Assembly (NCBI RefSeq): GCF_027938815.1
Contig: NZ_CP115913.1
Coordinates: 1,150,001-1,214,000, forward strand
Direction of reading: 5' to 3'
Source: Oceanirhabdus sp. W0125-5
GTDB taxonomy: Bacteria; Bacillota; Clostridia; Clostridiales; Clostridiaceae
DNA length: 64,000 nucleotides
This document shows positions 1 to 64,000 of the stretch, one piece after another; within the stretch, counting starts at the first letter, position 1; each line of letters opens with the position of its first letter. The notes under the pieces are model-generated. The model did not search any database. It was not told the DNA's origin and was given only the letters and a program-made list of their open reading frames with translations. Position numbers and translations under genes: made by a program.

Positions 1-1
1 T

Positions 2-1051
2 AGTATGGCGAATGCTTTTAAGTATTCAATATTTTACGTTATACAGCTTATTATAATAGGTGGAATTAGTTATTTATCTTGGAAACAATTTATTCAGTTG
101 TTAAAAGAAAATGAAAATAATATGATAAAAGTAAAAAAGGTTCTCGAATTAAACAATACTTATGCTGATGGATTTGCTAGGGATGTTGAGGTTTTGGATA
201 ATAATATAACACAAGTTAATCAAGCAATTTCAGAAATAACTAACTCAACAGAGGTGATGGTAAATAAATCAGAGGATTTTGTAAAATCTATTTCAAATAC
301 AGAAAATACTGTAGAGAGTATTGAAGAATTTATTAGAGAAACTCAAGGAAAAATGGGTGCAATTATGGAAAGTAGCTTTAAAGTTACTTCATATTCGGAA
401 GAAAACAAGGATAAGTTCTTAAAAATTACTGAAGAAATAGATAAGACAAGCACTCAAGCTGTTAAGTCTTTAGAAGCTGTAAAAAGCTTAATAAAAAGAA
501 ATGAAGAAATTGAACAAGCTGTTTATGCTATTGGAGATATTGCAAAACAAACCAATTTACTTGCTTTAAATGCATCTATTGAAGCTGCACGCTCAGGTGA
601 AGCAGGAAGAGGTTTTGCGGTAGTAGCTGAAGAAATAAAAAAACTATCCTCACAATCAGAAGAGGCAGCTAATAAAATTGGTGACTTAATATCTCATATA
701 ACAAAGGATATATCAAAAGTTGATGAGACAATTAAAGAAAGTAATAATATTATTGAAAATAATTCACAGCTTATTAAAGAAAGTGTTAGTAGCTTTGATC
801 TTATGTTTAATGCACAGAATGATATTATAAAAAATATTGAAGATAGCAGTTACATGATTGCAAAGTTAAATGGTAGTGGTGAAGAGATAAAAGTAAATGT
901 AAACAATTTAAGAGAAGTACATAATGGTAATCATAATAGCATTATGGAAATTTCAGCCTTAAGTGAGGAGATGAATGCTTCATTTGCTGAAATTGCTGAA
1001 TATACAAGTAATATAAATAGAAGTGCACAGAGTTTGAAAATGAATAATTAG
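2..1051 (+). CDS. Methyl-accepting chemotaxis protein, C-terminal part
   Basis: This is the signalling part of a chemoreceptor, which would control CheA from the membrane. A membrane segment lies near residues 8-25 (counting from the ATG at 5) and is followed directly by long methylation and signalling helices without a clear HAMP domain. The hairpin tip [20 protein letters not shown] (about residues 182-201) is the family hallmark. The frame is open to the window edge and no sensor domain is present, so the gene probably begins upstream and the ATG at 5 is internal. A receptor that really starts at 5 cannot be excluded. A terminator follows. Confidence 0.85.
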
Positions 1052-1061
1052 ACAATAAAAA

Positions 1062-1095
1062 CAAAAGGTGAATCCAAAGATTCGCCTTTTGTTTT
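1062..1095 (+). terminator. Rho-independent terminator after the chemoreceptor
   Basis: The stem AAAAGGTGAATC / GATTCGCCTTTT is followed by TGTTTT, 11 bases past the chemoreceptor stop codon. A second hairpin (AAAAAGTGTTGA / TCAACACTTTT) follows at 1113-1137. Confidence 0.8.
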
Positions 1096-1137
1096 ACCAA
1101 AATAATAATAATAAAAAGTGTTGACTTCAACACTTTT

Positions 1138-1519
1138 GTGTGTTAAAGTATTAAACAAGCAGTCACACTATAAAGCCCAAATATTATGTGATTGTAAAAA
1201 GATGTTTTATGAGAGTACTTATTGACACTTTCATAAATAACCATAACCTAGAATACTTATGAAATAACCTTTAATATTTGTGATTGTACAAATATTCCTA
1301 CCCTTAAGAATTTGACGGAAGAATTCTTAATAATTAAAGCCTAGAGGCTGTATAATAATTGTTATACAGCCTCATATAAAAATAAAAGACTGTATTCTGT
1401 TTACAGGACCTTGTAGGTATACCCAATATACTTGCAAGGTCTTTTTGATTTATAAAAAAATGAACTATTGGTTATAAGAGGGAGTGACCACTGTGAAGTG
1501 GTAAACATATATTTAAATA
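1138..1519. other. Intergenic region with hairpins, no gene seen
   Basis: I see no coding frame here. A perfect 12 bp hairpin (GAGGCTGTATAA) lies at 1344-1373 without a T tract. A terminator-like hairpin with stem GACCTTG/CAAGGTC and a following CTTTTT lies at 1407-1446. A short hairpin ACCACTGTGAAGTGGT lies near 1487-1502. These could be a leader or attenuator for ilvE, but I recognise no known riboswitch class. Confidence 0.5.
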
Positions 1520-1528
1520 TGCTATAAT
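1520..1528 (+). promoter_or_regulatory. Extended -10 promoter for ilvE
   Basis: TGCTATAAT is a perfect extended -10 element about 87 bases upstream of the ilvE start. No good -35 box is visible, as is common for extended -10 promoters. Confidence 0.45.
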
Positions 1529-1614
1529 AAAAATGAGGAAAATATGATTTAGTATACTGGAATAGGAAAAGTATGACATATTTTTAAAATTATATTATAG
1601 TGGAGGTAATTTCA

Positions 1615-2637
1615 ATGAAACCTGTAGATATCAATTGGAGTGAGTTAGGATTTAACTATATCAAAACCGATTATAGATATGTTTCTCATTGGAAAGATGG
1701 AAAATGGGATGAAGGGAAATTAGTTGAAGATAATAAGATTGCTATTAGTGAATCAGCTACAGCACTTCATTATGGACAGCAATGTTTCGAAGGTTTAAAG
1801 GCTTATAGAACTAAAGATGGAAAGATACAGCTATTTAGACCAGATCAAAATGCTAAAAGAATGAACAGTAGTTGCAGAAGAATTTTAATGCCTGAGATTT
1901 CAGAAGAACAATTTATTGACGCTTGTATACAAGTAGTTAAAGCAAATGAAGCATATGTACCACCTTATGGAAGTGGAGCAACTTTCTATTTAAGACCATT
2001 TATAATAGGTGTAGGTGATAACTTAGGAGTAAAAGCAGCACCAGAATTTATGTTTGTGGTATTCGGAGTTCCAGTAGGACCATACTTTAAAGGTGGAATG
2101 GCTCCAGTTAACTTTATGATTGCTGAATATGATAGAGCAGCTCCATTTGGAACAGGGGCAGCAAAAGTTGGTGGAAACTATGCTGGAAGCTTATTAGCTC
2201 ATAAAATAGCAAAAGACAGAGGATTTGCTGATGCTATATATCTTGATCCTCAAACACATACAAAAATTGAAGAAGTAGGTGCAGCAAACTTTTTTGGTAT
2301 TACAGAGAATAATGAATTTATTACTCCAAAATCAGAATCAATACTTCCAAGTATAACAAAATATTCTTTAATGCATATTGCTGAGAATTATATGGATATG
2401 GAAGTAAAAGAAGAAGATGTATTTATTGATAAATTAGATAGATTCACTGAGGCAGGAGCTTGTGGAACTGCTGCGGTTATTACACCGATTGGTGGAATAG
2501 AGCATAATGAAAAACTACATGTATTCTATAGTGAAACTGAAGTAGGTCCAATAACTAGAAAGCTTTATGATACCCTTTCAGGTATTCAATTTGGTGAAAT
2601 TGAAGCACCAGAAGGATGGATAGTTGAAGTAAAATAA
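1615..2637 (+). CDS. ilvE: Branched-chain amino acid aminotransferase
   Basis: It transfers the amino group between leucine, isoleucine or valine and 2-oxoglutarate in the cytoplasm, using PLP. The roughly 340-residue length and the motif [15 protein letters not shown], with the PLP-binding lysine, identify the class IV, BCAT type II fold. Further family blocks are [19 protein letters not shown] and the late GACGTAA stretch. The longest frame opens with GTG at 1600, but that codon overlaps the Shine-Dalgarno GGAGG (1603-1607). The ATG at 1615, seven bases further on, is the likely start. It is monocistronic, between an extended -10 promoter and a strong terminator. Confidence 0.95.
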
Positions 2638-2649
2638 GAGATATAAATA

Positions 2650-2688
2650 AAAATAGAGTGTCATCAAGAGATGACACTCTATTTTTAT
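2650..2688. terminator. Bidirectional terminator, ilvE / lipoprotein
   Basis: A long stem (AAAATAGAGTGTCATC / GATGACACTCTATTTT) with A and T tracts on both sides lies between convergent genes, so it can serve both strands. Confidence 0.85.
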
Positions 2689-3653
2689 TAATTTTGTAAG
2701 TTAATCCAAAGAGAAGTTATATAATCTTTTACATTATCAGTGAATTTAAAATCATTTTCAACTAATAATTTTTTGAAGGAATCCAGCTCTTTTACTGCAA
2801 GGTTCTTTTTATTAGATAAATCTACATTTTTAATAAAGGCTTTGAATTCATCAGAAGTATATTCACTATCAATGGGAATGTTTCTTATAGGACCATTCAT
2901 AAGAAGGGTACCCATATAAACATAATAACGATGTTCCATAATATTATATCTGAGAGAATCGTGATACTTGTCCATGAAATTTGCCACATTTTTAGCTCTA
3001 TCAAATTGTTCTTCAAGAGACAAAACAGGAGTTCCATCAGAGAAAGAAGGGGCATCAGATTCAACGTTCATTAACTCAAAATAAGATTTAATATCTTCAG
3101 CAATGTAATTTGAGTACTTATTATATGCTGAATAATCTATAATTGCATCGTAAGTACCTTCCGTTACAATAAATTTGTAATGAGACTTTAAAAGATCTGT
3201 AACTAGTGATTTAAGAGCTTCATTTTCAATTTTATCAACGTTATCTAGAGTGATATTTTCATAGTTATATGTATTTATAAGAATTTTGTCATTTTCATCT
3301 GAATGAAGTTGTTCATTAATTGAGATGAATCTATCACTTTGAACAACCTCTAATAAAAGAACTAAGTCTGTAGCATTATCAATAGATAGATATCCAATAT
3401 TTTCATCTAGATAAGTTACTAGTTCAGTTAGTTTTTTATTATCTTTAACATATTGATTGAATTCATTAATTATTTCAGTTTGATTATTTTTTGATTTCTG
3501 TTTAGAAGGATTTGAATCTTTCACTGTGTTAACAACTTCATTTTTTTGTGTGTTTTTTGAGTTGTCTTGCGGTGAATTATTAGAAGTACACCCTATTAAT
3601 GTTCCGCTTGCAATCATAGCAGATAAAACAATACATAATAAATTTTTCCTCAT
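2688..3653 (-). CDS. Lipoprotein of unknown function
   Basis: This is a secreted lipid-anchored protein of about 321 residues. A positively charged start (MRKN), a hydrophobic stretch and the lipobox LIGC are followed by an S/N/K/Q-rich linker and a mainly helical charged domain. I recognise no catalytic motif. The longest frame begins 8 codons earlier, but GGAGG at about 3658-3662 sits correctly before the ATG at 3653. It stands alone and converges on ilvE. Confidence 0.75.
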   Translation of the reverse strand: MRKNLLCIVLSAMIASGTLIGCTSNNSPQDNSKNTQKNEVVNTVKDSNPSKQKSKNNQTEIINEFNQYVKDNKKLTELVTYLDENIGYLSIDNATDLVLLLEVVQSDRFISINEQLHSDENDKILINTYNYENITLDNVDKIENEALKSLVTDLLKSHYKFIVTEGTYDAIIDYSAYNKYSNYIAEDIKSYFELMNVESDAPSFSDGTPVLSLEEQFDRAKNVANFMDKYHDSLRYNIMEHRYYVYMGTLLMNGPIRNIPIDSEYTSDEFKAFIKNVDLSNKKNLAVKELDSFKKLLVENDFKFTDNVKDYITSLWINLQN

Positions 3654-3921
3654 TTTAACCTCCGAAGTATGTTTCATACTCTATTTTAAAATATTTTATA
3701 AAGCATATATAATTAGGATACATAAATTTTGAAAAGTTTTCAACAAAGTTTAATGTTTCTTAATAAAAGGTTAAAAAATGAGTAAATATTAGTATAGACT
3801 TTTTTTGTTAAATATTGTACAATTTAAAGGTTGCAAAACAAATAAGAAGTAAATATGTTATAATATAGAAAAGTGATTATGATTTACCATAGATAAATGT
3901 GGTGTTATAGGAGGGGGAAAT

Positions 3922-4467
3922 ATGAAGGTTTTAGGGGTTTATAAGTCTTGGAATAAGTTTACAGAAGAGATGAATGGTAAGTTTCAAGAGGAAAGTATGG
4001 AATCTAATATGCCTCATATTTCATTTAAGATAGACGGGGATGAAGTAATATATAAAATCGAAAAAATCCATAATAAGATTTTACCAAGATTTCAAACTTA
4101 TCTTAAAATGGAATTGAATTATAAGGAAGTTTTAAATTTTAGATTCTTTTTAGAAAAAATAAATAAAAGATCAAAGGGTAAAGAAAATGAAATCGATGGC
4201 ATTGAAAAGATAGAAATAGCAGATTCAGAGTTTAATGATAAATTTAGTATATATACTAATAATGAAGAATATGTAAGAATAATGATGAATAAAAGTGTTA
4301 TTAAAAGATTGATATGTGGAATACCAGTTAAAAAATTGTCTATTGAAACTGTGGGAAAAAAGAAATATATATGTATTAAGACTCAAGGAGTGGCTAAAAA
4401 TATTGAAACATTAAGAAAAATGTATTATCTCATTATAGAAATATTAGGATGTTTACAAGAAATATAA
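3922..4467 (+). CDS. Conserved hypothetical cytoplasmic protein
   Basis: This is a 181-residue soluble, lysine- and glutamate-rich protein with no signal peptide or membrane span. It begins with an ATG behind a strong GGAGGGGG site. I do not recognise a domain. A TATAAT box at 3859-3864 could be its promoter, but the -35 is unclear. It has its own terminator, so it is probably monocistronic. Confidence 0.65.
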   Translation: MKVLGVYKSWNKFTEEMNGKFQEESMESNMPHISFKIDGDEVIYKIEKIHNKILPRFQTYLKMELNYKEVLNFRFFLEKINKRSKGKENEIDGIEKIEIADSEFNDKFSIYTNNEEYVRIMMNKSVIKRLICGIPVKKLSIETVGKKKYICIKTQGVAKNIETLRKMYYLIIEILGCLQEI

Positions 4468-4477
4468 TATTTTTTAG

Positions 4478-4508
4478 AAAAAGTTGCGAATTATTGCAAC
4501 TTTTTATA
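4478..4508 (+). terminator. Terminator after the 3922-4467 gene
   Basis: The stem AAAAAGTTGC / GCAACTTTTT is followed by a T-rich tail. Confidence 0.75.
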
Positions 4509-4554
4509 TTTTAAATCGTTTATATATTAAGAATGATTTAAAGGAGATGATTAT

Positions 4555-4650
4555 ATGGTAAAAAATATGGTTCCAACATTATTATTTGCACTATTAATAG
4601 TAATTTTTTCAGCATTAACTATTAATTATTTTATATCGGCTTTAGGTTAA
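4555..4650 (+). CDS. 31-residue single-span membrane peptide
   Basis: This small ORF starts at ATG 4555 with the Shine-Dalgarno AAGGAGA at the right spacing, and its stop codon touches a strong terminator. The peptide is almost entirely hydrophobic (FALLIVIFSALTINYFISA), so it should be one membrane helix with a short MVKN start. A dedicated ribosome site and terminator argue that it is real. It could be a small regulatory membrane protein or a toxin-like peptide; nothing in the sequence decides this. Confidence 0.6.
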   Translation: MVKNMVPTLLFALLIVIFSALTINYFISALG

Positions 4651-4688
4651 GAGTCATCGTTTATTAAAGGGACGATGGCTCTTATTTT
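4651..4688 (+). terminator. Terminator of the 31-residue ORF
   Basis: The stem GAGTCATCG / CGATGGCTC (one G-T pair) is followed by TTATTTTTT directly after the stop codon. Confidence 0.8.
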
Positions 4689-4692
4689 TTAT

Positions 4693-4722
4693 TCTTAAGG
4701 AAATTGAAAAATTTCACTAAGA
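4693..4722. repeat. Mini-hairpin with GAAA loop, copy 1 of 3
   Basis: TCTTAAGGAAATT-GAAA-AATTTCACTAAGA folds into a 13-position stem with a GAAA tetraloop and two mismatches. Related hairpins lie at 17513-17542 and 47862-47891. All three follow a rho-independent terminator within a few bases. Confidence 0.65.
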
Positions 4723-4799
4723 AATTATCGATTAAATTTTCTTAAGAATAAAAAATACAAATAGCTCTTTACAAAGTTGTAATTTAATGGTAGTATTAA

Positions 4800-4817
4800 T
4801 GTAAAGCTAGCTTAACA
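4800..4817. promoter_or_regulatory. Operator 1 upstream of the XRE regulator
   Basis: TGTAAAGCTAGCTTAACA is an 18 bp near-palindrome of the form TGTAAAG-N4-CTTAACA, the first of three copies ahead of the regulator gene. Confidence 0.6.
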
Positions 4818-4851
4818 TTAATCTGATACCAATATATTTTTTTATTGTTTA

Positions 4852-4869
4852 TGTAAAGGAAACTTAACA
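4852..4869. promoter_or_regulatory. Operator 2 upstream of the XRE regulator
   Basis: TGTAAAGGAAACTTAACA has the same 18 bp form TGTAAAG-N4-CTTAACA, 52 bases after operator 1. Confidence 0.6.
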
Positions 4870-4915
4870 TCATTATGTATTATGTGTATTACTAAGGTAT
4901 TTTTTTTCTATGGCA

Positions 4916-4933
4916 TGTAAAGGTAACTTAACA
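4916..4933. promoter_or_regulatory. Operator 3 upstream of the XRE regulator
   Basis: TGTAAAGGTAACTTAACA has the same 18 bp form, 64 bases after operator 2 and just upstream of the Shine-Dalgarno site. Binding here could block transcription or ribosome loading, giving autoregulation. Confidence 0.6.
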
Positions 4934-4958
4934 TAATGGAAGGAGGGGAGTGAAAAAA

Positions 4959-5156
4959 TTGAAAAATAGAGTTAAAGAGCTAAGGGAAAATAACAGTATG
5001 ACTCAAGATAAATTAGGCGAGATGGTTGGGGTTTCGAGAATCACTATTATTTCCCTTGAGAAGGGAAAGTATAACCCATCAATAATGTTGGCATACAAAA
5101 TCGCAAAGGTTTTTAATTTAACTATAGAAGAAGTTTTTTTATTTGAGGAGGAGTAG
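4959..5156 (+). CDS. XRE-family (HTH_3) transcriptional regulator, small
   Basis: This is a 65-residue Cro/cI-like DNA-binding protein consisting of little more than the helix-turn-helix (MTQDKLGEMVGVSRITIISLEKGKYNPS) and an acidic tail. The frame extends to GTG 4950, only three bases after AGGAGG. The TTG at 4959, which gives the family-typical MKNRVKELR start, is better spaced. The three palindromes upstream are its likely operators. Such short XRE proteins are commonly paired with small multi-span membrane proteins, and one lies downstream at 5535. Confidence 0.85.
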   Translation: MKNRVKELRENNSMTQDKLGEMVGVSRITIISLEKGKYNPSIMLAYKIAKVFNLTIEEVFLFEEE

Positions 5157-5226
5157 GTAGGGTAGTGTTAAAGGTATATGAAAATTGATATACACCTATA
5201 AAAAATTACAAGAAGATTAGATTAAT

Positions 5227-5283
5227 TGAGAATGGAGAATGGAGAATTGAGAATGTCGGATATTTCTCTCCGAGAAATTAAAA
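5227..5283 (+). repeat. Heptad-arm element, fragment (left end only)
   Basis: Four 7-base units (TGAGAAT, GGAGAAT, GGAGAAT, TGAGAAT) are followed by the first internal hairpin ATTTCTCTCCGAGAAAT, after which similarity stops. It is the left end of the element described fully at 61803-62042. Confidence 0.8.
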
Positions 5284-5534
5284 TTTTTGCTATTTTTTAT
5301 CCCAAAAGGGATGTGTGATTCTAAAAAAAGGTATGACAAACACGTGTGATAATGAATATATCTTGGATAACGAGATGTTACTTTGCACAGGACTATCGAC
5401 CTTTAGAGATGGGGGCAAGTCTAATATAGATAAAGTATTGAAAATCAAGGGTTATGTTAAAAGTACCATTAAAACTTTTGACAATACCTAGGGTAGTATG
5501 GGGAAAAAAATATTAATAAAGGAGAATTAATTAT
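5284..5534. other. Intergenic remnant region, no convincing gene
   Basis: An open frame of 52 codons runs from ATG 5333 to TAG 5491, but it has no ribosome binding site and no recognisable motif, so I do not call it. It may be remnant sequence behind the truncated repeat. GGAG at about 5521 is the ribosome site of the next gene. Confidence 0.4.
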
Positions 5535-5954
5535 ATGAAAAGCTATGAAAAATTAAATAGAAAAAATAAGATTGAGTCATTGTTATTTGCATTATTTGGT
5601 GTGTGTTCAATTGTATCAACCTATTTATTTGAGCCAATTGGACAAAAGCAATTGGTTATTTCTCTTGGATGGGCTGCTACAGGAGTAGGAATTTTAATGT
5701 TCTTAATGTATACATTTGGAAAGAACAACAAGAGAATGAAGGATACTACTATAGCTGAAAATGATGAGATGAGCAGCCAAATGAAAGGAAATGCGGCAAG
5801 GAAATCGTTTATGCCTACCTATATATTTTTAATGATAAGTATAATTGTTGTTCAGTATGTGAATATCTCTGTAACAAATTATATATTAATATTATTAGCA
5901 GTCTTTCCAGGTATATATGTCATAAATATTTTTAGGGTATCTTTAAAATATTAA
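5535..5954 (+). CDS. Small multi-span membrane protein next to the XRE gene
   Basis: This is a 139-residue protein with about four hydrophobic spans, two before and two after a charged central loop containing AENDEMSSQMKGNAARKSF. That acidic-then-GNAAR loop resembles small membrane proteins (DUF2178/DUF3796-like) often encoded beside short XRE regulators. The family link is inference. A GGAG site precedes the ATG. The pair 4959/5535 is separated by a repeat fragment, which may have split an older operon. Confidence 0.6.
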   Translation: MKSYEKLNRKNKIESLLFALFGVCSIVSTYLFEPIGQKQLVISLGWAATGVGILMFLMYTFGKNNKRMKDTTIAENDEMSSQMKGNAARKSFMPTYIFLMISIIVVQYVNISVTNYILILLAVFPGIYVINIFRVSLKY

Positions 5955-5964
5955 AAATAATACA

Positions 5965-6037
5965 GTCAGGTACAGACCAGGGACGGTTCATTAAAACTTT
6001 TAATGTTTTAATGAACCGTCCCCTAGTTCTTGACCTA
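5965..6037. repeat. Large palindrome with GGGACGGTTC core (REP-like)
   Basis: GGGACGGTTCATTAAAAC (5980-5997) and its exact reverse complement (6005-6022) form an 18 bp stem with a 7-base loop. Weaker pairing extends it to the flanking AGGT/ACCT. GGGACGGTTC palindromes recur in many Firmicute genomes as REP-type repeats. It may also act as a terminator for the membrane protein gene. Confidence 0.65.
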
Positions 6038-6125
6038 GTTATTGGTTTATTATTTTAACTAAAATGTAAACTATTTCAAATTAATATCGTATATAATAAT
6101 GGATATATTTTAAGGGGGTATTGCT

Positions 6126-7451
6126 TTGAATAAAAAAAAGAGTAAAAAAGCAAGTAGTAAGTATTTAATAATTGTAATAGCCTTGTTTTCAATTTCTATA
6201 GTTTATGGTTTTATAAAATGGGACACAGAAAAAAATAATGTGTTAGACATTGAGGGAATTGATTTAATAGAGGTAAATGGTAAAGTGTCAAGGTTGAGTA
6301 ATGATAATAAGGCAGTAGATTCCATAAATAAATTAGCCTTTGAGATGATTAAGAAAGATCAGGGGAACAACCTTGTAATTTCACCTGTGAGTATTGTAAG
6401 TTCTTTATCGTTACTTACTAATGGAGCAAATGAAGAAGGCAAAAGTGAACTATTAAGTTATTTGTTATCAGAGAAGACTCATGTAGAATATAATCAAACT
6501 ATTCAGGATATGAACAAAGATTTTAATGAATATATTTTGTACATGAGCAACCATGGTAAAAATTCTGAGATTAAGTATGGAACTTCAATATGGATTGATA
6601 AGAAATATTCATATGATGTAAATGAGGAATTTATAAATAGGGCAAATAATGATTATTATGCAGAGGTTTATTTTGAAGATTTTAAAGGGGATACAGATAG
6701 GTCAGTAAATAAGGTAAATAAATGGTGTAATCTTAAAACTAAGGGTAAAATAAATGAAATTATGGATAAGGAACTGGATGATGAGTTCTTTGGAGTTATA
6801 CTTAATACTCTATATTTTAATGGTTCATGGAAAGAACCTTTTAATAATAGGTCGACTAAGAAAAAGGAATTCCTTGCAGGTACTGGGAAAAAGGTTAAAG
6901 TCCCCATGATGTGCTCTAAAGAGAACCTAGAATATCTTGAGAATCAACAATTCAAGGCAATTAAAAAAGGTTATCGAGGTGGTAAATATGAAATGACAAT
7001 TATACTGCCTAATGAGAATATAGATATTGATGAGTTATTAAATAATATGGATGTAGATTCATGGAATGAAATTAATCATGGAGAAAATTCTTTTACATAT
7101 GATGAGGTAATTATTAATATGCCTAAATTCAAGTTTGAATATGAGAGATTGTTAAATGAAGATTTAATCAATAGTGGTGTTAAAAGTGTATTTAAGAGTA
7201 CACCAGCAGGATTAAGTGATATTAGTGAAGAGGTATATCTTTCACTTATAAAGCAAAAGTGTACAATTGAAATTAATGAGAGTGGAACAGAGGCTGCTGC
7301 AGTTACTTCCATTGAAATGAATAAATCTGAAGCATGTGAAGCGGAAAAGGAACCAAAAGAATTTATAGTTAATAGACCATTTATATTTATAATAAGTGAT
7401 AGCAAATATGATAGTATTCTTTTCATAGGAAAAGTTTATAATCCAGCATAA
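6126..7451 (+). CDS. Membrane-anchored serpin (serine protease inhibitor)
   Basis: This 441-residue protein has an N-terminal membrane anchor (about residues 14-33) followed by a full serpin fold outside the cell. Family blocks are LVISPVSIVSSLSLL, LNTLYFNGSWKEPF and the C-terminal FIVNRPFIFIISD...ILFIGKV. The hinge ESGTEAAAVTS has the small alanines needed for loop insertion, so it should be inhibitory. Counting from the hinge puts the cleavage point near Lys-Ser or Ser-Glu of MNKSEA. The start is TTG at 6126, seven bases after AGGGGG. A second serpin gene follows 15 bases on, so the two are probably one operon. Confidence 0.92.
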   Translation: MNKKKSKKASSKYLIIVIALFSISIVYGFIKWDTEKNNVLDIEGIDLIEVNGKVSRLSNDNKAVDSINKLAFEMIKKDQGNNLVISPVSIVSSLSLLTNGANEEGKSELLSYLLSEKTHVEYNQTIQDMNKDFNEYILYMSNHGKNSEIKYGTSIWIDKKYSYDVNEEFINRANNDYYAEVYFEDFKGDTDRSVNKVNKWCNLKTKGKINEIMDKELDDEFFGVILNTLYFNGSWKEPFNNRSTKKKEFLAGTGKKVKVPMMCSKENLEYLENQQFKAIKKGYRGGKYEMTIILPNENIDIDELLNNMDVDSWNEINHGENSFTYDEVIINMPKFKFEYERLLNEDLINSGVKSVFKSTPAGLSDISEEVYLSLIKQKCTIEINESGTEAAAVTSIEMNKSEACEAEKEPKEFIVNRPFIFIISDSKYDSILFIGKVYNPA

Positions 7452-7466
7452 AAAGGAGTTGCAGTA

Positions 7467-8747
7467 ATGAAAAAAAGGGTTTGTATATTTTTATTAATAC
7501 TTATGATTGTAGGACTAAGTGGGTGTAATAAACCTGTAAAAAATATAAAATCAAATATAGAAGTAGAAACGATAAAGGTATCAGTAAAGGATAAAAATAA
7601 TAATCAAGTGGATGTAGCTGATGTAAGCAAAGCAGTAAATAGAGCGACGTTTTCTATGATGAAGGAATTAAATAAGGAAAAAAATATGCTTATTTCACCA
7701 CTTAGTATAGTATCATCATTAGCTTTATTACAGAATGGAGGTTCTAATGGAAGTGATGATGAGATAATAAGATTTTTATTTGGGAAAGATTTAGAGCTTA
7801 ATCAAGCAAAAGAATTAATAAATACACAATTCAGGGATTTGATTATTAATTGTGTAAATGATGAAAAAGATGAGGTTATAATAGGAAATTCAGTTTGGTT
7901 TGACAATAGGGTAAGTGATAATGTGAATGATGACTTTTTAAAGGTTTCTAAAGAAAACTTCTTTAGTGAAGTTTATACAGAAGACTTTATAAATAATACA
8001 AAAGAAGCTGTTGGTAAGGTAAATAAGTGGATTGAGTTAAAGAGTAAAGGAAAATTGAAAGACATTATGGAGGAAGAGGAAGTATCAGATGAATTTTGGG
8101 GTACATCAGTAAATACACTATATTTCAAGGGAAATTGGAGCACAGAATTTAATCCTTCTATGACAAAGAAAGAAAAGTTTACTAAGGCTAATGGTGACAG
8201 CATAATGGTTGATATGATGAATAAAATCACTTATAGCTCTGTTTATGAAGATGATAATATGTATGCATTACATCTTCCTTATCAGGGGGCACATACAATG
8301 ACATTTATATTGCCTAAGAATGGGATAACACTTAATGAAGTGCTAAAGGATATGTCTTTGAATCATTGGAATAAGATAAAAAATGATGAAAATAGGATGT
8401 ATTCAGAAGTAAAATTGAAAGTACCTAAGTTTAGATATGAATATGAAACAAAGCTTAGAGAGTACTTAAGTGACAATGGAATAAACAAGATATTCACTAG
8501 TGTAGAAAAACCTCTTGAAGGTATTATGAATAATGCTTATATAAGTGAGATAGTGCATAATACAGTAATATCCTTAGATGAAGAGGGAACAGAAGCTGCT
8601 GCTGTTACTAGAGAACTGTTATGTGGAAGTGGTATGCCTGAAAATGAAGTAGAGTTTTATTGTGATAAACCTTTTGCATTTATAATAAGCAATTGGAGGA
8701 ATAATACCATATTATTTAGTGGTGTGGTATATGAACCTAAATTTTAA
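7467..8747 (+). CDS. Lipoprotein serpin (serine protease inhibitor)
   Basis: This 426-residue serpin carries a lipoprotein signal peptide with lipobox LSGC, so it is lipid-anchored, unlike its helix-anchored neighbour. The serpin blocks MLISPLSIVSSLALL, VNTLYFKGNWSTEF and the end CDKPFAFIISN...ILFSGVVYEP are intact. The hinge EEGTEAAAVTR indicates an inhibitory serpin. The reactive loop (RELLCGSGM) differs completely from that of the first serpin, and its likely P1 region is Gly/Ser. An AAGGAG site precedes the ATG. The gene probably arose by duplication, with target specificity then diverging. Confidence 0.92.
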   Translation: MKKRVCIFLLILMIVGLSGCNKPVKNIKSNIEVETIKVSVKDKNNNQVDVADVSKAVNRATFSMMKELNKEKNMLISPLSIVSSLALLQNGGSNGSDDEIIRFLFGKDLELNQAKELINTQFRDLIINCVNDEKDEVIIGNSVWFDNRVSDNVNDDFLKVSKENFFSEVYTEDFINNTKEAVGKVNKWIELKSKGKLKDIMEEEEVSDEFWGTSVNTLYFKGNWSTEFNPSMTKKEKFTKANGDSIMVDMMNKITYSSVYEDDNMYALHLPYQGAHTMTFILPKNGITLNEVLKDMSLNHWNKIKNDENRMYSEVKLKVPKFRYEYETKLREYLSDNGINKIFTSVEKPLEGIMNNAYISEIVHNTVISLDEEGTEAAAVTRELLCGSGMPENEVEFYCDKPFAFIISNWRNNTILFSGVVYEPKF

Positions 8748-8805
8748 AAATTTGATATAATAGAAGAGTAAAATTATACAGAGAATTCAAAATTGGAGGG
8801 GAATT

Positions 8806-9033
8806 ATGGGAAGAAAAATTAAAATATCTAATGAAAAAAGAAAAGAACTAATTGATAAGATAAAAGAATTTTTTTATGAAGAAAGAGATGAGGATCTTGG
8901 TGATTTAGCCGCTGGACTAGTTTTAGATTTTATTATAGATGAGATTGCACCAGAGTTCTATAATCAAGGAGTATATGATTCATACACTTATATGACAGAT
9001 AGAATTGAGGATGTTTTATCATTACAAAAATAG
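8806..9033 (+). CDS. DUF2164 family protein
   Basis: This is a 75-residue acidic cytoplasmic protein of unknown function. The pattern IKEFFYEERDEDLGDLAAGLVLDFIIDEIAPEFYNQGVYD is typical of DUF2164. GGAGGGG precedes the ATG. It lies downstream of the serpins and shares the terminator after it with the convergent gene. Confidence 0.8.
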   Translation: MGRKIKISNEKRKELIDKIKEFFYEERDEDLGDLAAGLVLDFIIDEIAPEFYNQGVYDSYTYMTDRIEDVLSLQK

Positions 9034-9040
9034 TATAAAA

Positions 9041-9082
9041 TAAAAGCATAATGAGGAATATAAACTCCTCATTATGCTTTTA
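9041..9082. terminator. Bidirectional terminator
   Basis: The 16 bp stem TAAAAGCATAATGAGG / CCTCATTATGCTTTTA lies between convergent genes. Confidence 0.85.
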
Positions 9083-9085
9083 TTA

Positions 9086-9988
9086 TTATAACTCTAGATT
9101 ATTTCTTAGAGTTTCTCTTAATTCAACTAATTCAGGATAGTTATAGAAAAAGTTTATTTTTTTTGATTTTATACTTTCATCTACAGGAGCTTCTTTCATC
9201 ACAAACATAGTGAAACTCTCTGCTATGTCCTCAACAGCATTACTAGCCGCATAATCTGTAACAAACTGATATTCATATTTCAGATAAAATTCATAAGCTT
9301 CATCTTGATAAGCTTCAGTCATAATTCCATCATGCGCATCTTCAAGCTTTTTAAGTTCAGGATATATGTTTGTCCAAAACTCATTGAAAAAGCTGTTTAG
9401 ATATGAATCTTTGTTACAGATTCCTTCATCTATAACAAAGGTAGAGTTATCACTTTGTGAATCTGCTGGGGATAACTGAGAATCATTTAAAGATAGAATG
9501 TGGAATAATTCATGAATCAAAGTGTGATAGAAATCTTTATCTGTGAGCTTATTGTTTTCATCAAAAGAATCATCTAAATCCAAAGTGAATTCAAAGGTGC
9601 TATTTGTCTCATCTAATGCTGAAGCAGCACCAGTAGTTCCTCCTTTTCCATCTGATATAATTCTTAATAGGGATATTTTTTCAAGAACACTATCAGGGTA
9701 GACGCTTTTAACTTTATTCCATAGAGTTTTGTGTACTTTGATTTTATCCTCAGATAATTCAAAAGATGAATCTAATTCAAGAACACCATTTGATATTGAA
9801 TAGATAGCTCTAGTGTTCTTTTCTATATCATCATCAACAGCGCTTTGGGTTTCTTCTGAATTAGAAGAATGATTTGATTTTGCTTCAATTTTAGCATTGT
9901 TGTTTGAAATGTTGTTTTGTGAATTTGAGCAACCTGCAAAAAGTAATAAACTTATAAAAATAGCAGGTAACAATTTTTTATTAAACAT
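9086..9988 (-). CDS. Putative zinc-metalloprotease lipoprotein
   Basis: This 300-residue exported lipoprotein has signal peptide MFNKKLLPAIFISLLLFAGC and an S/N-rich linker. The motif HTLIHELFHILSL contains HExxH, the zinc-binding and catalytic signature of metallopeptidases. The later stretch NAVEDIAESF could supply the third glutamate ligand. It is therefore a likely surface zinc peptidase of unknown substrate. The ATG sits behind AAGGAGG. It lies next to surface protease inhibitors (serpins), but on the opposite strand. Confidence 0.7.
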   Translation of the reverse strand: MFNKKLLPAIFISLLLFAGCSNSQNNISNNNAKIEAKSNHSSNSEETQSAVDDDIEKNTRAIYSISNGVLELDSSFELSEDKIKVHKTLWNKVKSVYPDSVLEKISLLRIISDGKGGTTGAASALDETNSTFEFTLDLDDSFDENNKLTDKDFYHTLIHELFHILSLNDSQLSPADSQSDNSTFVIDEGICNKDSYLNSFFNEFWTNIYPELKKLEDAHDGIMTEAYQDEAYEFYLKYEYQFVTDYAASNAVEDIAESFTMFVMKEAPVDESIKSKKINFFYNYPELVELRETLRNNLEL

Positions 9989-10088
9989 TATAGGTCCTCC
10001 TTAAATGAAAAAAACTTTTAGTACAAACTATATAGTAACATGTACTTGTGTACATTTTGTGTTTTTTTAAGTTTGAATATATTAAAAG

Positions 10089-10115
10089 AAGCTTCTACCT
10101 TAAAAGTAGAAGCTT
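10089..10115 (-). terminator. Terminator of the 34-residue ORF
   Basis: The perfect stem AAGCTTCTAC / GTAGAAGCTT lies just past the stop codon on the minus strand. Confidence 0.7.
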
Positions 10116-10124
10116 AAAAAATTA

Positions 10125-10229
10125 TTAATCTTTTTTATGTATCTTTTTACTATGTTTTGTTCCAGCATTGTTTAATTTTTTTTCTTTTTCTTGTTTGCTT
10201 GCAGTAGAACTTACATGTTTTTCACTCAT
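10125..10229 (-). CDS. 34-residue lysine-rich small protein
   Basis: A small minus-strand ORF encodes a very basic, hydrophilic peptide (MSEKHVSSTASKQEKEKKLN, ending SKKIHKKD). AGGAGGG lies ten bases before the ATG and a terminator lies ten bases past the stop. No family is recognised. Its strong translation signals are the reason to call it. Confidence 0.55.
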   Translation of the reverse strand: MSEKHVSSTASKQEKEKKLNNAGTKHSKKIHKKD

Positions 10230-10476
10230 AGCAGTTATCCCTCCTAAAATTATAATTTGATTGTAGTACCACAGTATTATTTTCTTCAATGATCAAATTA
10301 TAATGCTATGAAATTAATAACAAAAATACCTGTCTCAAAATAGAGATTACTTTCTATTTTGAGACAGATTTTTTTATTTCAAAAAAAGCTGTAAAGTCTA
10401 TAGGTAAAACTGAATATAAATGTAAAAATGTTATTATTTTCTTAAGACTATTTTTTATTCATAGGGGAGGATGAGT
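10230..10476. other. Intergenic region upstream of moxR
   Basis: It contains the 11 bp inverted repeat TATAATTTGAT (10251-10261) / ATCAAATTATA (10292-10302), a possible control site for the small minus-strand gene. A terminator-like hairpin TCTCAAAATAGA...TCTATTTTGAGA with a T tract lies at 10330-10375 and has no obvious plus-strand gene before it. I could not assign the moxR promoter. Confidence 0.45.
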
Positions 10477-11403
10477 ATGGAATCGTTAACATTACTTAGA
10501 AAAGAAATAAATAAAGTAATAATTGGTCAGGATTATATGGTTGATAGAATTCTCATAGGTCTTTTTACAGGTGGTCATATTCTTTTAGAAGGTGTTCCAG
10601 GACTTGCAAAATCATTGACTGCCAGTACTATAGCAGGTGTAAGTGGAGTTGGTTTTAAAAGAATACAGTTCACGCCGGATCTGCTGCCGGCAGATATTTT
10701 AGGAACCGAAATATACAACCAAAAAACAGGAGAATTTATTGTAAAGAAAGGACCTGTATTTGCCAATTTGATTCTGGCAGACGAGATTAACCGTGCACCT
10801 GCTAAAGTGCAGTCAGCACTGCTTGAGGCAATGCAGGAAAATCAGATTACAATAGGAGATACCACATACAAATTAGAAAAACCATTTTTGGTTATTGCAA
10901 CTCAGAATCCGCTAGAGCAGCAGGGAACATATCAGCTTCCAGAGGCGCAGCAGGATAGATTTATGATGAAGCTTAAAGTTGAATATCCAAACAGGCAGGA
11001 AGAGAGAAGGATACTTGATCAGTTTGGGTTAGGAGAGGAGAGGGAACTTTCCTTCCAACAGATATTATCAAGAGAAAAGATAGCTGAAATCAGAAAAATA
11101 GTAAGCAGTATTCATGTGGATGAGAATATAAAGAAATATGTTTTAGATATCGTGTTAAAAACCAGGGAAAACAGACAATATATTGAGTGCGGAGCATCTC
11201 CACGTGCAACTATAAACCTTGTTAAAGCAGCACAAGGGAGAGCCTTTTTAGAAGAGAGGGATTATGTTACTCCTGACGATATTAAGGCTGTCGTATATGA
11301 TGTATTAAGGCATAGGATTGTTCTTTCATATGAAGCGGAAGCAGATGAGATGACTCCTGAAAAAATCATAGCATATCTTCTAGAGCTCACACGTGTTCCG
11401 TAG
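10477..11403 (+). CDS. MoxR-family AAA+ ATPase
   Basis: This is a cytoplasmic chaperone-like AAA+ ATPase that works with von Willebrand A proteins. It shows Walker A GVPGLAKS, Walker B LILADEINRA and the MoxR block ATQNPLEQQGTYQLPEAQQDRF. An ATG at 10471 abuts the GGGGAGG site, so the second ATG at 10477 (six bases of spacing, 308 residues) is the likelier start. It is the first gene of a seven-gene operon with gaps of 15 bases or fewer. G+C is visibly higher here than in flanking genes. Confidence 0.93.
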   Translation: MESLTLLRKEINKVIIGQDYMVDRILIGLFTGGHILLEGVPGLAKSLTASTIAGVSGVGFKRIQFTPDLLPADILGTEIYNQKTGEFIVKKGPVFANLILADEINRAPAKVQSALLEAMQENQITIGDTTYKLEKPFLVIATQNPLEQQGTYQLPEAQQDRFMMKLKVEYPNRQEERRILDQFGLGEERELSFQQILSREKIAEIRKIVSSIHVDENIKKYVLDIVLKTRENRQYIECGASPRATINLVKAAQGRAFLEERDYVTPDDIKAVVYDVLRHRIVLSYEAEADEMTPEKIIAYLLELTRVP

Positions 11404-11417
11404 AAAAGGTGATGTAA

Positions 11418-12239
11418 ATGTTAACTAGAGAAATGATTAAAAAGATTAAATATATAGAAGTAAGATCGAGTAGGATAGTTGAGGAGATTTTTTCTGGTGA
11501 GTATCATTCTGGATTCAAAGGTAAGGGAATGGAGTTTCAGGATATAAGGGAGTATTATGCAGGAGATGATATAAGAAATATAGATTGGAATGTTACCGCA
11601 AGGCACAATAAAGCCTTCGTTAAGCAGTTCTGCGAAGAGCGGCAGCTTAATATGTTTCTTTTAATTGACATATCAAAATCCAATTGTTTCAGCAACAAGA
11701 AAGAAATTATTGCAGAGATTTCAGCTACACTGGCACTATCAGCAAATAAAAATAAAGATAAGATAGGGGCAATGTTGTTTACAGACAGGATTGAGAAATT
11801 CATTCCATCAAAAAACGGGAAAAAGCATGTTCTGTCAATCATAGAACACATACTGACTTTGAAGCCTAAATCACAGAATACAGACATCAACTGTGTACTT
11901 AAGCATTTTATCCGAACCCAGAAGAAGAGGAGTATAGTATTTATAATTTCAGACTTCTTAGATGAGGGGTATGATAGAGAGCTTAAAATATTATCATCCA
12001 AGCATGATCTGGTTATGGTAAGAGTGGTTGATAAAGGGGAAGAGAGAATTCCAGCAGGAGCAATATTCTCATTTGAAGACCTTGAAACAGGAAAAACAAT
12101 AGTTTTAGATAATCTTAAAAACCAATACTCACAAAACAATAGCTTAAAGATGTACAAGAAAAATATGATAGAAATATATACAGATGAGGATTATTATAAA
12201 CCGCTGAAACAATTTTTTAAAAGAAGGGATCGTAAATGA
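11418..12239 (+). CDS. DUF58 protein of the moxR-bat operon
   Basis: This 273-residue protein carries the DUF58 signature FQDIREYYAGDDIRNIDWNVTAR followed by a VWA-like half (LLIDISKSNCFSNKK, DxSxS). DUF58 proteins accompany MoxR ATPases and are thought to form part of the MoxR-VWA assembly machinery. It starts at ATG 11418 behind AAAGGTGA. It overlaps the next gene by four bases, so the two are translationally coupled. Confidence 0.9.
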   Translation: MLTREMIKKIKYIEVRSSRIVEEIFSGEYHSGFKGKGMEFQDIREYYAGDDIRNIDWNVTARHNKAFVKQFCEERQLNMFLLIDISKSNCFSNKKEIIAEISATLALSANKNKDKIGAMLFTDRIEKFIPSKNGKKHVLSIIEHILTLKPKSQNTDINCVLKHFIRTQKKRSIVFIISDFLDEGYDRELKILSSKHDLVMVRVVDKGEERIPAGAIFSFEDLETGKTIVLDNLKNQYSQNNSLKMYKKNMIEIYTDEDYYKPLKQFFKRRDRK

Positions 12240-13036
12240 GAAAATTAAAGGCAAAATCAGTGCTGCTTCTGATGCTTGCATATATATGCTTATTTTCAGT
12301 TTGTCAAGTGTATGCACTGGACCAAAGAAAGATATATGTGGGGGATATAATCAATATAAAAATCTCTAGTAGTACGTACACAGAAGAAGAGATAAGGAAA
12401 AAGTTTAAAGACTTTGAGATAGTGCATTTTAAAAAAGAAGATGATGCATACCTTATAGGACTGCGTACATTTGAGACCGGGAAAAAAAACATAAAACTGG
12501 GGGATAAAGAGATAGAATTGGTGGTTTATTCAACACTGGAGGGAAAGGAAGATAGAGGATTGATTGATGGTGATTCTAGTTATGAAAAGCTAGGAATCAA
12601 CAGAATATATGGATATTTTCTATACACAACATTGGCTATATTTTTATTTTCATCAACTTTTTATGTTATTAGTCTCATTAGAGGAAAATCTAAAACAGAG
12701 CTCACAGCTAGTGGGGTATTCTGGAATTCGTTAAAAAAAGCAAATCTTCAGGATGAGGAGTCGCTGGCCTTTATGAAGAGCATTTTTAAAAGGTATATGG
12801 AAGAGGTCTACTCTTGCAGCATAAATGGAAAAACATCATGGGAGATTGTTAGAGAGATAAAAGAAGTTGAAGGGCTGAAGGAGCATATGCAACAAATTAA
12901 ACAATGGTTTGAAAAGTGCGACCGCTATACGTTTTCACCCATTATTTCTACAGCAGAAGAGAAACAAAAACTCTTTAATGAATTGGAGGAATTGGTTGAA
13001 AATATGGAGGATATAAAAGAGGGGGAAGGAATATGA
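12236..13036 (+). CDS. Membrane protein of the bat operon, DUF4381/BatD-tail-like
   Basis: This 266-residue protein has a cleavable-looking signal peptide ending near VCQVYA, an extracytoplasmic domain of about 95 residues, a membrane span at about 125-147 and a cytoplasmic helical tail. That architecture matches the short unnamed gene found between the DUF58 and batA genes in such operons. The start overlaps the previous stop codon as ATGA and the end overlaps batA. Family assignment is by position and layout, not by a strong motif. Confidence 0.7.
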   Translation: MRKLKAKSVLLLMLAYICLFSVCQVYALDQRKIYVGDIINIKISSSTYTEEEIRKKFKDFEIVHFKKEDDAYLIGLRTFETGKKNIKLGDKEIELVVYSTLEGKEDRGLIDGDSSYEKLGINRIYGYFLYTTLAIFLFSSTFYVISLIRGKSKTELTASGVFWNSLKKANLQDEESLAFMKSIFKRYMEEVYSCSINGKTSWEIVREIKEVEGLKEHMQQIKQWFEKCDRYTFSPIISTAEEKQKLFNELEELVENMEDIKEGEGI

Positions 13037-13998
13037 GATTTGCAAATTGGTATTTCTTTTTACTTATACCTTTAGTGGTCTATGTTTTTCTATGGAAGAA
13101 AAATAAATCAGCAATTAAATTTTCAAGTGTGAAGCTTCTAATGAATTCAGGAATGAAGAAAACCATAAAACATAGAATAGGAAAGTATTTTATATGTGCA
13201 GGAGTGATACTTTTAATTACTGCACTGGCAAGACCACAGCTTATAGATAAAGAAGTTGATATTAAAGGTGAAGGTATTGATATTGCAGTGGTCCTTGATA
13301 TCTCTGGTTCCATGGAGTCAGTTGACTTAAAACCAAACAGACTGGAGGCTGCAAAAAAAACTATAGAAGATTTTATTAATGAGCGACCCAATGATAGGAT
13401 ATCGCTGATAATATTTGCTGGAAGTGCGTATACAAAGATACCTCTGACTCTTGATCATAATATTATAAAAGAATCACTTGTTGACATAGATTCAAGATAT
13501 GTTAAAGAAGAGGGAACAGCCATAGGGATGGCGCTTTCCGTAGGTCTTAACAGGTTGAAGAAAAGTGAATCCAAATCAAAAATAATCATTCTTGTAACAG
13601 ATGGTGATAACAACGCAGGAGCAATAAATCCAGTAACTGCAGCAAAACTTGCAAAGGATATGGATGTGAAAATTTATTCAATTGGTGTGGGAACAGACAC
13701 AACCATAATGCCTACTCTTGTTTCAGGTAAAACTATATACAAAAAGTATCAGGGAGGATTAAACGAGAAACTTCTTGAAGATATCTCCCATGAAACAGGA
13801 GGAAAATATTACAGAGCAAGATATGAAAAAGCCCTATCACAGATATTCTCAACTATAAACAAACTGGAGAAAACAGAGTTTGACAATGATAATTTTATAA
13901 GATACAAAGAACTGGGTTTTATGTTTATAAGACTGGGTTTTATACTGCTTACCGTAGGGATTTTCATGGACAGATACTACTATATGCAGATACCTTAA
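13033..13998 (+). CDS. batA: BatA-like von Willebrand factor A membrane protein
   Basis: This 321-residue protein has N-terminal membrane spans (residues about 5-20 and 50-70), a VWA domain and a C-terminal span. The metal-ion site is intact: DISGSMESVDL (DxSxS), later ITLDHN in the threonine position and VTDGDNNAGA. BatA is thought to bind partner proteins at the membrane in the Bacteroides-type aerotolerance operon. It is followed 12 bases later by its paralogue. Confidence 0.88.
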   Translation: MRFANWYFFLLIPLVVYVFLWKKNKSAIKFSSVKLLMNSGMKKTIKHRIGKYFICAGVILLITALARPQLIDKEVDIKGEGIDIAVVLDISGSMESVDLKPNRLEAAKKTIEDFINERPNDRISLIIFAGSAYTKIPLTLDHNIIKESLVDIDSRYVKEEGTAIGMALSVGLNRLKKSESKSKIIILVTDGDNNAGAINPVTAAKLAKDMDVKIYSIGVGTDTTIMPTLVSGKTIYKKYQGGLNEKLLEDISHETGGKYYRARYEKALSQIFSTINKLEKTEFDNDNFIRYKELGFMFIRLGFILLTVGIFMDRYYYMQIP

Positions 13999-14010
13999 GG
14001 AGGGAATACA

Positions 14011-15000
14011 ATGAATAATTTAGAGTTTAAATATCCTTTAAATATATTTTATCTTGTTATTCCGGTGCTTGTATTATGCATATTGATACTGGGAAGCATG
14101 AAAAAAGAAAAAATAATGAAGAGGATAAAACTTCAAGATGAGAGCAGGTTCAAACTGATTAGAAGCATTCTTATAATTTCCGGATTGGGATTCCTGGTTC
14201 TCTCACTTATGGGACCTCAGATTTTTAAAGGTGTCAGCGAAGTTGAAAGCAGAGGACTTGATATATACGTGCTCATTGATACTTCAAAGAGCATGCTGGT
14301 TGAAGATGTTAAGCCCAGTAGAATAAGCAGAGCTGTGAAGATAACAGAAAAGATACTGGACAACCTTCATGGAGATAGAATAGGATTTATCCCATTTTCT
14401 TCATCTGCATATGTTCAGATGCCTCTTACAGATGATTACAGCATGGCAAAGATGTTTTTAAATGTTGTGGATACAGATCTAATAAGCGGTGGGGGAAGCA
14501 ATATTGGAAACGCAATGAAGCTTGCACAAGAAGCATTTAATGAAACTTCAGCAGAAAGTAAGGTAATCTTAATCTTAAGTGATGGAGAAGATCATAACTC
14601 TAAGAGTGTGGAAGTACTCAAGAGAGTAAAAGATGAAAAACTAAAGGTTTTCACCGTAGGGATAGGAACTGAAAAAGGAGGGCTAATACCGATTTATGAT
14701 CCTGAAAGCGGGAAAAAAATTGGCTATAAGAAAGACAGAAATGGAGAAACCATCATATCAAAACTTGATTCTATAAGCCTTAAAAATATCGCATCAGAGG
14801 GGAATGGAACTTATTATAGATCAACAGTTGAAGGGGATGAAATAGATTCTCTTCTAAAAGAAATAACCAAGCTAGAACGCAGCACATTTAAGTCAAGAAA
14901 GATAAAGAACTACAGGCAGATATATCAATACTTCTTGGGCTTGGGATTGTTATTCTTTATTTTTGCGTATATTCTTCCAGAGAGGAGGAATGTAAAATGA
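14011..15000 (+). CDS. batB: BatB-like von Willebrand factor A membrane protein
   Basis: This 329-residue paralogue of BatA has the same layout of two N-terminal spans, VWA domain and C-terminal span. The MIDAS residues appear in DTSKSMLVEDVKPSRI, PLTDDYSMA and LSDGEDHN. The Shine-Dalgarno AAGGAGGG precedes ATG 14011. The stop codon overlaps the batC start as ATGA. Confidence 0.88.
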   Translation: MNNLEFKYPLNIFYLVIPVLVLCILILGSMKKEKIMKRIKLQDESRFKLIRSILIISGLGFLVLSLMGPQIFKGVSEVESRGLDIYVLIDTSKSMLVEDVKPSRISRAVKITEKILDNLHGDRIGFIPFSSSAYVQMPLTDDYSMAKMFLNVVDTDLISGGGSNIGNAMKLAQEAFNETSAESKVILILSDGEDHNSKSVEVLKRVKDEKLKVFTVGIGTEKGGLIPIYDPESGKKIGYKKDRNGETIISKLDSISLKNIASEGNGTYYRSTVEGDEIDSLLKEITKLERSTFKSRKIKNYRQIYQYFLGLGLLFFIFAYILPERRNVK

Positions 15001-15824
15001 AGAGGATGGTACTGGTGTCAGGTGTACTTCTGATGATAATGCTTGTGGTATTATTTGTTGGAATAGATGAACTTAGAAGCGGATTAGGAAAATCAGTATA
15101 TGATAAGGCACAGTATGCTTACAATAAAGGAGATTATGGTAATGCTGTTATGCTATACAAGCAATTGCCTGACTCAATTAACAAATATATAAAGATAGGT
15201 AATGCATATTTCAATAGAGAAGAATATGAGAAGGCACTTGAAGTTTTCAAATATGGAATATTAAAGTTTCCACAGAATGTTGATTTAAAATACAACTATG
15301 AGGTTACAGAAGAGAAAATAAAAGATGAAAAAGAAAGACAAGAAAAAGAAAAAGAGAAAGAGGAAAAAGATAAACAAGATAAGCAAAATAAAGATAATCA
15401 GAACCAGGAGAAAGATCAGGAGCAAGACAAAGATCAGAATCAACAAAAAAATGAAAACCAGCAGAAACAGAAGGACGAGGAGAATAATAATCAGGAAAAT
15501 CAACAACATGAAAATAAAGATCAGCAGAATCAGAATCAGCAGAAGGAAGAGAATAAAGAACAGCAGCAGGATAACCAGCAGAATAGTGGTGAGCAGAATG
15601 AAGAACAGGAACATAAGGAGCAGCAAGAAAATCAGAGCCAGCAGAATAAGAAAGAGCAACTGAATAATCAAAATGGTGAGAAAGGTAAAGACAATGAAGA
15701 CAAACAACAGGATAAGGAGCAGTTGATGGAGGTTCTTAAGATGTTGGAGAAGAATGAAGAGGACAGCTTGAAAAATAATTATAAAGTTAGATATAACAGC
15801 AAGGAGGATGAACATGACTGGTAA
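14997..15824 (+). CDS. batC: BatC-like TPR protein with low-complexity tail
   Basis: This 275-residue protein begins with a membrane span (VLLMIMLVVLFVGI). One or two TPR motifs follow (YAYNKGDYGNAVMLYKQ, YFNREEYEKALEVFKYG). Residues about 105-235 form an extreme low-complexity tract of E, K, Q, N and D, giving a purine-only-looking coding strand. BatC proteins usually have TPRs plus a charged linker, but this tract is long. The end overlaps batD. Confidence 0.85.
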   Translation: MKRMVLVSGVLLMIMLVVLFVGIDELRSGLGKSVYDKAQYAYNKGDYGNAVMLYKQLPDSINKYIKIGNAYFNREEYEKALEVFKYGILKFPQNVDLKYNYEVTEEKIKDEKERQEKEKEKEEKDKQDKQNKDNQNQEKDQEQDKDQNQQKNENQQKQKDEENNNQENQQHENKDQQNQNQQKEENKEQQQDNQQNSGEQNEEQEHKEQQENQSQQNKKEQLNNQNGEKGKDNEDKQQDKEQLMEVLKMLEKNEEDSLKNNYKVRYNSKEDEHDW

Positions 15825-17472
15825 AAAGAATAAATTAACGGTTTCTTTAACTGCCTTGTTTTTTATCTGTGTATTATTCTTTAAGCCTACGGTGGTTTTT
15901 GCAGAGGACGAGAATGTTATACTTCAGATGAGAAAACTTGATTTAAAAACAGGAGAGAAGATATTCTTACATCTTAAAATAATATATGAGAAAGATTTAG
16001 GAAATGTTGAGATATCCGAATTGGATAATTTTGAGGTTCTTTCAATAGGGCGAGCAACAATAATACCAAGAACTATTAATGGGAAGTCAATGTTTGAACA
16101 GAGTTTTGTTTACACAGTAATACCTAAAAAAGCAGGAGAGTTCAAACTAAAAGGAATAGTTATGTGTGATGGAGTAACCTACGAATCAAATGAGCTTACA
16201 GTGAAGGTTCAGGATAAAGATGCAGATGAAGAAGAGAGAATAAATGATACTTTTATAGAAACAAATATATCTCATGATGAGATTTATTTTGGAGAGAAGG
16301 TTGTAGTAGGGTACGAACTATATTCAAGAAGCAATATTGAAAATTACCGGTTTCTAACAGAGGTTAAAATTGATGAGGTAATTACAAATCATATTCCAGA
16401 GGATAAACTCAGTAAGGATTTCATTAATGTTAATGGAAACGATTATACAAAATATGAAGTCAAAAAGATGTTTATATTTCCAGTAAAAGTAGGAACAATT
16501 ACAATACCTAATTACGAATTTAAGGCTAATGTATCTACAAAAGATTTCTTCAAATCAGGAAAGCCCGTTTATCTTCAAACACAGGGGAAGGAGATAAAGG
16601 TAAAACCACTTCCACTAGAGAATAAGCCTGATGATTTTTCAGGAATAGTAGGTAACTTAAATATAAAATCAGAATACAGTCAAAAAGAAATAAACTACGG
16701 AGATTCTGTGACTCTTAAAGTAACAGCTCAAGGGAACTGCAACCTTGATAATTTTAAAAGAATCATTAATGGCAAACTTGAGGGGTTCTCTGTTTACGAG
16801 ACTGAAAAGAACTTTCATGAGAATATAGTTGATTACAAGTATACAGCGAAAAAAGAGTTTGAGGTAATACTTGTGCCGGAGAAAACAGGAAAACTTAGTA
16901 TTGAACCTATAGAAATATTCTACTTCGATACAGAATCAAAAACATATAAAAAAGCAGAAATTAAAGGAACGACTATAGAAGTTAAAGGTAAAATGACTGA
17001 GGTTCAAACCAGCAGTCAAAGCAATTCAGAAGCAGTGGAAAAAATTGTAATAAATCAAGTGAGCTATGATACATCTAATGAAGAATACTTTACCATAAGC
17101 ATAAAAATGAAACACCTATGGGTTGTTATAGTAGCAGTAATTATGCTTATTGCAGCAGTGGTAATAGGAGTAATTCATTTTAGAAGACAGATGAAAAAAG
17201 ATAGAAGGTTAGAGGCGATTTACAGAAGATTAAAAAAGGCAGGGGATGAGAAAGAAATATATAATGTTTTTAATGAAATGATAAAGTATAAATTCAGAGT
17301 AAGCCTAAAAGCCAATTCTAAAGATGTAGTAATCCAAAGCATAGAGGATGATGAACTTGCAGGTTTGGTGATTGAAGTAATAGAATATATGGAAAGCAGA
17401 GAAGAAGAAATAAATCTTAACACTTTAAAAGATAAAATAAAGAAAATTTATATAATATTTGCTGGTATGTAA
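15814..17472 (+). CDS. batD: BatD-like oxygen tolerance protein
   Basis: This is the last gene of the operon. It encodes about 552 residues with a signal peptide (ending near VVFA), beta-rich repeated extracytoplasmic domains and one membrane span near residues 430-450, then a cytoplasmic helical tail, as in BatD (DUF11/BatD family). The ATG at 15808 touches AAGGAGG directly, so the second ATG at 15814 is preferred. It overlaps batC by 11 bases. Confidence 0.85.
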   Translation: MTGKKNKLTVSLTALFFICVLFFKPTVVFAEDENVILQMRKLDLKTGEKIFLHLKIIYEKDLGNVEISELDNFEVLSIGRATIIPRTINGKSMFEQSFVYTVIPKKAGEFKLKGIVMCDGVTYESNELTVKVQDKDADEEERINDTFIETNISHDEIYFGEKVVVGYELYSRSNIENYRFLTEVKIDEVITNHIPEDKLSKDFINVNGNDYTKYEVKKMFIFPVKVGTITIPNYEFKANVSTKDFFKSGKPVYLQTQGKEIKVKPLPLENKPDDFSGIVGNLNIKSEYSQKEINYGDSVTLKVTAQGNCNLDNFKRIINGKLEGFSVYETEKNFHENIVDYKYTAKKEFEVILVPEKTGKLSIEPIEIFYFDTESKTYKKAEIKGTTIEVKGKMTEVQTSSQSNSEAVEKIVINQVSYDTSNEEYFTISIKMKHLWVVIVAVIMLIAAVVIGVIHFRRQMKKDRRLEAIYRRLKKAGDEKEIYNVFNEMIKYKFRVSLKANSKDVVIQSIEDDELAGLVIEVIEYMESREEEINLNTLKDKIKKIYIIFAGM

Positions 17473-17483
17473 ATTACAAATAT

Positions 17484-17510
17484 GGCGGGGTTTGAGCCCT
17501 GCCGTTTTTT
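17484..17510 (+). terminator. Terminator of the moxR-bat operon
   Basis: The GC-rich stem GGCGGGG / CCCTGCC is followed by TTTTTT, 11 bases past batD. Confidence 0.85.
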
Positions 17511-17512
17511 AA

Positions 17513-17542
17513 TCTTTAGGAAATTGAAAAATTTCATAAAGA
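17513..17542. repeat. Mini-hairpin with GAAA loop, copy 2 of 3
   Basis: TCTTTAGGAAATT-GAAA-AATTTCATAAAGA is a 13-position stem with one mismatch and a GAAA loop. It starts two bases past the operon terminator. Confidence 0.65.
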
Positions 17543-17584
17543 ATTTAAAATTATTATTATAATTAATGTTACATATTGAAAAAG

Positions 17585-17628
17585 AGCTGAATCTCAAAAT
17601 GATTAATTAATCATTTTGAGATAGCTCC
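17585..17628 (-). terminator. Terminator for the ABC-F gene
   Basis: A long stem (GAGCT..ATCTCAAAATGATT and complement) is followed on the minus strand by CTTTTTC. It is similar in style to the hairpin at 10330-10375. Confidence 0.7.
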
Positions 17629-17639
17629 AATTATAATAT

Positions 17640-19196
17640 TTAAACAATCTTAGTTGTCCAATCTTCACAGTTCCATATATCTGTTACAACATCTCTATAG
17701 AATTCAGGTTCATGACATACTAGAAGTATAGAGCCTTTATATTCTTTAAGAGCTCTTTTAAGTTCTTCTTTTGCTTCTACATCTAAGTGGTTTGTAGGCT
17801 CGTCCAGAAGAAGAATATTAGATTCTTGGTTTACAAGTTTACAAAGCTTAACTTTAGCTTGCTCTCCACCACTAAGAACCATAACTTTACTTTCAATATG
17901 CTTATTAGTTAAACCGCATTTAGCTAAGGCTGATCTAACTTCATATTGAGTAAATGATGGGAAAACACTCCAAATTTCTTCTATACAAGTTTTAGATTTA
18001 TCACCTTTATCTTCTTGTTCAAAGTATCCAATCTCTTGATAGAAACCATTTTCAACTTCACCAGATAGAGGCTTTATAAGACCCATTAAACTTTTAAGAA
18101 GAGTTGTTTTACCAAGACCATTTGCACCAACAAGCGCAATCTTTTGTCCTCTTTCCATAAGTAAATTTAAAGGACGTGTTAATGGTTCATCATATCCTAT
18201 AACAAGGTCTTTGGCTTCAAAAATTGTTTTTCCAGATGTTCTTCCATATTTGAAATTAAACTCTGGTTTAGGTTTTTCGCCTTTAAGCTCAATCATATCC
18301 ATTTTATCTAATTTTTTCTGACGTGATTTAGCCATATTACTTGTAGCAACTCTTGCTTTATTTCTAGCTATAAAGTCTTTTAAGTCTGCAACTTCCTGCT
18401 GTTGTCTCTTATAAGCAGATTCCAACTGACGTTGTTTCTCAGCGTAGATTCGTTGGAAGTTATCATAGTCACCTACATATCTATCTAATTTACCAGTTTC
18501 CATGTGATATATAAGGTTAATTACACTATTTAAGAATGGAATATCATGTGAAATAAGAATAAAAGCATTCTCATAGTTGTTAAGATATCTTTTAAGCCAT
18601 TCAATATGAACCTCATCAAGATGGTTTGTAGGCTCGTCCAATAGTAATATATCTGGAGTCTCAAGAAGAAGTTTTGCAAGTAAAACTTTAGTTCTTTGCC
18701 CCCCACTTAAATCAGAAACATCTTTATCTAGTCCTATATCCGTAAGTCCTAATCCACGGGCAACTTCCTCGATTTTTGCATCAAGGACATAGAAACCATT
18801 ATTATCAAGCATATCTTGGATAGTGCCCATATCATCCATAAGTTTAACTAATTCATCTTCTGAAGCTGTTGCCATCTTATCGGCAATAGTCATCATTTCA
18901 GCTTCTAAATCAAATAAATATTTAAAAGCGCCCCTTAAAACATCTCTCATAGTCTGACCTTTTGATAAATCAGCATGCTGATCCATATATCCAACTCTTA
19001 CTCTGTTAGACCATTCAACATTTCCTTCATCGGGCATAAGTTTTCCTGTAATAATATTCATGAAAGTAGATTTACCTTCACCATTAGCACCTATAAGTCC
19101 TATATGCTCACCTTTAAGCAATCTAAAAGAAACATCATCAAATATCATTCTGTCGCCAAATCCATGATTAAGATTTTTAACTGTTAATATACTCAT
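17640..19196 (-). CDS. ABC-F family ATPase (ribosome-associated type)
   Basis: This 518-residue protein has two ABC cassettes and no membrane spans, the ABC-F pattern of translation factors and ribosome-protection proteins. Walker A motifs are GANGEGKST and GANGLGKTT, signatures LSGGQRTKV and LSGGEQAKV, and Walker B twice LLLDEPTNHLD. A charged linker (residues about 240-300, QRQLESAYKRQQQEVADLKDF) separates the cassettes. The frame extends 14 codons upstream, but AGAGGTG precedes the ATG at 19196 (MSILTVKNL). It is closest in layout to YkpA/YbiT types; a resistance role cannot be judged. Confidence 0.92.
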   Translation of the reverse strand: MSILTVKNLNHGFGDRMIFDDVSFRLLKGEHIGLIGANGEGKSTFMNIITGKLMPDEGNVEWSNRVRVGYMDQHADLSKGQTMRDVLRGAFKYLFDLEAEMMTIADKMATASEDELVKLMDDMGTIQDMLDNNGFYVLDAKIEEVARGLGLTDIGLDKDVSDLSGGQRTKVLLAKLLLETPDILLLDEPTNHLDEVHIEWLKRYLNNYENAFILISHDIPFLNSVINLIYHMETGKLDRYVGDYDNFQRIYAEKQRQLESAYKRQQQEVADLKDFIARNKARVATSNMAKSRQKKLDKMDMIELKGEKPKPEFNFKYGRTSGKTIFEAKDLVIGYDEPLTRPLNLLMERGQKIALVGANGLGKTTLLKSLMGLIKPLSGEVENGFYQEIGYFEQEDKGDKSKTCIEEIWSVFPSFTQYEVRSALAKCGLTNKHIESKVMVLSGGEQAKVKLCKLVNQESNILLLDEPTNHLDVEAKEELKRALKEYKGSILLVCHEPEFYRDVVTDIWNCEDWTTKIV

Positions 19197-19443
19197 CAAT
19201 TTCACCTCTTGAGTTTTTTTCTTTATATAATAATTCAACTAGTACTACATAGTTAAAATGAATTCATAGATAAAATAATACAATTATGATTGTACAATAT
19301 TTGTACCCTTTAAATCAAATGGAATTATTCCTTTGAGTAGGGTAAAATAACTAGGTTTGAATAGAATTTATCATTTGGATAAATTTATTTAGTTAACACT
19401 GTGAAAGATTCAGATGAGTATTTAGTTAACTTAATCTTATAAA
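19197..19443. other. Divergent intergenic region with direct repeats
   Basis: It contains the exact 12 bp direct repeat TATTTAGTTAAC at 19386-19397 and 19419-19430 (33 bp offset, about three helical turns), plus a palindrome TCAAATGGAAT/ATTCCTTTGA near 19317-19338. These may be regulator sites for either divergent gene. Confidence 0.4.
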
Positions 19444-19452
19444 TGGTATAAT
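19444..19452 (+). promoter_or_regulatory. Extended -10 promoter for the GNAT gene
   Basis: TGGTATAAT is an extended -10 box 52 bases before the start codon, just downstream of the two TATTTAGTTAAC repeats. Confidence 0.5.
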
Positions 19453-19504
19453 AGGGATATAATGGTTTGAATTATAAATTATCAAGTAATTAGGGGGAGT
19501 AATA

Positions 19505-20380
19505 ATGGAGGAACTTAAGTATTCAAATCAAGTATCTATAAAAAAGAAATTAAATGAAACAAGTTTTATAGAGCTTGAAGAATTAGTAAAGATATGTAAT
19601 AAAAATGATAATACAGAATTAATGTTTCATCTTGATGCCCAAAAAGAAGATATTACAAAATTCTTATTTTACCATGAAGAAAAGTTAATTGGATACTTTG
19701 GAATGGTACCTAGTTATGTTAAAGGAGAGGCTATGGTATGGGGAATGATTTTACCTTCTCACAGAACAGAAGAGACTTTTTTACACATTTTTGAGAGTGT
19801 AAGAGATAAGTGTAAGGAGAACAATACTGATAAATTAAAAGTTATTAATGAACGGAATGCTGATAGTTTTAGAGAGTTTGTTACCTCTATTGGTGGAAAA
19901 TTATTATATTCATCTTATGAAATGAATTTTAATATAGAATACTATGAAGAGAAAAAAGATGATATTAAAGACTTTACATTAAAAAAAGCTTCATTGGATG
20001 ATTTAGAAGATATGATTTCAATAGGTATGGATGCCTTTGAAACAACAGAGGAAGAAGAGAGATCATATAATGAAAGAAACTTAAAAGATTCAAAGTTAAG
20101 TAATTATATAGGGAGAATCAACAATACTCCAGTAGGAATTATTTCATCAAGAATAGAAGATGGAGAGGTAAGTATTGCTGATTTAGCTGTGTTAAGAAGC
20201 TATAGAAGAAGGGGGATTGGGAGAGCAATCTTATCCAAAACAATAGCTTATTTACTTAATCAAGGAATAGAAAAGTTTAAATTGGGGGTTGAAACAGAAA
20301 ATAAAAATGCTCTTTCATTATATGAGGACTCTGGTTTTAGAATAGTAAAAGCTAGTGATTGCTATGAATTGAAAATATAA
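19505..20380 (+). CDS. Tandem GNAT-family N-acetyltransferase
   Basis: This is a 291-residue cytoplasmic protein. The C-terminal half has the acetyl-CoA-binding motif VLRSYRRRGIGRAIL followed by ENKNALSLYEDSGFRIV, typical of GNAT enzymes. The N-terminal half looks like a degenerate second GNAT fold, as in tandem-GNAT proteins of the mycothiol synthase type. The substrate is unknown. The ATG lies behind AGGGGGAG. Confidence 0.85.
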   Translation: MEELKYSNQVSIKKKLNETSFIELEELVKICNKNDNTELMFHLDAQKEDITKFLFYHEEKLIGYFGMVPSYVKGEAMVWGMILPSHRTEETFLHIFESVRDKCKENNTDKLKVINERNADSFREFVTSIGGKLLYSSYEMNFNIEYYEEKKDDIKDFTLKKASLDDLEDMISIGMDAFETTEEEERSYNERNLKDSKLSNYIGRINNTPVGIISSRIEDGEVSIADLAVLRSYRRRGIGRAILSKTIAYLLNQGIEKFKLGVETENKNALSLYEDSGFRIVKASDCYELKI

Positions 20381-20383
20381 TTA

Positions 20384-20408
20384 AAAAGCACGCAGCGCGT
20401 GCTTTCTT
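20384..20408. terminator. Terminator between GNAT and the convergent gene
   Basis: AAAAGCACGC-AGC-GCGTGCTTT is a short GC-rich hairpin that overlaps the stop region of the minus-strand gene. Confidence 0.75.
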
Positions 20409-20886
20409 AATAATCAAATTGAATGGAGTTGCTAATTTCTTCTATATGATTTTTATCAGCCCATAAAATTAAATAAGAGTATGTAGTACTATTGATTTTT
20501 ATTGGTTTTGGGTAAGTGACTATTAATCCAGCTTGATTATTCATTTCTGCCCCTTGATCATTGGAGGGAATAATGAGTCTTGCTTCAGCTCTTTGTATTG
20601 TCAATTTTTTTATTGTAGGGTTATTCCCATAGGGTTTTGATACATGAGTTATTTCAAATTTTACAATATCATCTATTGATAAATTCTCCCCTGAAGAGGC
20701 GGATATTTGAAAGAAGCCATTTGTTCCTTCATATTTGTTAAAATAAGAAGGATTAGGTTTCCACTCAGCAGGATATTTAAAAGAAATTTTATAAGTTTTA
20801 TTATTATAGATTTTCCATGCAGGATTATATAATAAACTTTGAATTAGTATTATAGACATGAGAACAGGTTTAATAGCGTAAAGCAT
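20407..20886 (-). CDS. Exported PsbP-like domain protein
   Basis: This protein of about 159 residues has an N-terminal signal or anchor segment (KPVLMSIILIQSLL) and a small beta-rich domain. The motif YKISFKYPAEWKPN resembles the start of PsbP-like domains in Firmicute surface proteins, but the assignment is tentative. The longest frame starts at 20895 with no space after AGGAG; the ATG at 20886 is better. A second small protein of similar type lies at 59289. Confidence 0.6.
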   Translation of the reverse strand: MLYAIKPVLMSIILIQSLLYNPAWKIYNNKTYKISFKYPAEWKPNPSYFNKYEGTNGFFQISASSGENLSIDDIVKFEITHVSKPYGNNPTIKKLTIQRAEARLIIPSNDQGAEMNNQAGLIVTYPKPIKINSTTYSYLILWADKNHIEEISNSIQFDY

Positions 20887-21064
20887 ATGATTCATCTCCT
20901 AATGTATATTAATTTATTACTAACTTTAGTTTATCCATGATTAAGTATTTAATGTAAAAGTAATTATTTAGTATATATGTTGTAATAAGTTGTCTAAAGT
21001 GTTAATATAATGGATAAGGCAACAAGAAGTTAAGTGGGATGAAGTAATATTAGGAGGTGAGGTA

Positions 21065-21511
21065 GTGGAATTATTTGGAGTAAGTATATGGTTATTCATA
21101 CTGATTTTATTTCTAGTTGTGGAAGCTGTGTCATCAGCATTAGTGTCAATTTGGTTCTGTTTTGGTGCACTAGCAGCATGGATATGTTCCATATTCACTG
21201 ACTCAATAGGAATTCAGATTACTATATTCTTCATAGTATCTATATTAGCGCTAATTTTCACAAGACCAATAATCAAAAAACTTATTAAAAGTAAGGGAGA
21301 AACTAGGACAAACTGTTCTTTATTAATAGGAGAGAGTGGTGTTGTTACTGAAGAGATAGATAACATAAGAGGACTAGGAGCTATTAAGATTAAAGGAAAC
21401 GTTTGGAGTGCTATAAGTTTAAATGATGAAAAAATCACCAAAGATACTATAGTAATTGTTGAAAGAATTGAAGGAGTAAAGTTAATAGTTAGAAAGAAAG
21501 AGGAGGAATAA
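21065..21511 (+). CDS. NfeD-like membrane protein
   Basis: This 148-residue protein has three or four hydrophobic segments and then a small soluble OB-fold domain (IGESGVVTEEIDNIRGLGAIKIKGNVWSA), the NfeD layout. NfeD proteins partner SPFH proteins in membrane microdomains. The start is GTG at 21065, correctly spaced from AGGAGGTGA. The SPFH gene starts three bases after the stop codon. Confidence 0.9.
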   Translation: MELFGVSIWLFILILFLVVEAVSSALVSIWFCFGALAAWICSIFTDSIGIQITIFFIVSILALIFTRPIIKKLIKSKGETRTNCSLLIGESGVVTEEIDNIRGLGAIKIKGNVWSAISLNDEKITKDTIVIVERIEGVKLIVRKKEEE

Positions 21512-21514
21512 ATT

Positions 21515-22429
21515 ATGGCAGGAGTTATAGGGGTAGGAGCAATTGTTGTTATAGTTTGTGTATTAATCATAACTAATATCAGAATTGTACCTCAGAGTTG
21601 TGCATTTGTAATTGAGAGATTAGGTACTTATCACTGCACATGGGAAGCAGGGATACATGTTAAAGCACCATTTATTGATAGTGTAGTTAGAAAACTATCA
21701 TTAAAGGAAAAAGTTAATGATTTTCCACCACAACCTGTTATTACAAAGGATAATGTTACTATGGAAATCAATACAGTTGTATTCCATCAGGTAACAGATC
21801 CAAAATTAAATACTTATGGAATTGATAACCCAATAGCAGCAATTGAAAACTTAACAGCTACAACTTTAAGAAATGTAATAGGTGAAATTGAGCTTGATGC
21901 AACATTAACATCAAGAGAAACAATCAACACTAGATTAAGATCTGTTTTAGATGAAGCAACTGATGCTTGGGGAATTAAAGTTACAAGAGTTGAGCTTAAG
22001 GATATCGTTCCACCAGTGGATATCATAGAAGCGATGCAGAAACAGATGGTTGCTGAGAGAGCAAGAAGAGAAGCTATACTTAAAGCTGAGGGTGAGAAGA
22101 AGAGTGCTATCCTGAAAGCAGAAGGGCATAAGGAATCTGTTATCTTAGAGGCAGAAGCGGAAAAAGAAAGTATGTTATTAAGAGCAGAAGCTCAAAAGCA
22201 GAGAGCTATTAAGGTTGCAGAAGGGGAAGCAGAAGCTATTAAGATAATTAATGAAGCTAAACCATCAGTTGAGGTATTAAAGTTAAGAGGACTTGAAACA
22301 TTTGAGAAAGTTGCAGATGGAAAAGCTACAAAGCTTATAATACCATCTGAGATTCAAAATCTTACAAGCCTTCTTTCTGTAGCAAAAGAGTCAATTGGCG
22401 AGATAAAAGAGAAGGAAATAAATAAGTAA
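21515..22429 (+). CDS. SPFH/stomatin-like protein (QmcA/paraslipin type)
   Basis: This 304-residue protein has an N-terminal membrane anchor, an SPFH domain (VPQSCAFVIERLGTYHCTW, TKDNVTMEINTVVFHQV) and a long alanine/glutamate coiled coil (AERARREAILKAEGEKKSA). It oligomerises at the membrane, probably with the adjacent NfeD protein, in membrane quality control. AGGAGG precedes the ATG. A repeat element and a terminator follow. Confidence 0.92.
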   Translation: MAGVIGVGAIVVIVCVLIITNIRIVPQSCAFVIERLGTYHCTWEAGIHVKAPFIDSVVRKLSLKEKVNDFPPQPVITKDNVTMEINTVVFHQVTDPKLNTYGIDNPIAAIENLTATTLRNVIGEIELDATLTSRETINTRLRSVLDEATDAWGIKVTRVELKDIVPPVDIIEAMQKQMVAERARREAILKAEGEKKSAILKAEGHKESVILEAEAEKESMLLRAEAQKQRAIKVAEGEAEAIKIINEAKPSVEVLKLRGLETFEKVADGKATKLIIPSEIQNLTSLLSVAKESIGEIKEKEINK

Positions 22430-22451
22430 ACAGTAAGAAAGAACTAAGAAA

Positions 22452-22690
22452 AAACAAATGGATAATGGATAATGTAAAATGTATAATGATGGATATTTCA
22501 CTCTGTGAAATCTTAATCTTATAGTTCCTTGGATAAGATAGGTTTACTCGTATTATATTTGAAATACAATATTTTATCTTAGATAAAATGAGTAAAAACT
22601 CTTGTTCTAAAGAACAATAAGATGTAGTTTCTGCGATAGCAGAAACATCCATCATTATACATTATCAATTTTACATTATACATTTCTTTT
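22452..22690 (+). repeat. Heptad-arm element, complete copy
   Basis: The left arm units are GGATAAT, GGATAAT, GTAAAAT, GTATAAT. The right arm carries matching reverse-complement units. The first hairpin is TTTCACTCTGTGAAA instead of the usual TTTCTCTCCGAGAAA, a compensatory pair of changes. The last hairpin is GTTTCTGC/GCAGAAAC. The terminator at 22692 follows directly. Confidence 0.85.
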
Positions 22691-22691
22691 A

Positions 22692-22717
22692 CAAGCACCT
22701 AGCGGGTGCTTTTTTTA
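22692..22717 (+). terminator. Terminator attached to the repeat
   Basis: AAGCACC-TAGC-GGGTGCTT is followed by TTTTT. It ends the NfeD/SPFH operon and reaches into the last codon of the convergent permease gene. Confidence 0.8.
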
Positions 22718-23512
22718 GTTATGAATATCTTTTCTATTAAATAATACATATGTCAATGAAGTTGCTACAACAACGATTATCAAAGATATTAATACATATA
22801 TAATTTCTATTTCTTGTCCTATCATGATGGATTTAGCATCGAAGTAATAGAACGGTGTAATGAATTTAAGGAAGTCTAATTTATCTGTTAGAGGTATAAC
22901 TAGTGAAAGCATATACAGTCCAAGTACAACACCTGTTGATAATCCAGTAGCTTTTTTAGTTGTTTTAGTTAATGAGGAGAATAATAATCCTAAGCTTAAC
23001 AACACAATTTGAAGAATTAATAGAGTGCAGGTAATTTTAAATATTTCTCCCGTAAGAGACTCTCCTTTATTATAATAAGCTACGGTAACAGCTGAACCAA
23101 TAAAGGTTACAATATTGAAAATTAAAACATTAATAAATGCGGCTATAAGTTTACTTGTAACAGCTTTATGTCTTTTTATAGGTTTAACCATTAAGAAATC
23201 AGCTGTTTTATCGCGCTCTTCTTTTGAGATTATTGTAGCACCTAGCATTATTGCATGAATGCCAGCTATTAAAGTGAAGTATATGAAGAACATACTATAG
23301 AATCCACCAACAGAAGTTAAATTAATTTTATCAAAACCAAACATGCTTCTCATGACTTCAGGAAGAGATTCCATCATTTCATTTACTTCAGAACCCATTT
23401 TAGAAAAGGCGCTGTATTCAACCATACCTATTGATATGAATAAGAACATTGAAACACACCATATAATTAAAGCTTTTCTATTGGCTTTTAATTCTCGTAA
23501 AACAATATTCAT
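22715..23512 (-). CDS. ABC-2 type transporter permease (duplicate 1)
   Basis: This 265-residue membrane protein has about six spans. The conserved block MLGATIISKEERDKTADFLMVKPIKRHK is typical of ABC-2 permeases of the YhfE/NatB kind. It is clearly a duplicate of the gene at 23726-24523, being identical over long stretches. It lies at the distal end of the TetR-ATPase-permease cluster. The ATG is behind GGAGG. Confidence 0.88.
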   Translation of the reverse strand: MNIVLRELKANRKALIIWCVSMFLFISIGMVEYSAFSKMGSEVNEMMESLPEVMRSMFGFDKINLTSVGGFYSMFFIYFTLIAGIHAIMLGATIISKEERDKTADFLMVKPIKRHKAVTSKLIAAFINVLIFNIVTFIGSAVTVAYYNKGESLTGEIFKITCTLLILQIVLLSLGLLFSSLTKTTKKATGLSTGVVLGLYMLSLVIPLTDKLDFLKFITPFYYFDAKSIMIGQEIEIIYVLISLIIVVVATSLTYVLFNRKDIHN

Positions 23513-23529
23513 TTTAATTCCTCCAATCT

Positions 23530-23701
23530 TATTCCTTCTTCAACAAGATGGATTTACTCCTTTCATCATTAAATACAATATTTTATCCTATGGATGAAAT
23601 GAGTAAATGTTCTTTGTTCTAATGAACATAAGATGTAGTTTCTGGGATAGTAGAAACATCCATCATTATACATTATCAATTTTACATTATACATTTCTTT
23701 T
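23530..23701 (+). repeat. Heptad-arm element, left-truncated copy at a duplication junction
   Basis: Only the part from the second hairpin to the right arm is present. The right arm is nearly identical to that of the copy at 22452. Its left edge meets the upstream region of permease 1 at about 23535, so it spans the junction of the tandem permease duplication. Confidence 0.8.
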
Positions 23702-23725
23702 CAAGCACCCAGTGGGTGCTTGTTT
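23702..23725 (+). terminator. Terminator attached to the truncated repeat
   Basis: AAGCACCC-AGT-GGGTGCTT is a slightly diverged duplicate of the hairpin at 22692, without the long T tract. Confidence 0.55.
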
Positions 23726-24523
23726 CTAGTTGCGAATATCCTTCTTATTAAAGAATATATATGTGAAGGAAGTTGATAATACAATGATTATTAAAGATAT
23801 CAATACATATATTATTTCTATTCCTTGGCCTAGCATGATGTCTTTAGCATCGAAGTAATAGAAAGGTGTTATGAATCTAAGAAAATCTAATTTATCATAT
23901 AAAGGGATTGCTAAAGAAAGAATATACATTCCAAGCACTACAGCTGTTGATAAACTATTAGCCTTCTTACTTGTCTTAGTTAGCGAGGAGAATAAGAGTC
24001 CTAAGCTCAAGAACACAATTTGAAGAATAAATAGTGTACAAGTAATCTTAAATATTTCTCCAGTAATAGCTTCTCCTTTATTATAAAAAGCAACATTCAT
24101 AGCAGAACCAATGAAGGTTACTATATTCAGAATTAATACATTTATAAATGCTGCAATAAGTTTGCTTGTAACAGCTTTATGTCTTTTAATTGGTTTAACC
24201 ATTAAGAAATCAGCTGTTTTATCTCTCTCTTCCTTTGAGATTATTGTAGCGCCTAGCATTATAGCATGAATTCCAGCTATCAAAATGAAATATATGAAGA
24301 ATACGCTGTAGAATCCACCAATAGAAGTTAAATCAATTTTATTAATACCAAACATGTTTCTCATTACTTCAGGAAGAGTTTCCATCATTTCATTTACTTC
24401 AGAACCCATTTTAGAAAAGCCACTGTATTTAATCATTCCCATTGAGATGAATGCGAACATTGAAACACACCAGATAATTAAAGCTTTTCTATTGGCTTTT
24501 AACTCTCTTAATATAATATTCAT
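23726..24523 (-). CDS. ABC-2 type transporter permease (duplicate 2)
   Basis: This is a 265-residue paralogue of the permease at 22715-23512. It has the same length, the same topology and the same MLGATIISKEERDKTADFLM block, with scattered substitutions. Together with 24575-25372 it would form the membrane part of the exporter driven by the ATPase at 25376. GGAGG precedes the ATG. The duplication includes the downstream terminator and half a repeat element. Confidence 0.88.
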   Translation of the reverse strand: MNIILRELKANRKALIIWCVSMFAFISMGMIKYSGFSKMGSEVNEMMETLPEVMRNMFGINKIDLTSIGGFYSVFFIYFILIAGIHAIMLGATIISKEERDKTADFLMVKPIKRHKAVTSKLIAAFINVLILNIVTFIGSAMNVAFYNKGEAITGEIFKITCTLFILQIVFLSLGLLFSSLTKTSKKANSLSTAVVLGMYILSLAIPLYDKLDFLRFITPFYYFDAKDIMLGQGIEIIYVLISLIIIVLSTSFTYIFFNKKDIRN

Positions 24524-24574
24524 TATGATTCCTCCAATATTATTCTAAAATTATATTTAGTTATTCTTATATAT

Positions 24575-25372
24575 TTAAACAGATGGTATATCTCTTTTGT
24601 TGTAGATGATATATCCAATTATTAAGAATAATAATGAAAGAGCCACAGAAAAAATCAAATGTGAAGATGAATAGCTAGCATTCTGTGTAATATAAGCAGA
24701 GTCAAAATGTCCAAAAGGTGTTAAATAAGATATTTTTTCATCATCGAGAGTTTGATTTAGAAGTTGTAATACATAAAAACCAAATACAACACCTAAAGTA
24801 ACAGGTAACACACTCTTTAACTTTGTCATGAAAGTGGATAACATAATACCTAGTGACAATAAGAAAAACTGTATAAAGAACAAACCAAGATTTATAAGAA
24901 TAAAGGTTTTAAGATTATAATCAGCTTTTTTAAAGATTTCAGCAGCAATTATTGCCGATACTAAGAAAACTGCATTCATTATTAATATGTGAAGTAGAAC
25001 AGCGCAGAACTTTGGAATTATTACAGAGGATCTAGTTTTAGGTTTAACCAAAAGGAAATCTGCTGTCTTTTCTCTAAGTTCTTTAGAAATAACATCCAAT
25101 CCAAGTTTCATTGCAAATATTCCACCGATTAATCCAATGTAAACAAAACAGAAACTGTAAAATCCTACAATCTCAGAAAGAGACATATTGTTCATGCCAA
25201 ATGCTTTCAAAAAAGTTTCAGGAAAATTTTCTAAAAGTTTCTCCATCATGGCTGCTTGAGTAGAATAAACAGGGAAGAAAGACATGAACATAAATAATAC
25301 AGCAACTAATGAAATAGTCCATATGATATTGCTTTTTAAATAAGTTTTAAATTCAAACTTGAATATATTCAT
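24575..25372 (-). CDS. ABC-2 type transporter permease (third, divergent)
   Basis: This 265-residue permease has about six spans and the related block MKLGLDVISKELREKTADFLLVKP. It is clearly homologous to, but more distant from, the duplicated pair. The ATG is three bases beyond the ATPase stop codon, so the two are co-translated. Confidence 0.88.
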   Translation of the reverse strand: MNIFKFEFKTYLKSNIIWTISLVAVLFMFMSFFPVYSTQAAMMEKLLENFPETFLKAFGMNNMSLSEIVGFYSFCFVYIGLIGGIFAMKLGLDVISKELREKTADFLLVKPKTRSSVIIPKFCAVLLHILIMNAVFLVSAIIAAEIFKKADYNLKTFILINLGLFFIQFFLLSLGIMLSTFMTKLKSVLPVTLGVVFGFYVLQLLNQTLDDEKISYLTPFGHFDSAYITQNASYSSSHLIFSVALSLLFLIIGYIIYNKRDIPSV

Positions 25373-25375
25373 AGT

Positions 25376-26260
25376 TTAATCCTCCTTTTTATAATAGTAC
25401 ATGAAAATCTCCTCAAGAGTTGGCTCTTGTACAAGTAGATTTTTAACATCTACAGTTGAAAGCTTTTCTATAACTTTATTCATATTTCCTTTATACATGA
25501 AGCTTGCTTCAACTTCATTAGATTTAAGGTCAGTTACACCATCCATATTAAATATGTTTCCATCAAATGATTTATTAGAGACAACTTTAATCTTTTTATA
25601 ATTATCATTTCTTAAAGCTTCAATACTTTCAGTTTTGATTATTTTACCGTCTTTAATTATTGCAACTCTATCACACATTTTTTGAACCTCATCAAGTATG
25701 TGAGAAGAGAAAAATATAGTAGCGCCTCGTTTGTTTTCTTCTCTAATAAGGTCAAAGAATTTCTGTTGCATTAGTGGATCAAGACCACCTGTAGGTTCAT
25801 CTAATATTATTAGTTTAGGTTGATGAAGAAGTCCTTGAACAATACCAACCTTCTTTTTATTACCAAAAGATAAATCGTCTATTTTTCTATTTAAGTCTAA
25901 ATCCATTATTTCTGCTAATTCATGTATTCTTTCAGTACAATCCTTATTATAAAAACTAGCTGAGTATTTTAATAAGTCTATTACTTTCATATTGTTATAA
26001 TAGAATACCTCTGAAGGAAGGTAACCTATATCTTTTCTTATGTCATGACCTTCTTTAAAACAGTCTCTACCAAAAATTTTAGCACTTCCATTAGATGGAT
26101 GAATTAAGGAGAGCAGTGTTCTAATTGTAGTTGATTTACCAGCGCCATTAGGACCGATGAAACCAAAGATTTCTCCTTCTTCAACTTTAAGAGAAACATC
26201 AATAATCCCTCTTTCTTTCCCATAGTATTTAGTTAATTTATTAGTTTCAATAACATACAT
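25376..26260 (-). CDS. ABC transporter ATP-binding protein
   Basis: This 294-residue ATPase drives the adjacent ABC-2 permeases. It has Walker A GPNGAGKST, a signature of variant form LSFGNKKK and Walker B LIILDEPTGGLD. The C-terminal extension (LLVQEPTLEEIFMYYY) is typical of drug, antibiotic or lantibiotic exporters of the CcmA/YhcH type. AAGGGGG precedes the ATG. It lies downstream of the tetR gene on the same strand. Confidence 0.93.
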   Translation of the reverse strand: MYVIETNKLTKYYGKERGIIDVSLKVEEGEIFGFIGPNGAGKSTTIRTLLSLIHPSNGSAKIFGRDCFKEGHDIRKDIGYLPSEVFYYNNMKVIDLLKYSASFYNKDCTERIHELAEIMDLDLNRKIDDLSFGNKKKVGIVQGLLHQPKLIILDEPTGGLDPLMQQKFFDLIREENKRGATIFFSSHILDEVQKMCDRVAIIKDGKIIKTESIEALRNDNYKKIKVVSNKSFDGNIFNMDGVTDLKSNEVEASFMYKGNMNKVIEKLSTVDVKNLLVQEPTLEEIFMYYYKKED

Positions 26261-26303
26261 TTATAATACCCCCTTAAGGTTTAATTAACTTATATTTAAT
26301 ATA

Positions 26304-26984
26304 TTATGAAGATAGCTTTTGTAAAAAATCTCTAACAAAATCTTCGTCAAATAGATTTAGTTTACCGTGTTCCATTTCTAATATGGTTTCAATAGTGTAA
26401 GTATACATATTTAGGTCATCAATTGTCTTATTTATAAATAATTCATCTGCAGTATCTTTATTTGAGTTCATTATAGCAAAGCACATTTTATCACTGAGAG
26501 ACATTCCTATTACCCATATTATTTCACCTTGGTTTGAGTACTTACATTTGAAAGCCCCAGTTTCCATACCTTCTTCTATTATTGTATTTAATAATGGAGT
26601 TGATAATTCAAGGGATAATCGTTTTATGTTTTCTCTTAATATTAAGTTACTGTCATTATACATAGCATACATAATAGCCTTTATATAATCTAAATTAGCT
26701 GCTTTGTACTTTGCAGAGGCATTAAAGATAGTATTTATCTTCTCAATAGGGGAGAGAGAGGAATTAGTTACTACGGCATTTAATTGCTCTACAATTTGTT
26801 CTACGGTGATTTTAACAATTTCCAACATAAGTTCTGATTTTGATTTAAAGTAGTGGTAGAAAGTTCCTTTAGCTATGTCTATTTCATTAATAATCATTTG
26901 TATTGATGTTTTATCATAACCTACAGAATAAAATAATCTTTGTGCTGTATTTATAATTTCATCTCTAGTATTTATATTTGACAT
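26304..26984 (-). CDS. TetR-family transcriptional regulator
   Basis: This 226-residue regulator has an N-terminal helix-turn-helix (TSIQMIINEIDIAKGTFYHYFKSKSEL). It probably represses its own operon with the ABC exporter until a ligand binds the C-terminal domain. The ORF could start at 27011, but AGGAGG precedes the ATG at 26984. The perfect palindrome at 27014-27036 just upstream is its likely operator. Confidence 0.92.
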   Translation of the reverse strand: MSNINTRDEIINTAQRLFYSVGYDKTSIQMIINEIDIAKGTFYHYFKSKSELMLEIVKITVEQIVEQLNAVVTNSSLSPIEKINTIFNASAKYKAANLDYIKAIMYAMYNDSNLILRENIKRLSLELSTPLLNTIIEEGMETGAFKCKYSNQGEIIWVIGMSLSDKMCFAIMNSNKDTADELFINKTIDDLNMYTYTIETILEMEHGKLNLFDEDFVRDFLQKLSS

Positions 26985-27013
26985 GTGATTATATCCTCCT
27001 ATACTATTCATTG

Positions 27014-27036
27014 ATTAGACCGACCGTCGGTCTAAT
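27014..27036. promoter_or_regulatory. TetR operator palindrome
   Basis: ATTAGACCGAC-C-GTCGGTCTAAT is a perfect 11 bp inverted repeat with a one-base centre, 30 bases upstream of the tetR start. GACCGNCGGTC-type palindromes are standard TetR/QacR-class operators. Confidence 0.85.
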
Positions 27037-27090
27037 TTATATTAATATTAGCACTTTTTTCACCTTAGGTCAATAGTAATTGGAAAAAAA

Positions 27091-27121
27091 TTGATGCAAT
27101 ACAAAAATAAAGTGATATAAT
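27091..27121 (+). promoter_or_regulatory. Promoter of the FNT channel gene
   Basis: TTGATG, a 19-base spacer and TGATATAAT (an extended -10) give a plausible sigma-A promoter about 100 bases before the gene. Confidence 0.55.
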
Positions 27122-27125
27122 AAAG

Positions 27126-27141
27126 TGTGATTTCAATCACT
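27126..27141. promoter_or_regulatory. Crp/Fnr-type binding site
   Basis: TGTGATTTCAATCACT fits TGTGA-N6-TCACA with one mismatch and lies at the expected transcription start of the FNT gene, a position that would repress. Confidence 0.5.
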
Positions 27142-27225
27142 TAATTGATTGGAGGGGAATGGTAATATAGTCAAAGGGGTATAAACTATATTTTAAAGGT
27201 CAGTTTAGTTTTAGGAGGAATATTT

Positions 27226-28104
27226 ATGGATAAAATTATTTTATCTCCAAAAGAAATCTACGAGTATGTAGAAGGGGTAGGAGTAAAGAAGTGTAGCAAT
27301 AGAGCTATGCAAACATTGTTTTTAGGAATCTTAGCAGGTATGTTTATAGCATTAGGAGGGTTTGCAGCTGGTGTAGCTTCTCATAGTATTGCTAACTATG
27401 GCATAGCTAAATTAGTAGCAGGGATTGTCTTTCCTGTTGGGTTAATATTAGTTTTGCTATGTGGCGCTGAATTATTCACTGGTAATAATCTTTTAACTGT
27501 TGCATACTTTGAGGGGAAAATTACTCTTCAGGATGTTCTAAAAAATTGGGTAATCGTGTTTATAGGTAACTTAATAGGAGCTTTAATAATCAGTTCTTTG
27601 TTATATCTTAGTGGGTCATTAGAAGCAGATGGAGGACTTGTAGGAGCATATTTTATAAAGGTTGCTTCTAAAAAAGTTTCATTAAACCTTGGACAAGCAT
27701 TAACAAGTGGTATCTTATGTAATATAGTAGTTTGTTTAGCAGTATGGGGATCTTATGCAGCTAAAGATACAGCTGGTAAGATTTTAATGGGATTTTTCCC
27801 TATAATGGCTTTTGTTATTGCAGGGTTTGAACATTGTGTTGCAAACATGTTTTATTTATCAGCAGCATTATTTGCTAAGAGCAATGATGTAATTGTTGCG
27901 TTATATCACGGGCCAATTGAAAAGTTGGATAAAATTGATATTCCACATATAATCAATAACCTTATTCCTGTAACTATTGGAAATATAGTTGGTGGAGGAA
28001 TAATAATAGCAGGTATGTACTGTGTTATATATAAAAGACGAGAGAAACAAAATAATATTATAGCAAGTAAAGAACGATTAAATATAAATAGTACAAGTAA
28101 TTAA
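27226..28104 (+). CDS. Formate/nitrite transporter family channel
   Basis: This 292-residue inner-membrane channel of the FNT family has about six spans. It shows GGFAAGVASH, the CGAELFTGNN signature and AGFEHCVANM with the central histidine. Members carry formate, nitrite or hydrosulfide, and the sequence alone does not tell which. GGAGG precedes the ATG. A Crp/Fnr-type palindrome at the promoter suggests redox or anion control. Confidence 0.92.
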   Translation: MDKIILSPKEIYEYVEGVGVKKCSNRAMQTLFLGILAGMFIALGGFAAGVASHSIANYGIAKLVAGIVFPVGLILVLLCGAELFTGNNLLTVAYFEGKITLQDVLKNWVIVFIGNLIGALIISSLLYLSGSLEADGGLVGAYFIKVASKKVSLNLGQALTSGILCNIVVCLAVWGSYAAKDTAGKILMGFFPIMAFVIAGFEHCVANMFYLSAALFAKSNDVIVALYHGPIEKLDKIDIPHIINNLIPVTIGNIVGGGIIIAGMYCVIYKRREKQNNIIASKERLNINSTSN

Positions 28105-28107
28105 CAA

Positions 28108-28147
28108 TAAAAGCAATGTTTCATTAAAAATGAGACATTGCTTTTAT
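28108..28147. terminator. Bidirectional terminator after the FNT gene
   Basis: TAAAAGCAATGTTTCAT...ATGAGACATTGCTTTTA with a T-rich flank lies between convergent genes. Confidence 0.8.
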
Positions 28148-28170
28148 TATTTTAATTCATTATTAATCTT

Positions 28171-28758
28171 TTATTTATTGTCTATGCCAAACATATCAAG
28201 GATTTTTGTGATATCTTGCATATTAATAGAGTCTAAATCTAATGAATCTAAGTCAACACCACCTGTTAGATGTGCAAATAATTCTTTCGCTTCGGAATAA
28301 TTCTCAGAAGAAAATAGATTTTCTATGTTAAAGTTATTATGTGGAGGCTCATCGTCATTTATAATATTTTCTTCTACCTGATGTGTTTTCTTATTATAAT
28401 CATCTTTTTCATAATCGTTAGTTTTAGGTTTAGAAACAGTGATTTCTTCTTTAAAGTCCTTAGGTATATGTTTTTCGGTATTATTTGAGCTCATTAAGGT
28501 ACTACCAAACACCATATTTTCAAGTATTGATTTTTTTATTAAATGTATTGAATCAAGTGTATCCTTGAAAATTGCATTCATTTCATTTAAATCATATTTT
28601 GTTGTAGTATCTAAATTTGAATCAAAAGCTCTAGTGAGGGCTCTTACTTTTTCAGCTTCAGCTTCTAAAAATTTTGCTAAGCTTTCTTCAAATCTTTTAG
28701 CAGATTCGACAATATCTTGTCCAAGCTTACTTTCATTATTAATAGGATAATTATCCAT
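28171..28758 (-). CDS. Hypothetical acidic protein
   Basis: This is a 195-residue soluble protein with a helical, probably coiled N-terminal half (SAKRFEESLAKFLEAEAEKV) and an acidic, disordered second half ending in repeated LDSLDLDS-type residues. No family is recognised. The first in-frame codon is at 28788, but AGGAGG lies before the ATG at 28758. It follows the small gene at 28817 on the same strand and probably shares its transcript. Confidence 0.65.
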   Translation of the reverse strand: MDNYPINNESKLGQDIVESAKRFEESLAKFLEAEAEKVRALTRAFDSNLDTTTKYDLNEMNAIFKDTLDSIHLIKKSILENMVFGSTLMSSNNTEKHIPKDFKEEITVSKPKTNDYEKDDYNKKTHQVEENIINDDEPPHNNFNIENLFSSENYSEAKELFAHLTGGVDLDSLDLDSINMQDITKILDMFGIDNK

Positions 28759-28816
28759 AATACTCCTCCTATCAGAGTTATCTATCAATATACCATATGA
28801 AGTAGAGCGTTATTTG

Positions 28817-29062
28817 TTACATAATCTTTTGATAATAATAACTAAATTCTTTTAGTATATCTTTAAGATATAATCCCTCGTTTAAAATATCTTTAAAATA
28901 AACAGGAGGATTATGAGTATTTAAATATTCAATATGTGAAGTTAGTATTTTTGTCTCATTATCTAATTGCGTACATAGGAAATTAAGATAATCCAGAGAA
29001 CGTTTCATATCATGTATATCTATATTAGAGAATTCTTTAACTTTATTTTTATTATTAATCAT
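28817..29062 (-). CDS. Hypothetical 81-residue protein
   Basis: This is a small helical protein (RSLDYLNFLCTQLDNETK, YLKDILKEFSYYYQKIM) without a signal or span. The start ATG has AGGTGG in front. It is likely the first gene of a two-gene operon with 28171-28758. The function is unknown. Confidence 0.6.
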   Translation of the reverse strand: MINNKNKVKEFSNIDIHDMKRSLDYLNFLCTQLDNETKILTSHIEYLNTHNPPVYFKDILNEGLYLKDILKEFSYYYQKIM

Positions 29063-29294
29063 GAAATACCACCTTAAACTTATATTTATTAATAAAATAT
29101 GATTGATTTATAAAGACTGTGTTTAAACTCATGGATAAATTTTATATATAGGACCATATGAGAGTGAAAATAAATCAATTAATATAAACACAAAAAGGTA
29201 AAAAAAAGAGGAAAAAGAAGTTTTAAGAAGAAATGTATAAATAAAGATATGAGAGAAAAGGGGATATATAAGTAATGCAGAATGGGGGGAAATA

Positions 29295-29801
29295 ATGAAT
29301 ATTATTAAGGTTAAAGAAAATTTTATAAACGCACTTAAGAATAATTATGACCTGAAATATGAAGAGAAAATGGTTGATGAGGTCTTTGATATAATTGGAG
29401 AATATAATCTAAGAAATTCAAAATTCGTATTATCTAAAAAGGCAGAGATATATGCATTTAAGAATGAAGAGAAGATTTTTATAAAGCATATAGAATCTAT
29501 AGAAGAAGTATATTTAGAAAAGTTAAAAAATAAAATAGAAAAAGATATAGGGAAACTTGTAAATATTGATAGTGAACATATGAGTACAGATCTTAATTTT
29601 ATTTTTATTGTAGATAAAAAGATTGATGAAAATATTCAGCAATGTATAAAAAAATTTAAGTATCACAAAGGTTTCTTGTTCGGGCTAAAAGGATGGGTTA
29701 ATGTGAAGCTTTTTATTTATGATGTGAATACGGAAACACTCTATACTAATAGATTTGGAAAGAAAAGTGTAAAAGAAATGAAAAAGATACTATGTGCTTA
29801 A
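29295..29801 (+). CDS. Conserved hypothetical cytoplasmic protein
   Basis: This is a 168-residue soluble protein with the mixed alpha/beta pattern of a single compact domain (DLNFIFIVDKKIDENI, GWVNVKLFIYDVNTETLYTNRFGKK). I recognise no family. GGGGGG precedes the ATG. Confidence 0.6.
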   Translation: MNIIKVKENFINALKNNYDLKYEEKMVDEVFDIIGEYNLRNSKFVLSKKAEIYAFKNEEKIFIKHIESIEEVYLEKLKNKIEKDIGKLVNIDSEHMSTDLNFIFIVDKKIDENIQQCIKKFKYHKGFLFGLKGWVNVKLFIYDVNTETLYTNRFGKKSVKEMKKILCA

Positions 29802-29848
29802 AATAAGGAAAGCAGTATCTTCAACTTTGGGGTATCTTTTCATTCTAA

Positions 29849-29947
29849 AGAGATTCCAAGTTAAAACTAAATTTATACATACTCAAAACTCAAAGAAGCG
29901 CTGAGATTTTGAGATATGTATAAATAAAGTTTCACTATGGATTCTCT
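29849..29947. repeat. Long imperfect hairpin, second family, copy 1
   Basis: AGAGATTCC at the left pairs with GGATTCTCT at the right, and inside AAACTAAATTTATACATA pairs with TATGTATAAATAAAGTTT. It shares the 16-mer TGTATAAATAAAGTTT with the hairpin at 59941-60067. It lies in the leader region of cstA. Confidence 0.6.
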
Positions 29948-29978
29948 ATAAATAAATTATTATAAAGGGGGAGTCTTT

Positions 29979-31634
29979 ATGAGTTCTTTGACACTTATAA
30001 TAGGCGTATGTATTATATTCTTTATTGCGTACATCACTTATGGGTCATGGTTATGCAAGAAATGGGGGATTGATCCAAAACGTAAGACACCTGCACACAC
30101 AATGAATGATGGAGTTGACTATGTACCAGCTAAATCACCAGTTTTACTTGGGCATCACTTTTCATCAATAGCAGGAGCAGGACCAATAACAGGACCTATT
30201 GCAGCAGCTGCTTTTGGATGGATTCCTGTTATGTTGTGGATAATCATAGGAAGTATTTTCTTTGGTGGAGTTCATGACATGGGAGCGGTATATGCTTCAG
30301 TAAGAAATAAGGGTAAATCTATAGGGGAAGTTATCCATGCCAATATGGGTGATATGGGTAAAAAATTATTCTCTTGGTTTGCATGGTTAACATTACTTCT
30401 TGTAGTGGCAGCATTTACTTCTATATGTGCAGGACTATTTGCTTCTACACCTAGTGTTGCAACAGCATCGGCATTATTTATGGTTATTGCAGTATTATTT
30501 GGTTTCTTTGTTTATAGAAAAGGAGCACCATTATTATTGAGTAGTATAATTGGTGTAGCATTATTAGCATTATGTATATGGGTAGGAATGAGTTTCCCTG
30601 TACTTGAGTTTTCTAAGAATACATGGATTGTTATTCTATTAATATACATTACTATTGCATCTGTAGCACCAGTTTGGATTTTATTACAACCTAGAGATTA
30701 TTTAAATTCTTTCTTGTTATATGCTATGCTTGCAGGAGGAATTGTAGGGTTAATATTCACAAGACCTGAGTTGAAGCTTGATGGATTTACTGGATTTAAC
30801 TTAGGAAATGGAAAACTTCTATTCCCAATTTTATTCGTAACTGTAGCATGTGGAGCAATATCAGGATTCCACTCATTGGTTGGTTCTGGTACAAGTTCTA
30901 AGCAAGTAAACAGTGAAAAGGATATTAAGATGATTGGTTATGGATCAATGTTAATAGAAGGTGTCCTTGCAACTTTAGCTATAATAACAGCTGCATACTT
31001 AACAAAAGGGGAACTTGCACAGACAGGTAATGCCCTAGCAGTGTTCTCAAATGGACTTGGTAATTTCATGGCTGGATTTGGATTGAAATTTGAACTTGGA
31101 AGAGATTTTACAGCACTTGCAATATCAGCATTTGCTTTAACTTCTCTTGATACAGCTACAAGACTTGGAAGATTTATATTCCAAGAGATGTTCAGCTTTA
31201 AAAATGAAAAAATACAGAAAACTATATCTAATAAATATGTTGCAACAGTAATCACAGTTGTATTAGGTGGGCTTTTGGCTTACAAAGGATGGTTAACTAT
31301 ATGGCCAATATTCGGAGCTGCAAACCAACTTCTAGCAGCATTAGCATTATTAGCACTTGCTGTATTCTTAAGAAACATGGGAAAAGAGCACAGAATGGCT
31401 TTAATTCCAACTGTATTTATGTTTATAGTTACACAATGTGCCTTAGTAGTACTTATCCTTCAGAAACTAAATGTGTTCAGTAAAGACTTTACAGGTAGCT
31501 TGATGATGGAAGGATTAAAAGGTAATTGGTTATTATTGCTTATTGCAATAGTATTGTTTGTATTAGCATTTATTCTTATGGGTAGTGGAGTAAAGGCTCT
31601 TAGGAGTAAACCAAAGGTAAATGTAGAAGCTTAA
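29979..31634 (+). CDS. cstA: Carbon starvation protein A (peptide/pyruvate transporter family)
   Basis: This 551-residue membrane protein has about 16 hydrophobic segments. The CstA blocks KSPVLLGHHFSSIAGAGPI, GGVHDMGAVYASVRN and HSLVGSGTSSKQ are intact. CstA proteins import peptides or pyruvate during carbon limitation; the substrate here is unproven. AAGGGGGAG precedes the ATG. A long hairpin in the leader and a repeat element after the stop codon frame the gene. Confidence 0.93.
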   Translation: MSSLTLIIGVCIIFFIAYITYGSWLCKKWGIDPKRKTPAHTMNDGVDYVPAKSPVLLGHHFSSIAGAGPITGPIAAAAFGWIPVMLWIIIGSIFFGGVHDMGAVYASVRNKGKSIGEVIHANMGDMGKKLFSWFAWLTLLLVVAAFTSICAGLFASTPSVATASALFMVIAVLFGFFVYRKGAPLLLSSIIGVALLALCIWVGMSFPVLEFSKNTWIVILLIYITIASVAPVWILLQPRDYLNSFLLYAMLAGGIVGLIFTRPELKLDGFTGFNLGNGKLLFPILFVTVACGAISGFHSLVGSGTSSKQVNSEKDIKMIGYGSMLIEGVLATLAIITAAYLTKGELAQTGNALAVFSNGLGNFMAGFGLKFELGRDFTALAISAFALTSLDTATRLGRFIFQEMFSFKNEKIQKTISNKYVATVITVVLGGLLAYKGWLTIWPIFGAANQLLAALALLALAVFLRNMGKEHRMALIPTVFMFIVTQCALVVLILQKLNVFSKDFTGSLMMEGLKGNWLLLLIAIVLFVLAFILMGSGVKALRSKPKVNVEA

Positions 31635-31641
31635 TAAAAAG

Positions 31642-31896
31642 AATAATGTATAATGTATAATGGAAAATGTATAATGATGGACATTTCTCTTCGAGAAATT
31701 TTAATTGCATTGTTTCTTAGAAAATAGAGGTTTACTCGTTTCATTTTAAATGAAACATTGTATTTAAAATACAATTTTTTATCGAAAATAAAATGAGTAA
31801 AAATTTGTTGTCCTAAAGAACAATGAGATGTAGTTTCTGCGTTAGCAGAAACATCCATCATTATCCATTATACATTATCAATTATCCATTTGTTTT
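31642..31896 (+). repeat. Heptad-arm element, complete copy
   Basis: The left arm is GTATAAT, GTATAAT, GGAAAAT, GTATAAT. The right arm, read on the other strand, is GGATAAT, TGATAAT, GTATAAT, GGATAAT. The internal hairpins TTTCTCTTCGAGAAA, GTTTCATTTTAAATGAAAC and GTTTCTGC/GCAGAAAC are intact. It lies between convergent cstA and ung. Confidence 0.85.
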
Positions 31897-31899
31897 ATT

Positions 31900-31925
31900 G
31901 CATGCTTTTAGCGTGCTTTTTTTAT
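31900..31925 (+). terminator. Terminator attached to the repeat
   Basis: GCATGC-TTTTA-GCGTGC (one T-G pair) is followed by TTTTTTT. Confidence 0.75.
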
Positions 31926-31927
31926 TT

Positions 31928-32605
31928 TTAAATGTTTTCAATCTGCCAATTAATAGTATCTCTTCCATTAGCTTTAAGAAATTCATTAGCTTTTGAAAAG
32001 TGCTTGCATCCTAGAAATCCTCTATGTGCTGAGAGTGGGCTTGGGTGAGTTGATTTGAGTATTAAGTGATTAGGGTTAGTTATGTACTTTTCTTTTGACT
32101 GTGCATTTTTTCCCCATAATAAAAATACAACAGGGTCATCTTTTTCATTAACAAGAGAAATGACCTTATCAGTAAAGTGTTCCCAACCTTTATTTTTATG
32201 TGAATTTGCTTGACCGGCTCTAACTGTTAGTACTGCATTTAGAAGTAGAACACCTTGATCTGCCCATTTATTTAGAAATCCATTGTTCGGAATGGAACAT
32301 CCAATATCAGCTTTAAGCTCTTTATATATATTTTTTAGTGAAGGGGGAATGGCTACACCAGGTTTTACTGAGAAGCTTAAACCATGAGCTTGATTAGGGC
32401 CATGATAAGGATCTTGACCTAGTATAACTACTTTTGTATTCTCATAAGTAGTATGATGTAGAGCATTAAAAATATCATGCTTTTCTGGATATATAGTGTG
32501 AGATTGATACTCATCTTTTAGAAAACTTCTTAGTTTAACATAATAATCTTCAGAAAACTCTGATTCAAGCATAGGCTTCCAATCGTTTTTTAATATGTCA
32601 TTCAT
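31928..32605 (-). CDS. ung: Uracil-DNA glycosylase
   Basis: It removes uracil from DNA as the first step of base excision repair. The protein is 225 residues long. The catalytic water-activating motif GQDPYHG and the DNA-intercalating motif [10 protein letters not shown] are both present. The frame opens with a GTG that belongs to the AGGTG ribosome site; the ATG at 32605 (MNDILKNDW) is the start. Confidence 0.96.
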
Positions 32606-32696
32606 TTTAATCACCTGATTTTCTTTTTTTATGTTTATATTATATCAATAAAGGAAGAATATAAAACAGTAATAATAATATTTAGGAGGATAACCT

Positions 32697-33275
32697 ATGA
32701 AGAGAATGATATTTTTCAGCTTAGTATTAATATTTTCACTGAACTTAAATGTAGTAGCATTAACAAGGGAGGTGAAAGCTGATAACTTGAATGCTGTATT
32801 TAAAAAAGCTGATGAAATCTCACCTGGATTATATAAGAAATGGGAAAATGCAAGAAATAAAAGAGAAAATTTAAAAGATGCTCTAATAAGCGCAAAAAGA
32901 AAACAATGGGAAGAATCTGCTGAGGATAGAGAAGCAATAAAGGAGACTATATCCCTTGAAGAAGAGTATCTTTTACATCAGTATAATGAAGGAATATTAA
33001 ATGAAAAGGAATATGGAGATAAACTCAAAGCCATTTATAATAAGTATGATAAGGAAAGAGTGGAAAAGAATAAAAGATGGTTAGAAGGGGTAAAAAAAGA
33101 TAGTAAGCGTATTAATGAATATAAAGAAGAAATGAAGTCTAGTTTTAATAAAATTGTTGAAGGAATTAATAATAACAATAAGGAAAAGGTGGAAAGATCA
33201 TTTAATGAGTTTCTTGAATCTTATGAGAAGACGACAGAAATTTTGATGGAAAAATTTAAAGAATACGAGAAATAA
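32697..33275 (+). CDS. Secreted charged helical protein, unknown function
   Basis: This 192-residue protein has a signal peptide (MIFFSLVLIFSLNLNVVA) followed by an almost purely helical, lysine/glutamate-rich mature part that should form a coiled coil. No enzymatic motif is visible. AGGAGG precedes the ATG. It is monocistronic and followed by a repeat element. Confidence 0.65.
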   Translation: MKRMIFFSLVLIFSLNLNVVALTREVKADNLNAVFKKADEISPGLYKKWENARNKRENLKDALISAKRKQWEESAEDREAIKETISLEEEYLLHQYNEGILNEKEYGDKLKAIYNKYDKERVEKNKRWLEGVKKDSKRINEYKEEMKSSFNKIVEGINNNNKEKVERSFNEFLESYEKTTEILMEKFKEYEK

Positions 33276-33280
33276 ACCTT

Positions 33281-33537
33281 AAACAAATGTAAAATGTATA
33301 ATGGAAAATGTATAATGATGGACATTTCTCTCCGAGAAATTTTAATCTTATTGTTCCTTGGACAATAAGATTTTACTCGTTTCATTTTTAATGAAACATT
33401 GTATTTAAAGTACAATATTTTATCCAAGATAAAACGAGTAAGAATCTGTTGTTCTAAAGAACAATAAGATGTAGTTTCTGCGTTAGCAGAAACATCCATC
33501 ATTCTCCATTATACATTATCAATTATACATTTGTTTT
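33281..33537 (+). repeat. Heptad-arm element, complete copy
   Basis: The ends are AAACAAATG...CATTTGTTT. The left units are GTAAAAT, GTATAAT, GGAAAAT, GTATAAT. The right arm mixes GTATAAT and TGATAAT with a GGAGAAT unit. Hairpins TTTCTCTCCGAGAAA, ATTGTTCCTTGGACAAT, TTGTTCTAAAGAACAA and GTTTCTGC/GCAGAAAC are all intact, which makes this a good reference copy. Confidence 0.88.
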
Positions 33538-33565
33538 AAAGCACGCTTTTTAGCGTGCTTTTTTA
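33538..33565. terminator. Terminator attached to the repeat, overlapping a gene end
   Basis: AAAGCACGCT-TTTT-AGCGTGCTTT is followed by TTT. The stop codon and last four codons of the minus-strand nitrilase gene lie inside it. Confidence 0.85.
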
Positions 33566-34359
33566 CTGTGTTTCAAAAGCGGCAGTTGTTCACGAACATC
33601 ACAAAGTAGTTTTGAATCCAGTTTACACACCAATAGTCCGGGTTTTTCATCTAATGATGATACAATATCTCCCCAAGGAGAGGCTAATAGGGAATGGCCA
33701 TAAGCAACATAGTTCGCTGAAGTATCTCTTGCAGGAGATATTGCTGCAATGAAAACTTGATTATCTAAAGCTCTTGATCTTAATGTTAAATCCCAGTGAG
33801 CTGGTCCTGTTGTCATATTAAAAGCAGCAGGAATTATAATGAGTTCAGCACCTAAAAGCGCCATTTTTTTAAACATTTCTGGAAATCTCATGTCATAACA
33901 AATTGCGATTCCAATTTTACAGTAAGGGGTATCTATAACCGTTAATTTATCGCCTGGTGTTAATGTATCAGATTCCTTGAATGTAATCTTATTGGGAATA
34001 TCTATATCAAATAGATGAACTTTTCTATGTTTATCAATGATTTTTCCTTCAGGAGAAAAAATATAAGATGTATTATAGAGTTTATTGCATTCTCTTTCAA
34101 TTATAGAGCCTCCAATAATATAAACATTAAAATCTAATGCTGCTTTTTTTAGTATGTTTAATGTTTCACCAGTATGTTCTTCCTCGCTAAAAGAGTGGAA
34201 AAATTTATTATCATAAGGACAGTTGAATACTTCAGGAAGAGCAATAATATTGCAGCCTTTAGAAGCAGCTTGCTCAATATATTTCAGAGCAGTTAGTATA
34301 TTTTCATTTTTGTCCTTTGTTACTTTGAATTGACATAAGCCTAAAGTTAAATCTTTCAT
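33550..34359 (-). CDS. Carbon-nitrogen hydrolase (Nit2/omega-amidase-like), clipped C-terminus
   Basis: This is a 269-residue nitrilase-superfamily amidase. The catalytic triad is visible: Glu in IIALPEVF, Lys in HRKVHLFDID and Cys in GIAICYDMRFPE. Family members usually end in HRRxDxY after VRxxxPLLxH. Here VREQLPLLKH is followed by SKKAR encoded inside a terminator hairpin, so the last few residues seem to have been replaced when a repeat and its terminator arrived. The catalytic core is complete. The start follows AGGAGC. Confidence 0.9.
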   Translation of the reverse strand: MKDLTLGLCQFKVTKDKNENILTALKYIEQAASKGCNIIALPEVFNCPYDNKFFHSFSEEEHTGETLNILKKAALDFNVYIIGGSIIERECNKLYNTSYIFSPEGKIIDKHRKVHLFDIDIPNKITFKESDTLTPGDKLTVIDTPYCKIGIAICYDMRFPEMFKKMALLGAELIIIPAAFNMTTGPAHWDLTLRSRALDNQVFIAAISPARDTSANYVAYGHSLLASPWGDIVSSLDEKPGLLVCKLDSKLLCDVREQLPLLKHSKKAR

Positions 34360-34478
34360 AGAAATCAGCTCCTATAAATTTAGAATAAATTACTATATTG
34401 ATATTAACAATAAAATGAGTTTACTTAATTAAATTAGTAAACAATAATCACAAGAGTTAATAGGGAGAGTGACTGAAT

Positions 34479-34991
34479 GTGAAGAAAGTTATTAAGATAA
34501 TTGGGGATATATTAATCATATGTATATTGTTAATATTAGCAGTTATTATATATCTTAACATTATGTATTCTCTTGATAAGGAAAAAATTCCTTCAATAGG
34601 AGGACATAGAATGTTAACTGTATTATCAGGAAGTATGAGACCAGTATTAGAACCGGGAGATATTATTATAATTAAAGATAATACACATATAGATGAAGGT
34701 GATATTATAACATTTAAGAGTAATAATTTAATAATAACTCATAGAGTAATAGAAGTTATAAGTAAAGAAAATGAAGTTCTGTATAAAACCAAAGGTGATA
34801 ACAATAATGTAGAAGATAAAATTTTAATTAAACAAGATAATATTCTTGGGGAATACTTGTTTAGAATACCTTATCTAGGATATTTAATGCAGTTCTTTAG
34901 AAGTAAACTAGGGATTATGATTATAGTAACGATTATTGGATTACTTGTAATATTTGAGGTTATTAAAAGTTTTACAGATAAAAAGGAATAA
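34479..34991 (+). CDS. sipW: SipW-type signal peptidase I
   Basis: This 170-residue membrane protease has N- and C-terminal spans. It has the catalytic serine in LSGSMRPVLEPGD and a histidine in place of lysine (ITHRVIEV), the mark of the ER/archaeal type to which Bacillus SipW belongs. SipW cleaves TasA/CalY-type fibre proteins, and one is encoded next. The start is GTG 34479; the nearby ATG is out of frame. Confidence 0.9.
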   Translation: MKKVIKIIGDILIICILLILAVIIYLNIMYSLDKEKIPSIGGHRMLTVLSGSMRPVLEPGDIIIIKDNTHIDEGDIITFKSNNLIITHRVIEVISKENEVLYKTKGDNNNVEDKILIKQDNILGEYLFRIPYLGYLMQFFRSKLGIMIIVTIIGLLVIFEVIKSFTDKKE

Positions 34992-35099
34992 TTATAGTAG
35001 TAAACACGTAAAAAAGGTTTGTTTATAAGTGGAAGTAACACCAGAACAAATCACTTTAATAATAAATACATGTATTTTATAATAATAAAAACAAGTTAA

Positions 35100-35147
35100 A
35101 CTCAAGTGATTTTTAAAATATTTTAAAATAACTTGGGTATTTTTTTA
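35100..35147 (+). terminator. Terminator between sipW and the TasA-like gene
   Basis: ACTCAAGTGATTTT pairs with AAAATAACTTGGGT (G-T pairs included) and is followed by ATTTTTTT. It could partially separate expression of peptidase and substrate. Confidence 0.6.
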
Positions 35148-35184
35148 TGATAAACTCAAATTATCTACAAGGAGATGAGGTTAA

Positions 35185-35787
35185 TTGAATAACAAAGAAA
35201 AAAAATATAAGAAAAGAACCTTGGCATTGATAATAGCACTAGCAATATCAATCGGAGGGGGAATTGGAGCTGGAACATACGCATTCTTTACATCTATGGC
35301 AAATGGTAATCAAAATAATATTAATGCTGGTAAGTTAGAGATTACTCTTGAGAATGAAGTTATTGATATTGGAAGTGGCGGAAATCATGTTGCATTAAGA
35401 AATCTAGCACCAGGAAATAGTGTTAATTACAAGTTTAAAGTAACTAATGGGATAAGTACTATGGATCAAAAATATCAAATAAAATTAGTAAACAATAATA
35501 TTGATGAGGATGGAAATATAGTTTCAAATGATCTTATATCAGCAGCCGTATATAATATTACTAAGACTAATGGTACAACTACTGAAACAAGAGTTGGTTT
35601 AACTTATGATGAATTTAAAGCATATTTATTAAAAGTTAGAACTTTGAATTATGGTGCGCAAAGAGAAGAAGATCAATATTCAATTACTATGAGTTTACCA
35701 ATATCACTAGGAAATGAATACCAAGAAGCAAATGGAGCATTTCATATTGTAGTTGAATCAACACAAATAGAAGATACATCTTTATAA
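35185..35787 (+). CDS. TasA/camelysin-like SipW substrate (fibre protein)
   Basis: This 200-residue secreted protein has a SipW-type leader: basic MNNKEKKYKKR, a hydrophobic stretch and GTYAFFTSMA, after which NxxNAGxLEITLEN begins, as in TasA/CalY. Such proteins polymerise into surface or biofilm fibres or act as CalY-type proteases. The start is TTG 35185 behind AAGGAG; the overlapping ATG ends after five codons. The pairing with sipW supports the assignment. No tapA-like third gene is present. Confidence 0.85.
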   Translation: MNNKEKKYKKRTLALIIALAISIGGGIGAGTYAFFTSMANGNQNNINAGKLEITLENEVIDIGSGGNHVALRNLAPGNSVNYKFKVTNGISTMDQKYQIKLVNNNIDEDGNIVSNDLISAAVYNITKTNGTTTETRVGLTYDEFKAYLLKVRTLNYGAQREEDQYSITMSLPISLGNEYQEANGAFHIVVESTQIEDTSL

Positions 35788-35797
35788 TATATTGTTC

Positions 35798-35858
35798 TTT
35801 TAATCAGGTAAGAAATATGGAAGGTAAACTTTTCAATTTCGTACCTGATTTTCTTTAT
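35798..35858 (+). terminator. Terminator after the TasA-like gene
   Basis: AATCAGGTA / TACCTGATT enclose a further paired region, followed by TTCTTT. Confidence 0.6.
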
Positions 35859-35926
35859 GATTACTGTAAACTTTGGTATAATTATTAAAAGAATTATTCG
35901 AAGGTCGAAATAAAGGGGGCAGTATA

Positions 35927-37081
35927 ATGTTATTTTTAAAGAATGCAGAAATACATACAATGGCAGGAGAAGCTATTGATAAGGGACAGATTCTTATAGA
36001 AAATGGAAAAATTAAAGCTATAGGAAAAGATATTAAGTGCCCAGAGGGAGCTGAAGTTATCGATTGTGAAGGTGGATTTGTAATGCCTGGATTGATTGAT
36101 GCTCATAGCCATCTTGGTATGTGGGAAAATGCAATGGGGTTTGAAGGTAGTGATGGTAATGAAGCATATGATCCTGTAACGCCACATTTAAGAGCAATTG
36201 ATGCAATGAATCCTAAAGATGAGTTCTTCAAAGAGGCTTTAGAAGCAGGAGTTACAACAGTTGCTTCAGGTCCAGGTAGTGCTAATGTAATAGGGGGACA
36301 GTATGCGATTGTTAAAACTCATGGTGATAGAATTGATGATATGATAATCAACGAGAGTTTTGCTATGAAGTGTGCATTTGGTGAAAATCCTAAAAGATTC
36401 TATAATGCTCAGAAAAAATCACCAAGTACAAGAATGGCTATAGCGGCTATTTTAAGAGAAAACTTAGCTAAAGCAAAAGAATATGCTGCAAAGAAAGATA
36501 GAGCAAATGGTGATCCAGATAAGATGCCTGCTTTTGATATGAAGCTGGAGGCTCTTGAGAGAGTAATTAGAAAAGAGATACCTTTAAAATCACATGCACA
36601 TAGATCAGATGATATATTAACATCATTAAGAATTGCAAAGGAATTCGATGTGGATATCACATTAGATCACTGTACAGAGGGGCATTTGATTGTAGATTAT
36701 CTAAAAGAAGGATATCAGAAAGGAATAATAGTTGGACCAACTATGTCAAGTAGATCAAAGATTGAGCTTAAGAACTTAACATTTGAGACACCGGGAATAC
36801 TTTCTAATGCAGGAATCAAAATTGCAATAATGACAGACCATCCTGTTATTCCACAAGAATATTTAATGGTTTGTGCAGCTTTAGCTGCTAGAGCAGGCAT
36901 GAAAGAAGAAGATGCTTTAAAAGCAGTAACAATAAATGCAGCAGAAATCATTGGTATCGGTGACAGAGTGGGAAGCCTTGAAGAAGGTAAAGATGGAGAC
37001 GTTGTTGTTTACACAGGACACCCTTTTGATTTAAGAAGCCAAGTTAAGAATGTTATTATAGATGGAAAAGTGGTTAAATAA
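35927..37081 (+). CDS. Amidohydrolase (imidazolonepropionase-like)
   Basis: This is a 384-residue cytoplasmic metal-dependent hydrolase. It has the N-terminal small barrel, the metal motif GLIDAHSHLG (HxH), further ligands in LKSHAHRSDD and ITLDHCTEGH, and the aspartate in IAIMTDHPVIP. The substrate is not evident; related enzymes act on cyclic amides or dipeptides. AAAGGGGG precedes the ATG. A repeat fragment lies just after the stop codon. Confidence 0.88.
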   Translation: MLFLKNAEIHTMAGEAIDKGQILIENGKIKAIGKDIKCPEGAEVIDCEGGFVMPGLIDAHSHLGMWENAMGFEGSDGNEAYDPVTPHLRAIDAMNPKDEFFKEALEAGVTTVASGPGSANVIGGQYAIVKTHGDRIDDMIINESFAMKCAFGENPKRFYNAQKKSPSTRMAIAAILRENLAKAKEYAAKKDRANGDPDKMPAFDMKLEALERVIRKEIPLKSHAHRSDDILTSLRIAKEFDVDITLDHCTEGHLIVDYLKEGYQKGIIVGPTMSSRSKIELKNLTFETPGILSNAGIKIAIMTDHPVIPQEYLMVCAALAARAGMKEEDALKAVTINAAEIIGIGDRVGSLEEGKDGDVVVYTGHPFDLRSQVKNVIIDGKVVK

Positions 37082-37086
37082 ATAAT

Positions 37087-37136
37087 GTATAATTGAGAAT
37101 GGATAATGAAGGATGCTTCTGCCTGAGGGCAGAAGC
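37087..37136 (-). repeat. Heptad-arm element, short fragment
   Basis: Three units of different types (GTATAAT, TGAGAAT, GGATAAT) are followed by GAAGGATG and the hairpin GCTTCTGCC/GGCAGAAGC, corresponding to the right end of the element on the minus strand. It shows that unit types mix within one arm. Confidence 0.65.
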
Positions 37137-37244
37137 TTTATAGTTATAATAAATTATGGGATATATCTCTTTTTTAAGAAAATGTTGAAAAGTATATGCT
37201 TGTAGATACTAGGATTATGATAACATGCACACTTCATATTAAGT

Positions 37245-37919
37245 TTATTCAATTCCTTCTATCTCTAATTTTAATTTATTAAAATATTCTTCCATAAATT
37301 TAAGTCTTTTTTTGCCTATTTCTTTTGCTTTTTTTGTATATAATTTATCTGGAATTTTTTTGAACTTTAATTCATATTCAATAAAAGGTGTATGTTTTGA
37401 AACTTCTTTTAATCTTCCATTTTCAACAGTATTTGCTTTTAAATAATCTGTAAGTGGCTCGTCTGCAGATAATCTTTGTCCGAACTGTCCAGCTAACATA
37501 AAAGTACGAGCAATCCCGCTTGCACCAATAACATCAAGTTTATCTGAATCGAAAAGTATTTTTGCTTCTATAGTATTAGGCATATTTCCTGTTCTAAATC
37601 TGTGTGCAATAATACAGTGTTTTATCTTTTTAATTTTTTCTTCATCATATTCCAGTCCCCTTAATATATCTTCAGCCATTTCGCTGCCTAATACAGCGTG
37701 GTCAATTTCACCTGTTTCATTTTGACTTTCTTCAACTCTTGCAATATCATGCAATAATGCTGAAGGAATAAGAATTTCTAAATCTACATTGTTTTCATAT
37801 TTTGCAAGTAATAAGCAAAGATTATAAACCCTAAAAACGTGGTCTAAATTATGGGCAGAACAAGATAATTTAATCTTAACAATTTCTATGATTTTTTTAT
37901 ATTTTTTATCAATATTCAT
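37245..37919 (-). CDS. HD-domain phosphohydrolase
   Basis: This 224-residue cytoplasmic protein has a metal-binding HD domain: His in SAHNLDHVFRV, then LIPSALLHDIAR with the HD pair, and later HCIIAHRFR. Such small HD proteins hydrolyse phosphate esters of nucleotides; the substrate is unknown. The frame extends 22 codons further, but AAAGGGGG precedes the ATG at 37919. Confidence 0.85.
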   Translation of the reverse strand: MNIDKKYKKIIEIVKIKLSCSAHNLDHVFRVYNLCLLLAKYENNVDLEILIPSALLHDIARVEESQNETGEIDHAVLGSEMAEDILRGLEYDEEKIKKIKHCIIAHRFRTGNMPNTIEAKILFDSDKLDVIGASGIARTFMLAGQFGQRLSADEPLTDYLKANTVENGRLKEVSKHTPFIEYELKFKKIPDKLYTKKAKEIGKKRLKFMEEYFNKLKLEIEGIE

Positions 37920-38150
37920 TAATATTCCCCCTTTTATAATAGTAAATCTATAATATATAATAGCGAATATATGTTCTTTTGTCAAAATATTCTTATTTTG
38001 ATTTCTAATATATGTGTATTATTTACACTGTTCTCTAGAATAAAAAGTTCAAAAAGGATATAATTTAATATGGTATATAAAGCTTATTAAAGTAATTTGA
38101 TATAAAAAATCGTAATAGAGAAACATTATGACATCAAACATAACTGAACA
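37920..38150. other. Divergent intergenic region
   Basis: No gene is visible. Bases 38110-38150 (TAATAGAGAAACATTATGAC up to TAACTGAACA) match, in reverse complement, the sequence to the right of the repeat at 51942-52177. The shared unit therefore extends past the heptad arm. Confidence 0.5.
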
Positions 38151-38385
38151 GTTGAAAATGGAAAGTGGAAAACGATGGAGGTTTTGCTCTGCAAAACTAC
38201 ATATTATTGGTCTTTAGAAGAATAGGGGTTTGCTGATTTTATCTTTAGATAAAATATTGTAATTTAGAATACAAGGTTTCATCCAGATTAAACGAGTAAA
38301 CTATTCTTGTCCGAAGAACAATATGATTAAAATTTCTCGAAGAGAAATATCCTACGTTTTCAACTTTCAATTTTCCACTTTCAAC
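38151..38385 (-). repeat. Heptad-arm element, complete copy, inverted
   Basis: The arms are GTTGAAA, ATGGAAA, GTGGAAA on one side and GTTGAAA, GTGGAAA, ATTGAAA, GTTGAAA on the other, exactly the arms of the copy at 51942. The last hairpin is GTTTTGC/GCAAAAC instead of GTTTCTGC/GCAGAAAC. It lies between divergent genes, close to the helicase start. Confidence 0.85.
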
Positions 38386-38454
38386 TTGCTTTTTAAAGCG
38401 CAATGGTTTCTTATTACGTATTACCATTAAGTGAAATTGGGGTAGTTGAATGTT

Positions 38455-40833
38455 ATGAAAAATATGATAAAAATTTCAGTTAGGAACTTAGTTGAATTTG
38501 TTATGTCCTCAGGAGATTTGGATATGGTACGAATGAGCAATGCCAGAGCTGTTGAAGGTACTAGAATTCATAAACTTGTTCAGAGTAGTAGTGGAGATAA
38601 TTATGATTCTGAGGTAATGTTAAAGTATGTTTATGAAGGAGATGAAATTGAACTAGAAGTTAGTGGTAGAGCTGATGGTATTATAAGAGACGGGGATAAG
38701 TGCACTATTGACGAGATTAAATCAACTACAAAACCCTTAAAGGAAATTACAGAGGATATGAACCCATTACATTGGGCTCAGGCTAAAGGGTATGGTTTTA
38801 TTTTTGCACTTAAGAATGAAATTGAAACAATAGATATACAGCTTACATATTATCAATTAGACGAAGATAAAATAATAAGATTTAAAAAGAGTTTTTCTAT
38901 AGATGAACTGAAAAATGATTTTATTGGACTAATTGAAGAATATTTAGGTTGGGCTGAAAAAATAGATAAGTGGATAAAGTTACGTAATAAAACTATAGAA
39001 GAGTTACAATTTCCATATGGTGATTTTAGAAAAGGTCAGAGAAAATTGGCTGTGAGTGTTTACACTGCATTGAAAGAAAAAGAGAAACTGTTCTTAAAAG
39101 CACCTACGGGAATTGGAAAAACTCTAGGAACTGCCTTTCCTACTCTAAAATATATGGGGGAAGAAGGGTTAGAAAAAATCTTTTATCTTACAGCTAAAAC
39201 AATAACTAGAACTGCAGCTGAAGATGCATTTCATAAGATGAGAGGTGGGGGACTTAGGTTAAAAACCCTCACTATTACTGCAAAAGATAAGATATGTATT
39301 GATAATACAAAAAAATGTGATCCTGAAGAGTGTGAGTATGCTAAAGGTTTCTTTGATAAACTAAAGCCTGCAATAAAGGATATATTCACTAATGAGGATT
39401 GTTTTGATAGAGATAGGATTCTAGAGTATAGTGAAAAACATAAACTCTGTCCATTTGAATTTTCTTTATGCTTATCTGAGTGGAGTGATGTGATTATATG
39501 TGATTATAATTATGCTTATGATCCAAGGGTATTTTTGAGAAGGTTTTTTGGAGAGAGTAAAAAAAATTATGCTGTTCTAGTTGATGAAGCTCATAACTTG
39601 GTGGATAGAGCTAGAGAAATGTATTCAGCAGAGATATATAAGCAGCCTATTTTAGAGATTAGAAAAAAAATAAATGATGATTTTCCTAATGTAGTTAAAG
39701 CCTTAAATAGGATAAATAGATTTATGATAGAAGCTAGAAAAGAATGTGAAGAAGCAGATGGAGTAGTGTTAAAAAAGGAAGCTCCTGATATGCTATATCC
39801 ATACTTAACTAGATTTATAGATCAAAGTGAAGATATCTTAGAAAATGGAGCCAATAAGGAATATTTTGATGAATTTATGGAGTTTTATTTTAAAGCTGTA
39901 GGGATGGTAAGAACTTGGGAGTTTTATGATGGAAACTATGTAACTTATTATGAAAAAATGGGACAGGATATTAAGATAAAATTATTTTGCCTTGATCCAT
40001 CAAAGGTATTACAGGATAAGATGAAGATGGTGAGAAGTACAATTTTATTTTCTGCTACATTGATACCATTGGATTATTACATGAAGTTATTAGGAGGGAA
40101 CGAGGAATCATTAAGATTATCACTTGAATCTCCTTTTGATCAGAAAAATTTATGTTTATTAGTTAATGATAAAATTTCAACTAAATATAGAGCAAGAGAG
40201 AAGACTATACTACAGTTATGTAATGTAATAATGAATGTGGTTTTAAGTAAAAAGGGCAATTATATGATATTTTTCCCTTCATATAAATATATGAATGATG
40301 CCTTAGAGATATTAAATATGGCTGGTTTCAATCATAAGGTTGATGTAATTGTTCAAGATATAAGTATGAATGAAATAGAGAGAGAAGAGTTTCTTAAAGA
40401 GTTTGATAAAGAAAGAGAGTGTTCCATGGCAGCTTTTACTGTTATGGGAGGAATCTTTGGAGAAGGAATAGATTTAACAGGAGATAGATTGACAGGAGCA
40501 ATTATTGTGGGGGTAGGATTACCACAAATTTGCTTTGAGAGAGATATTATTAAGCAACATTTTAATGATAAAGGGAAAAATGGTTTTAATTATTCTTATG
40601 TTTACCCAGGTATGAATAGGGTATTACAAGCTGCAGGAAGAGTGATAAGAACAGAAGAAGATAGGGGAGTAGTTCTTTTGATAGATGAAAGATTTTCTTA
40701 TGGTGGATATAAAGGGTTATTTCCTGAAGAATGGAGTCATTATCATAGAATTGCTGATAAAGATGACCTTGAAGATGAATTGAGTGTATTTTGGAATAAT
40801 AATTGTAAAAATTCCATTGATTTAAAAGATTAA
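38455..40833 (+). CDS. PD-(D/E)XK nuclease / XPD-DinG-like Fe-S helicase fusion
   Basis: This is a DNA helicase of about 792 residues. The first 150 residues look like a RecB/Cas4-type nuclease (EGTRIHKLVQ, SGRADGI, CTIDEIKST, HWAQAKGYG). A superfamily 2 XPD/DinG helicase follows: Walker A APTGIGKT, a cysteine-rich Fe-S insert (CIDNTKKCDPEEC to KLCPFEF), VLVDEAHNL (DEAH) and the late QAAGRVIR motif. Starts at TTG 38446, ATG 38455 or ATG 38464 are possible after TTGGGG. It is likely a repair helicase-nuclease. Confidence 0.88.
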   Translation: MKNMIKISVRNLVEFVMSSGDLDMVRMSNARAVEGTRIHKLVQSSSGDNYDSEVMLKYVYEGDEIELEVSGRADGIIRDGDKCTIDEIKSTTKPLKEITEDMNPLHWAQAKGYGFIFALKNEIETIDIQLTYYQLDEDKIIRFKKSFSIDELKNDFIGLIEEYLGWAEKIDKWIKLRNKTIEELQFPYGDFRKGQRKLAVSVYTALKEKEKLFLKAPTGIGKTLGTAFPTLKYMGEEGLEKIFYLTAKTITRTAAEDAFHKMRGGGLRLKTLTITAKDKICIDNTKKCDPEECEYAKGFFDKLKPAIKDIFTNEDCFDRDRILEYSEKHKLCPFEFSLCLSEWSDVIICDYNYAYDPRVFLRRFFGESKKNYAVLVDEAHNLVDRAREMYSAEIYKQPILEIRKKINDDFPNVVKALNRINRFMIEARKECEEADGVVLKKEAPDMLYPYLTRFIDQSEDILENGANKEYFDEFMEFYFKAVGMVRTWEFYDGNYVTYYEKMGQDIKIKLFCLDPSKVLQDKMKMVRSTILFSATLIPLDYYMKLLGGNEESLRLSLESPFDQKNLCLLVNDKISTKYRAREKTILQLCNVIMNVVLSKKGNYMIFFPSYKYMNDALEILNMAGFNHKVDVIVQDISMNEIEREEFLKEFDKERECSMAAFTVMGGIFGEGIDLTGDRLTGAIIVGVGLPQICFERDIIKQHFNDKGKNGFNYSYVYPGMNRVLQAAGRVIRTEEDRGVVLLIDERFSYGGYKGLFPEEWSHYHRIADKDDLEDELSVFWNNNCKNSIDLKD

Positions 40834-40847
40834 TATTGTTAAACTAG

Positions 40848-40879
40848 TGTGATGGGATTTTCCCATTATGCTTTTTTTT
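40848..40879 (+). terminator. Terminator after the helicase
   Basis: GTGATGGGA-TTT-TCCCATTATGC is followed by a run of eight T. Confidence 0.8.
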
Positions 40880-40954
40880 GGAGAAAATAACCTCTGGGGA
40901 CATAATCACTGGGAAATTACCCTAGGTATAAAAAAATTAAAAATGGAGGCGCTT

Positions 40955-41881
40955 ATGGACAATATATTTAAGAATAAGAAGCTAGTACCAGTATTAGCTT
41001 TGATAGCATGCGTTTTATGGGGAAGTGCTTTCCCAGTATTAAAGATAAGTTATGGTGAGTTGAACATGACTCCCATGGATTACAATAGTAAGATTGTATT
41101 TGCTGGTATGAGATTCTTATTGGCTTCAGTAATGTTATGTATAATGACTATATTCATATTTAAGAAAAGTATAAAGATAAAAATTAAAGATTTAGGATAT
41201 TTATTTTTACTAGGGTTATTACAGACTTCATTGCAATATTTCTTCTTTTATAATGGTCTTGCCAATACAAGTGGAATGAAAGGTGCCATACTATCTTCAT
41301 CAGGTACATTTATTGTGGTTATAATGGCTCATTTTATTTATAAGAATGATAAACTTACTAGTGAAAAAATCATAGGTTTGATCACTGGACTTCTTGGAAT
41401 AATCTTAGTAAATTGGGGAAAAGATTTGAATTTTGATTTTAAATTCAATGGAGAAGGATTCCTTATAATTGCTGCATTTGTAAGTTCGTTAGGAACTTTT
41501 TTAGCTAAGAAACTATCTTCAGAATTACATCCATTTGTGGTAACATCATGGCAAATGTTTTTAGGAGCTACAATGTTATTAATATATGGATTACCTAAGA
41601 TGGAAGAAGGGTCTTTAAAATTTACGCCTTTTGCAACAGGGTTACTCATATATGCTGCAGTACTTTCAGCCATAGCTTTTGCTATTTGGTATTCATTATT
41701 GAAATATAATAAGGCTGGAGAGGTTTCAATGTATAAGTTCATGATTCCTGTATCAGGAAGTATACTTTCTATATTGTTTTTAAGGGAAAATAATATAACT
41801 TTAAATGTAATATTTGCATTGTTGCTAGTTGCATTAGGAATAATATTGATAAATAAGAAACCTATAAGTAGAAAAAAATAG
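40955..41881 (+). CDS. EamA/DMT-family transporter
   Basis: This 308-residue membrane protein has ten spans in two EamA repeats (ALIACVLWGSAFPVLK starts the first). It is a metabolite exporter of unknown substrate. The longest frame begins at 40868 inside the preceding terminator region; GGAGG at 40945-40949 puts the start at ATG 40955. Confidence 0.9.
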   Translation: MDNIFKNKKLVPVLALIACVLWGSAFPVLKISYGELNMTPMDYNSKIVFAGMRFLLASVMLCIMTIFIFKKSIKIKIKDLGYLFLLGLLQTSLQYFFFYNGLANTSGMKGAILSSSGTFIVVIMAHFIYKNDKLTSEKIIGLITGLLGIILVNWGKDLNFDFKFNGEGFLIIAAFVSSLGTFLAKKLSSELHPFVVTSWQMFLGATMLLIYGLPKMEEGSLKFTPFATGLLIYAAVLSAIAFAIWYSLLKYNKAGEVSMYKFMIPVSGSILSILFLRENNITLNVIFALLLVALGIILINKKPISRKK

Positions 41882-42004
41882 AAAATAATTTAAAAAAAAG
41901 TAACAAATTAAATATGTTGTACTAAATGATGAAAAATGTTAAAATATCAGAGTTATATGACATAAAAAGACAAATTGTGAATTTATTTAATTGAGGTGAA
42001 AAGT

Positions 42005-42895
42005 ATGGATAAATTGAAATGTAATAAAGAATTAAAAGATTATCTATTAATATTAATAGGTACAACTATTTTAGCGTTAGGTATTAATTTATTTCTTGCT
42101 CCTTCCACATTAGTAACTGGAGGAGTAACTGGTATAGCAATAATGGTGGAGTATTTAAGTGAAACATATCTAAATATGACTATACCAATTTGGTTAACTA
42201 ACTTTGCAATTAATATACCATTATTTGCGATAGCTATTAAACAAAGAGGAATTTCATTCGGAAAGAAATCATTGTTTTCAGCAATCTATTTAAGTTTCGC
42301 ACTTTGGTATACAGGCTTTATTCCGAATCCTTTTGCAGCTGAAAGTGATTTGTTGTTAGCTGCAATATTTGGTGGTGCGCTCATAGGAGTAGGCTTAGGG
42401 TTTGTTCTTAGAGCCTCAGCTACAACTGGTGGTACTGACATGCTAGCAACGATAATAAAATATAAGCATAATAAATTTCCAATATCAAAGTTAATAATGT
42501 TGGTAGATTCCACTATAATTATTATGGGGTTTTTCGCATTTGGAGCAAGAAAAGCAATGTATGCAGTTATATGCGTATATGTAATTTCAAAAGTAGTAAA
42601 TAGCTTATTAGAAGGTATGCATTTTGCTATTGCAGCGTTTATTATATCAGATAAGAGTGATGAAATTGCAAAGGAACTTATTCAAAACATAAAAAGAGGA
42701 GCAACTGGTATAAAAGCAAAAGGTATGTATACAAAGAAAGATAAAGATATGTTATTTGTTGTAGTATCGAAAAAAGAGATACATTCTGTTAGACAAGTCG
42801 TTAAAAATATTGACGAAAAAGCCTTTATTACAATTACAGATGTTAGGGAAGTTTTAGGAGAAGGATTTATAGAAGATACAAATGTACTAGTTTAA
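42005..42895 (+). CDS. YitT-family membrane protein (DUF161 + DUF2179)
   Basis: This 296-residue protein has five or six spans (LLILIGTTILALGINLFLAP, TGGVTGIAIM) and a soluble C-terminal DUF2179 domain (IKAKGMYTKKDKDMLFVVVSKKE). The function of YitT proteins is unknown. The frame opens with a GTG overlapping the GAGGTG site; the start is ATG 42005. Confidence 0.9.
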   Translation: MDKLKCNKELKDYLLILIGTTILALGINLFLAPSTLVTGGVTGIAIMVEYLSETYLNMTIPIWLTNFAINIPLFAIAIKQRGISFGKKSLFSAIYLSFALWYTGFIPNPFAAESDLLLAAIFGGALIGVGLGFVLRASATTGGTDMLATIIKYKHNKFPISKLIMLVDSTIIIMGFFAFGARKAMYAVICVYVISKVVNSLLEGMHFAIAAFIISDKSDEIAKELIQNIKRGATGIKAKGMYTKKDKDMLFVVVSKKEIHSVRQVVKNIDEKAFITITDVREVLGEGFIEDTNVLV

Positions 42896-42923
42896 TATAA
42901 TTAAAAATCAATAAAAAACAGAG

Positions 42924-42953
42924 AAAATGTAAAGCAAAGCTTTACATTTTTTT
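42924..42953 (+). terminator. Terminator after the yitT-like gene
   Basis: AAATGTAAAG-CAAAG-CTTTACATTT is followed by TTTT. Confidence 0.85.
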
Positions 42954-43093
42954 GATATATTTCTTATAAGAACAACATATAATGGTATTTACTATTAGAG
43001 CGAAGTGTTGTATTATATCTTTGGGATATATGGTAGATATATGCATATATGTGCATATTAACTGTAAGAAATGTTGAAAAAAGTGGGGTTGAA

Positions 43094-45061
43094 ATGAGTA
43101 TTAATTTGAAGGAGTTTTTGTTTTTAAACAGTGAAGATATTTATAAAAATATTACAAATCAATGGGCAAAAGATAAGGAATTAAAATTACATATTGAAGA
43201 AGTTCTTGAGAAAATAAATACGGATATAGAAATGAATGTGTTTTTAGAAATTATACTTGATAGTTTTCATAAAAGGTTATTTAATTTTAAAAATGAATAC
43301 CAAAATGAAATTACTTATAAAGAATTTATTTTTGCATTTAAATGTTTTAAAAAAGAGGCTTTTAAAATTATAGAAAAGAATGAAATTAATTTAGAAGAAA
43401 AAATTAAATTAATTATGGATTTTAATGAATTAGCTGATAATTTAGAATTGCTTATGATAAAAAAATTCCATGATGGTAAAACGGCATATTTGAATTTTGA
43501 AACTCTAACTAAAATAAGCAATGCTAGTGTGATTATTTTTTTGAATGATAAAATTGTTTATGCTAATGAGGTTGCTAGTAAAATATTTGAGTATACAAAA
43601 AATGAGTTAGAAAGTAACAAACTTCATGAGGTATTCAAAATAATTAATAAGATAGAGGCACCTAAAGATGATTTTTTTGAAGAGGTATTTGAAGTAAAAG
43701 TTAATAACCAAGATGAAGAAAGTGAAAAATGGATAGAATTTAGAACTGGTAAAATTGAGTTTGAAAAGTTTAATATAAAAATTGCCATTGGGCAAGATGT
43801 ATCATCAAGAAAAGTAATCGAACAAAGGTTGAAAGAAAGTGAAGAACGATACAAGATATTATTTGAGGTTATGCCAGATCCATTATATGCTTATGGGGAC
43901 GAGGGAATAGTATTCGCTAATAATGCAGCTTTAAGAATGTTTGGATATAACAGTTTAGAAGAAATAAAAAATAAAAACTTAAATGAATTATGGTCAATAT
44001 TACCTGAGTATCAAAGTAAATATCAGCAACAGATGGACAAGTTGAAGAGGACAGGCAAAATCTCAGGGGTAGAGAAAAAATGTATACGAAAGATTGACAA
44101 TAAATTATTAGAAATAGAAACAACAGCTGTCTCATACTTTATTGGGGGAGAAAAATTTGTAATAAACATAAGTAGAGATATTGAGGAAAGAAATAAAGTA
44201 AGATTTCTTAAAGAGGGAGTTAGAGAAAAAACTGTTAAATTAATAGAAGCTAAAAAATATGATGAATTAAAGAATGAATTTTTAGCAAATATATCTCACG
44301 AATTTAGAACACCAATAAATATAATAATGGCTGCAATGAAACTAGTAGAAACATTGGCTAATCAAGATAATTTGAATAAAGATGATTTAAAAAGATATAC
44401 ATATTTATCTAAACAGAACTGTTATAGATTAATTAAGTTGGTAGATAATATTATAGATATGACTAAAATAGATGCAGGTCATATGATATTAGATTTGAAA
44501 AAAGGTAATATAGTTGAATTTATTGAGGATGTTACAATATCCGTTAGAGAGTATATTGCTAGTAAGAATTTGAAATTAATATTTGATACTAATGTAGAAG
44601 AGAGAATTATGATTTTTGACATGAGTATTGTGGAAAGAATAATATTAAATTTATTATCTAATGCAGCTAAATACACAAATCCAGATGGGCAGATTAACGT
44701 AAATATAATTGATACAAACAATAAAATCATTATAGAAGTTGAAGATAATGGAATAGGAATACCAAAGGATAAACAAAAGATTATATTTGAGAGATTTGCA
44801 CAAGTAGATAAAACATTAACAAGAAACAAGGATGGTAGTGGAATTGGACTATCCCTTGTGAGAGAATTAGTAGAACTTCACAAAGGAAAAATTGATCTTA
44901 TAAGTGAAGAAGGGATTGGAACAAAATTTATTATAGAATTACCTGTTGACGATAAAGAATTAAATGATATATTTGATAACACATCATACTTAAATAGAGC
45001 TTCAAGAAGTTTAATTGAATCTATTGATATACAATTTTCAGATATTTATGCACAATGGTAA
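43094..45061 (+). CDS. PAS-domain sensor histidine kinase, orphan
   Basis: This 655-residue soluble kinase has a helical N-terminal region (about 1-130), two PAS domains (TKISNASVIIFLNDKIVYAN and ILFEVMPDPLYAYGDEGIVFAN), a HisKA box with the phospho-acceptor His in NISHEFRTP, and an HATPase with NLLSNAAKYTN, VEDNGIGIP and GSGIGLSLV. There is no membrane span and no adjacent response regulator. In clostridia such orphan kinases can feed Spo0A, which is inference here. The start at ATG 43094 follows TGGGG. Confidence 0.92.
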   Translation: MSINLKEFLFLNSEDIYKNITNQWAKDKELKLHIEEVLEKINTDIEMNVFLEIILDSFHKRLFNFKNEYQNEITYKEFIFAFKCFKKEAFKIIEKNEINLEEKIKLIMDFNELADNLELLMIKKFHDGKTAYLNFETLTKISNASVIIFLNDKIVYANEVASKIFEYTKNELESNKLHEVFKIINKIEAPKDDFFEEVFEVKVNNQDEESEKWIEFRTGKIEFEKFNIKIAIGQDVSSRKVIEQRLKESEERYKILFEVMPDPLYAYGDEGIVFANNAALRMFGYNSLEEIKNKNLNELWSILPEYQSKYQQQMDKLKRTGKISGVEKKCIRKIDNKLLEIETTAVSYFIGGEKFVINISRDIEERNKVRFLKEGVREKTVKLIEAKKYDELKNEFLANISHEFRTPINIIMAAMKLVETLANQDNLNKDDLKRYTYLSKQNCYRLIKLVDNIIDMTKIDAGHMILDLKKGNIVEFIEDVTISVREYIASKNLKLIFDTNVEERIMIFDMSIVERIILNLLSNAAKYTNPDGQINVNIIDTNNKIIIEVEDNGIGIPKDKQKIIFERFAQVDKTLTRNKDGSGIGLSLVRELVELHKGKIDLISEEGIGTKFIIELPVDDKELNDIFDNTSYLNRASRSLIESIDIQFSDIYAQW

Positions 45062-45084
45062 TACAAACGCTTTGCTAAGTTGAG

Positions 45085-45317
45085 AACTGAAAGTTGAAAG
45101 TGGAAAACGATGGATGTTTCTGACTGACGTCAGAAACTAAATTTTATTGTTTTTAACATAATAGGATTTTACTTATTTTAGATAAAATATTGCATTTTAG
45201 TACAATGTTTCATTTAAAATGAAACGAGTAGGTAGCTATTGTTCAAAGAAGAATATAATTTAAATTTCACAGAGTGAAATGTCAATCGTTTTCCACTTTC
45301 AATTTTTAACTTTCAAC
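45085..45317 (-). repeat. Heptad-arm element, complete copy, inverted
   Basis: The arms carry GTTGAAA and GTGGAAA units on both sides. Its end hairpin is GTTTCTGAC/GTCAGAAAC and its other end hairpin TTTCACAGAGTGAAA, both compensated relative to the common forms. It lies between the kinase and spmA. Confidence 0.85.
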
Positions 45318-45444
45318 TATGTTTTAAAACTTTCATAACTTTAGATTTCATATTTCATATGAAGAGTGTATTTTGTATATAAAATTTATAGATAAGGGTA
45401 TAGTTGGGGTGCTTGTCTCATAAATTAAGTTATAAACAATCTAC

Positions 45445-46035
45445 ATGGGGGAGAAAAAAATAATTAATAAAATATGGTTCAGTTTAATTGTGTTAGGGAT
45501 ATTATGTACATTTTTAACGGGATCAACACAAATTACCATTGATGCAATAACAGTTTCTGCAAAATCTACTATAGAACTTATTATTGCATTAGCTGGATTC
45601 TTATGTTTTTGGAATGGAATGCTTAATATTGCTGAAAAAAGTGGATTAACAAAGAGCATTGCAAAACTGCTTAGACCAATATTCATGATGTTGTTTAAAA
45701 AAGAAGGTAGAGAAGAAAAAGCATTAGGAGCTATTGTTATGAATCTAACTTCTAATATGTTTGGAATATCTAATGCAGCAACACCTTTTGGAATAAAAGC
45801 AATGGAAGAGATGCAAAAAAATAATCCCATAAAAGATCGGGCTACAAATGATATGGTTCTATTCTTAGTTATGAATGCAGCGTGTATTCAAATAATACCT
45901 ACAACAATAATATCTATTAGAAGTGCAGCAGCCTCAACAAATCCAACATTTATTATATTACCAGCTATTTTATCTACATCTATAGCAGCTCTGGTGGGGA
46001 TAGTCAGCTGTAAAATCTTAGAAAGGTATTTTTAA
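45445..46035 (+). CDS. spmA: Spore maturation protein A
   Basis: This membrane protein of about 196 residues is needed with SpmB for dehydration of the spore core in Bacillus and Clostridium. It has four or five spans and the blocks LAGFLCFWNGMLNIAEKSGL and TSNMFGISNAATPFG. ATG 45445 has no ribosome site in front of it; the GGGGGAG at 45447-45453 lies after it. That spacing would suit an ATA or ATT start at 45460 or 45463 (giving INKIWFSL), so the true start is uncertain. Confidence 0.92.
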   Translation: MGEKKIINKIWFSLIVLGILCTFLTGSTQITIDAITVSAKSTIELIIALAGFLCFWNGMLNIAEKSGLTKSIAKLLRPIFMMLFKKEGREEKALGAIVMNLTSNMFGISNAATPFGIKAMEEMQKNNPIKDRATNDMVLFLVMNAACIQIIPTTIISIRSAAASTNPTFIILPAILSTSIAALVGIVSCKILERYF

Positions 46036-46042
46036 TAAAAAT

Positions 46043-46561
46043 ATGAAAGGTTTTATGCTGTTTATTCCAATCGTTATTTTATTCATTCTAATATATGGAA
46101 TAATAAAAGGCGTTAAAGTTTATGAGGTTTTTGTTGAAGGTGCAAGAGATGGATTGAAAATTACATATAGAATATTTCCGTATTTATTGGCTATGATTTT
46201 TGCTGTAACTTTAGTTAGAACATCAGGAATGATGAATATAATTGAGAAAATATTGTCACCATTTACATACATTTTAGGTATACCAAAAGAAATAATGCCT
46301 TTAGTTTTAATAAAGCCTATATCAGGAAGCGGAGCATTAGGCACTCTTACAGAAATAATAAATACTTTCGGAGTAGATTCATATATTGGTATATGTGCTG
46401 CAGTTGTAATGGGAACAACAGAAACTATTTTCTATACAATTTCTATTTATTTTGGCTCCGTTAAAATAAAGAAAATAAGGCATACACTATGGGCTGTTTT
46501 GTTAGCGGATATTGCTGCTGTTATTGCCGCAGTAAATATAGTAAAGATATTTCTAAAATAA
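46043..46561 (+). CDS. spmB: Spore maturation protein B
   Basis: This 172-residue membrane protein, seven bases after spmA, is the second half of the spore-core dehydration pair. The family blocks YEVFVEGARDGLKI and KPISGSGALGTLTEI are present. A start at ATG 46055, behind GAAAGG, is an alternative. Confidence 0.92.
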   Translation: MKGFMLFIPIVILFILIYGIIKGVKVYEVFVEGARDGLKITYRIFPYLLAMIFAVTLVRTSGMMNIIEKILSPFTYILGIPKEIMPLVLIKPISGSGALGTLTEIINTFGVDSYIGICAAVVMGTTETIFYTISIYFGSVKIKKIRHTLWAVLLADIAAVIAAVNIVKIFLK

Positions 46562-46661
46562 GCGCAATTTAAACAGAATTTTCAGAAAAAAGAAAGGTTC
46601 GACATGAATTACCTTTATTTTTCTTTTGTTAATTTGTATAATTAAAGAGGGGGGTGATTCG

Positions 46662-47828
46662 GTGCAGGTTTTGGGTGTTGGAGAAAGATTAAAATATTAC
46701 AGAAAATTTTTAAAAATATCTCAAAAAGAATTAGCTGACAACAAGGTATCGTCAAATCTTATAAGTCTTATTGAACGAGGAAGAGTACCATTATCTACAG
46801 TTACAGCAAGTATATTGGTACATAATTTAAATAAGATATCTAATGAAAAAAAGATATACTTAAATTTATCAATAAGAGATTTGATGATGTCAGATAAAGA
46901 GTATATTACTAAGATCTGTGATGAAAGAATAAAGAGGGTAAAAACCAATCATGAAATTAAAGGGGTTTATAATGATGCAATTAAGATGATTGGTGATGTG
47001 GAAGAATTAAATACAGAGTTAGAAAAATATTTTGGTAAGATATTTTTTAATAAGGAGGAGTACAGGGATTCTATTGTACATTTGGAAAAGTATCTTAATA
47101 GTCAGTTAAAAAAAGATGATAAAGAACTTGCAGATGTGAAATATTTGGTAGGAAAAAGTTACTATAAATATGGGGAGTACAATCAAGCTATTAAGATGCT
47201 CTTACAATCTTATGAAATTATTAAACATGCTCAGTTGACTAAAAAGTGTTACTATGATTTGATTCATACATTAACATTGGCAAGTTATAAAGAGCATCAA
47301 TATCATATAGCTAAGGAATTTGTTGAGTTATGTATAGAGTTTCTTGAAAAGGAACCCAATTCGTATAATAAAAAAAATATATATATACTAAAAGCTGAAA
47401 TATACATGAAATTAAATGAGAATGACAAAGCACTGGAAATATATAAAAATATAATTCAAAGTTCGGAAGACATGGATATTATTAGAAGTGAGATAAAGAT
47501 AGCTTTAGATCAGAATACTTCTAGTGATTATGAAGCTGATAAATCTTTTATTTCTTTAGTAAAGAGTTTGAATTTTTCTAATAATTACACAAATAAGCTT
47601 TTAAAAAAAGATTTTATTAAAGAAGAACGTTCTTGGGAAGAGCAAGATTTTATTTATAATGATAGAAGTAAAATAGTAAAAGCTTTTATTGATGAGATGG
47701 ATAGTTTAAATTATGGACAAAAGAAATCTATATTGATTATACTAGATATATTAGAGAGTTATATAGATAATGGTGAATTTGATAAGGTAAAACATGCAGC
47801 AAATATAATGAGAGAAAAGATAAAATAA
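46662..47828 (+). CDS. XRE helix-turn-helix regulator with TPR domain
   Basis: This 388-residue protein has an N-terminal XRE domain (LKISQKELADNKVSSNLISLIERG) and a long array of TPR-like helices (AIKMLLQSYEIIKHAQ, KALEIYKNII). The layout is that of RNPP/Rgg-like peptide-sensing or sporulation regulators. No peptide gene is visible next to it. The frame extends upstream, but GAGGGGGG points to GTG 46662 as the start. A terminator follows. Confidence 0.85.
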   Translation: MQVLGVGERLKYYRKFLKISQKELADNKVSSNLISLIERGRVPLSTVTASILVHNLNKISNEKKIYLNLSIRDLMMSDKEYITKICDERIKRVKTNHEIKGVYNDAIKMIGDVEELNTELEKYFGKIFFNKEEYRDSIVHLEKYLNSQLKKDDKELADVKYLVGKSYYKYGEYNQAIKMLLQSYEIIKHAQLTKKCYYDLIHTLTLASYKEHQYHIAKEFVELCIEFLEKEPNSYNKKNIYILKAEIYMKLNENDKALEIYKNIIQSSEDMDIIRSEIKIALDQNTSSDYEADKSFISLVKSLNFSNNYTNKLLKKDFIKEERSWEEQDFIYNDRSKIVKAFIDEMDSLNYGQKKSILIILDILESYIDNGEFDKVKHAANIMREKIK

Positions 47829-47860
47829 AGCAACCTCCTAAATATTGGGGTTGCTTTTTA
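47827..47860 (+). terminator. Terminator after the TPR regulator
   Basis: AAAGCAACCTC ... GGGGTTGCTTTTT overlaps the stop codon region. Confidence 0.8.
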
Positions 47861-47861
47861 T

Positions 47862-47891
47862 TCTTTATAAAATTGAAAAATTTTATAAAGA
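47862..47891. repeat. Mini-hairpin with GAAA loop, copy 3 of 3
   Basis: TCTTTATAAAATT-GAAA-AATTTTATAAAGA is a perfect 13 bp stem with a GAAA loop. Compared with copy 2, a G-C pair has become A-T. It follows a terminator directly. Confidence 0.65.
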
Positions 47892-47924
47892 AAGTATTAC
47901 ACCTAACGCGTGAAACGCGCCTTT

Positions 47925-48110
47925 TTAATGTAAATCATTACAATTATAAAGTAATCTTTCAACTTTGTCTTTGAATCTTCCCAAAGACTTTTTACTATAA
48001 TCAGATGAATTTACTTCTAAAACTGCATTTTTTAAACCGTCAATTAAAAATGTATATAAAGCTTTATAATTGATATCTTCTTCCTTAATGGTTTTTTCAT
48101 TTTTTTTCAT
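47925..48110 (-). CDS. Small hypothetical helical protein
   Basis: This is a 61-residue charged protein (YKALYTFLIDGLKNAVLEVN, then KVERLLYNCNDLH) with no signal or span. The frame opens three codons earlier at a GTG inside GAGGTG; the ATG at 48110 is the start. The function is unknown. Confidence 0.6.
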   Translation of the reverse strand: MKKNEKTIKEEDINYKALYTFLIDGLKNAVLEVNSSDYSKKSLGRFKDKVERLLYNCNDLH

Positions 48111-48352
48111 TTTGTTCACCTCATTTTACTTCATTACACTTTTAAAATATGCTAATAATCTATAGTTGTGAAACATATGAGGGGTTAATTCAATTAAAAG
48201 GGATGATAAGTAATAACTTTGTGAAAAATACAGTTTTAAATGATGAAATTTTGGGGATTTTATAATACTTATCTTATTATTAGTATAGTATACTTAAGAT
48301 AATAAAGAACAAATATTTAAAGAACAGAGAAGAAATTTTGGGGGGATAGGAT

Positions 48353-49282
48353 ATGGGGAAAATTGATAAAAATAAGGTTATATTAGCGGATTTGGCTTTA
48401 TTGATAGTAGCCGCTGTTTGGGGGGGAGGATTTGTTGCTGTAAAGGATGCATTAGACACAACATCACCATACTTCATTATGACAATGAGATTTACAATTG
48501 CCACGTTGCTTATGGGGATTTTCTTTTGGAAAAAAATAAAGAATATTAATATGGCAAGTCTAAAAGCAGGTGTAATTATTGGAATAATATTATTTTTGGC
48601 ATTTGCATTTCAAACAGTAGGATTACAATACACTACAGCAAGTAAACAATCTTTTGTAACAGCAGTTTACGTAGTTATGGTTCCATTCTTATATTGGATA
48701 GTCACAAAAAAAAGACCTAAAGCTTATAATTTTTTTGCTGCATTTTTGTGTTTAGGAGGAATATGGTTTCTTACTTTGAGTGGAGAATCAACAGTAGGTG
48801 AAAGTCTAATAAGTAAAGGGGATGGGTTAACTTTAATTTGTGCATTGCTCTTTGCAGCTCATATAGTCGCAGTAGGTCATTATGCTCAAAAATATGATCC
48901 GATTATTTTAACAGTTCTTCAATTAGGAGTAAGTGCGGTACTATCATTTATATGTATGATTTTATTAAAGCAAATACCTACACAACTTGGAAGTGAAACA
49001 ATGATACCTATTTTGTACTTAGCTGCATTAAGTACATTCTTAGCATTCTTGATTCAAAATGTTGCTCAGAAGTATACTTATTCAACTCATGCCGCTTTAA
49101 TAATGTGTTTAGAGGCATTGTTTGGAGCAATATTTGCTGTTATTTTACTTAATGAAGCATTAACAATTAAAATGATAGTAGGTTGTGGTCTTATATTTAT
49201 TTCAATATTTATATCAGAATTAGGGACTAAGTTTTTAACTTTGAATAAAAATAAAAAAATGACCAATACTATTGACAGATAG
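48353..49282 (+). CDS. EamA/DMT-family transporter
   Basis: This 309-residue protein has ten spans in two EamA repeats (ALLIVAAVWGGGFVAVKDAL and CALLFAAHIVAVGHYAQ). It is a drug/metabolite exporter-type protein of unknown substrate, distinct from the one at 40955. GGGGGGA precedes the ATG. The metG leader promoter overlaps its last codons. Confidence 0.9.
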   Translation: MGKIDKNKVILADLALLIVAAVWGGGFVAVKDALDTTSPYFIMTMRFTIATLLMGIFFWKKIKNINMASLKAGVIIGIILFLAFAFQTVGLQYTTASKQSFVTAVYVVMVPFLYWIVTKKRPKAYNFFAAFLCLGGIWFLTLSGESTVGESLISKGDGLTLICALLFAAHIVAVGHYAQKYDPIILTVLQLGVSAVLSFICMILLKQIPTQLGSETMIPILYLAALSTFLAFLIQNVAQKYTYSTHAALIMCLEALFGAIFAVILLNEALTIKMIVGCGLIFISIFISELGTKFLTLNKNKKMTNTIDR

Positions 49283-49300
49283 ATTGTATTGTAATATCAT
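49272..49300 (+). promoter_or_regulatory. Promoter of the metG T-box leader
   Basis: TTGACA, 17 bases and TATCAT form a near-consensus sigma-A promoter. Its -35 lies inside the end of the preceding transporter gene. Confidence 0.8.
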
Positions 49301-49317
49301 AAAAATCAAGTTTAATT

Positions 49318-49590
49318 TGTTGAAAGCGATGAAGAGAAGAGTAGTAGAGGGAAATATTTAAAGAGAGTCAGAGTAGGTGAAAGCTGACAATATGGAAATC
49401 TATGAAGATGGCCTCAGAGCAGATCTATTGAAAAATGAGTAGGTAGATACGGGTTTGCATACGTTAAAATGCAAGGTAACTTTAAACAATATTAAGTTAC
49501 TTATTAAGGTCCTTATTGTGAGATAAGGATGAACTAGAGTGGTAACGCGTAATATATGCCTCTAAGCTAAATGCTTAGAGGCTTTTTTAT
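49318..49590 (+). promoter_or_regulatory. T-box riboswitch for methionine, upstream of metG
   Basis: It senses uncharged tRNA-Met and allows read-through into metG. The leader has the purine-rich stem I start (AAGCGATGAAGAGAAGAGTA) and the AGAGAGTC/GGTGAAAGCT elements. The likely specifier codon ATG is at 49408-49410, followed by GCCTCAGAG. The T-box AGAGTGGTAACGCG (49536-49549) has the tRNA-end-binding TGGT. The terminator GCCTCTAAGC/GCTTAGAGGC with six T lies at 49558-49588. The specifier was assigned by eye. Confidence 0.9.
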
Positions 49591-49603
49591 TTTAAAAGAT
49601 AAT

Positions 49604-49843
49604 GGAGAATGTAGAATTGAGAATGGAGAATGATTGACATTTCTCTCCGAGAAATTTTAATTTTATTTTTAATTGGACAATAAAGATTTACTCGTTTCAT
49701 TTAGATGAAACATTGAATTTTAATTACAATATTTTATCCTAGGATAAAATGAGTAAAAGTCTATTGTTCTAAAGAATAATAAAATGTAGTTTCTGCGTAT
49801 GCAGAAACATCCATCATTCTCCATTCTACATTCTCAATTCTCC
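49604..49843 (+). repeat. Heptad-arm element, complete copy, inside the metG leader
   Basis: The left arm is GGAGAAT, GTAGAAT, TGAGAAT, GGAGAAT. The right arm, read on the other strand, is GGAGAAT, TGAGAAT, GTAGAAT, GGAGAAT, so the two middle units are swapped. TTTTAAAAG flanks both sides. It lies between the T-box terminator and the metG ribosome site, so read-through transcripts contain it. Confidence 0.88.
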
Positions 49844-49939
49844 ATTTCTTTTAAAAGTTTTTCATCACAACGTTATTTTTTATTACACACAGTGAGTACA
49901 ATAATTTGTTAAACAAAAATATATTAGGAGGATTAGAAA

Positions 49940-51898
49940 ATGGATAAGAAAACATACTATATTACTACGCCTATATACTATCCATCAGCAAAGTTACATA
50001 TAGGTAATACATACACTACTGTAGCAGCAGATGCTGTTGCTAGATTTAAAAGATTAACAGGTTATGATGTTATGTTCCTTACAGGAAGTGACGAACATGG
50101 ACAAAAGATTCAGAGAATAGCAGAAGAAAAAGGAGTTACTCCTAAGGCATATGTGGATGAGATTGTTGCTGGAATCAAGGATCTTTGGAAGCTTATGGAC
50201 ATAAAGTATGATAAATTTATAAGAACAACAGATGAGTATCATGAAGAATCAGTTAAAAAAATATTCAAGAAGCTTTATGATCAAGGTGATATTTATAAAG
50301 ATTCATATGAAGGATGGTACTGTACACCATGTGAGTCATTCTGGACTGATACTCAATTAAATGATGGTAAGTGTCCAGATTGTGGTAGACCTGTTGAAAA
50401 GGCTAAAGAAGAAGCTTATTTCTTTAAGATGTCTAAGTATGCTGATAGATTAATTGAATATATAGAGACACATCCAGAGTTTATTCAACCTGAGTCAAGA
50501 AAAAATGAGATGCTAAATAATTTCTTAAGACCAGGATTACAGGATCTTTGTGTATCTAGAACTAGCTTTAATTGGGGAGTACCAGTAGAATTCGACCCAG
50601 GGCATGTTGTTTATGTTTGGATTGATGCACTTTCAAACTATATAACAGCTTTAGGATATGAGAATAATGATTGCGATTTAATGGAAAAGTATTGGCCTGC
50701 AAATGTACATTTAATTGGTAAAGATATATTAAGATTCCATACAATTTATTGGCCAATTATGCTTATGGCATTAGATATAGAGCTTCCAAAGCAAGTATTT
50801 GGTCATGGATGGTTAATGCTTGAAGGTGGAAAAATGTCTAAGTCTAAAGGAAACATAGTAGACCCAGAAGTGTTAGTTAATCATTTTGGAGTAGATGCTG
50901 TAAGATACTATCTTCTTCATGAAATACCATTTGGTTCAGATGGAATATTTAGTAATGAGATTTTCATAAAGAAGACTAACTCAGATTTAGCAAATGATCT
51001 TGGAAACTTACTTTCAAGAACAGTTACTATGATTGATAAATATTTTGGTGGTGAAATACCAGCACCAGCAGAAAAAGAGCCGGTGGATGATGAACTTATA
51101 ACTCTTGCTCTTGAAACTCCTAAGAAAGTTGAAGAGGCAATTGATAACTTAAGAATTCCTGGAGCACTAGATCATATTTGGACTTTAATTAGAAGAACTA
51201 ATAAGTATATTGATGAAACTACTCCTTGGATACTTGGTAAAGATGAAAGTAAAAAAGATAGATTAGCTACAGTTCTTTATAACCTTGCTGAATCATTAAG
51301 ATTTACTTCAGTATTGTTATCATCTTTCTTAACAAAGACAAGTGAAGCAATAAATGAGCAGCTTAATGTAGAGTATACTGCTTGGGATAGCTTAGCATCA
51401 TTTGATGGAACTAAAGCAGGTACAAAGGTTGAGAAAAAAGGAGTAATATTCCCTAGAATAGATGTTGAAAAGAAAATGGAAGAGCTAACTAAGATTGCTG
51501 AAGAGCAGAAGAAATTAGCTGAAGCTGCTAACAAAGAAAAAGAAGAGCAAGAAATGCTTCCATTAAAAGAAGAAATAACTATAGATGATTTTGATAAAGT
51601 TGATTTAAGGTTAGCAAAAGTTTTAGAATGTGAACCAGTTAAAAAGACTAAGAAATTATTAAAATTCCAATTAGATGTTGGTGGGGAAAAGAGACAGGTA
51701 ATTTCGGGAATTGCACAGCACTATAAGCCAGAAGATCTTATAGGGAAATATGTAGTGGTTGTCGCTAACTTGAAGCCAGTAAAATTAAGAGGAGAATTAT
51801 CTGAAGGAATGATTTTAAGTGCAGCTACTAATGACGATAGTAAGTTATTAACAGTAACTATAGATGGAGATCTTCCTACAGGAAGCCTTATTAAATAA
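49940..51898 (+). CDS. metG: Methionyl-tRNA synthetase
   Basis: It charges tRNA-Met with methionine. The 652-residue protein has the class I HIGH motif as KLHIGN, KMSKS in GGKMSKSKGN, a single zinc knuckle (CTPCESFW ... CPDCGRP) and a C-terminal EMAP/tRNA-binding domain (IDDFDKVDLRLAKVLECEPV). AGGAGG precedes the ATG. Expression should be controlled by the Met T-box upstream, about 350 bases before the start because a repeat lies between. Confidence 0.97.
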   Translation: MDKKTYYITTPIYYPSAKLHIGNTYTTVAADAVARFKRLTGYDVMFLTGSDEHGQKIQRIAEEKGVTPKAYVDEIVAGIKDLWKLMDIKYDKFIRTTDEYHEESVKKIFKKLYDQGDIYKDSYEGWYCTPCESFWTDTQLNDGKCPDCGRPVEKAKEEAYFFKMSKYADRLIEYIETHPEFIQPESRKNEMLNNFLRPGLQDLCVSRTSFNWGVPVEFDPGHVVYVWIDALSNYITALGYENNDCDLMEKYWPANVHLIGKDILRFHTIYWPIMLMALDIELPKQVFGHGWLMLEGGKMSKSKGNIVDPEVLVNHFGVDAVRYYLLHEIPFGSDGIFSNEIFIKKTNSDLANDLGNLLSRTVTMIDKYFGGEIPAPAEKEPVDDELITLALETPKKVEEAIDNLRIPGALDHIWTLIRRTNKYIDETTPWILGKDESKKDRLATVLYNLAESLRFTSVLLSSFLTKTSEAINEQLNVEYTAWDSLASFDGTKAGTKVEKKGVIFPRIDVEKKMEELTKIAEEQKKLAEAANKEKEEQEMLPLKEEITIDDFDKVDLRLAKVLECEPVKKTKKLLKFQLDVGGEKRQVISGIAQHYKPEDLIGKYVVVVANLKPVKLRGELSEGMILSAATNDDSKLLTVTIDGDLPTGSLIK

Positions 51899-51941
51899 AG
51901 TTTAGTGCATAATATGAAACTATTGTGCTTTATAAAAGCAA

Positions 51942-52177
51942 GTTGAAAGTGGAAAATTGAAAGTTGAAAACGTAGGATATTTCTCTACGAGAAATCTTAA
52001 TTATATTGTTCTTCGGACAATAAATGGTTTACTCGTTTCATCAGGGATGAAACCTTGTATGTTAAATTACAATATTTTATCTAAAGATAAAATGAGTAAA
52101 CCCTATTGTTCTAAAGAACAATAAAATCTAGTTTTGCGAAGCAAAACCTCCATCGTTTTCCACTTTCCATTTTCAAC
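51942..52177 (+). repeat. Heptad-arm element, complete copy
   Basis: The left units are GTTGAAA, GTGGAAA, ATTGAAA, GTTGAAA; the right units (other strand) are GTTGAAA, ATGGAAA, GTGGAAA. The end hairpin is GTTTTGC/GCAAAAC. Arms and right flank match the inverted copy at 38151-38385. Confidence 0.87.
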
Positions 52178-52374
52178 TGTTCAGTTATGTTTTATATCAC
52201 AAAGTTTCTCTAATATAAATTTTATGACAAATATTAAAATGTACCATTAAGAACAGTTTCAGTAAGACATTGAATAACTTACATGAAACTGTTCTTTTAG
52301 GTTAAACGTATATATAAAAGGACATATTTTGGTGATTTCTTAAGAAAGAATAAAGTTGATAAATTATATAATAA
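52178..52374. other. Spacer between two opposed repeats
   Basis: No gene is seen. A hairpin TAAGAACAGTTTCA / TGAAACTGTTCTTTTAG lies at about 52248-52301. With its T-rich tail it may be the real metG terminator. Confidence 0.45.
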
Positions 52375-52563
52375 ATTTTTTTTATTGTTCTTTAGGACAA
52401 TGGGTTTTTACTCATTTTATTTTAAGATAAAATATTGTATTTAATCTACAAGGTTTCATTGTAAATGAAACGAGAAAATTTATATTATCCAATGAATAAT
52501 ATAATTAAAATTTCACGGAGTGAAATATCAATCGTTGTCCATTGTCAACTGTCCACTGTCAAC
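52375..52563 (-). repeat. Heptad-arm element, truncated copy, inverted
   Basis: One arm is present (units GTTGACA, GTGGACA, GTTGACA, ATGGACA) with hairpin TTTCACGGAGTGAAA and the central hairpins. The other arm and the GTTTCTGC-type hairpin are missing. This is the only copy with the GTTGACA unit type. Confidence 0.8.
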
Positions 52564-52678
52564 TTCTTTTAAAAGTATTTAATCTATTTTTTAGTTAGTG
52601 AAAAATGGGTATTAATTAAAAATAAAATAAGTATAGTGTTACAACTTTATTAAAAAAATGTATATTTTAGTCTAAAAG

Positions 52679-52708
52679 TTTGAAATTTCTCTTTATTCCT
52701 TTTATAAT
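52679..52708 (+). promoter_or_regulatory. Promoter for DUF445-tatD
   Basis: TTGAAA, 18 bases and TATAAT lie 38 bases before the DUF445 start codon. Confidence 0.65.
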
Positions 52709-52745
52709 ATGTGTTTAGATAGAAAAAAATATGAAGGTGATATAA

Positions 52746-54260
52746 ATGAAAATAATATTAACTGGTTTAGTAGGGGCACTTATAGGATATGTTACTAATT
52801 GGTTAGCAATAAAGATGCTATTTAGACCCCATAATGAAATGAGAATTAAAGGAATTAAAATACCATTTACACCAGGATTGATTCCAAAAGAAAAGGCAAG
52901 AATCGCTAAGAGTGTGGGGAAAGGTATAGGAGATCATTTATTAACAGAGGATACTATACAGGAACATCTTTGTGGTGAAAAAGTTGATAATGCAATAAGA
53001 ACTTGGATTAATATGAAAATCAAAGAATTAATTGAAAAAAAGGAAACATTAAAAACTTTATTAGAGAAGGGATTAGGAGGCAGGTATAAGAGCTTAAAAC
53101 AATATGTAGTGAATTTATCTGTCAAGTACTCTAAGAATCTTCTAAATAATGAAGAAACAAAGACTAAGGTTATTAAAATTATTAAAGATGAAATTGAGAA
53201 ATTAATTAGTGTTAATGTTGAAGATATAATAAAACATGATTTATCAATCAAGTTTCAAGAGTATGCTCTTAAGAAGATAAAAGGAATAAAAGAATCTGAT
53301 GATATAAAAGTAACTATAAGTAATACCATGATCTCATTTATAAATGATGATATAAATAATTTAAAGAAATTGAATGAAATAATACCTGAGAGTACGCAGG
53401 TAACAATATATTCTCTTGTAGAAAATAATAGAGAAGAGATTTGCAATAAACTAATTAATGCTCTTGAAAAAGATTCTGTAAAAGAAGAAATTATTAGTAG
53501 TATAAATGATATGGTTAATACTAAATTAAGTCCAATGATAGCGATGTTTGTGAAAGGGGAATCTATATATCCTTTAATAATAAGCACGTTGGAGAGTTAC
53601 TTAGAGCAAGATGAAAATAGAATGATGATTGTTGGCTTAATAAACAATGAAATTAAAAACTTGTTGGATAATACGGTTGGAAATATTGTAGATAAATATG
53701 GTCAAGATAAAATAAAAAGTATAATACATGAGGGAAGCAGTATATTGCTGAATAACTTTATTAACAATGAGACAATAGATAATTTATTTAATAAGTTTAT
53801 TAATTCATTTGATAAAGATATAACTCTTAAAGAATTCATTGAAAAAATAGATGAAGAAGCTATAGAAAAGTTAGATGTATATATTAATAAAATATTTGAG
53901 AGTATCATTAGAATAGTAGAAGATAATAATTACATAGAAAAATCTGCGATAAAAACTATGGAGCTTATTGAAGGTGTATATATAGGCGAAATACTTGAAA
54001 AGAATAGTGGTATGGCTGAAACAATAGAGAGTGAAGCTGTTGCTCTTTACAAAGGATTTATGGAGAATAATTCAGGAAAAATCGCTCAGATGATTGATAT
54101 ACCAGAAGTGGTTGAAGAAAAGATAAATGAATTTGAAATGGCTGAGATGGAAGAGATAATATTAGAGATTGCTAGTAAAGAGTTAAAAGCTATAACTTGG
54201 TTTGGAGCACTACTTGGATTTGCAATGGGTGTTATTTCGCAGGTTGTAGGAAGGTTGTAG
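52746..54260 (+). CDS. DUF445 family membrane protein
   Basis: This 504-residue protein has a span at each end (GLVGALIGYVTNWLAIKMLF, the DUF445 signature, and LLGFAMGVISQVVG) enclosing a long helical soluble domain. LFRPHNEMRIKGIKIPFTPGLIPK is the conserved block after the first span. The function is unknown. GAAGGTGA precedes the ATG. The tatD gene follows 22 bases later, probably on the same transcript. Confidence 0.9.
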   Translation: MKIILTGLVGALIGYVTNWLAIKMLFRPHNEMRIKGIKIPFTPGLIPKEKARIAKSVGKGIGDHLLTEDTIQEHLCGEKVDNAIRTWINMKIKELIEKKETLKTLLEKGLGGRYKSLKQYVVNLSVKYSKNLLNNEETKTKVIKIIKDEIEKLISVNVEDIIKHDLSIKFQEYALKKIKGIKESDDIKVTISNTMISFINDDINNLKKLNEIIPESTQVTIYSLVENNREEICNKLINALEKDSVKEEIISSINDMVNTKLSPMIAMFVKGESIYPLIISTLESYLEQDENRMMIVGLINNEIKNLLDNTVGNIVDKYGQDKIKSIIHEGSSILLNNFINNETIDNLFNKFINSFDKDITLKEFIEKIDEEAIEKLDVYINKIFESIIRIVEDNNYIEKSAIKTMELIEGVYIGEILEKNSGMAETIESEAVALYKGFMENNSGKIAQMIDIPEVVEEKINEFEMAEMEEIILEIASKELKAITWFGALLGFAMGVISQVVGRL

Positions 54261-54282
54261 GAATCACATAGGAGGAGAACAT

Positions 54283-55047
54283 ATGATATTTGATTCACAT
54301 GCACACTATGATGATGAAAGATTTGATCAAGACAGAGAGTGTGTTATAAAGGAAATAAAAGAAAGCGGTGTAGTAGGAGTTTTAAACTGTGGATCTTCAG
54401 TTGAGGGTATGAGAAAATCGGTAGAACTTGCAAGAAAATATGATTTTTTCTATGCTGCAGTTGGGATACACCCAGGAAATGCTGATGAGTATAATAGTGA
54501 TATTTTAAAAGAAATAGAAGAGTATACTCAAGAAGACAAGGTGAAAGCTATAGGAGAAATAGGTCTAGATTATTATTGGGAAGAAAATCCACCGAAGGAT
54601 GTTCAGAAAAAAGTTTTCAGAGAACAGATGGAGTTAGCAGATAAATTAAATCTGCCTGTTGTTATTCATGATAGAGAAGCTCATAAAGATACATTAGAAA
54701 TAATGAAAGAGTTTCCTAATGTAACTGGTGTTGTTCATTGTTTTTCTGGAAGTGTTGAATTTGCTAAAGAATGTGTAAAGCTTGGATACTTTATAGGGGT
54801 GACAGGCGTTGTAACATTTAAAAATGCAAAAAAATTAAAAGATGTTGTAAAAGAAATACCTATAGATAAGTTACTAGTTGAAACAGATTGTCCTTACATG
54901 GCACCATCACCATATAGAGGAAAGAGGAATAAATCTGATTATATTAAGTACATTATTCAAGAAATTAGTTCTATTAAAGAGATTTCTTATGGCGATGTAG
55001 AAAGAATTACAAGAGAAAATATTAAAAATATGATTAAAATACCATAA
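54283..55047 (+). CDS. tatD: TatD-family metal-dependent deoxyribonuclease
   Basis: This 254-residue amidohydrolase-fold nuclease has its metal ligands visible in MIFDSHAHYDD, GEIGLDYYW, VVIHDREAH, HCFSGS and VETDCPYMAP. TatD enzymes act in DNA repair or degradation. It heads the tatD-yabE-rnmV-ksgA order conserved in Firmicutes. AGGAGG precedes the ATG. Confidence 0.95.
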   Translation: MIFDSHAHYDDERFDQDRECVIKEIKESGVVGVLNCGSSVEGMRKSVELARKYDFFYAAVGIHPGNADEYNSDILKEIEEYTQEDKVKAIGEIGLDYYWEENPPKDVQKKVFREQMELADKLNLPVVIHDREAHKDTLEIMKEFPNVTGVVHCFSGSVEFAKECVKLGYFIGVTGVVTFKNAKKLKDVVKEIPIDKLLVETDCPYMAPSPYRGKRNKSDYIKYIIQEISSIKEISYGDVERITRENIKNMIKIP

Positions 55048-55140
55048 TTTGGAAATGATTATAATAAATAAAGAGTATTTATTGATATAAAAAGAGATTG
55101 TGGTGCATATATTTTAATATTGTTAGACACGCAATCCTTC

Positions 55141-55208
55141 AAAGAGAGAAGCTGCCTATGCATACGATGCAGATTTGAGGTGGTGAAATTTTATGCTCTT
55201 TAAGGAGG
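55141..55208 (+). promoter_or_regulatory. Structured leader of the yabE gene
   Basis: AAAGAG (55141-55146) can pair with CTCTTT (55196-55201) around an inner stem CTGC...GCAG that contains TATGCATA. The Shine-Dalgarno AAGGAGG follows at once. I recognise no riboswitch class; folding is by eye. Confidence 0.35.
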
Positions 55209-55214
55209 TAAAGC

Positions 55215-56273
55215 ATGGGATTAAACGTATATAAGAAAAAGGAGGAAATCTCCTTTAATTTCCCGAAGATGTTGTTTATTGGTTTATTGGTTTTTAGCTT
55301 GATGTTCACAATAGTATTGAGTTTTAAAAAAGAAATAACTATTGTCATAGGCAATGAAGAGAAAAAAATAGTGACTTTTATGAGTAAAACAAATTCAATC
55401 CTCAAAAGTAAGGGAATACAATTAAATGACAAAGATAAAATTTCTGTTGGATTAAACAGTAAACTTAAAAATGGAGATTTGATAACCATTACTAAAGCCG
55501 TAGATATAAGTTTAAAAGCGGATGGAGAAGATAAGGTGATTTTTACTGCTGAGGGAACAGTTAGAGAGTTTTTTGCTTCTGAGGGGATTGAAATAGGTGA
55601 ACTTGATAAAGTTACACCATCTTTAGATACAAAAATTTATGAAAAAATGTCTATACAGGTTACAAGAGTTGTTAAAGTAAAACAAGCTCAAAATTTACCA
55701 GTAGAATTTATTACTATTGAAAAACCTAATAACAAGATGGTTAAAGGTGAACAGAAGCTTGTTAGTCATGGAAGAGTTGGTGAAAAACAAGTTGTAAAAG
55801 AACTTACATTAGAAGATGGCGAGATTGTTGATGAAGTTGTTTTAAAGGAAACAATCACAAAAGAATCTGTTAGTGAAGTGGTTGAGGTTGGAACCTTAAC
55901 CAAGATGGAAGTTCCAAACGGCGAAACAGTTTATTATTCATCAATTATACAAGTTAGAGCTACTGCATATACTGCAGATTTGAATCCGCAAGGGATTCCA
56001 GATGATCCATACCTTGGGGTAACAGCAGTCGGGACAAGATGTAAGAGAAATCCAAATGGCATTAGTACAATAGCTGTAGATCCAAGAGTAATTCCTTTAG
56101 GTACAAAGGTTTATGTAGAAGGATATGGTCTAGCAATTGCAGAAGATGTTGGAGGAGCTATTAAGGGCAATAAAATCGATGTTTATGTCCATAAATACTC
56201 TGATACTCTCAAGTGGGGAGTTAGACATGTAAAGGTTTATATTTTAGAAGAGATAGAAAGAGAACAGAACTAA
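55215..56273 (+). CDS. yabE: YabE-like cell wall protein (DUF348, G5, 3D domains)
   Basis: This 352-residue exported protein has an N-terminal span (residues about 20-38), two DUF348 repeats (ITIVIGNEEKKIVTFMSK; LKADGEDKVIFTAEGTV), a G5 domain and a C-terminal 3D catalytic domain (VRATAYTADLNPQG, STIAVDPRVIPLGTKVYVEG, GNKIDVYV with the three Asp). It probably cleaves peptidoglycan like a resuscitation-promoting lytic transglycosylase. AAGGAGG precedes the ATG. Confidence 0.92.
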   Translation: MGLNVYKKKEEISFNFPKMLFIGLLVFSLMFTIVLSFKKEITIVIGNEEKKIVTFMSKTNSILKSKGIQLNDKDKISVGLNSKLKNGDLITITKAVDISLKADGEDKVIFTAEGTVREFFASEGIEIGELDKVTPSLDTKIYEKMSIQVTRVVKVKQAQNLPVEFITIEKPNNKMVKGEQKLVSHGRVGEKQVVKELTLEDGEIVDEVVLKETITKESVSEVVEVGTLTKMEVPNGETVYYSSIIQVRATAYTADLNPQGIPDDPYLGVTAVGTRCKRNPNGISTIAVDPRVIPLGTKVYVEGYGLAIAEDVGGAIKGNKIDVYVHKYSDTLKWGVRHVKVYILEEIEREQN

Positions 56274-56304
56274 AAAAACTAGAGCTTCGCTCTAGTTTTT
56301 TTTC
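56274..56304 (+). terminator. Terminator after yabE
   Basis: AAAAACTAGAGC-TTC-GCTCTAGTTTTT is followed by further T. Confidence 0.85.
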
Positions 56305-56366
56305 GTGTTTGTGGTATTATATAAAGATATGGAGAAAATAAGTGTGTCGGAGGGTAATTTAAATAG

Positions 56367-56927
56367 ATGATTAAAGAAGTAATAGTAGTTGAAGGACGTG
56401 ATGATATTACAGCGGTAAAAAGAGCTGTAGATGCAGAAATGATAGCTGTAGGTGGATTTGGTATAAATGCTAAAGTTATAAATAAAATTAGAGAAGCTCA
56501 GAAGAGATGTGGAGTTATTGTACTTACAGATCCTGATTTTGCGGGAGATAAGATTAGAAAAATAATTTCAAAAAGAGTTCCAGGTATAAAACATGCTTAT
56601 ATTTCTAGAGAAGACGGTACGAAAGATGATGATATAGGAGTAGAGAATGCAGAACCCGAAGTTATAATTGAAGCATTGAAAAAAGCTAAGTGTGAAATAA
56701 GCGATAAAAGAGAATACTTTAATATAGATGATATGATGTTTTTTAAATTAACAGCTGATCAAAGGGCTAAAGACAGAAGAGAACGATTAGGAAAAATACT
56801 TGGAATAGGATATTCCAATACTAACGGATTTCTTACTAAGTTAAATAACTATGGTATAGAGAGAGAAGAATTTATTGAAGCAATAAATAAGATGAACAAG
56901 GAGATGGAAAATGGAAATACTATCTAG
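56367..56927 (+). CDS. rnmV: Ribonuclease M5 (5S rRNA maturation)
   Basis: This 186-residue Toprim nuclease makes the mature ends of 5S rRNA. The Toprim glutamate is in IVVEGRDD and the DxD in [12 protein letters not shown]. The start ATG 56367 is 12 bases from GGAGGG, somewhat long, but a stop codon directly precedes it. Its end overlaps ksgA by 17 bases, the usual coupling. Confidence 0.94.
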
Positions 56928-57753
56928 TGTAGATTTAGTAAAAAAATATGGATTTAAATTTACAAAGAGCTTAGGACAAAACTTTTTAACAGATGATAAT
57001 GTACTAGATGCTATTGTAGAGTCTGCAGAAGTGACTAAAGAGGACTTTGTTATTGAGATTGGTCCTGGAGTAGGGGTTTTAACTTGTAGATTGATAAATA
57101 AAGCTAAACGTGTTTGTGCAGTGGAATTAGATGATAAATTAATACCTATTTTAGAGCAAGAGCTTGGAAAGTGTGATAATTTTGAATTAATTCATGGTGA
57201 TGCTTTAAAAGTGAATTTTAAAGAAATAATTGGTGATGAGAAAAGTGTTAAAGTTGTTGCCAACCTTCCTTACTATGTTACTACACCAATAATATCAAGG
57301 TTTTTAACTGAAGGAATAAATTTTAAATCTCTTACAATAATGATTCAAAAAGAAGTTGCTGAGAGAATTAATGGAGTACCAAAAACAAAGGAGTACGGAG
57401 CACTTTCAGTATTTGCACAATATTACTGTAATACAAGTATTGTAAAAAGAGTTCCAGCAGGATGTTTCATACCACAACCAAAAGTTGATTCTATAGTAAT
57501 AAAACTTGATAAATTAGAAAAACCTAAGGTTGAAGTAGATGATGAAAAATTCTTCTTTAAAGTTGTAAAGCAAGCTTTCCAAATGAGAAGAAAAACTCTT
57601 TGGAATTGTATGAAGGTATTAGGGCTGGAAAAGGAAAAGCTTGAAGAAGCATTTGAAGATGCTAACATAGATATGAAAAGAAGAGGGGAAACTCTTTCAA
57701 TCGAAGAATTTGCAACATTGGCTAATTCTATTTATAGAAAAAGCAAACTTTAA
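56911..57753 (+). CDS. ksgA: 16S rRNA adenine dimethyltransferase
   Basis: This 280-residue enzyme dimethylates two adenosines near the 3' end of 16S rRNA. It has [13 protein letters not shown], the SAM-binding [11 protein letters not shown] and the catalytic [19 protein letters not shown] precedes the ATG. A repeat element with a terminator follows. Confidence 0.96.
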
Positions 57754-57764
57754 AAAAGCTTAAT

Positions 57765-57990
57765 TGAGAATTGAGAATGATTGACATTTCTCTCCGAGAA
57801 ATTTTAATTGTATTGTTTAAGGAACAATAATGGTTTACTCGTTTCATTGAAATGAAACATTGTGTAAATAATACAATATTTTATCCTAGGATAAAATGAG
57901 TAAAAACCTCTTGTACTAAAGAACAATAAGATGTAGTTTCTGCGTTAGCAGAAACATCCATCATTCTCAATTCTCAATTCTCCATTCTCA
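57765..57990 (+). repeat. Heptad-arm element, nearly complete copy
   Basis: The left arm has only two units (TGAGAAT twice); the right arm has four (three TGAGAAT and one GGAGAAT on the other strand). All internal hairpins are present: TTTCTCTCCGAGAAA, GTTTCATTGAAATGAAAC, ATTTTATCCTAGGATAAAAT and GTTTCTGC/GCAGAAAC. Confidence 0.87.
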
Positions 57991-58000
57991 ATTTGTTTTC

Positions 58001-58027
58001 AAAAGCACGGTTATCCGTGCTTTTTTT
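58001..58027 (+). terminator. Terminator attached to the repeat, after ksgA
   Basis: AAAGCACGG-TTAT-CCGTGCTTT is followed by TTTT. Confidence 0.85.
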
Positions 58028-58122
58028 AATTGAAGTTGTTTTTTTTTATTTTCTTTGTGATTTTCAAGAATCCTAATACATATAGTATAAAGAATAAGTT
58101 TAAATGTTTGGAGGTTCTTAAA

Positions 58123-59235
58123 TTGGCACCTAAAAAAAATTACAGTCGATATTTTATAATTTTGCAAGAAGATGAAAAAGGCTTCGCTCTTGATACGGAA
58201 AAAAGTCCTTCAGGTTATGTTAAATTAGAAAAGAAAAATAATAAATGCAAAATTTCTTACTATGCACAGAACTTGAGTGTGGAAAAACAACCGTATCATC
58301 TAATCTTAGTTTGTAATAAGAAAGATGTGAAAAGCTTATTACCTCTTACTAAAGTTATGGTTGATGAACATGGAAGAATTGATTTAGTGAATGAGTATGA
58401 GATGGAAGACATTGCAAACATGCACATAGGAATGGATAAGATAATTGGTGCAGCTATAGCAAAAATAGTTGATGGTAATGTTGTTTCAATTATGGCTGGA
58501 TTTACATCATCAGAGATACCTAAAGAGTGGAAAAATTATTCCATAATGAAAGATAAGAGAGAAGATGAAGAAGCACAAGAAGAAAATATTTACGAACAAT
58601 ACGAAAAAAATATTGAAAATGATAATAGTGCACATAATGACAGTATGAATGATCACAAGCAAATTACTGATTCAGAAGAATCACGTGATAAATGTAAACA
58701 TGACAAAAAGGAAGATAAATATGAATATCATAAGAAAGATTATAAAGAAGAAGATTACATGTGTGAATCTATAAGTGAATTGTCTAAGCCTTTAAATAAA
58801 GAAGATTTTCCACTTGGTATGATTGGAGATTTCTTTAAATCACTAGTAGAGTGCTTTGATAAAGAAGAGGATATTACAAAGGAATTAAAATATTGTAATT
58901 GGTATTCTGTAAAGATATCATCAATAGATGATATGTATGACATGTCAGATTATGACAGATATGCAGTTATATATCATCCTATGATGATGTACTACGCTTA
59001 TATTCAAAAATATAATCATTTTTGTGTAGGGTACAAATGTAACGAAAAAGGTAAATTGCAATATATAATTTATGGTGTGCCTGGAGATAAGGCAAAAGAA
59101 GAGCAACCGTTTGGTGGGAAAACAGGATTTGTAACATGGATTTCTACAGAAAATAAACCTAATAATGGGTATTGGTTAATGTTCTACGATGTAAGAAATT
59201 CTACAGTAGTTGTGCCAGTAAAGAAAAATAAATAA
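58123..59235 (+). CDS. Conserved hypothetical protein with acidic linker
   Basis: This is a cytoplasmic-looking protein of about 370 residues in two folded parts. The N-terminal region (KNYSRYFIILQEDEKGFA) looks like a beta-rich domain, then a charged disordered linker (residues about 145-220) rich in E, K, D and H, then a C-terminal domain (YAVIYHPMMMYYAYIQ, GKTGFVTWISTE). I recognise no named family. The frame extends 31 codons upstream, but GGAGG places the start at TTG 58123. Confidence 0.75.
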   Translation: MAPKKNYSRYFIILQEDEKGFALDTEKSPSGYVKLEKKNNKCKISYYAQNLSVEKQPYHLILVCNKKDVKSLLPLTKVMVDEHGRIDLVNEYEMEDIANMHIGMDKIIGAAIAKIVDGNVVSIMAGFTSSEIPKEWKNYSIMKDKREDEEAQEENIYEQYEKNIENDNSAHNDSMNDHKQITDSEESRDKCKHDKKEDKYEYHKKDYKEEDYMCESISELSKPLNKEDFPLGMIGDFFKSLVECFDKEEDITKELKYCNWYSVKISSIDDMYDMSDYDRYAVIYHPMMMYYAYIQKYNHFCVGYKCNEKGKLQYIIYGVPGDKAKEEQPFGGKTGFVTWISTENKPNNGYWLMFYDVRNSTVVVPVKKNK

Positions 59236-59237
59236 TT

Positions 59238-59265
59238 AAAACTGCTCACAAATGAGCAGTTTTAT
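59238..59265 (+). terminator. Terminator after the 58123-59235 gene
   Basis: AAAACTGCTCA-CAAA-TGAGCAGTTTT with a T-rich tail lies just after the stop codon. Confidence 0.8.
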
Positions 59266-59288
59266 ATTTACGAAGAGGAGGATCAAAA

Positions 59289-59867
59289 TTGAGAGTAATA
59301 TTTATTTATAGTAAAAAGATTACAATCTTTTTGACAATTATTCTTTTTATGATTGTAATGTTTGGATTAGAAAGTACATTTCATGACAAATTAAAATTAG
59401 CATCTTTAAATGAAAATAACATCTATAAACTTAAAGAATATAATGATGAAAATATGAGAATAGTATATAAACTTCCTGAGAATTGGGGGAATTCTGAAAA
59501 GGAATTGAATGTTGAGAAAGTAATCTATCACAGTGAATTTTATGATAGAGAGAGTTGTATAGGAGGATATATTCAATTACAAAAGAAAAACAGGGAGTTG
59601 CAGGATGTGGTCAGTACATTCGGTGAAGACAAAAGTAAAATACAAGAATATAATTATAGACCTATAAAGGTTAATGGATATAAAGGTTATCTAGTTAAAT
59701 ACAAATTGCAATCTTTTATTGATAAAAAGCAAATGAAGTATTGTCAATATTACATAGAAAATGATGAGGAAAGAGCCGTAGTAACATTTTATGTTGCAGA
59801 TGAAAAATATCAACAAAACTATGAAAAAATATTTGATGTAATAACAGATACAGTGAAATTGAAATGA
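59289..59867 (+). CDS. Membrane-anchored extracytoplasmic protein
   Basis: This 192-residue protein has an N-terminal anchor (ITIFLTIILFMIVMFGLES) and a small outside domain starting MRIVYKLPENWG, similar in style to the PsbP-like protein at 20407-20886. The function is unknown. The start is TTG 59289 behind GAGGAGG. Confidence 0.65.
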   Translation: MRVIFIYSKKITIFLTIILFMIVMFGLESTFHDKLKLASLNENNIYKLKEYNDENMRIVYKLPENWGNSEKELNVEKVIYHSEFYDRESCIGGYIQLQKKNRELQDVVSTFGEDKSKIQEYNYRPIKVNGYKGYLVKYKLQSFIDKKQMKYCQYYIENDEERAVVTFYVADEKYQQNYEKIFDVITDTVKLK

Positions 59868-59940
59868 AATATGTAAAATTGTGCTAGAAATATTAAAAAT
59901 TAATTTTATGTTAATTGATTTAATTTTATAAGTGATTTAT

Positions 59941-60067
59941 AATTCTAAGGTATAGAGTTTTTATTAATAAAATTTATCTATACTTGTCTTGAAAATCGAT
60001 GATTTTACGGATTTTGGACTTGTATAAATAAAGTTTAGGTAAAAGCCTATAAGAGATTCTTAGAATT
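59941..60067. repeat. Long imperfect hairpin, second family, copy 2
   Basis: AATTCTAAG (59941-59949) pairs with CTTAGAATT (60059-60067). Inside, AAAATTTATCTATACTTGTC pairs with TTGTATAAATAAAGTTT. It shares the 16-mer TGTATAAATAAAGTTT with 29849-29947. Eight T follow, so it may also terminate transcription of the 59289 gene. Confidence 0.6.
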
Positions 60068-60122
60068 TTTTTTATTTTTGGAGTTTTTAAGAGTTCTAAT
60101 ATTCTTCAGGGGGTAAAATATT

Positions 60123-60941
60123 TTGTTTAAGAGAATTAAATTTATTTTAATGTTAATTGTAATCAGTGCTTTATTTACAGGGTGTGGTGTTGTAGACAAT
60201 GTATTTATAAAAATTGGATTAAAAAACGATAGATTTGAATATATTAACGAAGGAAATGTAACGAAGGTTGTAATACAAAGTGTTAGAGATAAAAATTTCA
60301 AATTTATAATAAAAGACAAAACTGTTCTTAATGAACTATATGATATATTATCTAAAGCCAAAATTTCAGAAGAAAGTTCTACTTTAAATCCAGATTATAT
60401 ATTTGAACTTCATCTTAGCGGAAACAAAGTTGAAAAATATTATTATATAGCTGGATTAGATAAAGAAAATAAGGGAAATTTTTATAATGAAGATGAAAAG
60501 TATATTGTTTCTAAAAGACTAGATAATGATCTTTTAGATAACTTTTTTAATATAAGGACACCTATTAAGTTTAAGAGTATATATTATGATAGTATTATTG
60601 AGGTTTTAGATATTTATAATGAATCTATAGAAAGTGAAAAGATTAATGTTTATATAAATAAGGATAAAGAATCTGCCAAATTCATATTATCTATTGAAGA
60701 AGAAGAATTCAGGGGAAGATTAGAAAATAAGTATGATAATGTCGTGTTAAATCAAGAAATGGGAAAATCAGCAGTTGATATGGTTATATCAACAGTAGGT
60801 TATAAATCAAGTATTATTAAAATGAAAATTGAGTTTATGCAAAAAGGAAATGTTTTGCAAGAGTTTTATGTTTTAGGGAATTACGAAAATAAAAAGTGGG
60901 TTATTAATGTGTATAAAGATGAAAAACCAAGTGATTTTTAA
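60123..60941 (+). CDS. Lipoprotein of unknown function
   Basis: This is a 272-residue lipid-anchored outside protein. The signal peptide ends in lipobox LFTGC. The mature part seems to be two beta-rich domains (NVTKVVIQSVRDKNFKF, EKINVYINKDKESAKF). No enzymatic motif is seen. The start is TTG 60123, about nine bases after GGGGG. The Mrp gene starts 12 bases after the stop codon, so the two may be co-transcribed. Confidence 0.75.
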   Translation: MFKRIKFILMLIVISALFTGCGVVDNVFIKIGLKNDRFEYINEGNVTKVVIQSVRDKNFKFIIKDKTVLNELYDILSKAKISEESSTLNPDYIFELHLSGNKVEKYYYIAGLDKENKGNFYNEDEKYIVSKRLDNDLLDNFFNIRTPIKFKSIYYDSIIEVLDIYNESIESEKINVYINKDKESAKFILSIEEEEFRGRLENKYDNVVLNQEMGKSAVDMVISTVGYKSSIIKMKIEFMQKGNVLQEFYVLGNYENKKWVINVYKDEKPSDF

Positions 60942-60953
60942 GGAGGAAATATT

Positions 60954-61778
60954 ATGAGTAAATGTGAAAGTTGTAGTCAAAAATCTTCATGTTCTAGTAA
61001 AGAAAAGTGTAATTACATGGAACACAAAGGAAATATAAAGAACATAATTGGTGTTATAAGTGGAAAAGGGGGAGTGGGTAAATCTACATGTACAACTCTC
61101 TTAGCTACGCTTTTAAGGAAAAGTGGATATAAGGTGGGGGTTTTAGATGCGGATATAACGGGGCCTTCTATACCTAGATTATTTGGTATAAATGAGAAAA
61201 GAGCTATTATAAAACAAGTTGGAGAAGATAAAGCTGAATTTGAGCCTGTGGAAACTAAAACAGGTATAAAGGTTATGTCATTAAATTTATTAATTCCTAA
61301 AGAAGATGATCCTGTAATATGGAGAGGTCCTATGATTACAGGTGTTCTAAATCAAATGTATGGAGACACAAATTGGGGAGAACTAGATTATTTGTTAATT
61401 GACATGCCGCCAGGTACAGGGGATATTGCTCTTACAGTTATGCAGAGTATAAATCTAAGTGGTATGGTTGTTGTATCAACTCCTCAAGATATGGTTTCAA
61501 TGATTGTTAAGAAAGTAATAACAATGGCTCAAAAGATGAATATAGATGTTATGGGTGTAATTGAAAATATGTCATATATAAAATGTGGAAGTTGTGGAGA
61601 AAAAACAAGAATCTTTAGTAAAAAGCCTGCTGAGGAGCATGCTAAATACTTAGGTGTTAAACTTCTTGCAGAACTACCAGTTGATTTAGATTTGATCGAA
61701 CGTATGGAAAATGGAGATATTGAAAACTATATTGTTTATAATGTTGAGTATGATAAGATAGTAAACGAAATTATATAA
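60954..61778 (+). CDS. Mrp/NBP35-family P-loop ATPase (Fe-S carrier)
   Basis: This 274-residue cytoplasmic ATPase assembles or carries iron-sulfur clusters. It has the deviant Walker A GVISGKGGVGKST, DADITGPSIPRLFG, IDMPPGTGD and the cluster-binding pair in YIKCGSCGEKT. The N-terminus is cysteine-rich (KCESCSQKSSCSSKEKC), another possible cluster site as in NBP35. AAGGAGG precedes the ATG. Confidence 0.94.
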   Translation: MSKCESCSQKSSCSSKEKCNYMEHKGNIKNIIGVISGKGGVGKSTCTTLLATLLRKSGYKVGVLDADITGPSIPRLFGINEKRAIIKQVGEDKAEFEPVETKTGIKVMSLNLLIPKEDDPVIWRGPMITGVLNQMYGDTNWGELDYLLIDMPPGTGDIALTVMQSINLSGMVVVSTPQDMVSMIVKKVITMAQKMNIDVMGVIENMSYIKCGSCGEKTRIFSKKPAEEHAKYLGVKLLAELPVDLDLIERMENGDIENYIVYNVEYDKIVNEII

Positions 61779-61802
61779 AAACATAGTTTATAAAACCATA
61801 AT

Positions 61803-62042
61803 TGAGAATGGAGAGTTGAGAATTGAGAATGATTGATATTTCTCTCCGAGAAATTTTAATTGTATTGTTTAAGGAACAATAATGGTTTACTCGTTTCATT
61901 TAAATGAAACATTGTATTAATTAATACAATATTTTATCGCAGATAAAATGAGTAAACACTCCTTGTCCTAAAGAATAATAAAATGTAGTTTCTGCGCAAG
62001 CAGAAACATCCATCATTCTCAATTCTACATTCTCAATTCTCC
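61803..62042 (+). repeat. Heptad-arm element, complete reference copy
   Basis: The left arm is TGAGAAT, GGAGAGT, TGAGAAT, TGAGAAT; the right arm (other strand) is GGAGAAT, TGAGAAT, GTAGAAT, TGAGAAT. Hairpins in order are 61838-61854, 61864-61880, then TTTACTC (61886-61892) pairing with GAGTAAA (61950-61956) around three hairpins at 61893-61910, 61911-61930 and 61931-61949, and the last at 61988-62007. Confidence 0.9.
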
Positions 62043-62052
62043 ATTTGTTTTC

Positions 62053-62077
62053 AAAGCACGGTTAACCGTGCTTTTGT
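62053..62077. terminator. Terminator attached to the repeat
   Basis: AAAGCACGG-TTAA-CCGTGCTTT serves the Mrp gene and, on the other strand, the small gene at 62079. Confidence 0.8.
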
Positions 62078-62078
62078 A

Positions 62079-62252
62079 TTACATGAGGTTTGAAGTATCA
62101 TTAGGATACAAGTGTCTTAACGAGTATAAATTGATTTCGTCTCCTAATATTAATGATTTGGGTATGCTATTTATAGGGAATAAGCGTGTTGAACTGTCAT
62201 CCATTAATACAGTAACAAATAAAGTGTCTATATCTATAATTTTTCCTCTCAT
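62079..62252 (-). CDS. 57-residue protein, DUF3006-like
   Basis: A minus-strand frame runs from ATG 62252 to TAA 62079 and encodes a coherent small beta-rich protein (KIIDIDTLFVTVLMDD, then LFPINSIPKSLILGDEINLY). The pattern of two strands, a P-x-S-L motif and GDxI near the end resembles DUF3006-type SH3-like proteins; this is tentative. AAGGAAGG lies about eight bases before the ATG, and the shared terminator touches its stop codon. The overlapping plus-strand frame has no ribosome site. Confidence 0.65.
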   Translation of the reverse strand: MRGKIIDIDTLFVTVLMDDSSTRLFPINSIPKSLILGDEINLYSLRHLYPNDTSNLM

Positions 62253-62274
62253 AAGTAAAACCTTCCTTTAAAAA

Positions 62275-62311
62275 ATATCATTCAAATATATTTAAGGTAT
62301 TTGAATGATAT
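62275..62311. promoter_or_regulatory. Perfect 14 bp inverted repeat upstream of the 57-residue gene
   Basis: ATATCATTCAAATA (62275-62288) and TATTTGAATGATAT (62298-62311) have a 9-base spacer. Read on the minus strand the hairpin is followed by TTTTTAAAGG, so it could be an operator or an attenuator next to the ribosome site. Confidence 0.5.
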
Positions 62312-62485
62312 CTGAATAACTAGCCGAAGTAAAATATTACACTTGTTTTTTTCTTACAGTTGAAAAAAAATCGGAATAATATTAAAATGAATATATATAC
62401 TGCTAAATTTTAACTTTATTTTTAACTTTATTTTTAACTAAAGTTAATAGATTTATTCATAAATATTTTTTAATGAGGTGTTTCT

Positions 62486-63640
62486 GTGGCTCTTAAATTA
62501 TTGATTGTGTTAAGTGGTTTACTGATAATAAGCAATACTGTATATTTTTTTAAATATAATTTACTGAAGAGAAACATTATTAGCATTCAATTATTAAAAA
62601 AGTTAATGAAGGAAATTCATTTGGAGATTTCAAACTTAGATAATAAGTATGAAGTTTGTGAAATAATATTAACAAAAGCCATAAATTTTATTAAGTTTTC
62701 AACTAGAGGAAGCTTATTATTAATTAATGAAGATGGTTTGTTTGAATACGCTGCAATAAAAGGATATCCTGAGGAACTTAAAAATTTAAAATTCAAAAAA
62801 GAGGAATTGTATTTATATAAGATTAATAATTTTAAGGAACCTGCCATTCTGACAGATATAGATAAGTTAGACAAGAGTTTATTAACTGAAATGAAATACG
62901 ATAAACTCAAAGATTTAGATGGACTTAATATTAAATCTACTGTATCTTTTCCTATCCATGTAAATGGAGAAGTCATAGCAATAATGAATCTTGATTCTGA
63001 GAGTGTTACATTTGAAAAGAATAGACAGACTAAGATTTTATATGAACAAATAAAATATGATCTTAATAGTATATTTGAGAATTATGATGTTAGAGAGAAA
63101 CTTACACAACTTGCTAATATTGACGAACTTACAGGACTTATTAATAAAAGACAGTTCAAGAAGATTATTGATAAAGAGATTGAAGTATTAAGAAAATCAT
63201 CAAATAAGGGAAAGAATGATAAAAAGTTGTATTTAATATTTCTTGATATAGATAATTTCAAGAATATAAATGATGAAAAAGGTCATTACTTTGGAGATAT
63301 GGCACTCAAACATTTTGCAAATTTATTAAAAGAATATTTTTCACAAGATGTAGTTAGTAGAATATATGGAGATGAATTTGCTATTCTTTGTACAGAGGGG
63401 AATATATGCAAGATTCAAGCTAAGATTAAATCTTTGAAAAGCATTTTAGAAGATAATATAATAAACACTAATGTGGAAAGTTTTAGCTATGGAATAATGG
63501 CAATTGATGAGAAAAATTTAGACAAGAGTTATGAAATATTGATGCAGGATGTTGACGAATTAATGTATAAAGATAAAAATCATAAAAAATTACTTATGTT
63601 TAATATTGATGATTACTGTAATGAGATACACACAAGGTAA
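62486..63640 (+). CDS. GAF-GGDEF protein with altered active-site motif
   Basis: This 384-residue protein has an N-terminal membrane segment, a GAF-like sensor region (about 40-195: TRGSLLLINEDGLFEYAAIKG, STVSFPIHVNGEVIAIMN) and a C-terminal GGDEF domain. DELTGLINKRQF and DIDNFKNINDEKGHYFGD are intact, but the signature reads RIYGDEF, with Tyr in place of the first Gly. Cyclic-di-GMP synthesis is therefore uncertain. The start is GTG 62486 behind GAGGTG. Confidence 0.88.
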   Translation: MALKLLIVLSGLLIISNTVYFFKYNLLKRNIISIQLLKKLMKEIHLEISNLDNKYEVCEIILTKAINFIKFSTRGSLLLINEDGLFEYAAIKGYPEELKNLKFKKEELYLYKINNFKEPAILTDIDKLDKSLLTEMKYDKLKDLDGLNIKSTVSFPIHVNGEVIAIMNLDSESVTFEKNRQTKILYEQIKYDLNSIFENYDVREKLTQLANIDELTGLINKRQFKKIIDKEIEVLRKSSNKGKNDKKLYLIFLDIDNFKNINDEKGHYFGDMALKHFANLLKEYFSQDVVSRIYGDEFAILCTEGNICKIQAKIKSLKSILEDNIINTNVESFSYGIMAIDEKNLDKSYEILMQDVDELMYKDKNHKKLLMFNIDDYCNEIHTR

Positions 63641-63659
63641 AGAAATATAATAGAGAAAT

Positions 63660-63709
63660 TAAAAGCAATTGCTTTTCATTATTAAAGATAATGAAGCAAT
63701 TGCTTTTTT
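63660..63709. terminator. Bidirectional terminator overlapping a gene end
   Basis: AAAAGCAATTGCTT...AAGCAATTGCTTTTTT with an inner CATTATT/ATAATG stem. The last eight codons and stop of the minus-strand ABC gene lie inside it. Confidence 0.8.
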
Positions 63710-64000
63710 AATGAATTGAATTTTTCAGAACTTAGAGGTGTATCAATTGAGAATTTAAGGAAATCTGTTAATGGTTTGTTTTTTATCACATATATACTTT
63801 TAGATAATTCTAGTGCTTCTTCAATATCGTGGGTCACTAGGATAACGGTTTTCTTTTCCATGTTCCAAAGTTTAAGAAAGGTTTCTTTTAAACTTTTCTT
63901 TAAACTTGCATTGAGTCCTGTAAATGGTTCATCCATTAAGAGATAGTTACTTGGGAAAGCAAAAGCTCTTGCCAGGGAAACTCTTTGTTTCATACCTCCA
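63682..64000 (-). CDS. ABC transporter ATP-binding protein, C-terminal part
   Basis: This is the last 105 or so residues of an ATPase whose start lies beyond the window. The signature end GGMKQRVSLARAFA, Walker B YLLMDEPFTGLN and the switch region VILVTHDIEEAL are those of nitrate/sulfonate/taurine-type (SsuB/TauB) importers. The frame is open at the window edge, so an internal Met is not the start. Confidence 0.88.
   Translation of the reverse strand, partial: GGMKQRVSLARAFAFPSNYLLMDEPFTGLNASLKKSLKETFLKLWNMEKKTVILVTHDIEEALELSKSIYVIKNKPLTDFLKFSIDTPLSSEKFNSLKKQLLHYL

Follow-up and report, generated by a model that had tools for sequence, protein, structure and literature searches.

Integron attC sites are folded single-strand palindromes that are associated with single foreign-looking genes having their own ribosome-binding site, and MIC231 is a mobile insertion cassette. 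REPINs and BIMEs, the elements of the RAYT enzymes (also known as TnpA-REP, of the HUH Y1 type), are multi-copy palindromic DNA hairpins that lie outside of genes. Their REP units are 20-40 bp long and end in GTAG (PMC3733652). The same source describes TIRtrons (TIRYT), which are Y1 transposase genes without REPs and with inverted repeats that form families (PMC3733652). For MITEs, we follow the definition in PMC4133298.

We analyzed a window of 64,000 nucleotides, which is bases 1150001-1214000 of the 5,775,129-base, single-contig genome of Oceanirhabdus sp. W0125-5, a bacterium of the sea floor. It contains a hairpin-rich intergenic DNA element of about 240 bases. The original prediction for this DNA was that each complete copy has inverted heptad-repeat arms around seven hairpins, three of them inside a TTTACTC/GAGTAAA stem, and the copies are indeed built this way. 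For instance, a full copy in the standard form (left half L, then right half R) lies at 61803..62042 of the window on the + strand, as judged from sequence, search, and fold. Its left heptad arm (61803..61831) pairs in the fold with its right heptad arm (62011..62042, identified from sequence and fold). In hairpin H1 (ATTTCTC/GAGAAAT; 61838..61854), column pair 28-35 differs between copies and can be T-A, A-T, or G-C. The TTTACTC/GAGTAAA stem around hairpins H3, H4, and H5 spans 61886..61956 (from sequence, covariation, and fold), and the central hairpin H4 (ATTGTATT..AATACAAT; 61911..61930) is in the region where long copies elsewhere are split. Hairpin H7 (GTTTCTGC/GCAGAAAC) and its GTAG tag (61985-61988) occupy 61985..62007. 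All of these parts are on the + strand. GTAG is found at the foot of H7 in 74/98 aligned copies, and the equivalent position of H1 reads AAAA in 78/98.

Like REPINs and BIMEs, this element is multi-copy and extragenic and is made of palindromic DNA hairpins. Also, its H7 has a GTAG foot, its minority R-R form resembles an inverted doublet, and the genome encodes proteins of RAYT length. Unlike a REP unit, the element is 240 bp long and has heptad arms, seven hairpins, and gene-carrying forms.

With the copy at 61803-62042 as the query, BLASTN and nhmmer located nine near-full copies in the window, as well as partial copies at 52361-52561 (- strand), 23522-23694, and 5227-5307. Three of the window copies listed here are on the - strand, a point that the prediction had left out. 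These searches also give opposite-strand cross-hits, which arise from the quasi-palindromes. The predicted list of copies was thus recovered except for a fragment at 37087..37155 (+), a heptad arm plus one GCTTCTGC..GCAGAAGC hairpin, which has no search match and is recognized by eye. The fragment at 5227..5307 (+) consists of the left arm and H1.

At many of these positions the corresponding site in O. seepicola could be compared. The site of the near-full copy at 22456..22688 (+), which lacks H3, is empty in O. seepicola. The site of the full copy at 31648..31887 (+) is occupied by a version with a different H7 stem; this site (31642 in the prediction) is common to both species by eye, although it was flagged as unmatched by our script. 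The full copy at 33286..33528 (+) has an internally deleted counterpart, and only the arms are found at the site of the full copy at 57750..57994 (+). The full copy at 45079..45318 (-) and the truncated copy at 52361..52561 (-) both have counterparts in reverse orientation. Two full copies, at 38145..38383 (-) and at 51914..52220 (+; approximate, from alignment, with the search match at 51944-52182), belong to the young subfamily Y that we describe below, and the second of these has longer ends. In the O. seepicola sites that match the window copies at 38151 and 45085, the element's position contains or adjoins another repeat (CAAATAACAAG.CAGTAT..) that is unrelated to the element.

The full copy at 49603..49843 (+) has a T-box leader (49320-49566) on its 5' side and a methionyl-tRNA synthetase gene (49940-51898) on its 3' side. 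It starts directly 3' of the T-run of the T-box leader's terminator, and O. seepicola retains the left half there. The partial copy at 23522..23694 (+), a right part, adjoins the second of two similar tandem genes (22715-23512 and 23726-24523), the first of which is an ABC-2 permease according to Pfam. The right end of this truncated copy is like that of the copy beside the first gene.

To search beyond the window, we used a covariance model built from 34 copies. All 150 of the scored candidates in this genome matched it, so the genome contains at least 150 copies, and 60 of these 150 lie within 1.0-2.0 Mb, or one sixth of the chromosome. A search of relatives, in which 45 candidates from O. 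seepicola were scored and all 45 matched, gives at least 45 copies for that species. Among 206 Clostridiaceae genomes, just two had matches, and both are Oceanirhabdus; we did not find the element in any of the other 204, with 12 candidates scored per genome under strict filters. This shows that the family is genus-restricted within the genomes searched. (An orthologue of one of the window's genes is 93% identical in O. seepicola.) Almost all of the compact copies that we examined (102/103) are outside of open reading frames.

The prediction that this element belongs to no named family also held up. At Rfam's gathering thresholds, the window yields a T-box only; in particular it has no intron match, such as would point to a group II intron-type retroelement. 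Rfam covariance models did not match the element at four loci with E up to 5, nor did we find a match in phage and plasmid collections or with a viral pattern scan. In the open-licence literature, we found no title or abstract opening on the element.

The element is strongly folded. As DNA, 61803-62042 has a predicted folding energy of -53.9 kcal/mol (z = -11.2), and none of 200 shuffles fold as low. The - strand is nearly the same (-52.9 kcal/mol, z = -11.1). The compensated stem changes that were noticed in the window are found across the family: in an alignment of 98 copies (97 distinct; 3 of 101 copies were left out because one is truncated and two are too near the end of the locus), 90.2% of cells across 72 pairs are paired, and pairing falls to 40-47% if the partner columns are slid by 1-3. 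There are 237 double-change cells, as compared to 93.8±8.0 in shuffled alignments, and 0/500 shuffles reach this number. The compensated changes are located in the arms, H1, and H7, and one-sided intermediates are nearly absent. For instance, one pair in H1 has T-A, A-T, and G-C alternatives; one pair in H7 has T-A, C-G, G-C, and A-T, and another has C-G and T-A. A long-range stem between H2 and H6, instead of local hairpins, has 8 double-change cells versus 8.4 expected, which is no covariation above shuffles, so we discarded it.

Covariation of this kind would fit a 3'-UTR RNA element (an mRNA stabilizer, a terminator, or a small RNA) under selection at the level of the transcript. In the local helices taken together, mismatch cells have a G·T to A·C ratio of 202:137, and this excess of G·T comes from H2 (95 G·T and 19 A·C), which is in favor of an RNA and could be due to a transcript-level constraint on H2. 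Without H2 the ratio is 107:118. Because G·T is about as common as A·C there, neither strand is favored outside H2; and the two strands fold equally as well, which suggests a signal at the level of DNA, not RNA. The mismatch parity outside H2, the equal folding of the strands, and an orientation that goes with the replichore and not with the transcript (see below) all point to a structural signal in DNA, and for these reasons we rejected RNA function as the main reading.

The original prediction was that the compensated changes reflect selection on, or copying through, a folded DNA or RNA form. The DNA-level signal bears out part of this, but covariation alone does not show selection, because the same pattern would arise if template switching copied one arm onto the other (PMC8794818, PMC8604942). 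Template switching is described as homogenizing arms and as inverting the spacer between inverted repeats (PMC8604942). Each heptad has a "flavor", which is given by its fourth base. The left and right arms have the identical flavor in 69/101 copies (mean 29.2 and maximum 47 in 5000 shuffles), or in 55/87 copies if the young subfamily is excluded (mean 24.8, maximum 40). The shared arm flavors, the one-step compensated changes, and the inversions and L-R/R-R changes that we describe below are as template switching predicts. From these patterns, we infer that template switching likely maintains the element.

We also examined the orientation of the copies. GC skew is +0.23 in 0.75-2.41 Mb and -0.24 in 5.38-5.78 Mb, and the standard compact L-R copies are on the + and - strands in ratios of 54:14 and 0:12, respectively. 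In convergent gaps, where transcription favors neither direction, 19/20 copies run along the leading strand (the +:- counts are 13:1 in 0.75-2.41 Mb and 0:6 in 5.38-5.78 Mb; p = 4e-5), although this test, like the other orientation and gap tests in this section, was chosen after seeing the data and relies on genes called by a simple rule for open reading frames. Copies also run along the leading strand in 33/40 cases between leading-strand genes, in 6/8 cases between lagging-strand gene pairs, and in 4/8 cases in divergent gaps. Orientation is better predicted by replication than by transcription. The bias in convergent gaps (20 copies) could also arise if some 3' ends tolerate insertions better than others do.

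The gene context offers the RNA explanation some further support. Standard copies are scarce in divergent gaps (20 convergent to 8 divergent, versus 102:143 for all gaps above 100 bp; p = 0.004). The R-R copies are in convergent gaps 8 times and in divergent gaps 0 times (p = 0.001), with the other 5 between tandem genes. Also, 22/77 standard copies have a terminator within 75 nt downstream, versus 150/1398 open reading frames. On the other hand, the element is antisense to lagging-strand gene pairs in 6/8 cases, it has been lost and inverted between the two species, and, as noted above, there is no Rfam match. Overall, an element that acts as RNA seems very unlikely.

To see how these sites change, we compared 60 of them to O. 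seepicola. The flanks were matched at 51 sites (one of which, 1518306, was mapped wrongly) and not at the other 9. At 14 sites, both species have a paired element: six are L-R in the same orientation, one is R-R in both, four are inverted, and three are L-R in one species and R-R in the other. The remaining sites are clean, contain half of the element only, or contain arms with the core deleted.

One subfamily (Y) multiplied recently. It has GAAAGTG arms, a GTTTTGC H7, and longer ends, which are like TAATAAGAAACYATTG with an inverted partner. The parts of the genome that we compared contain 14 copies, and in the listed pairs these are ~89-96% identical over ~303 bp. The end motif has 24 matches genome-wide and the reversed control has 0. 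The prediction had proposed comparing empty sites, and at all five of the comparable sites, the young element is absent from O. seepicola. We considered whether the young outer end is homologous to the right flank of standard copies, and dropped this idea because it held for only 5/77 of them.

Could the family spread with no transposase at all? Homologous recombination, gene conversion, and template switching among palindromes might reshuffle, invert, and spread sequence between 3' ends. The inversions and changes of form at conserved sites fit this, as do the arm-only remnants there, and one clean insertion (site 1429199), which has repeated T-runs on its two sides, includes a terminator. 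However, the new young sites lack any sequence from the family in O. seepicola. Also, near relatives are not near neighbors: the best relative is within 20 kb for just 6/63 copies (permutation mean 2.6, maximum 11). We rate recombination by itself as rather unlikely. As for local gene conversion, identity within 5 kb is not significantly higher (183/2000 permutations were as high), and we rejected it.

To identify copies that are not compact, we scanned 1.66 Mb, plus a further 0.4 Mb (2.06 Mb in total), with separate models of the L and R halves. In the 1.66 Mb, the compact copies comprise 80 of the L-R form and 14 of the R-R form, with none of the L-L form, and another 26 L-to-R pairs are split by 69-2479 bp. 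The further 0.4 Mb had no split pairs, and its 14 L-R copies are all compact. Among the parts that we read, the region from 1.0-2.0 Mb contains 24/26 of the split copies and 13/14 of the R-R copies. These forms show that the left and right halves are modular. R-R copies make up 14/94 of the compact copies in the 1.66 Mb, and in 10 of the 13 that we checked, each end has a hairpin with the GTAG tag and the two hairpins are inverted relative to each other, much like a REP doublet. In the pairs that we scanned with a model of the whole core, the left pieces ended at model positions 96-144 and the right pieces began at 48-88; the two halves therefore overlap at the center, and the split point is not base-precise.

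Most of the splits are short: 18 are 69-252 bp, and by eye, 15 of these 18 have one of two recurring terminator-like hairpins at the center (of the GTTGGTGACA or CTGATTATAG type, with variation in some cases). The other 8 are longer (764-2479 bp), and each of their centers contains an open reading frame of at least 82 amino acids, with a clear ribosome-binding site in most cases. We compared seven of these eight centers to Pfam, using one reading frame each (the 286-amino-acid frame of the eighth, at 2400622, was left out). Five match: an Rce1-like protease, GGDEF, GNAT, an Asp/Glu racemase, and DUF4342. The frames of 161 and 82 amino acids in the other two centers have no Pfam match. Relatives of the 161-amino-acid protein are scattered across Firmicutes and Bacteroidota, among the named hits of our search, which suggests that the gene was acquired. 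As expected if the element is non-autonomous, none of the eight large centers in the 2.06 Mb contains a transposase, as judged by the reading frames and, for seven of them, by Pfam.

The split copies might instead be two decayed neighbors, but the halves are in L-to-R order in 26 cases and in R-to-L order in 3 (p = 1.5e-5), which disfavors this explanation. At spacings of 500 bp or more, the ratio is just 8:3, so the argument is weaker for the gene-carrying copies. A gene-carrying unit is likely, but this is not proven. The contents of such sites vary between the species. At 1369354, Oceanirhabdus sp. W0125-5 has a gene and O. seepicola has a long form without it; at 1420893, O. seepicola has a different reading frame in the place of the GNAT gene; and at 1344267, a compact copy corresponds to 1139 bp with a DUF2268 frame in O. 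seepicola. One could speculate that this is a gene-capture system with no integrase of its own, in which the central hairpin is a loading dock that takes in and exchanges single foreign genes, with bidirectional terminators to insulate them, and that the whole spreads through the genome with the replication fork in the form of folded single-stranded DNA. We view this scenario as quite doubtful. Integron cassettes resemble the element in combining a folded palindrome with a single gene of foreign appearance that has its own ribosome-binding site. The element differs from them in that its gene is inside the palindrome and its copies are scattered, and we did not identify an integron integrase. 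The genome does have 11 matches to tyrosine recombinases. Three of these, of 280 amino acids, have identical scores (2457042, 3132068, and 4412352) and are probably a separate, recent mobile element. There are also two matches to reverse transcriptase.

As in MITEs and mobile insertion cassettes, the element has inverted ends, lacks a transposase, and is multi-copy, with small and gene-carrying forms side by side in one genome. A DDE-type transposon that moves as double-stranded DNA might have left behind both the MITEs and the gene-bearing cassettes; the heptads would be binding sites for its transposase, and the parent would be lost or elsewhere in the genome. The young subfamily's ends, with their inverted partner, are also in favor of this. 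In contrast to such elements, the ends here are clusters of hairpins, and orientation depends on replication. We found no target duplication: at the 14 young copies, direct repeats are not convincingly enriched at any of the offsets that we tried. Nor did we find a related transposase (in the 2.06 Mb that was scanned for halves) or an autonomous copy: by eye, all 24 genome-wide matches to the young end motif adjoin an element, and none is a parent with young ends. A DDE-type origin is therefore unlikely, in our view.

Finally, we asked if a Y1 enzyme might move the element. This genome has nine matches to PF01797, namely four frames of 314-320 amino acids (RAYT length), one of 137 (IS200 length), and four of 43; O. 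seepicola has five matches. The Y1 genes are not flanked by the element: at 0/9 loci from the two genomes was half of an element found within 4.5-5.5 kb, so we rejected a RAYT partnership based on adjacency. Instead, 5/9 Y1 loci have GGGACGG palindromes, and a tenth locus (5472673), by eye, has GGGACGG palindromes only. These palindromes are near 6/7 of the Y1 frames of at least 308 amino acids in the two genomes, and in this genome they adjoin three of the four RAYT-length genes, none of which adjoins this element. RAYT-length Y1 genes (at 2180045, 5096854, and 5472673, and at three loci in O. seepicola) are near GGGACGGTT..AACCGTCCC palindromes, which apparently form their own repeat family. 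These palindromes resemble the description of TIRtrons, while our element does not flank those genes. Because the Y1 genes are accompanied by GGGACGG palindromes and not by the element, it does not qualify as a REPIN, although it resembles one in the way it works.

Nevertheless, movement as single-stranded DNA by a Y1 enzyme would fit the replication-tied orientation, the DNA hairpins, the lack of target duplication, and the GTAG foot. Y1 enzymes use the lagging-strand template (PMC6006769). We tentatively favor, with a little less than even confidence, a genus-restricted family of non-autonomous palindromic elements that a predicted HUH (Y1) transposase moves in trans, in the form of folded single-stranded DNA, and that template-switch copying likely keeps matched. 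An enzyme of this putative class, which would be encoded elsewhere in the genome, would excise the folded element from the lagging-strand template and also insert it there. Template switching between the inverted arms would likely keep the arms and stems matched, and the long copies would travel with their gene as a unit. Compact copies should be tolerable because of their position outside of reading frames. Later, deletion would remove cores and leave the arms, as seen at several sites. Against this reading, Y1 matches are found in 8/12 of the relatives tested, while the element was found in none of the 204 other genomes from the family. Also, the young subfamily has the opposite polarity (11/14 copies are oriented against replication), and the orientations in divergent gaps are 4:4.

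This is a real, genus-restricted palindromic family that has gene-containing forms and is non-autonomous mobile DNA. Beyond what was visible in the window, it includes long gene-containing forms, symmetric R-R forms, and a young subfamily, as well as being limited to one genus. What is new is the orientation that follows replication, the copies that are split at the center and contain reading frames, and the young subfamily that O. seepicola lacks at the comparable sites. Hairpins with a REP-like GTAG, multiplication in the manner of MITEs, and genes within a palindrome are usually separate and are joined here. If an HUH transposase moves the element, then it would count as REPIN-like and gene-carrying. 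Covariation is usually taken to prove an RNA structure, and the inversions and shared arm flavors at conserved sites are well suited to testing if template switching, instead of selection, is behind it. Since one species has at least 150 copies and the other has at least 45, the questions of gene carriage and covariation are testable across strains.
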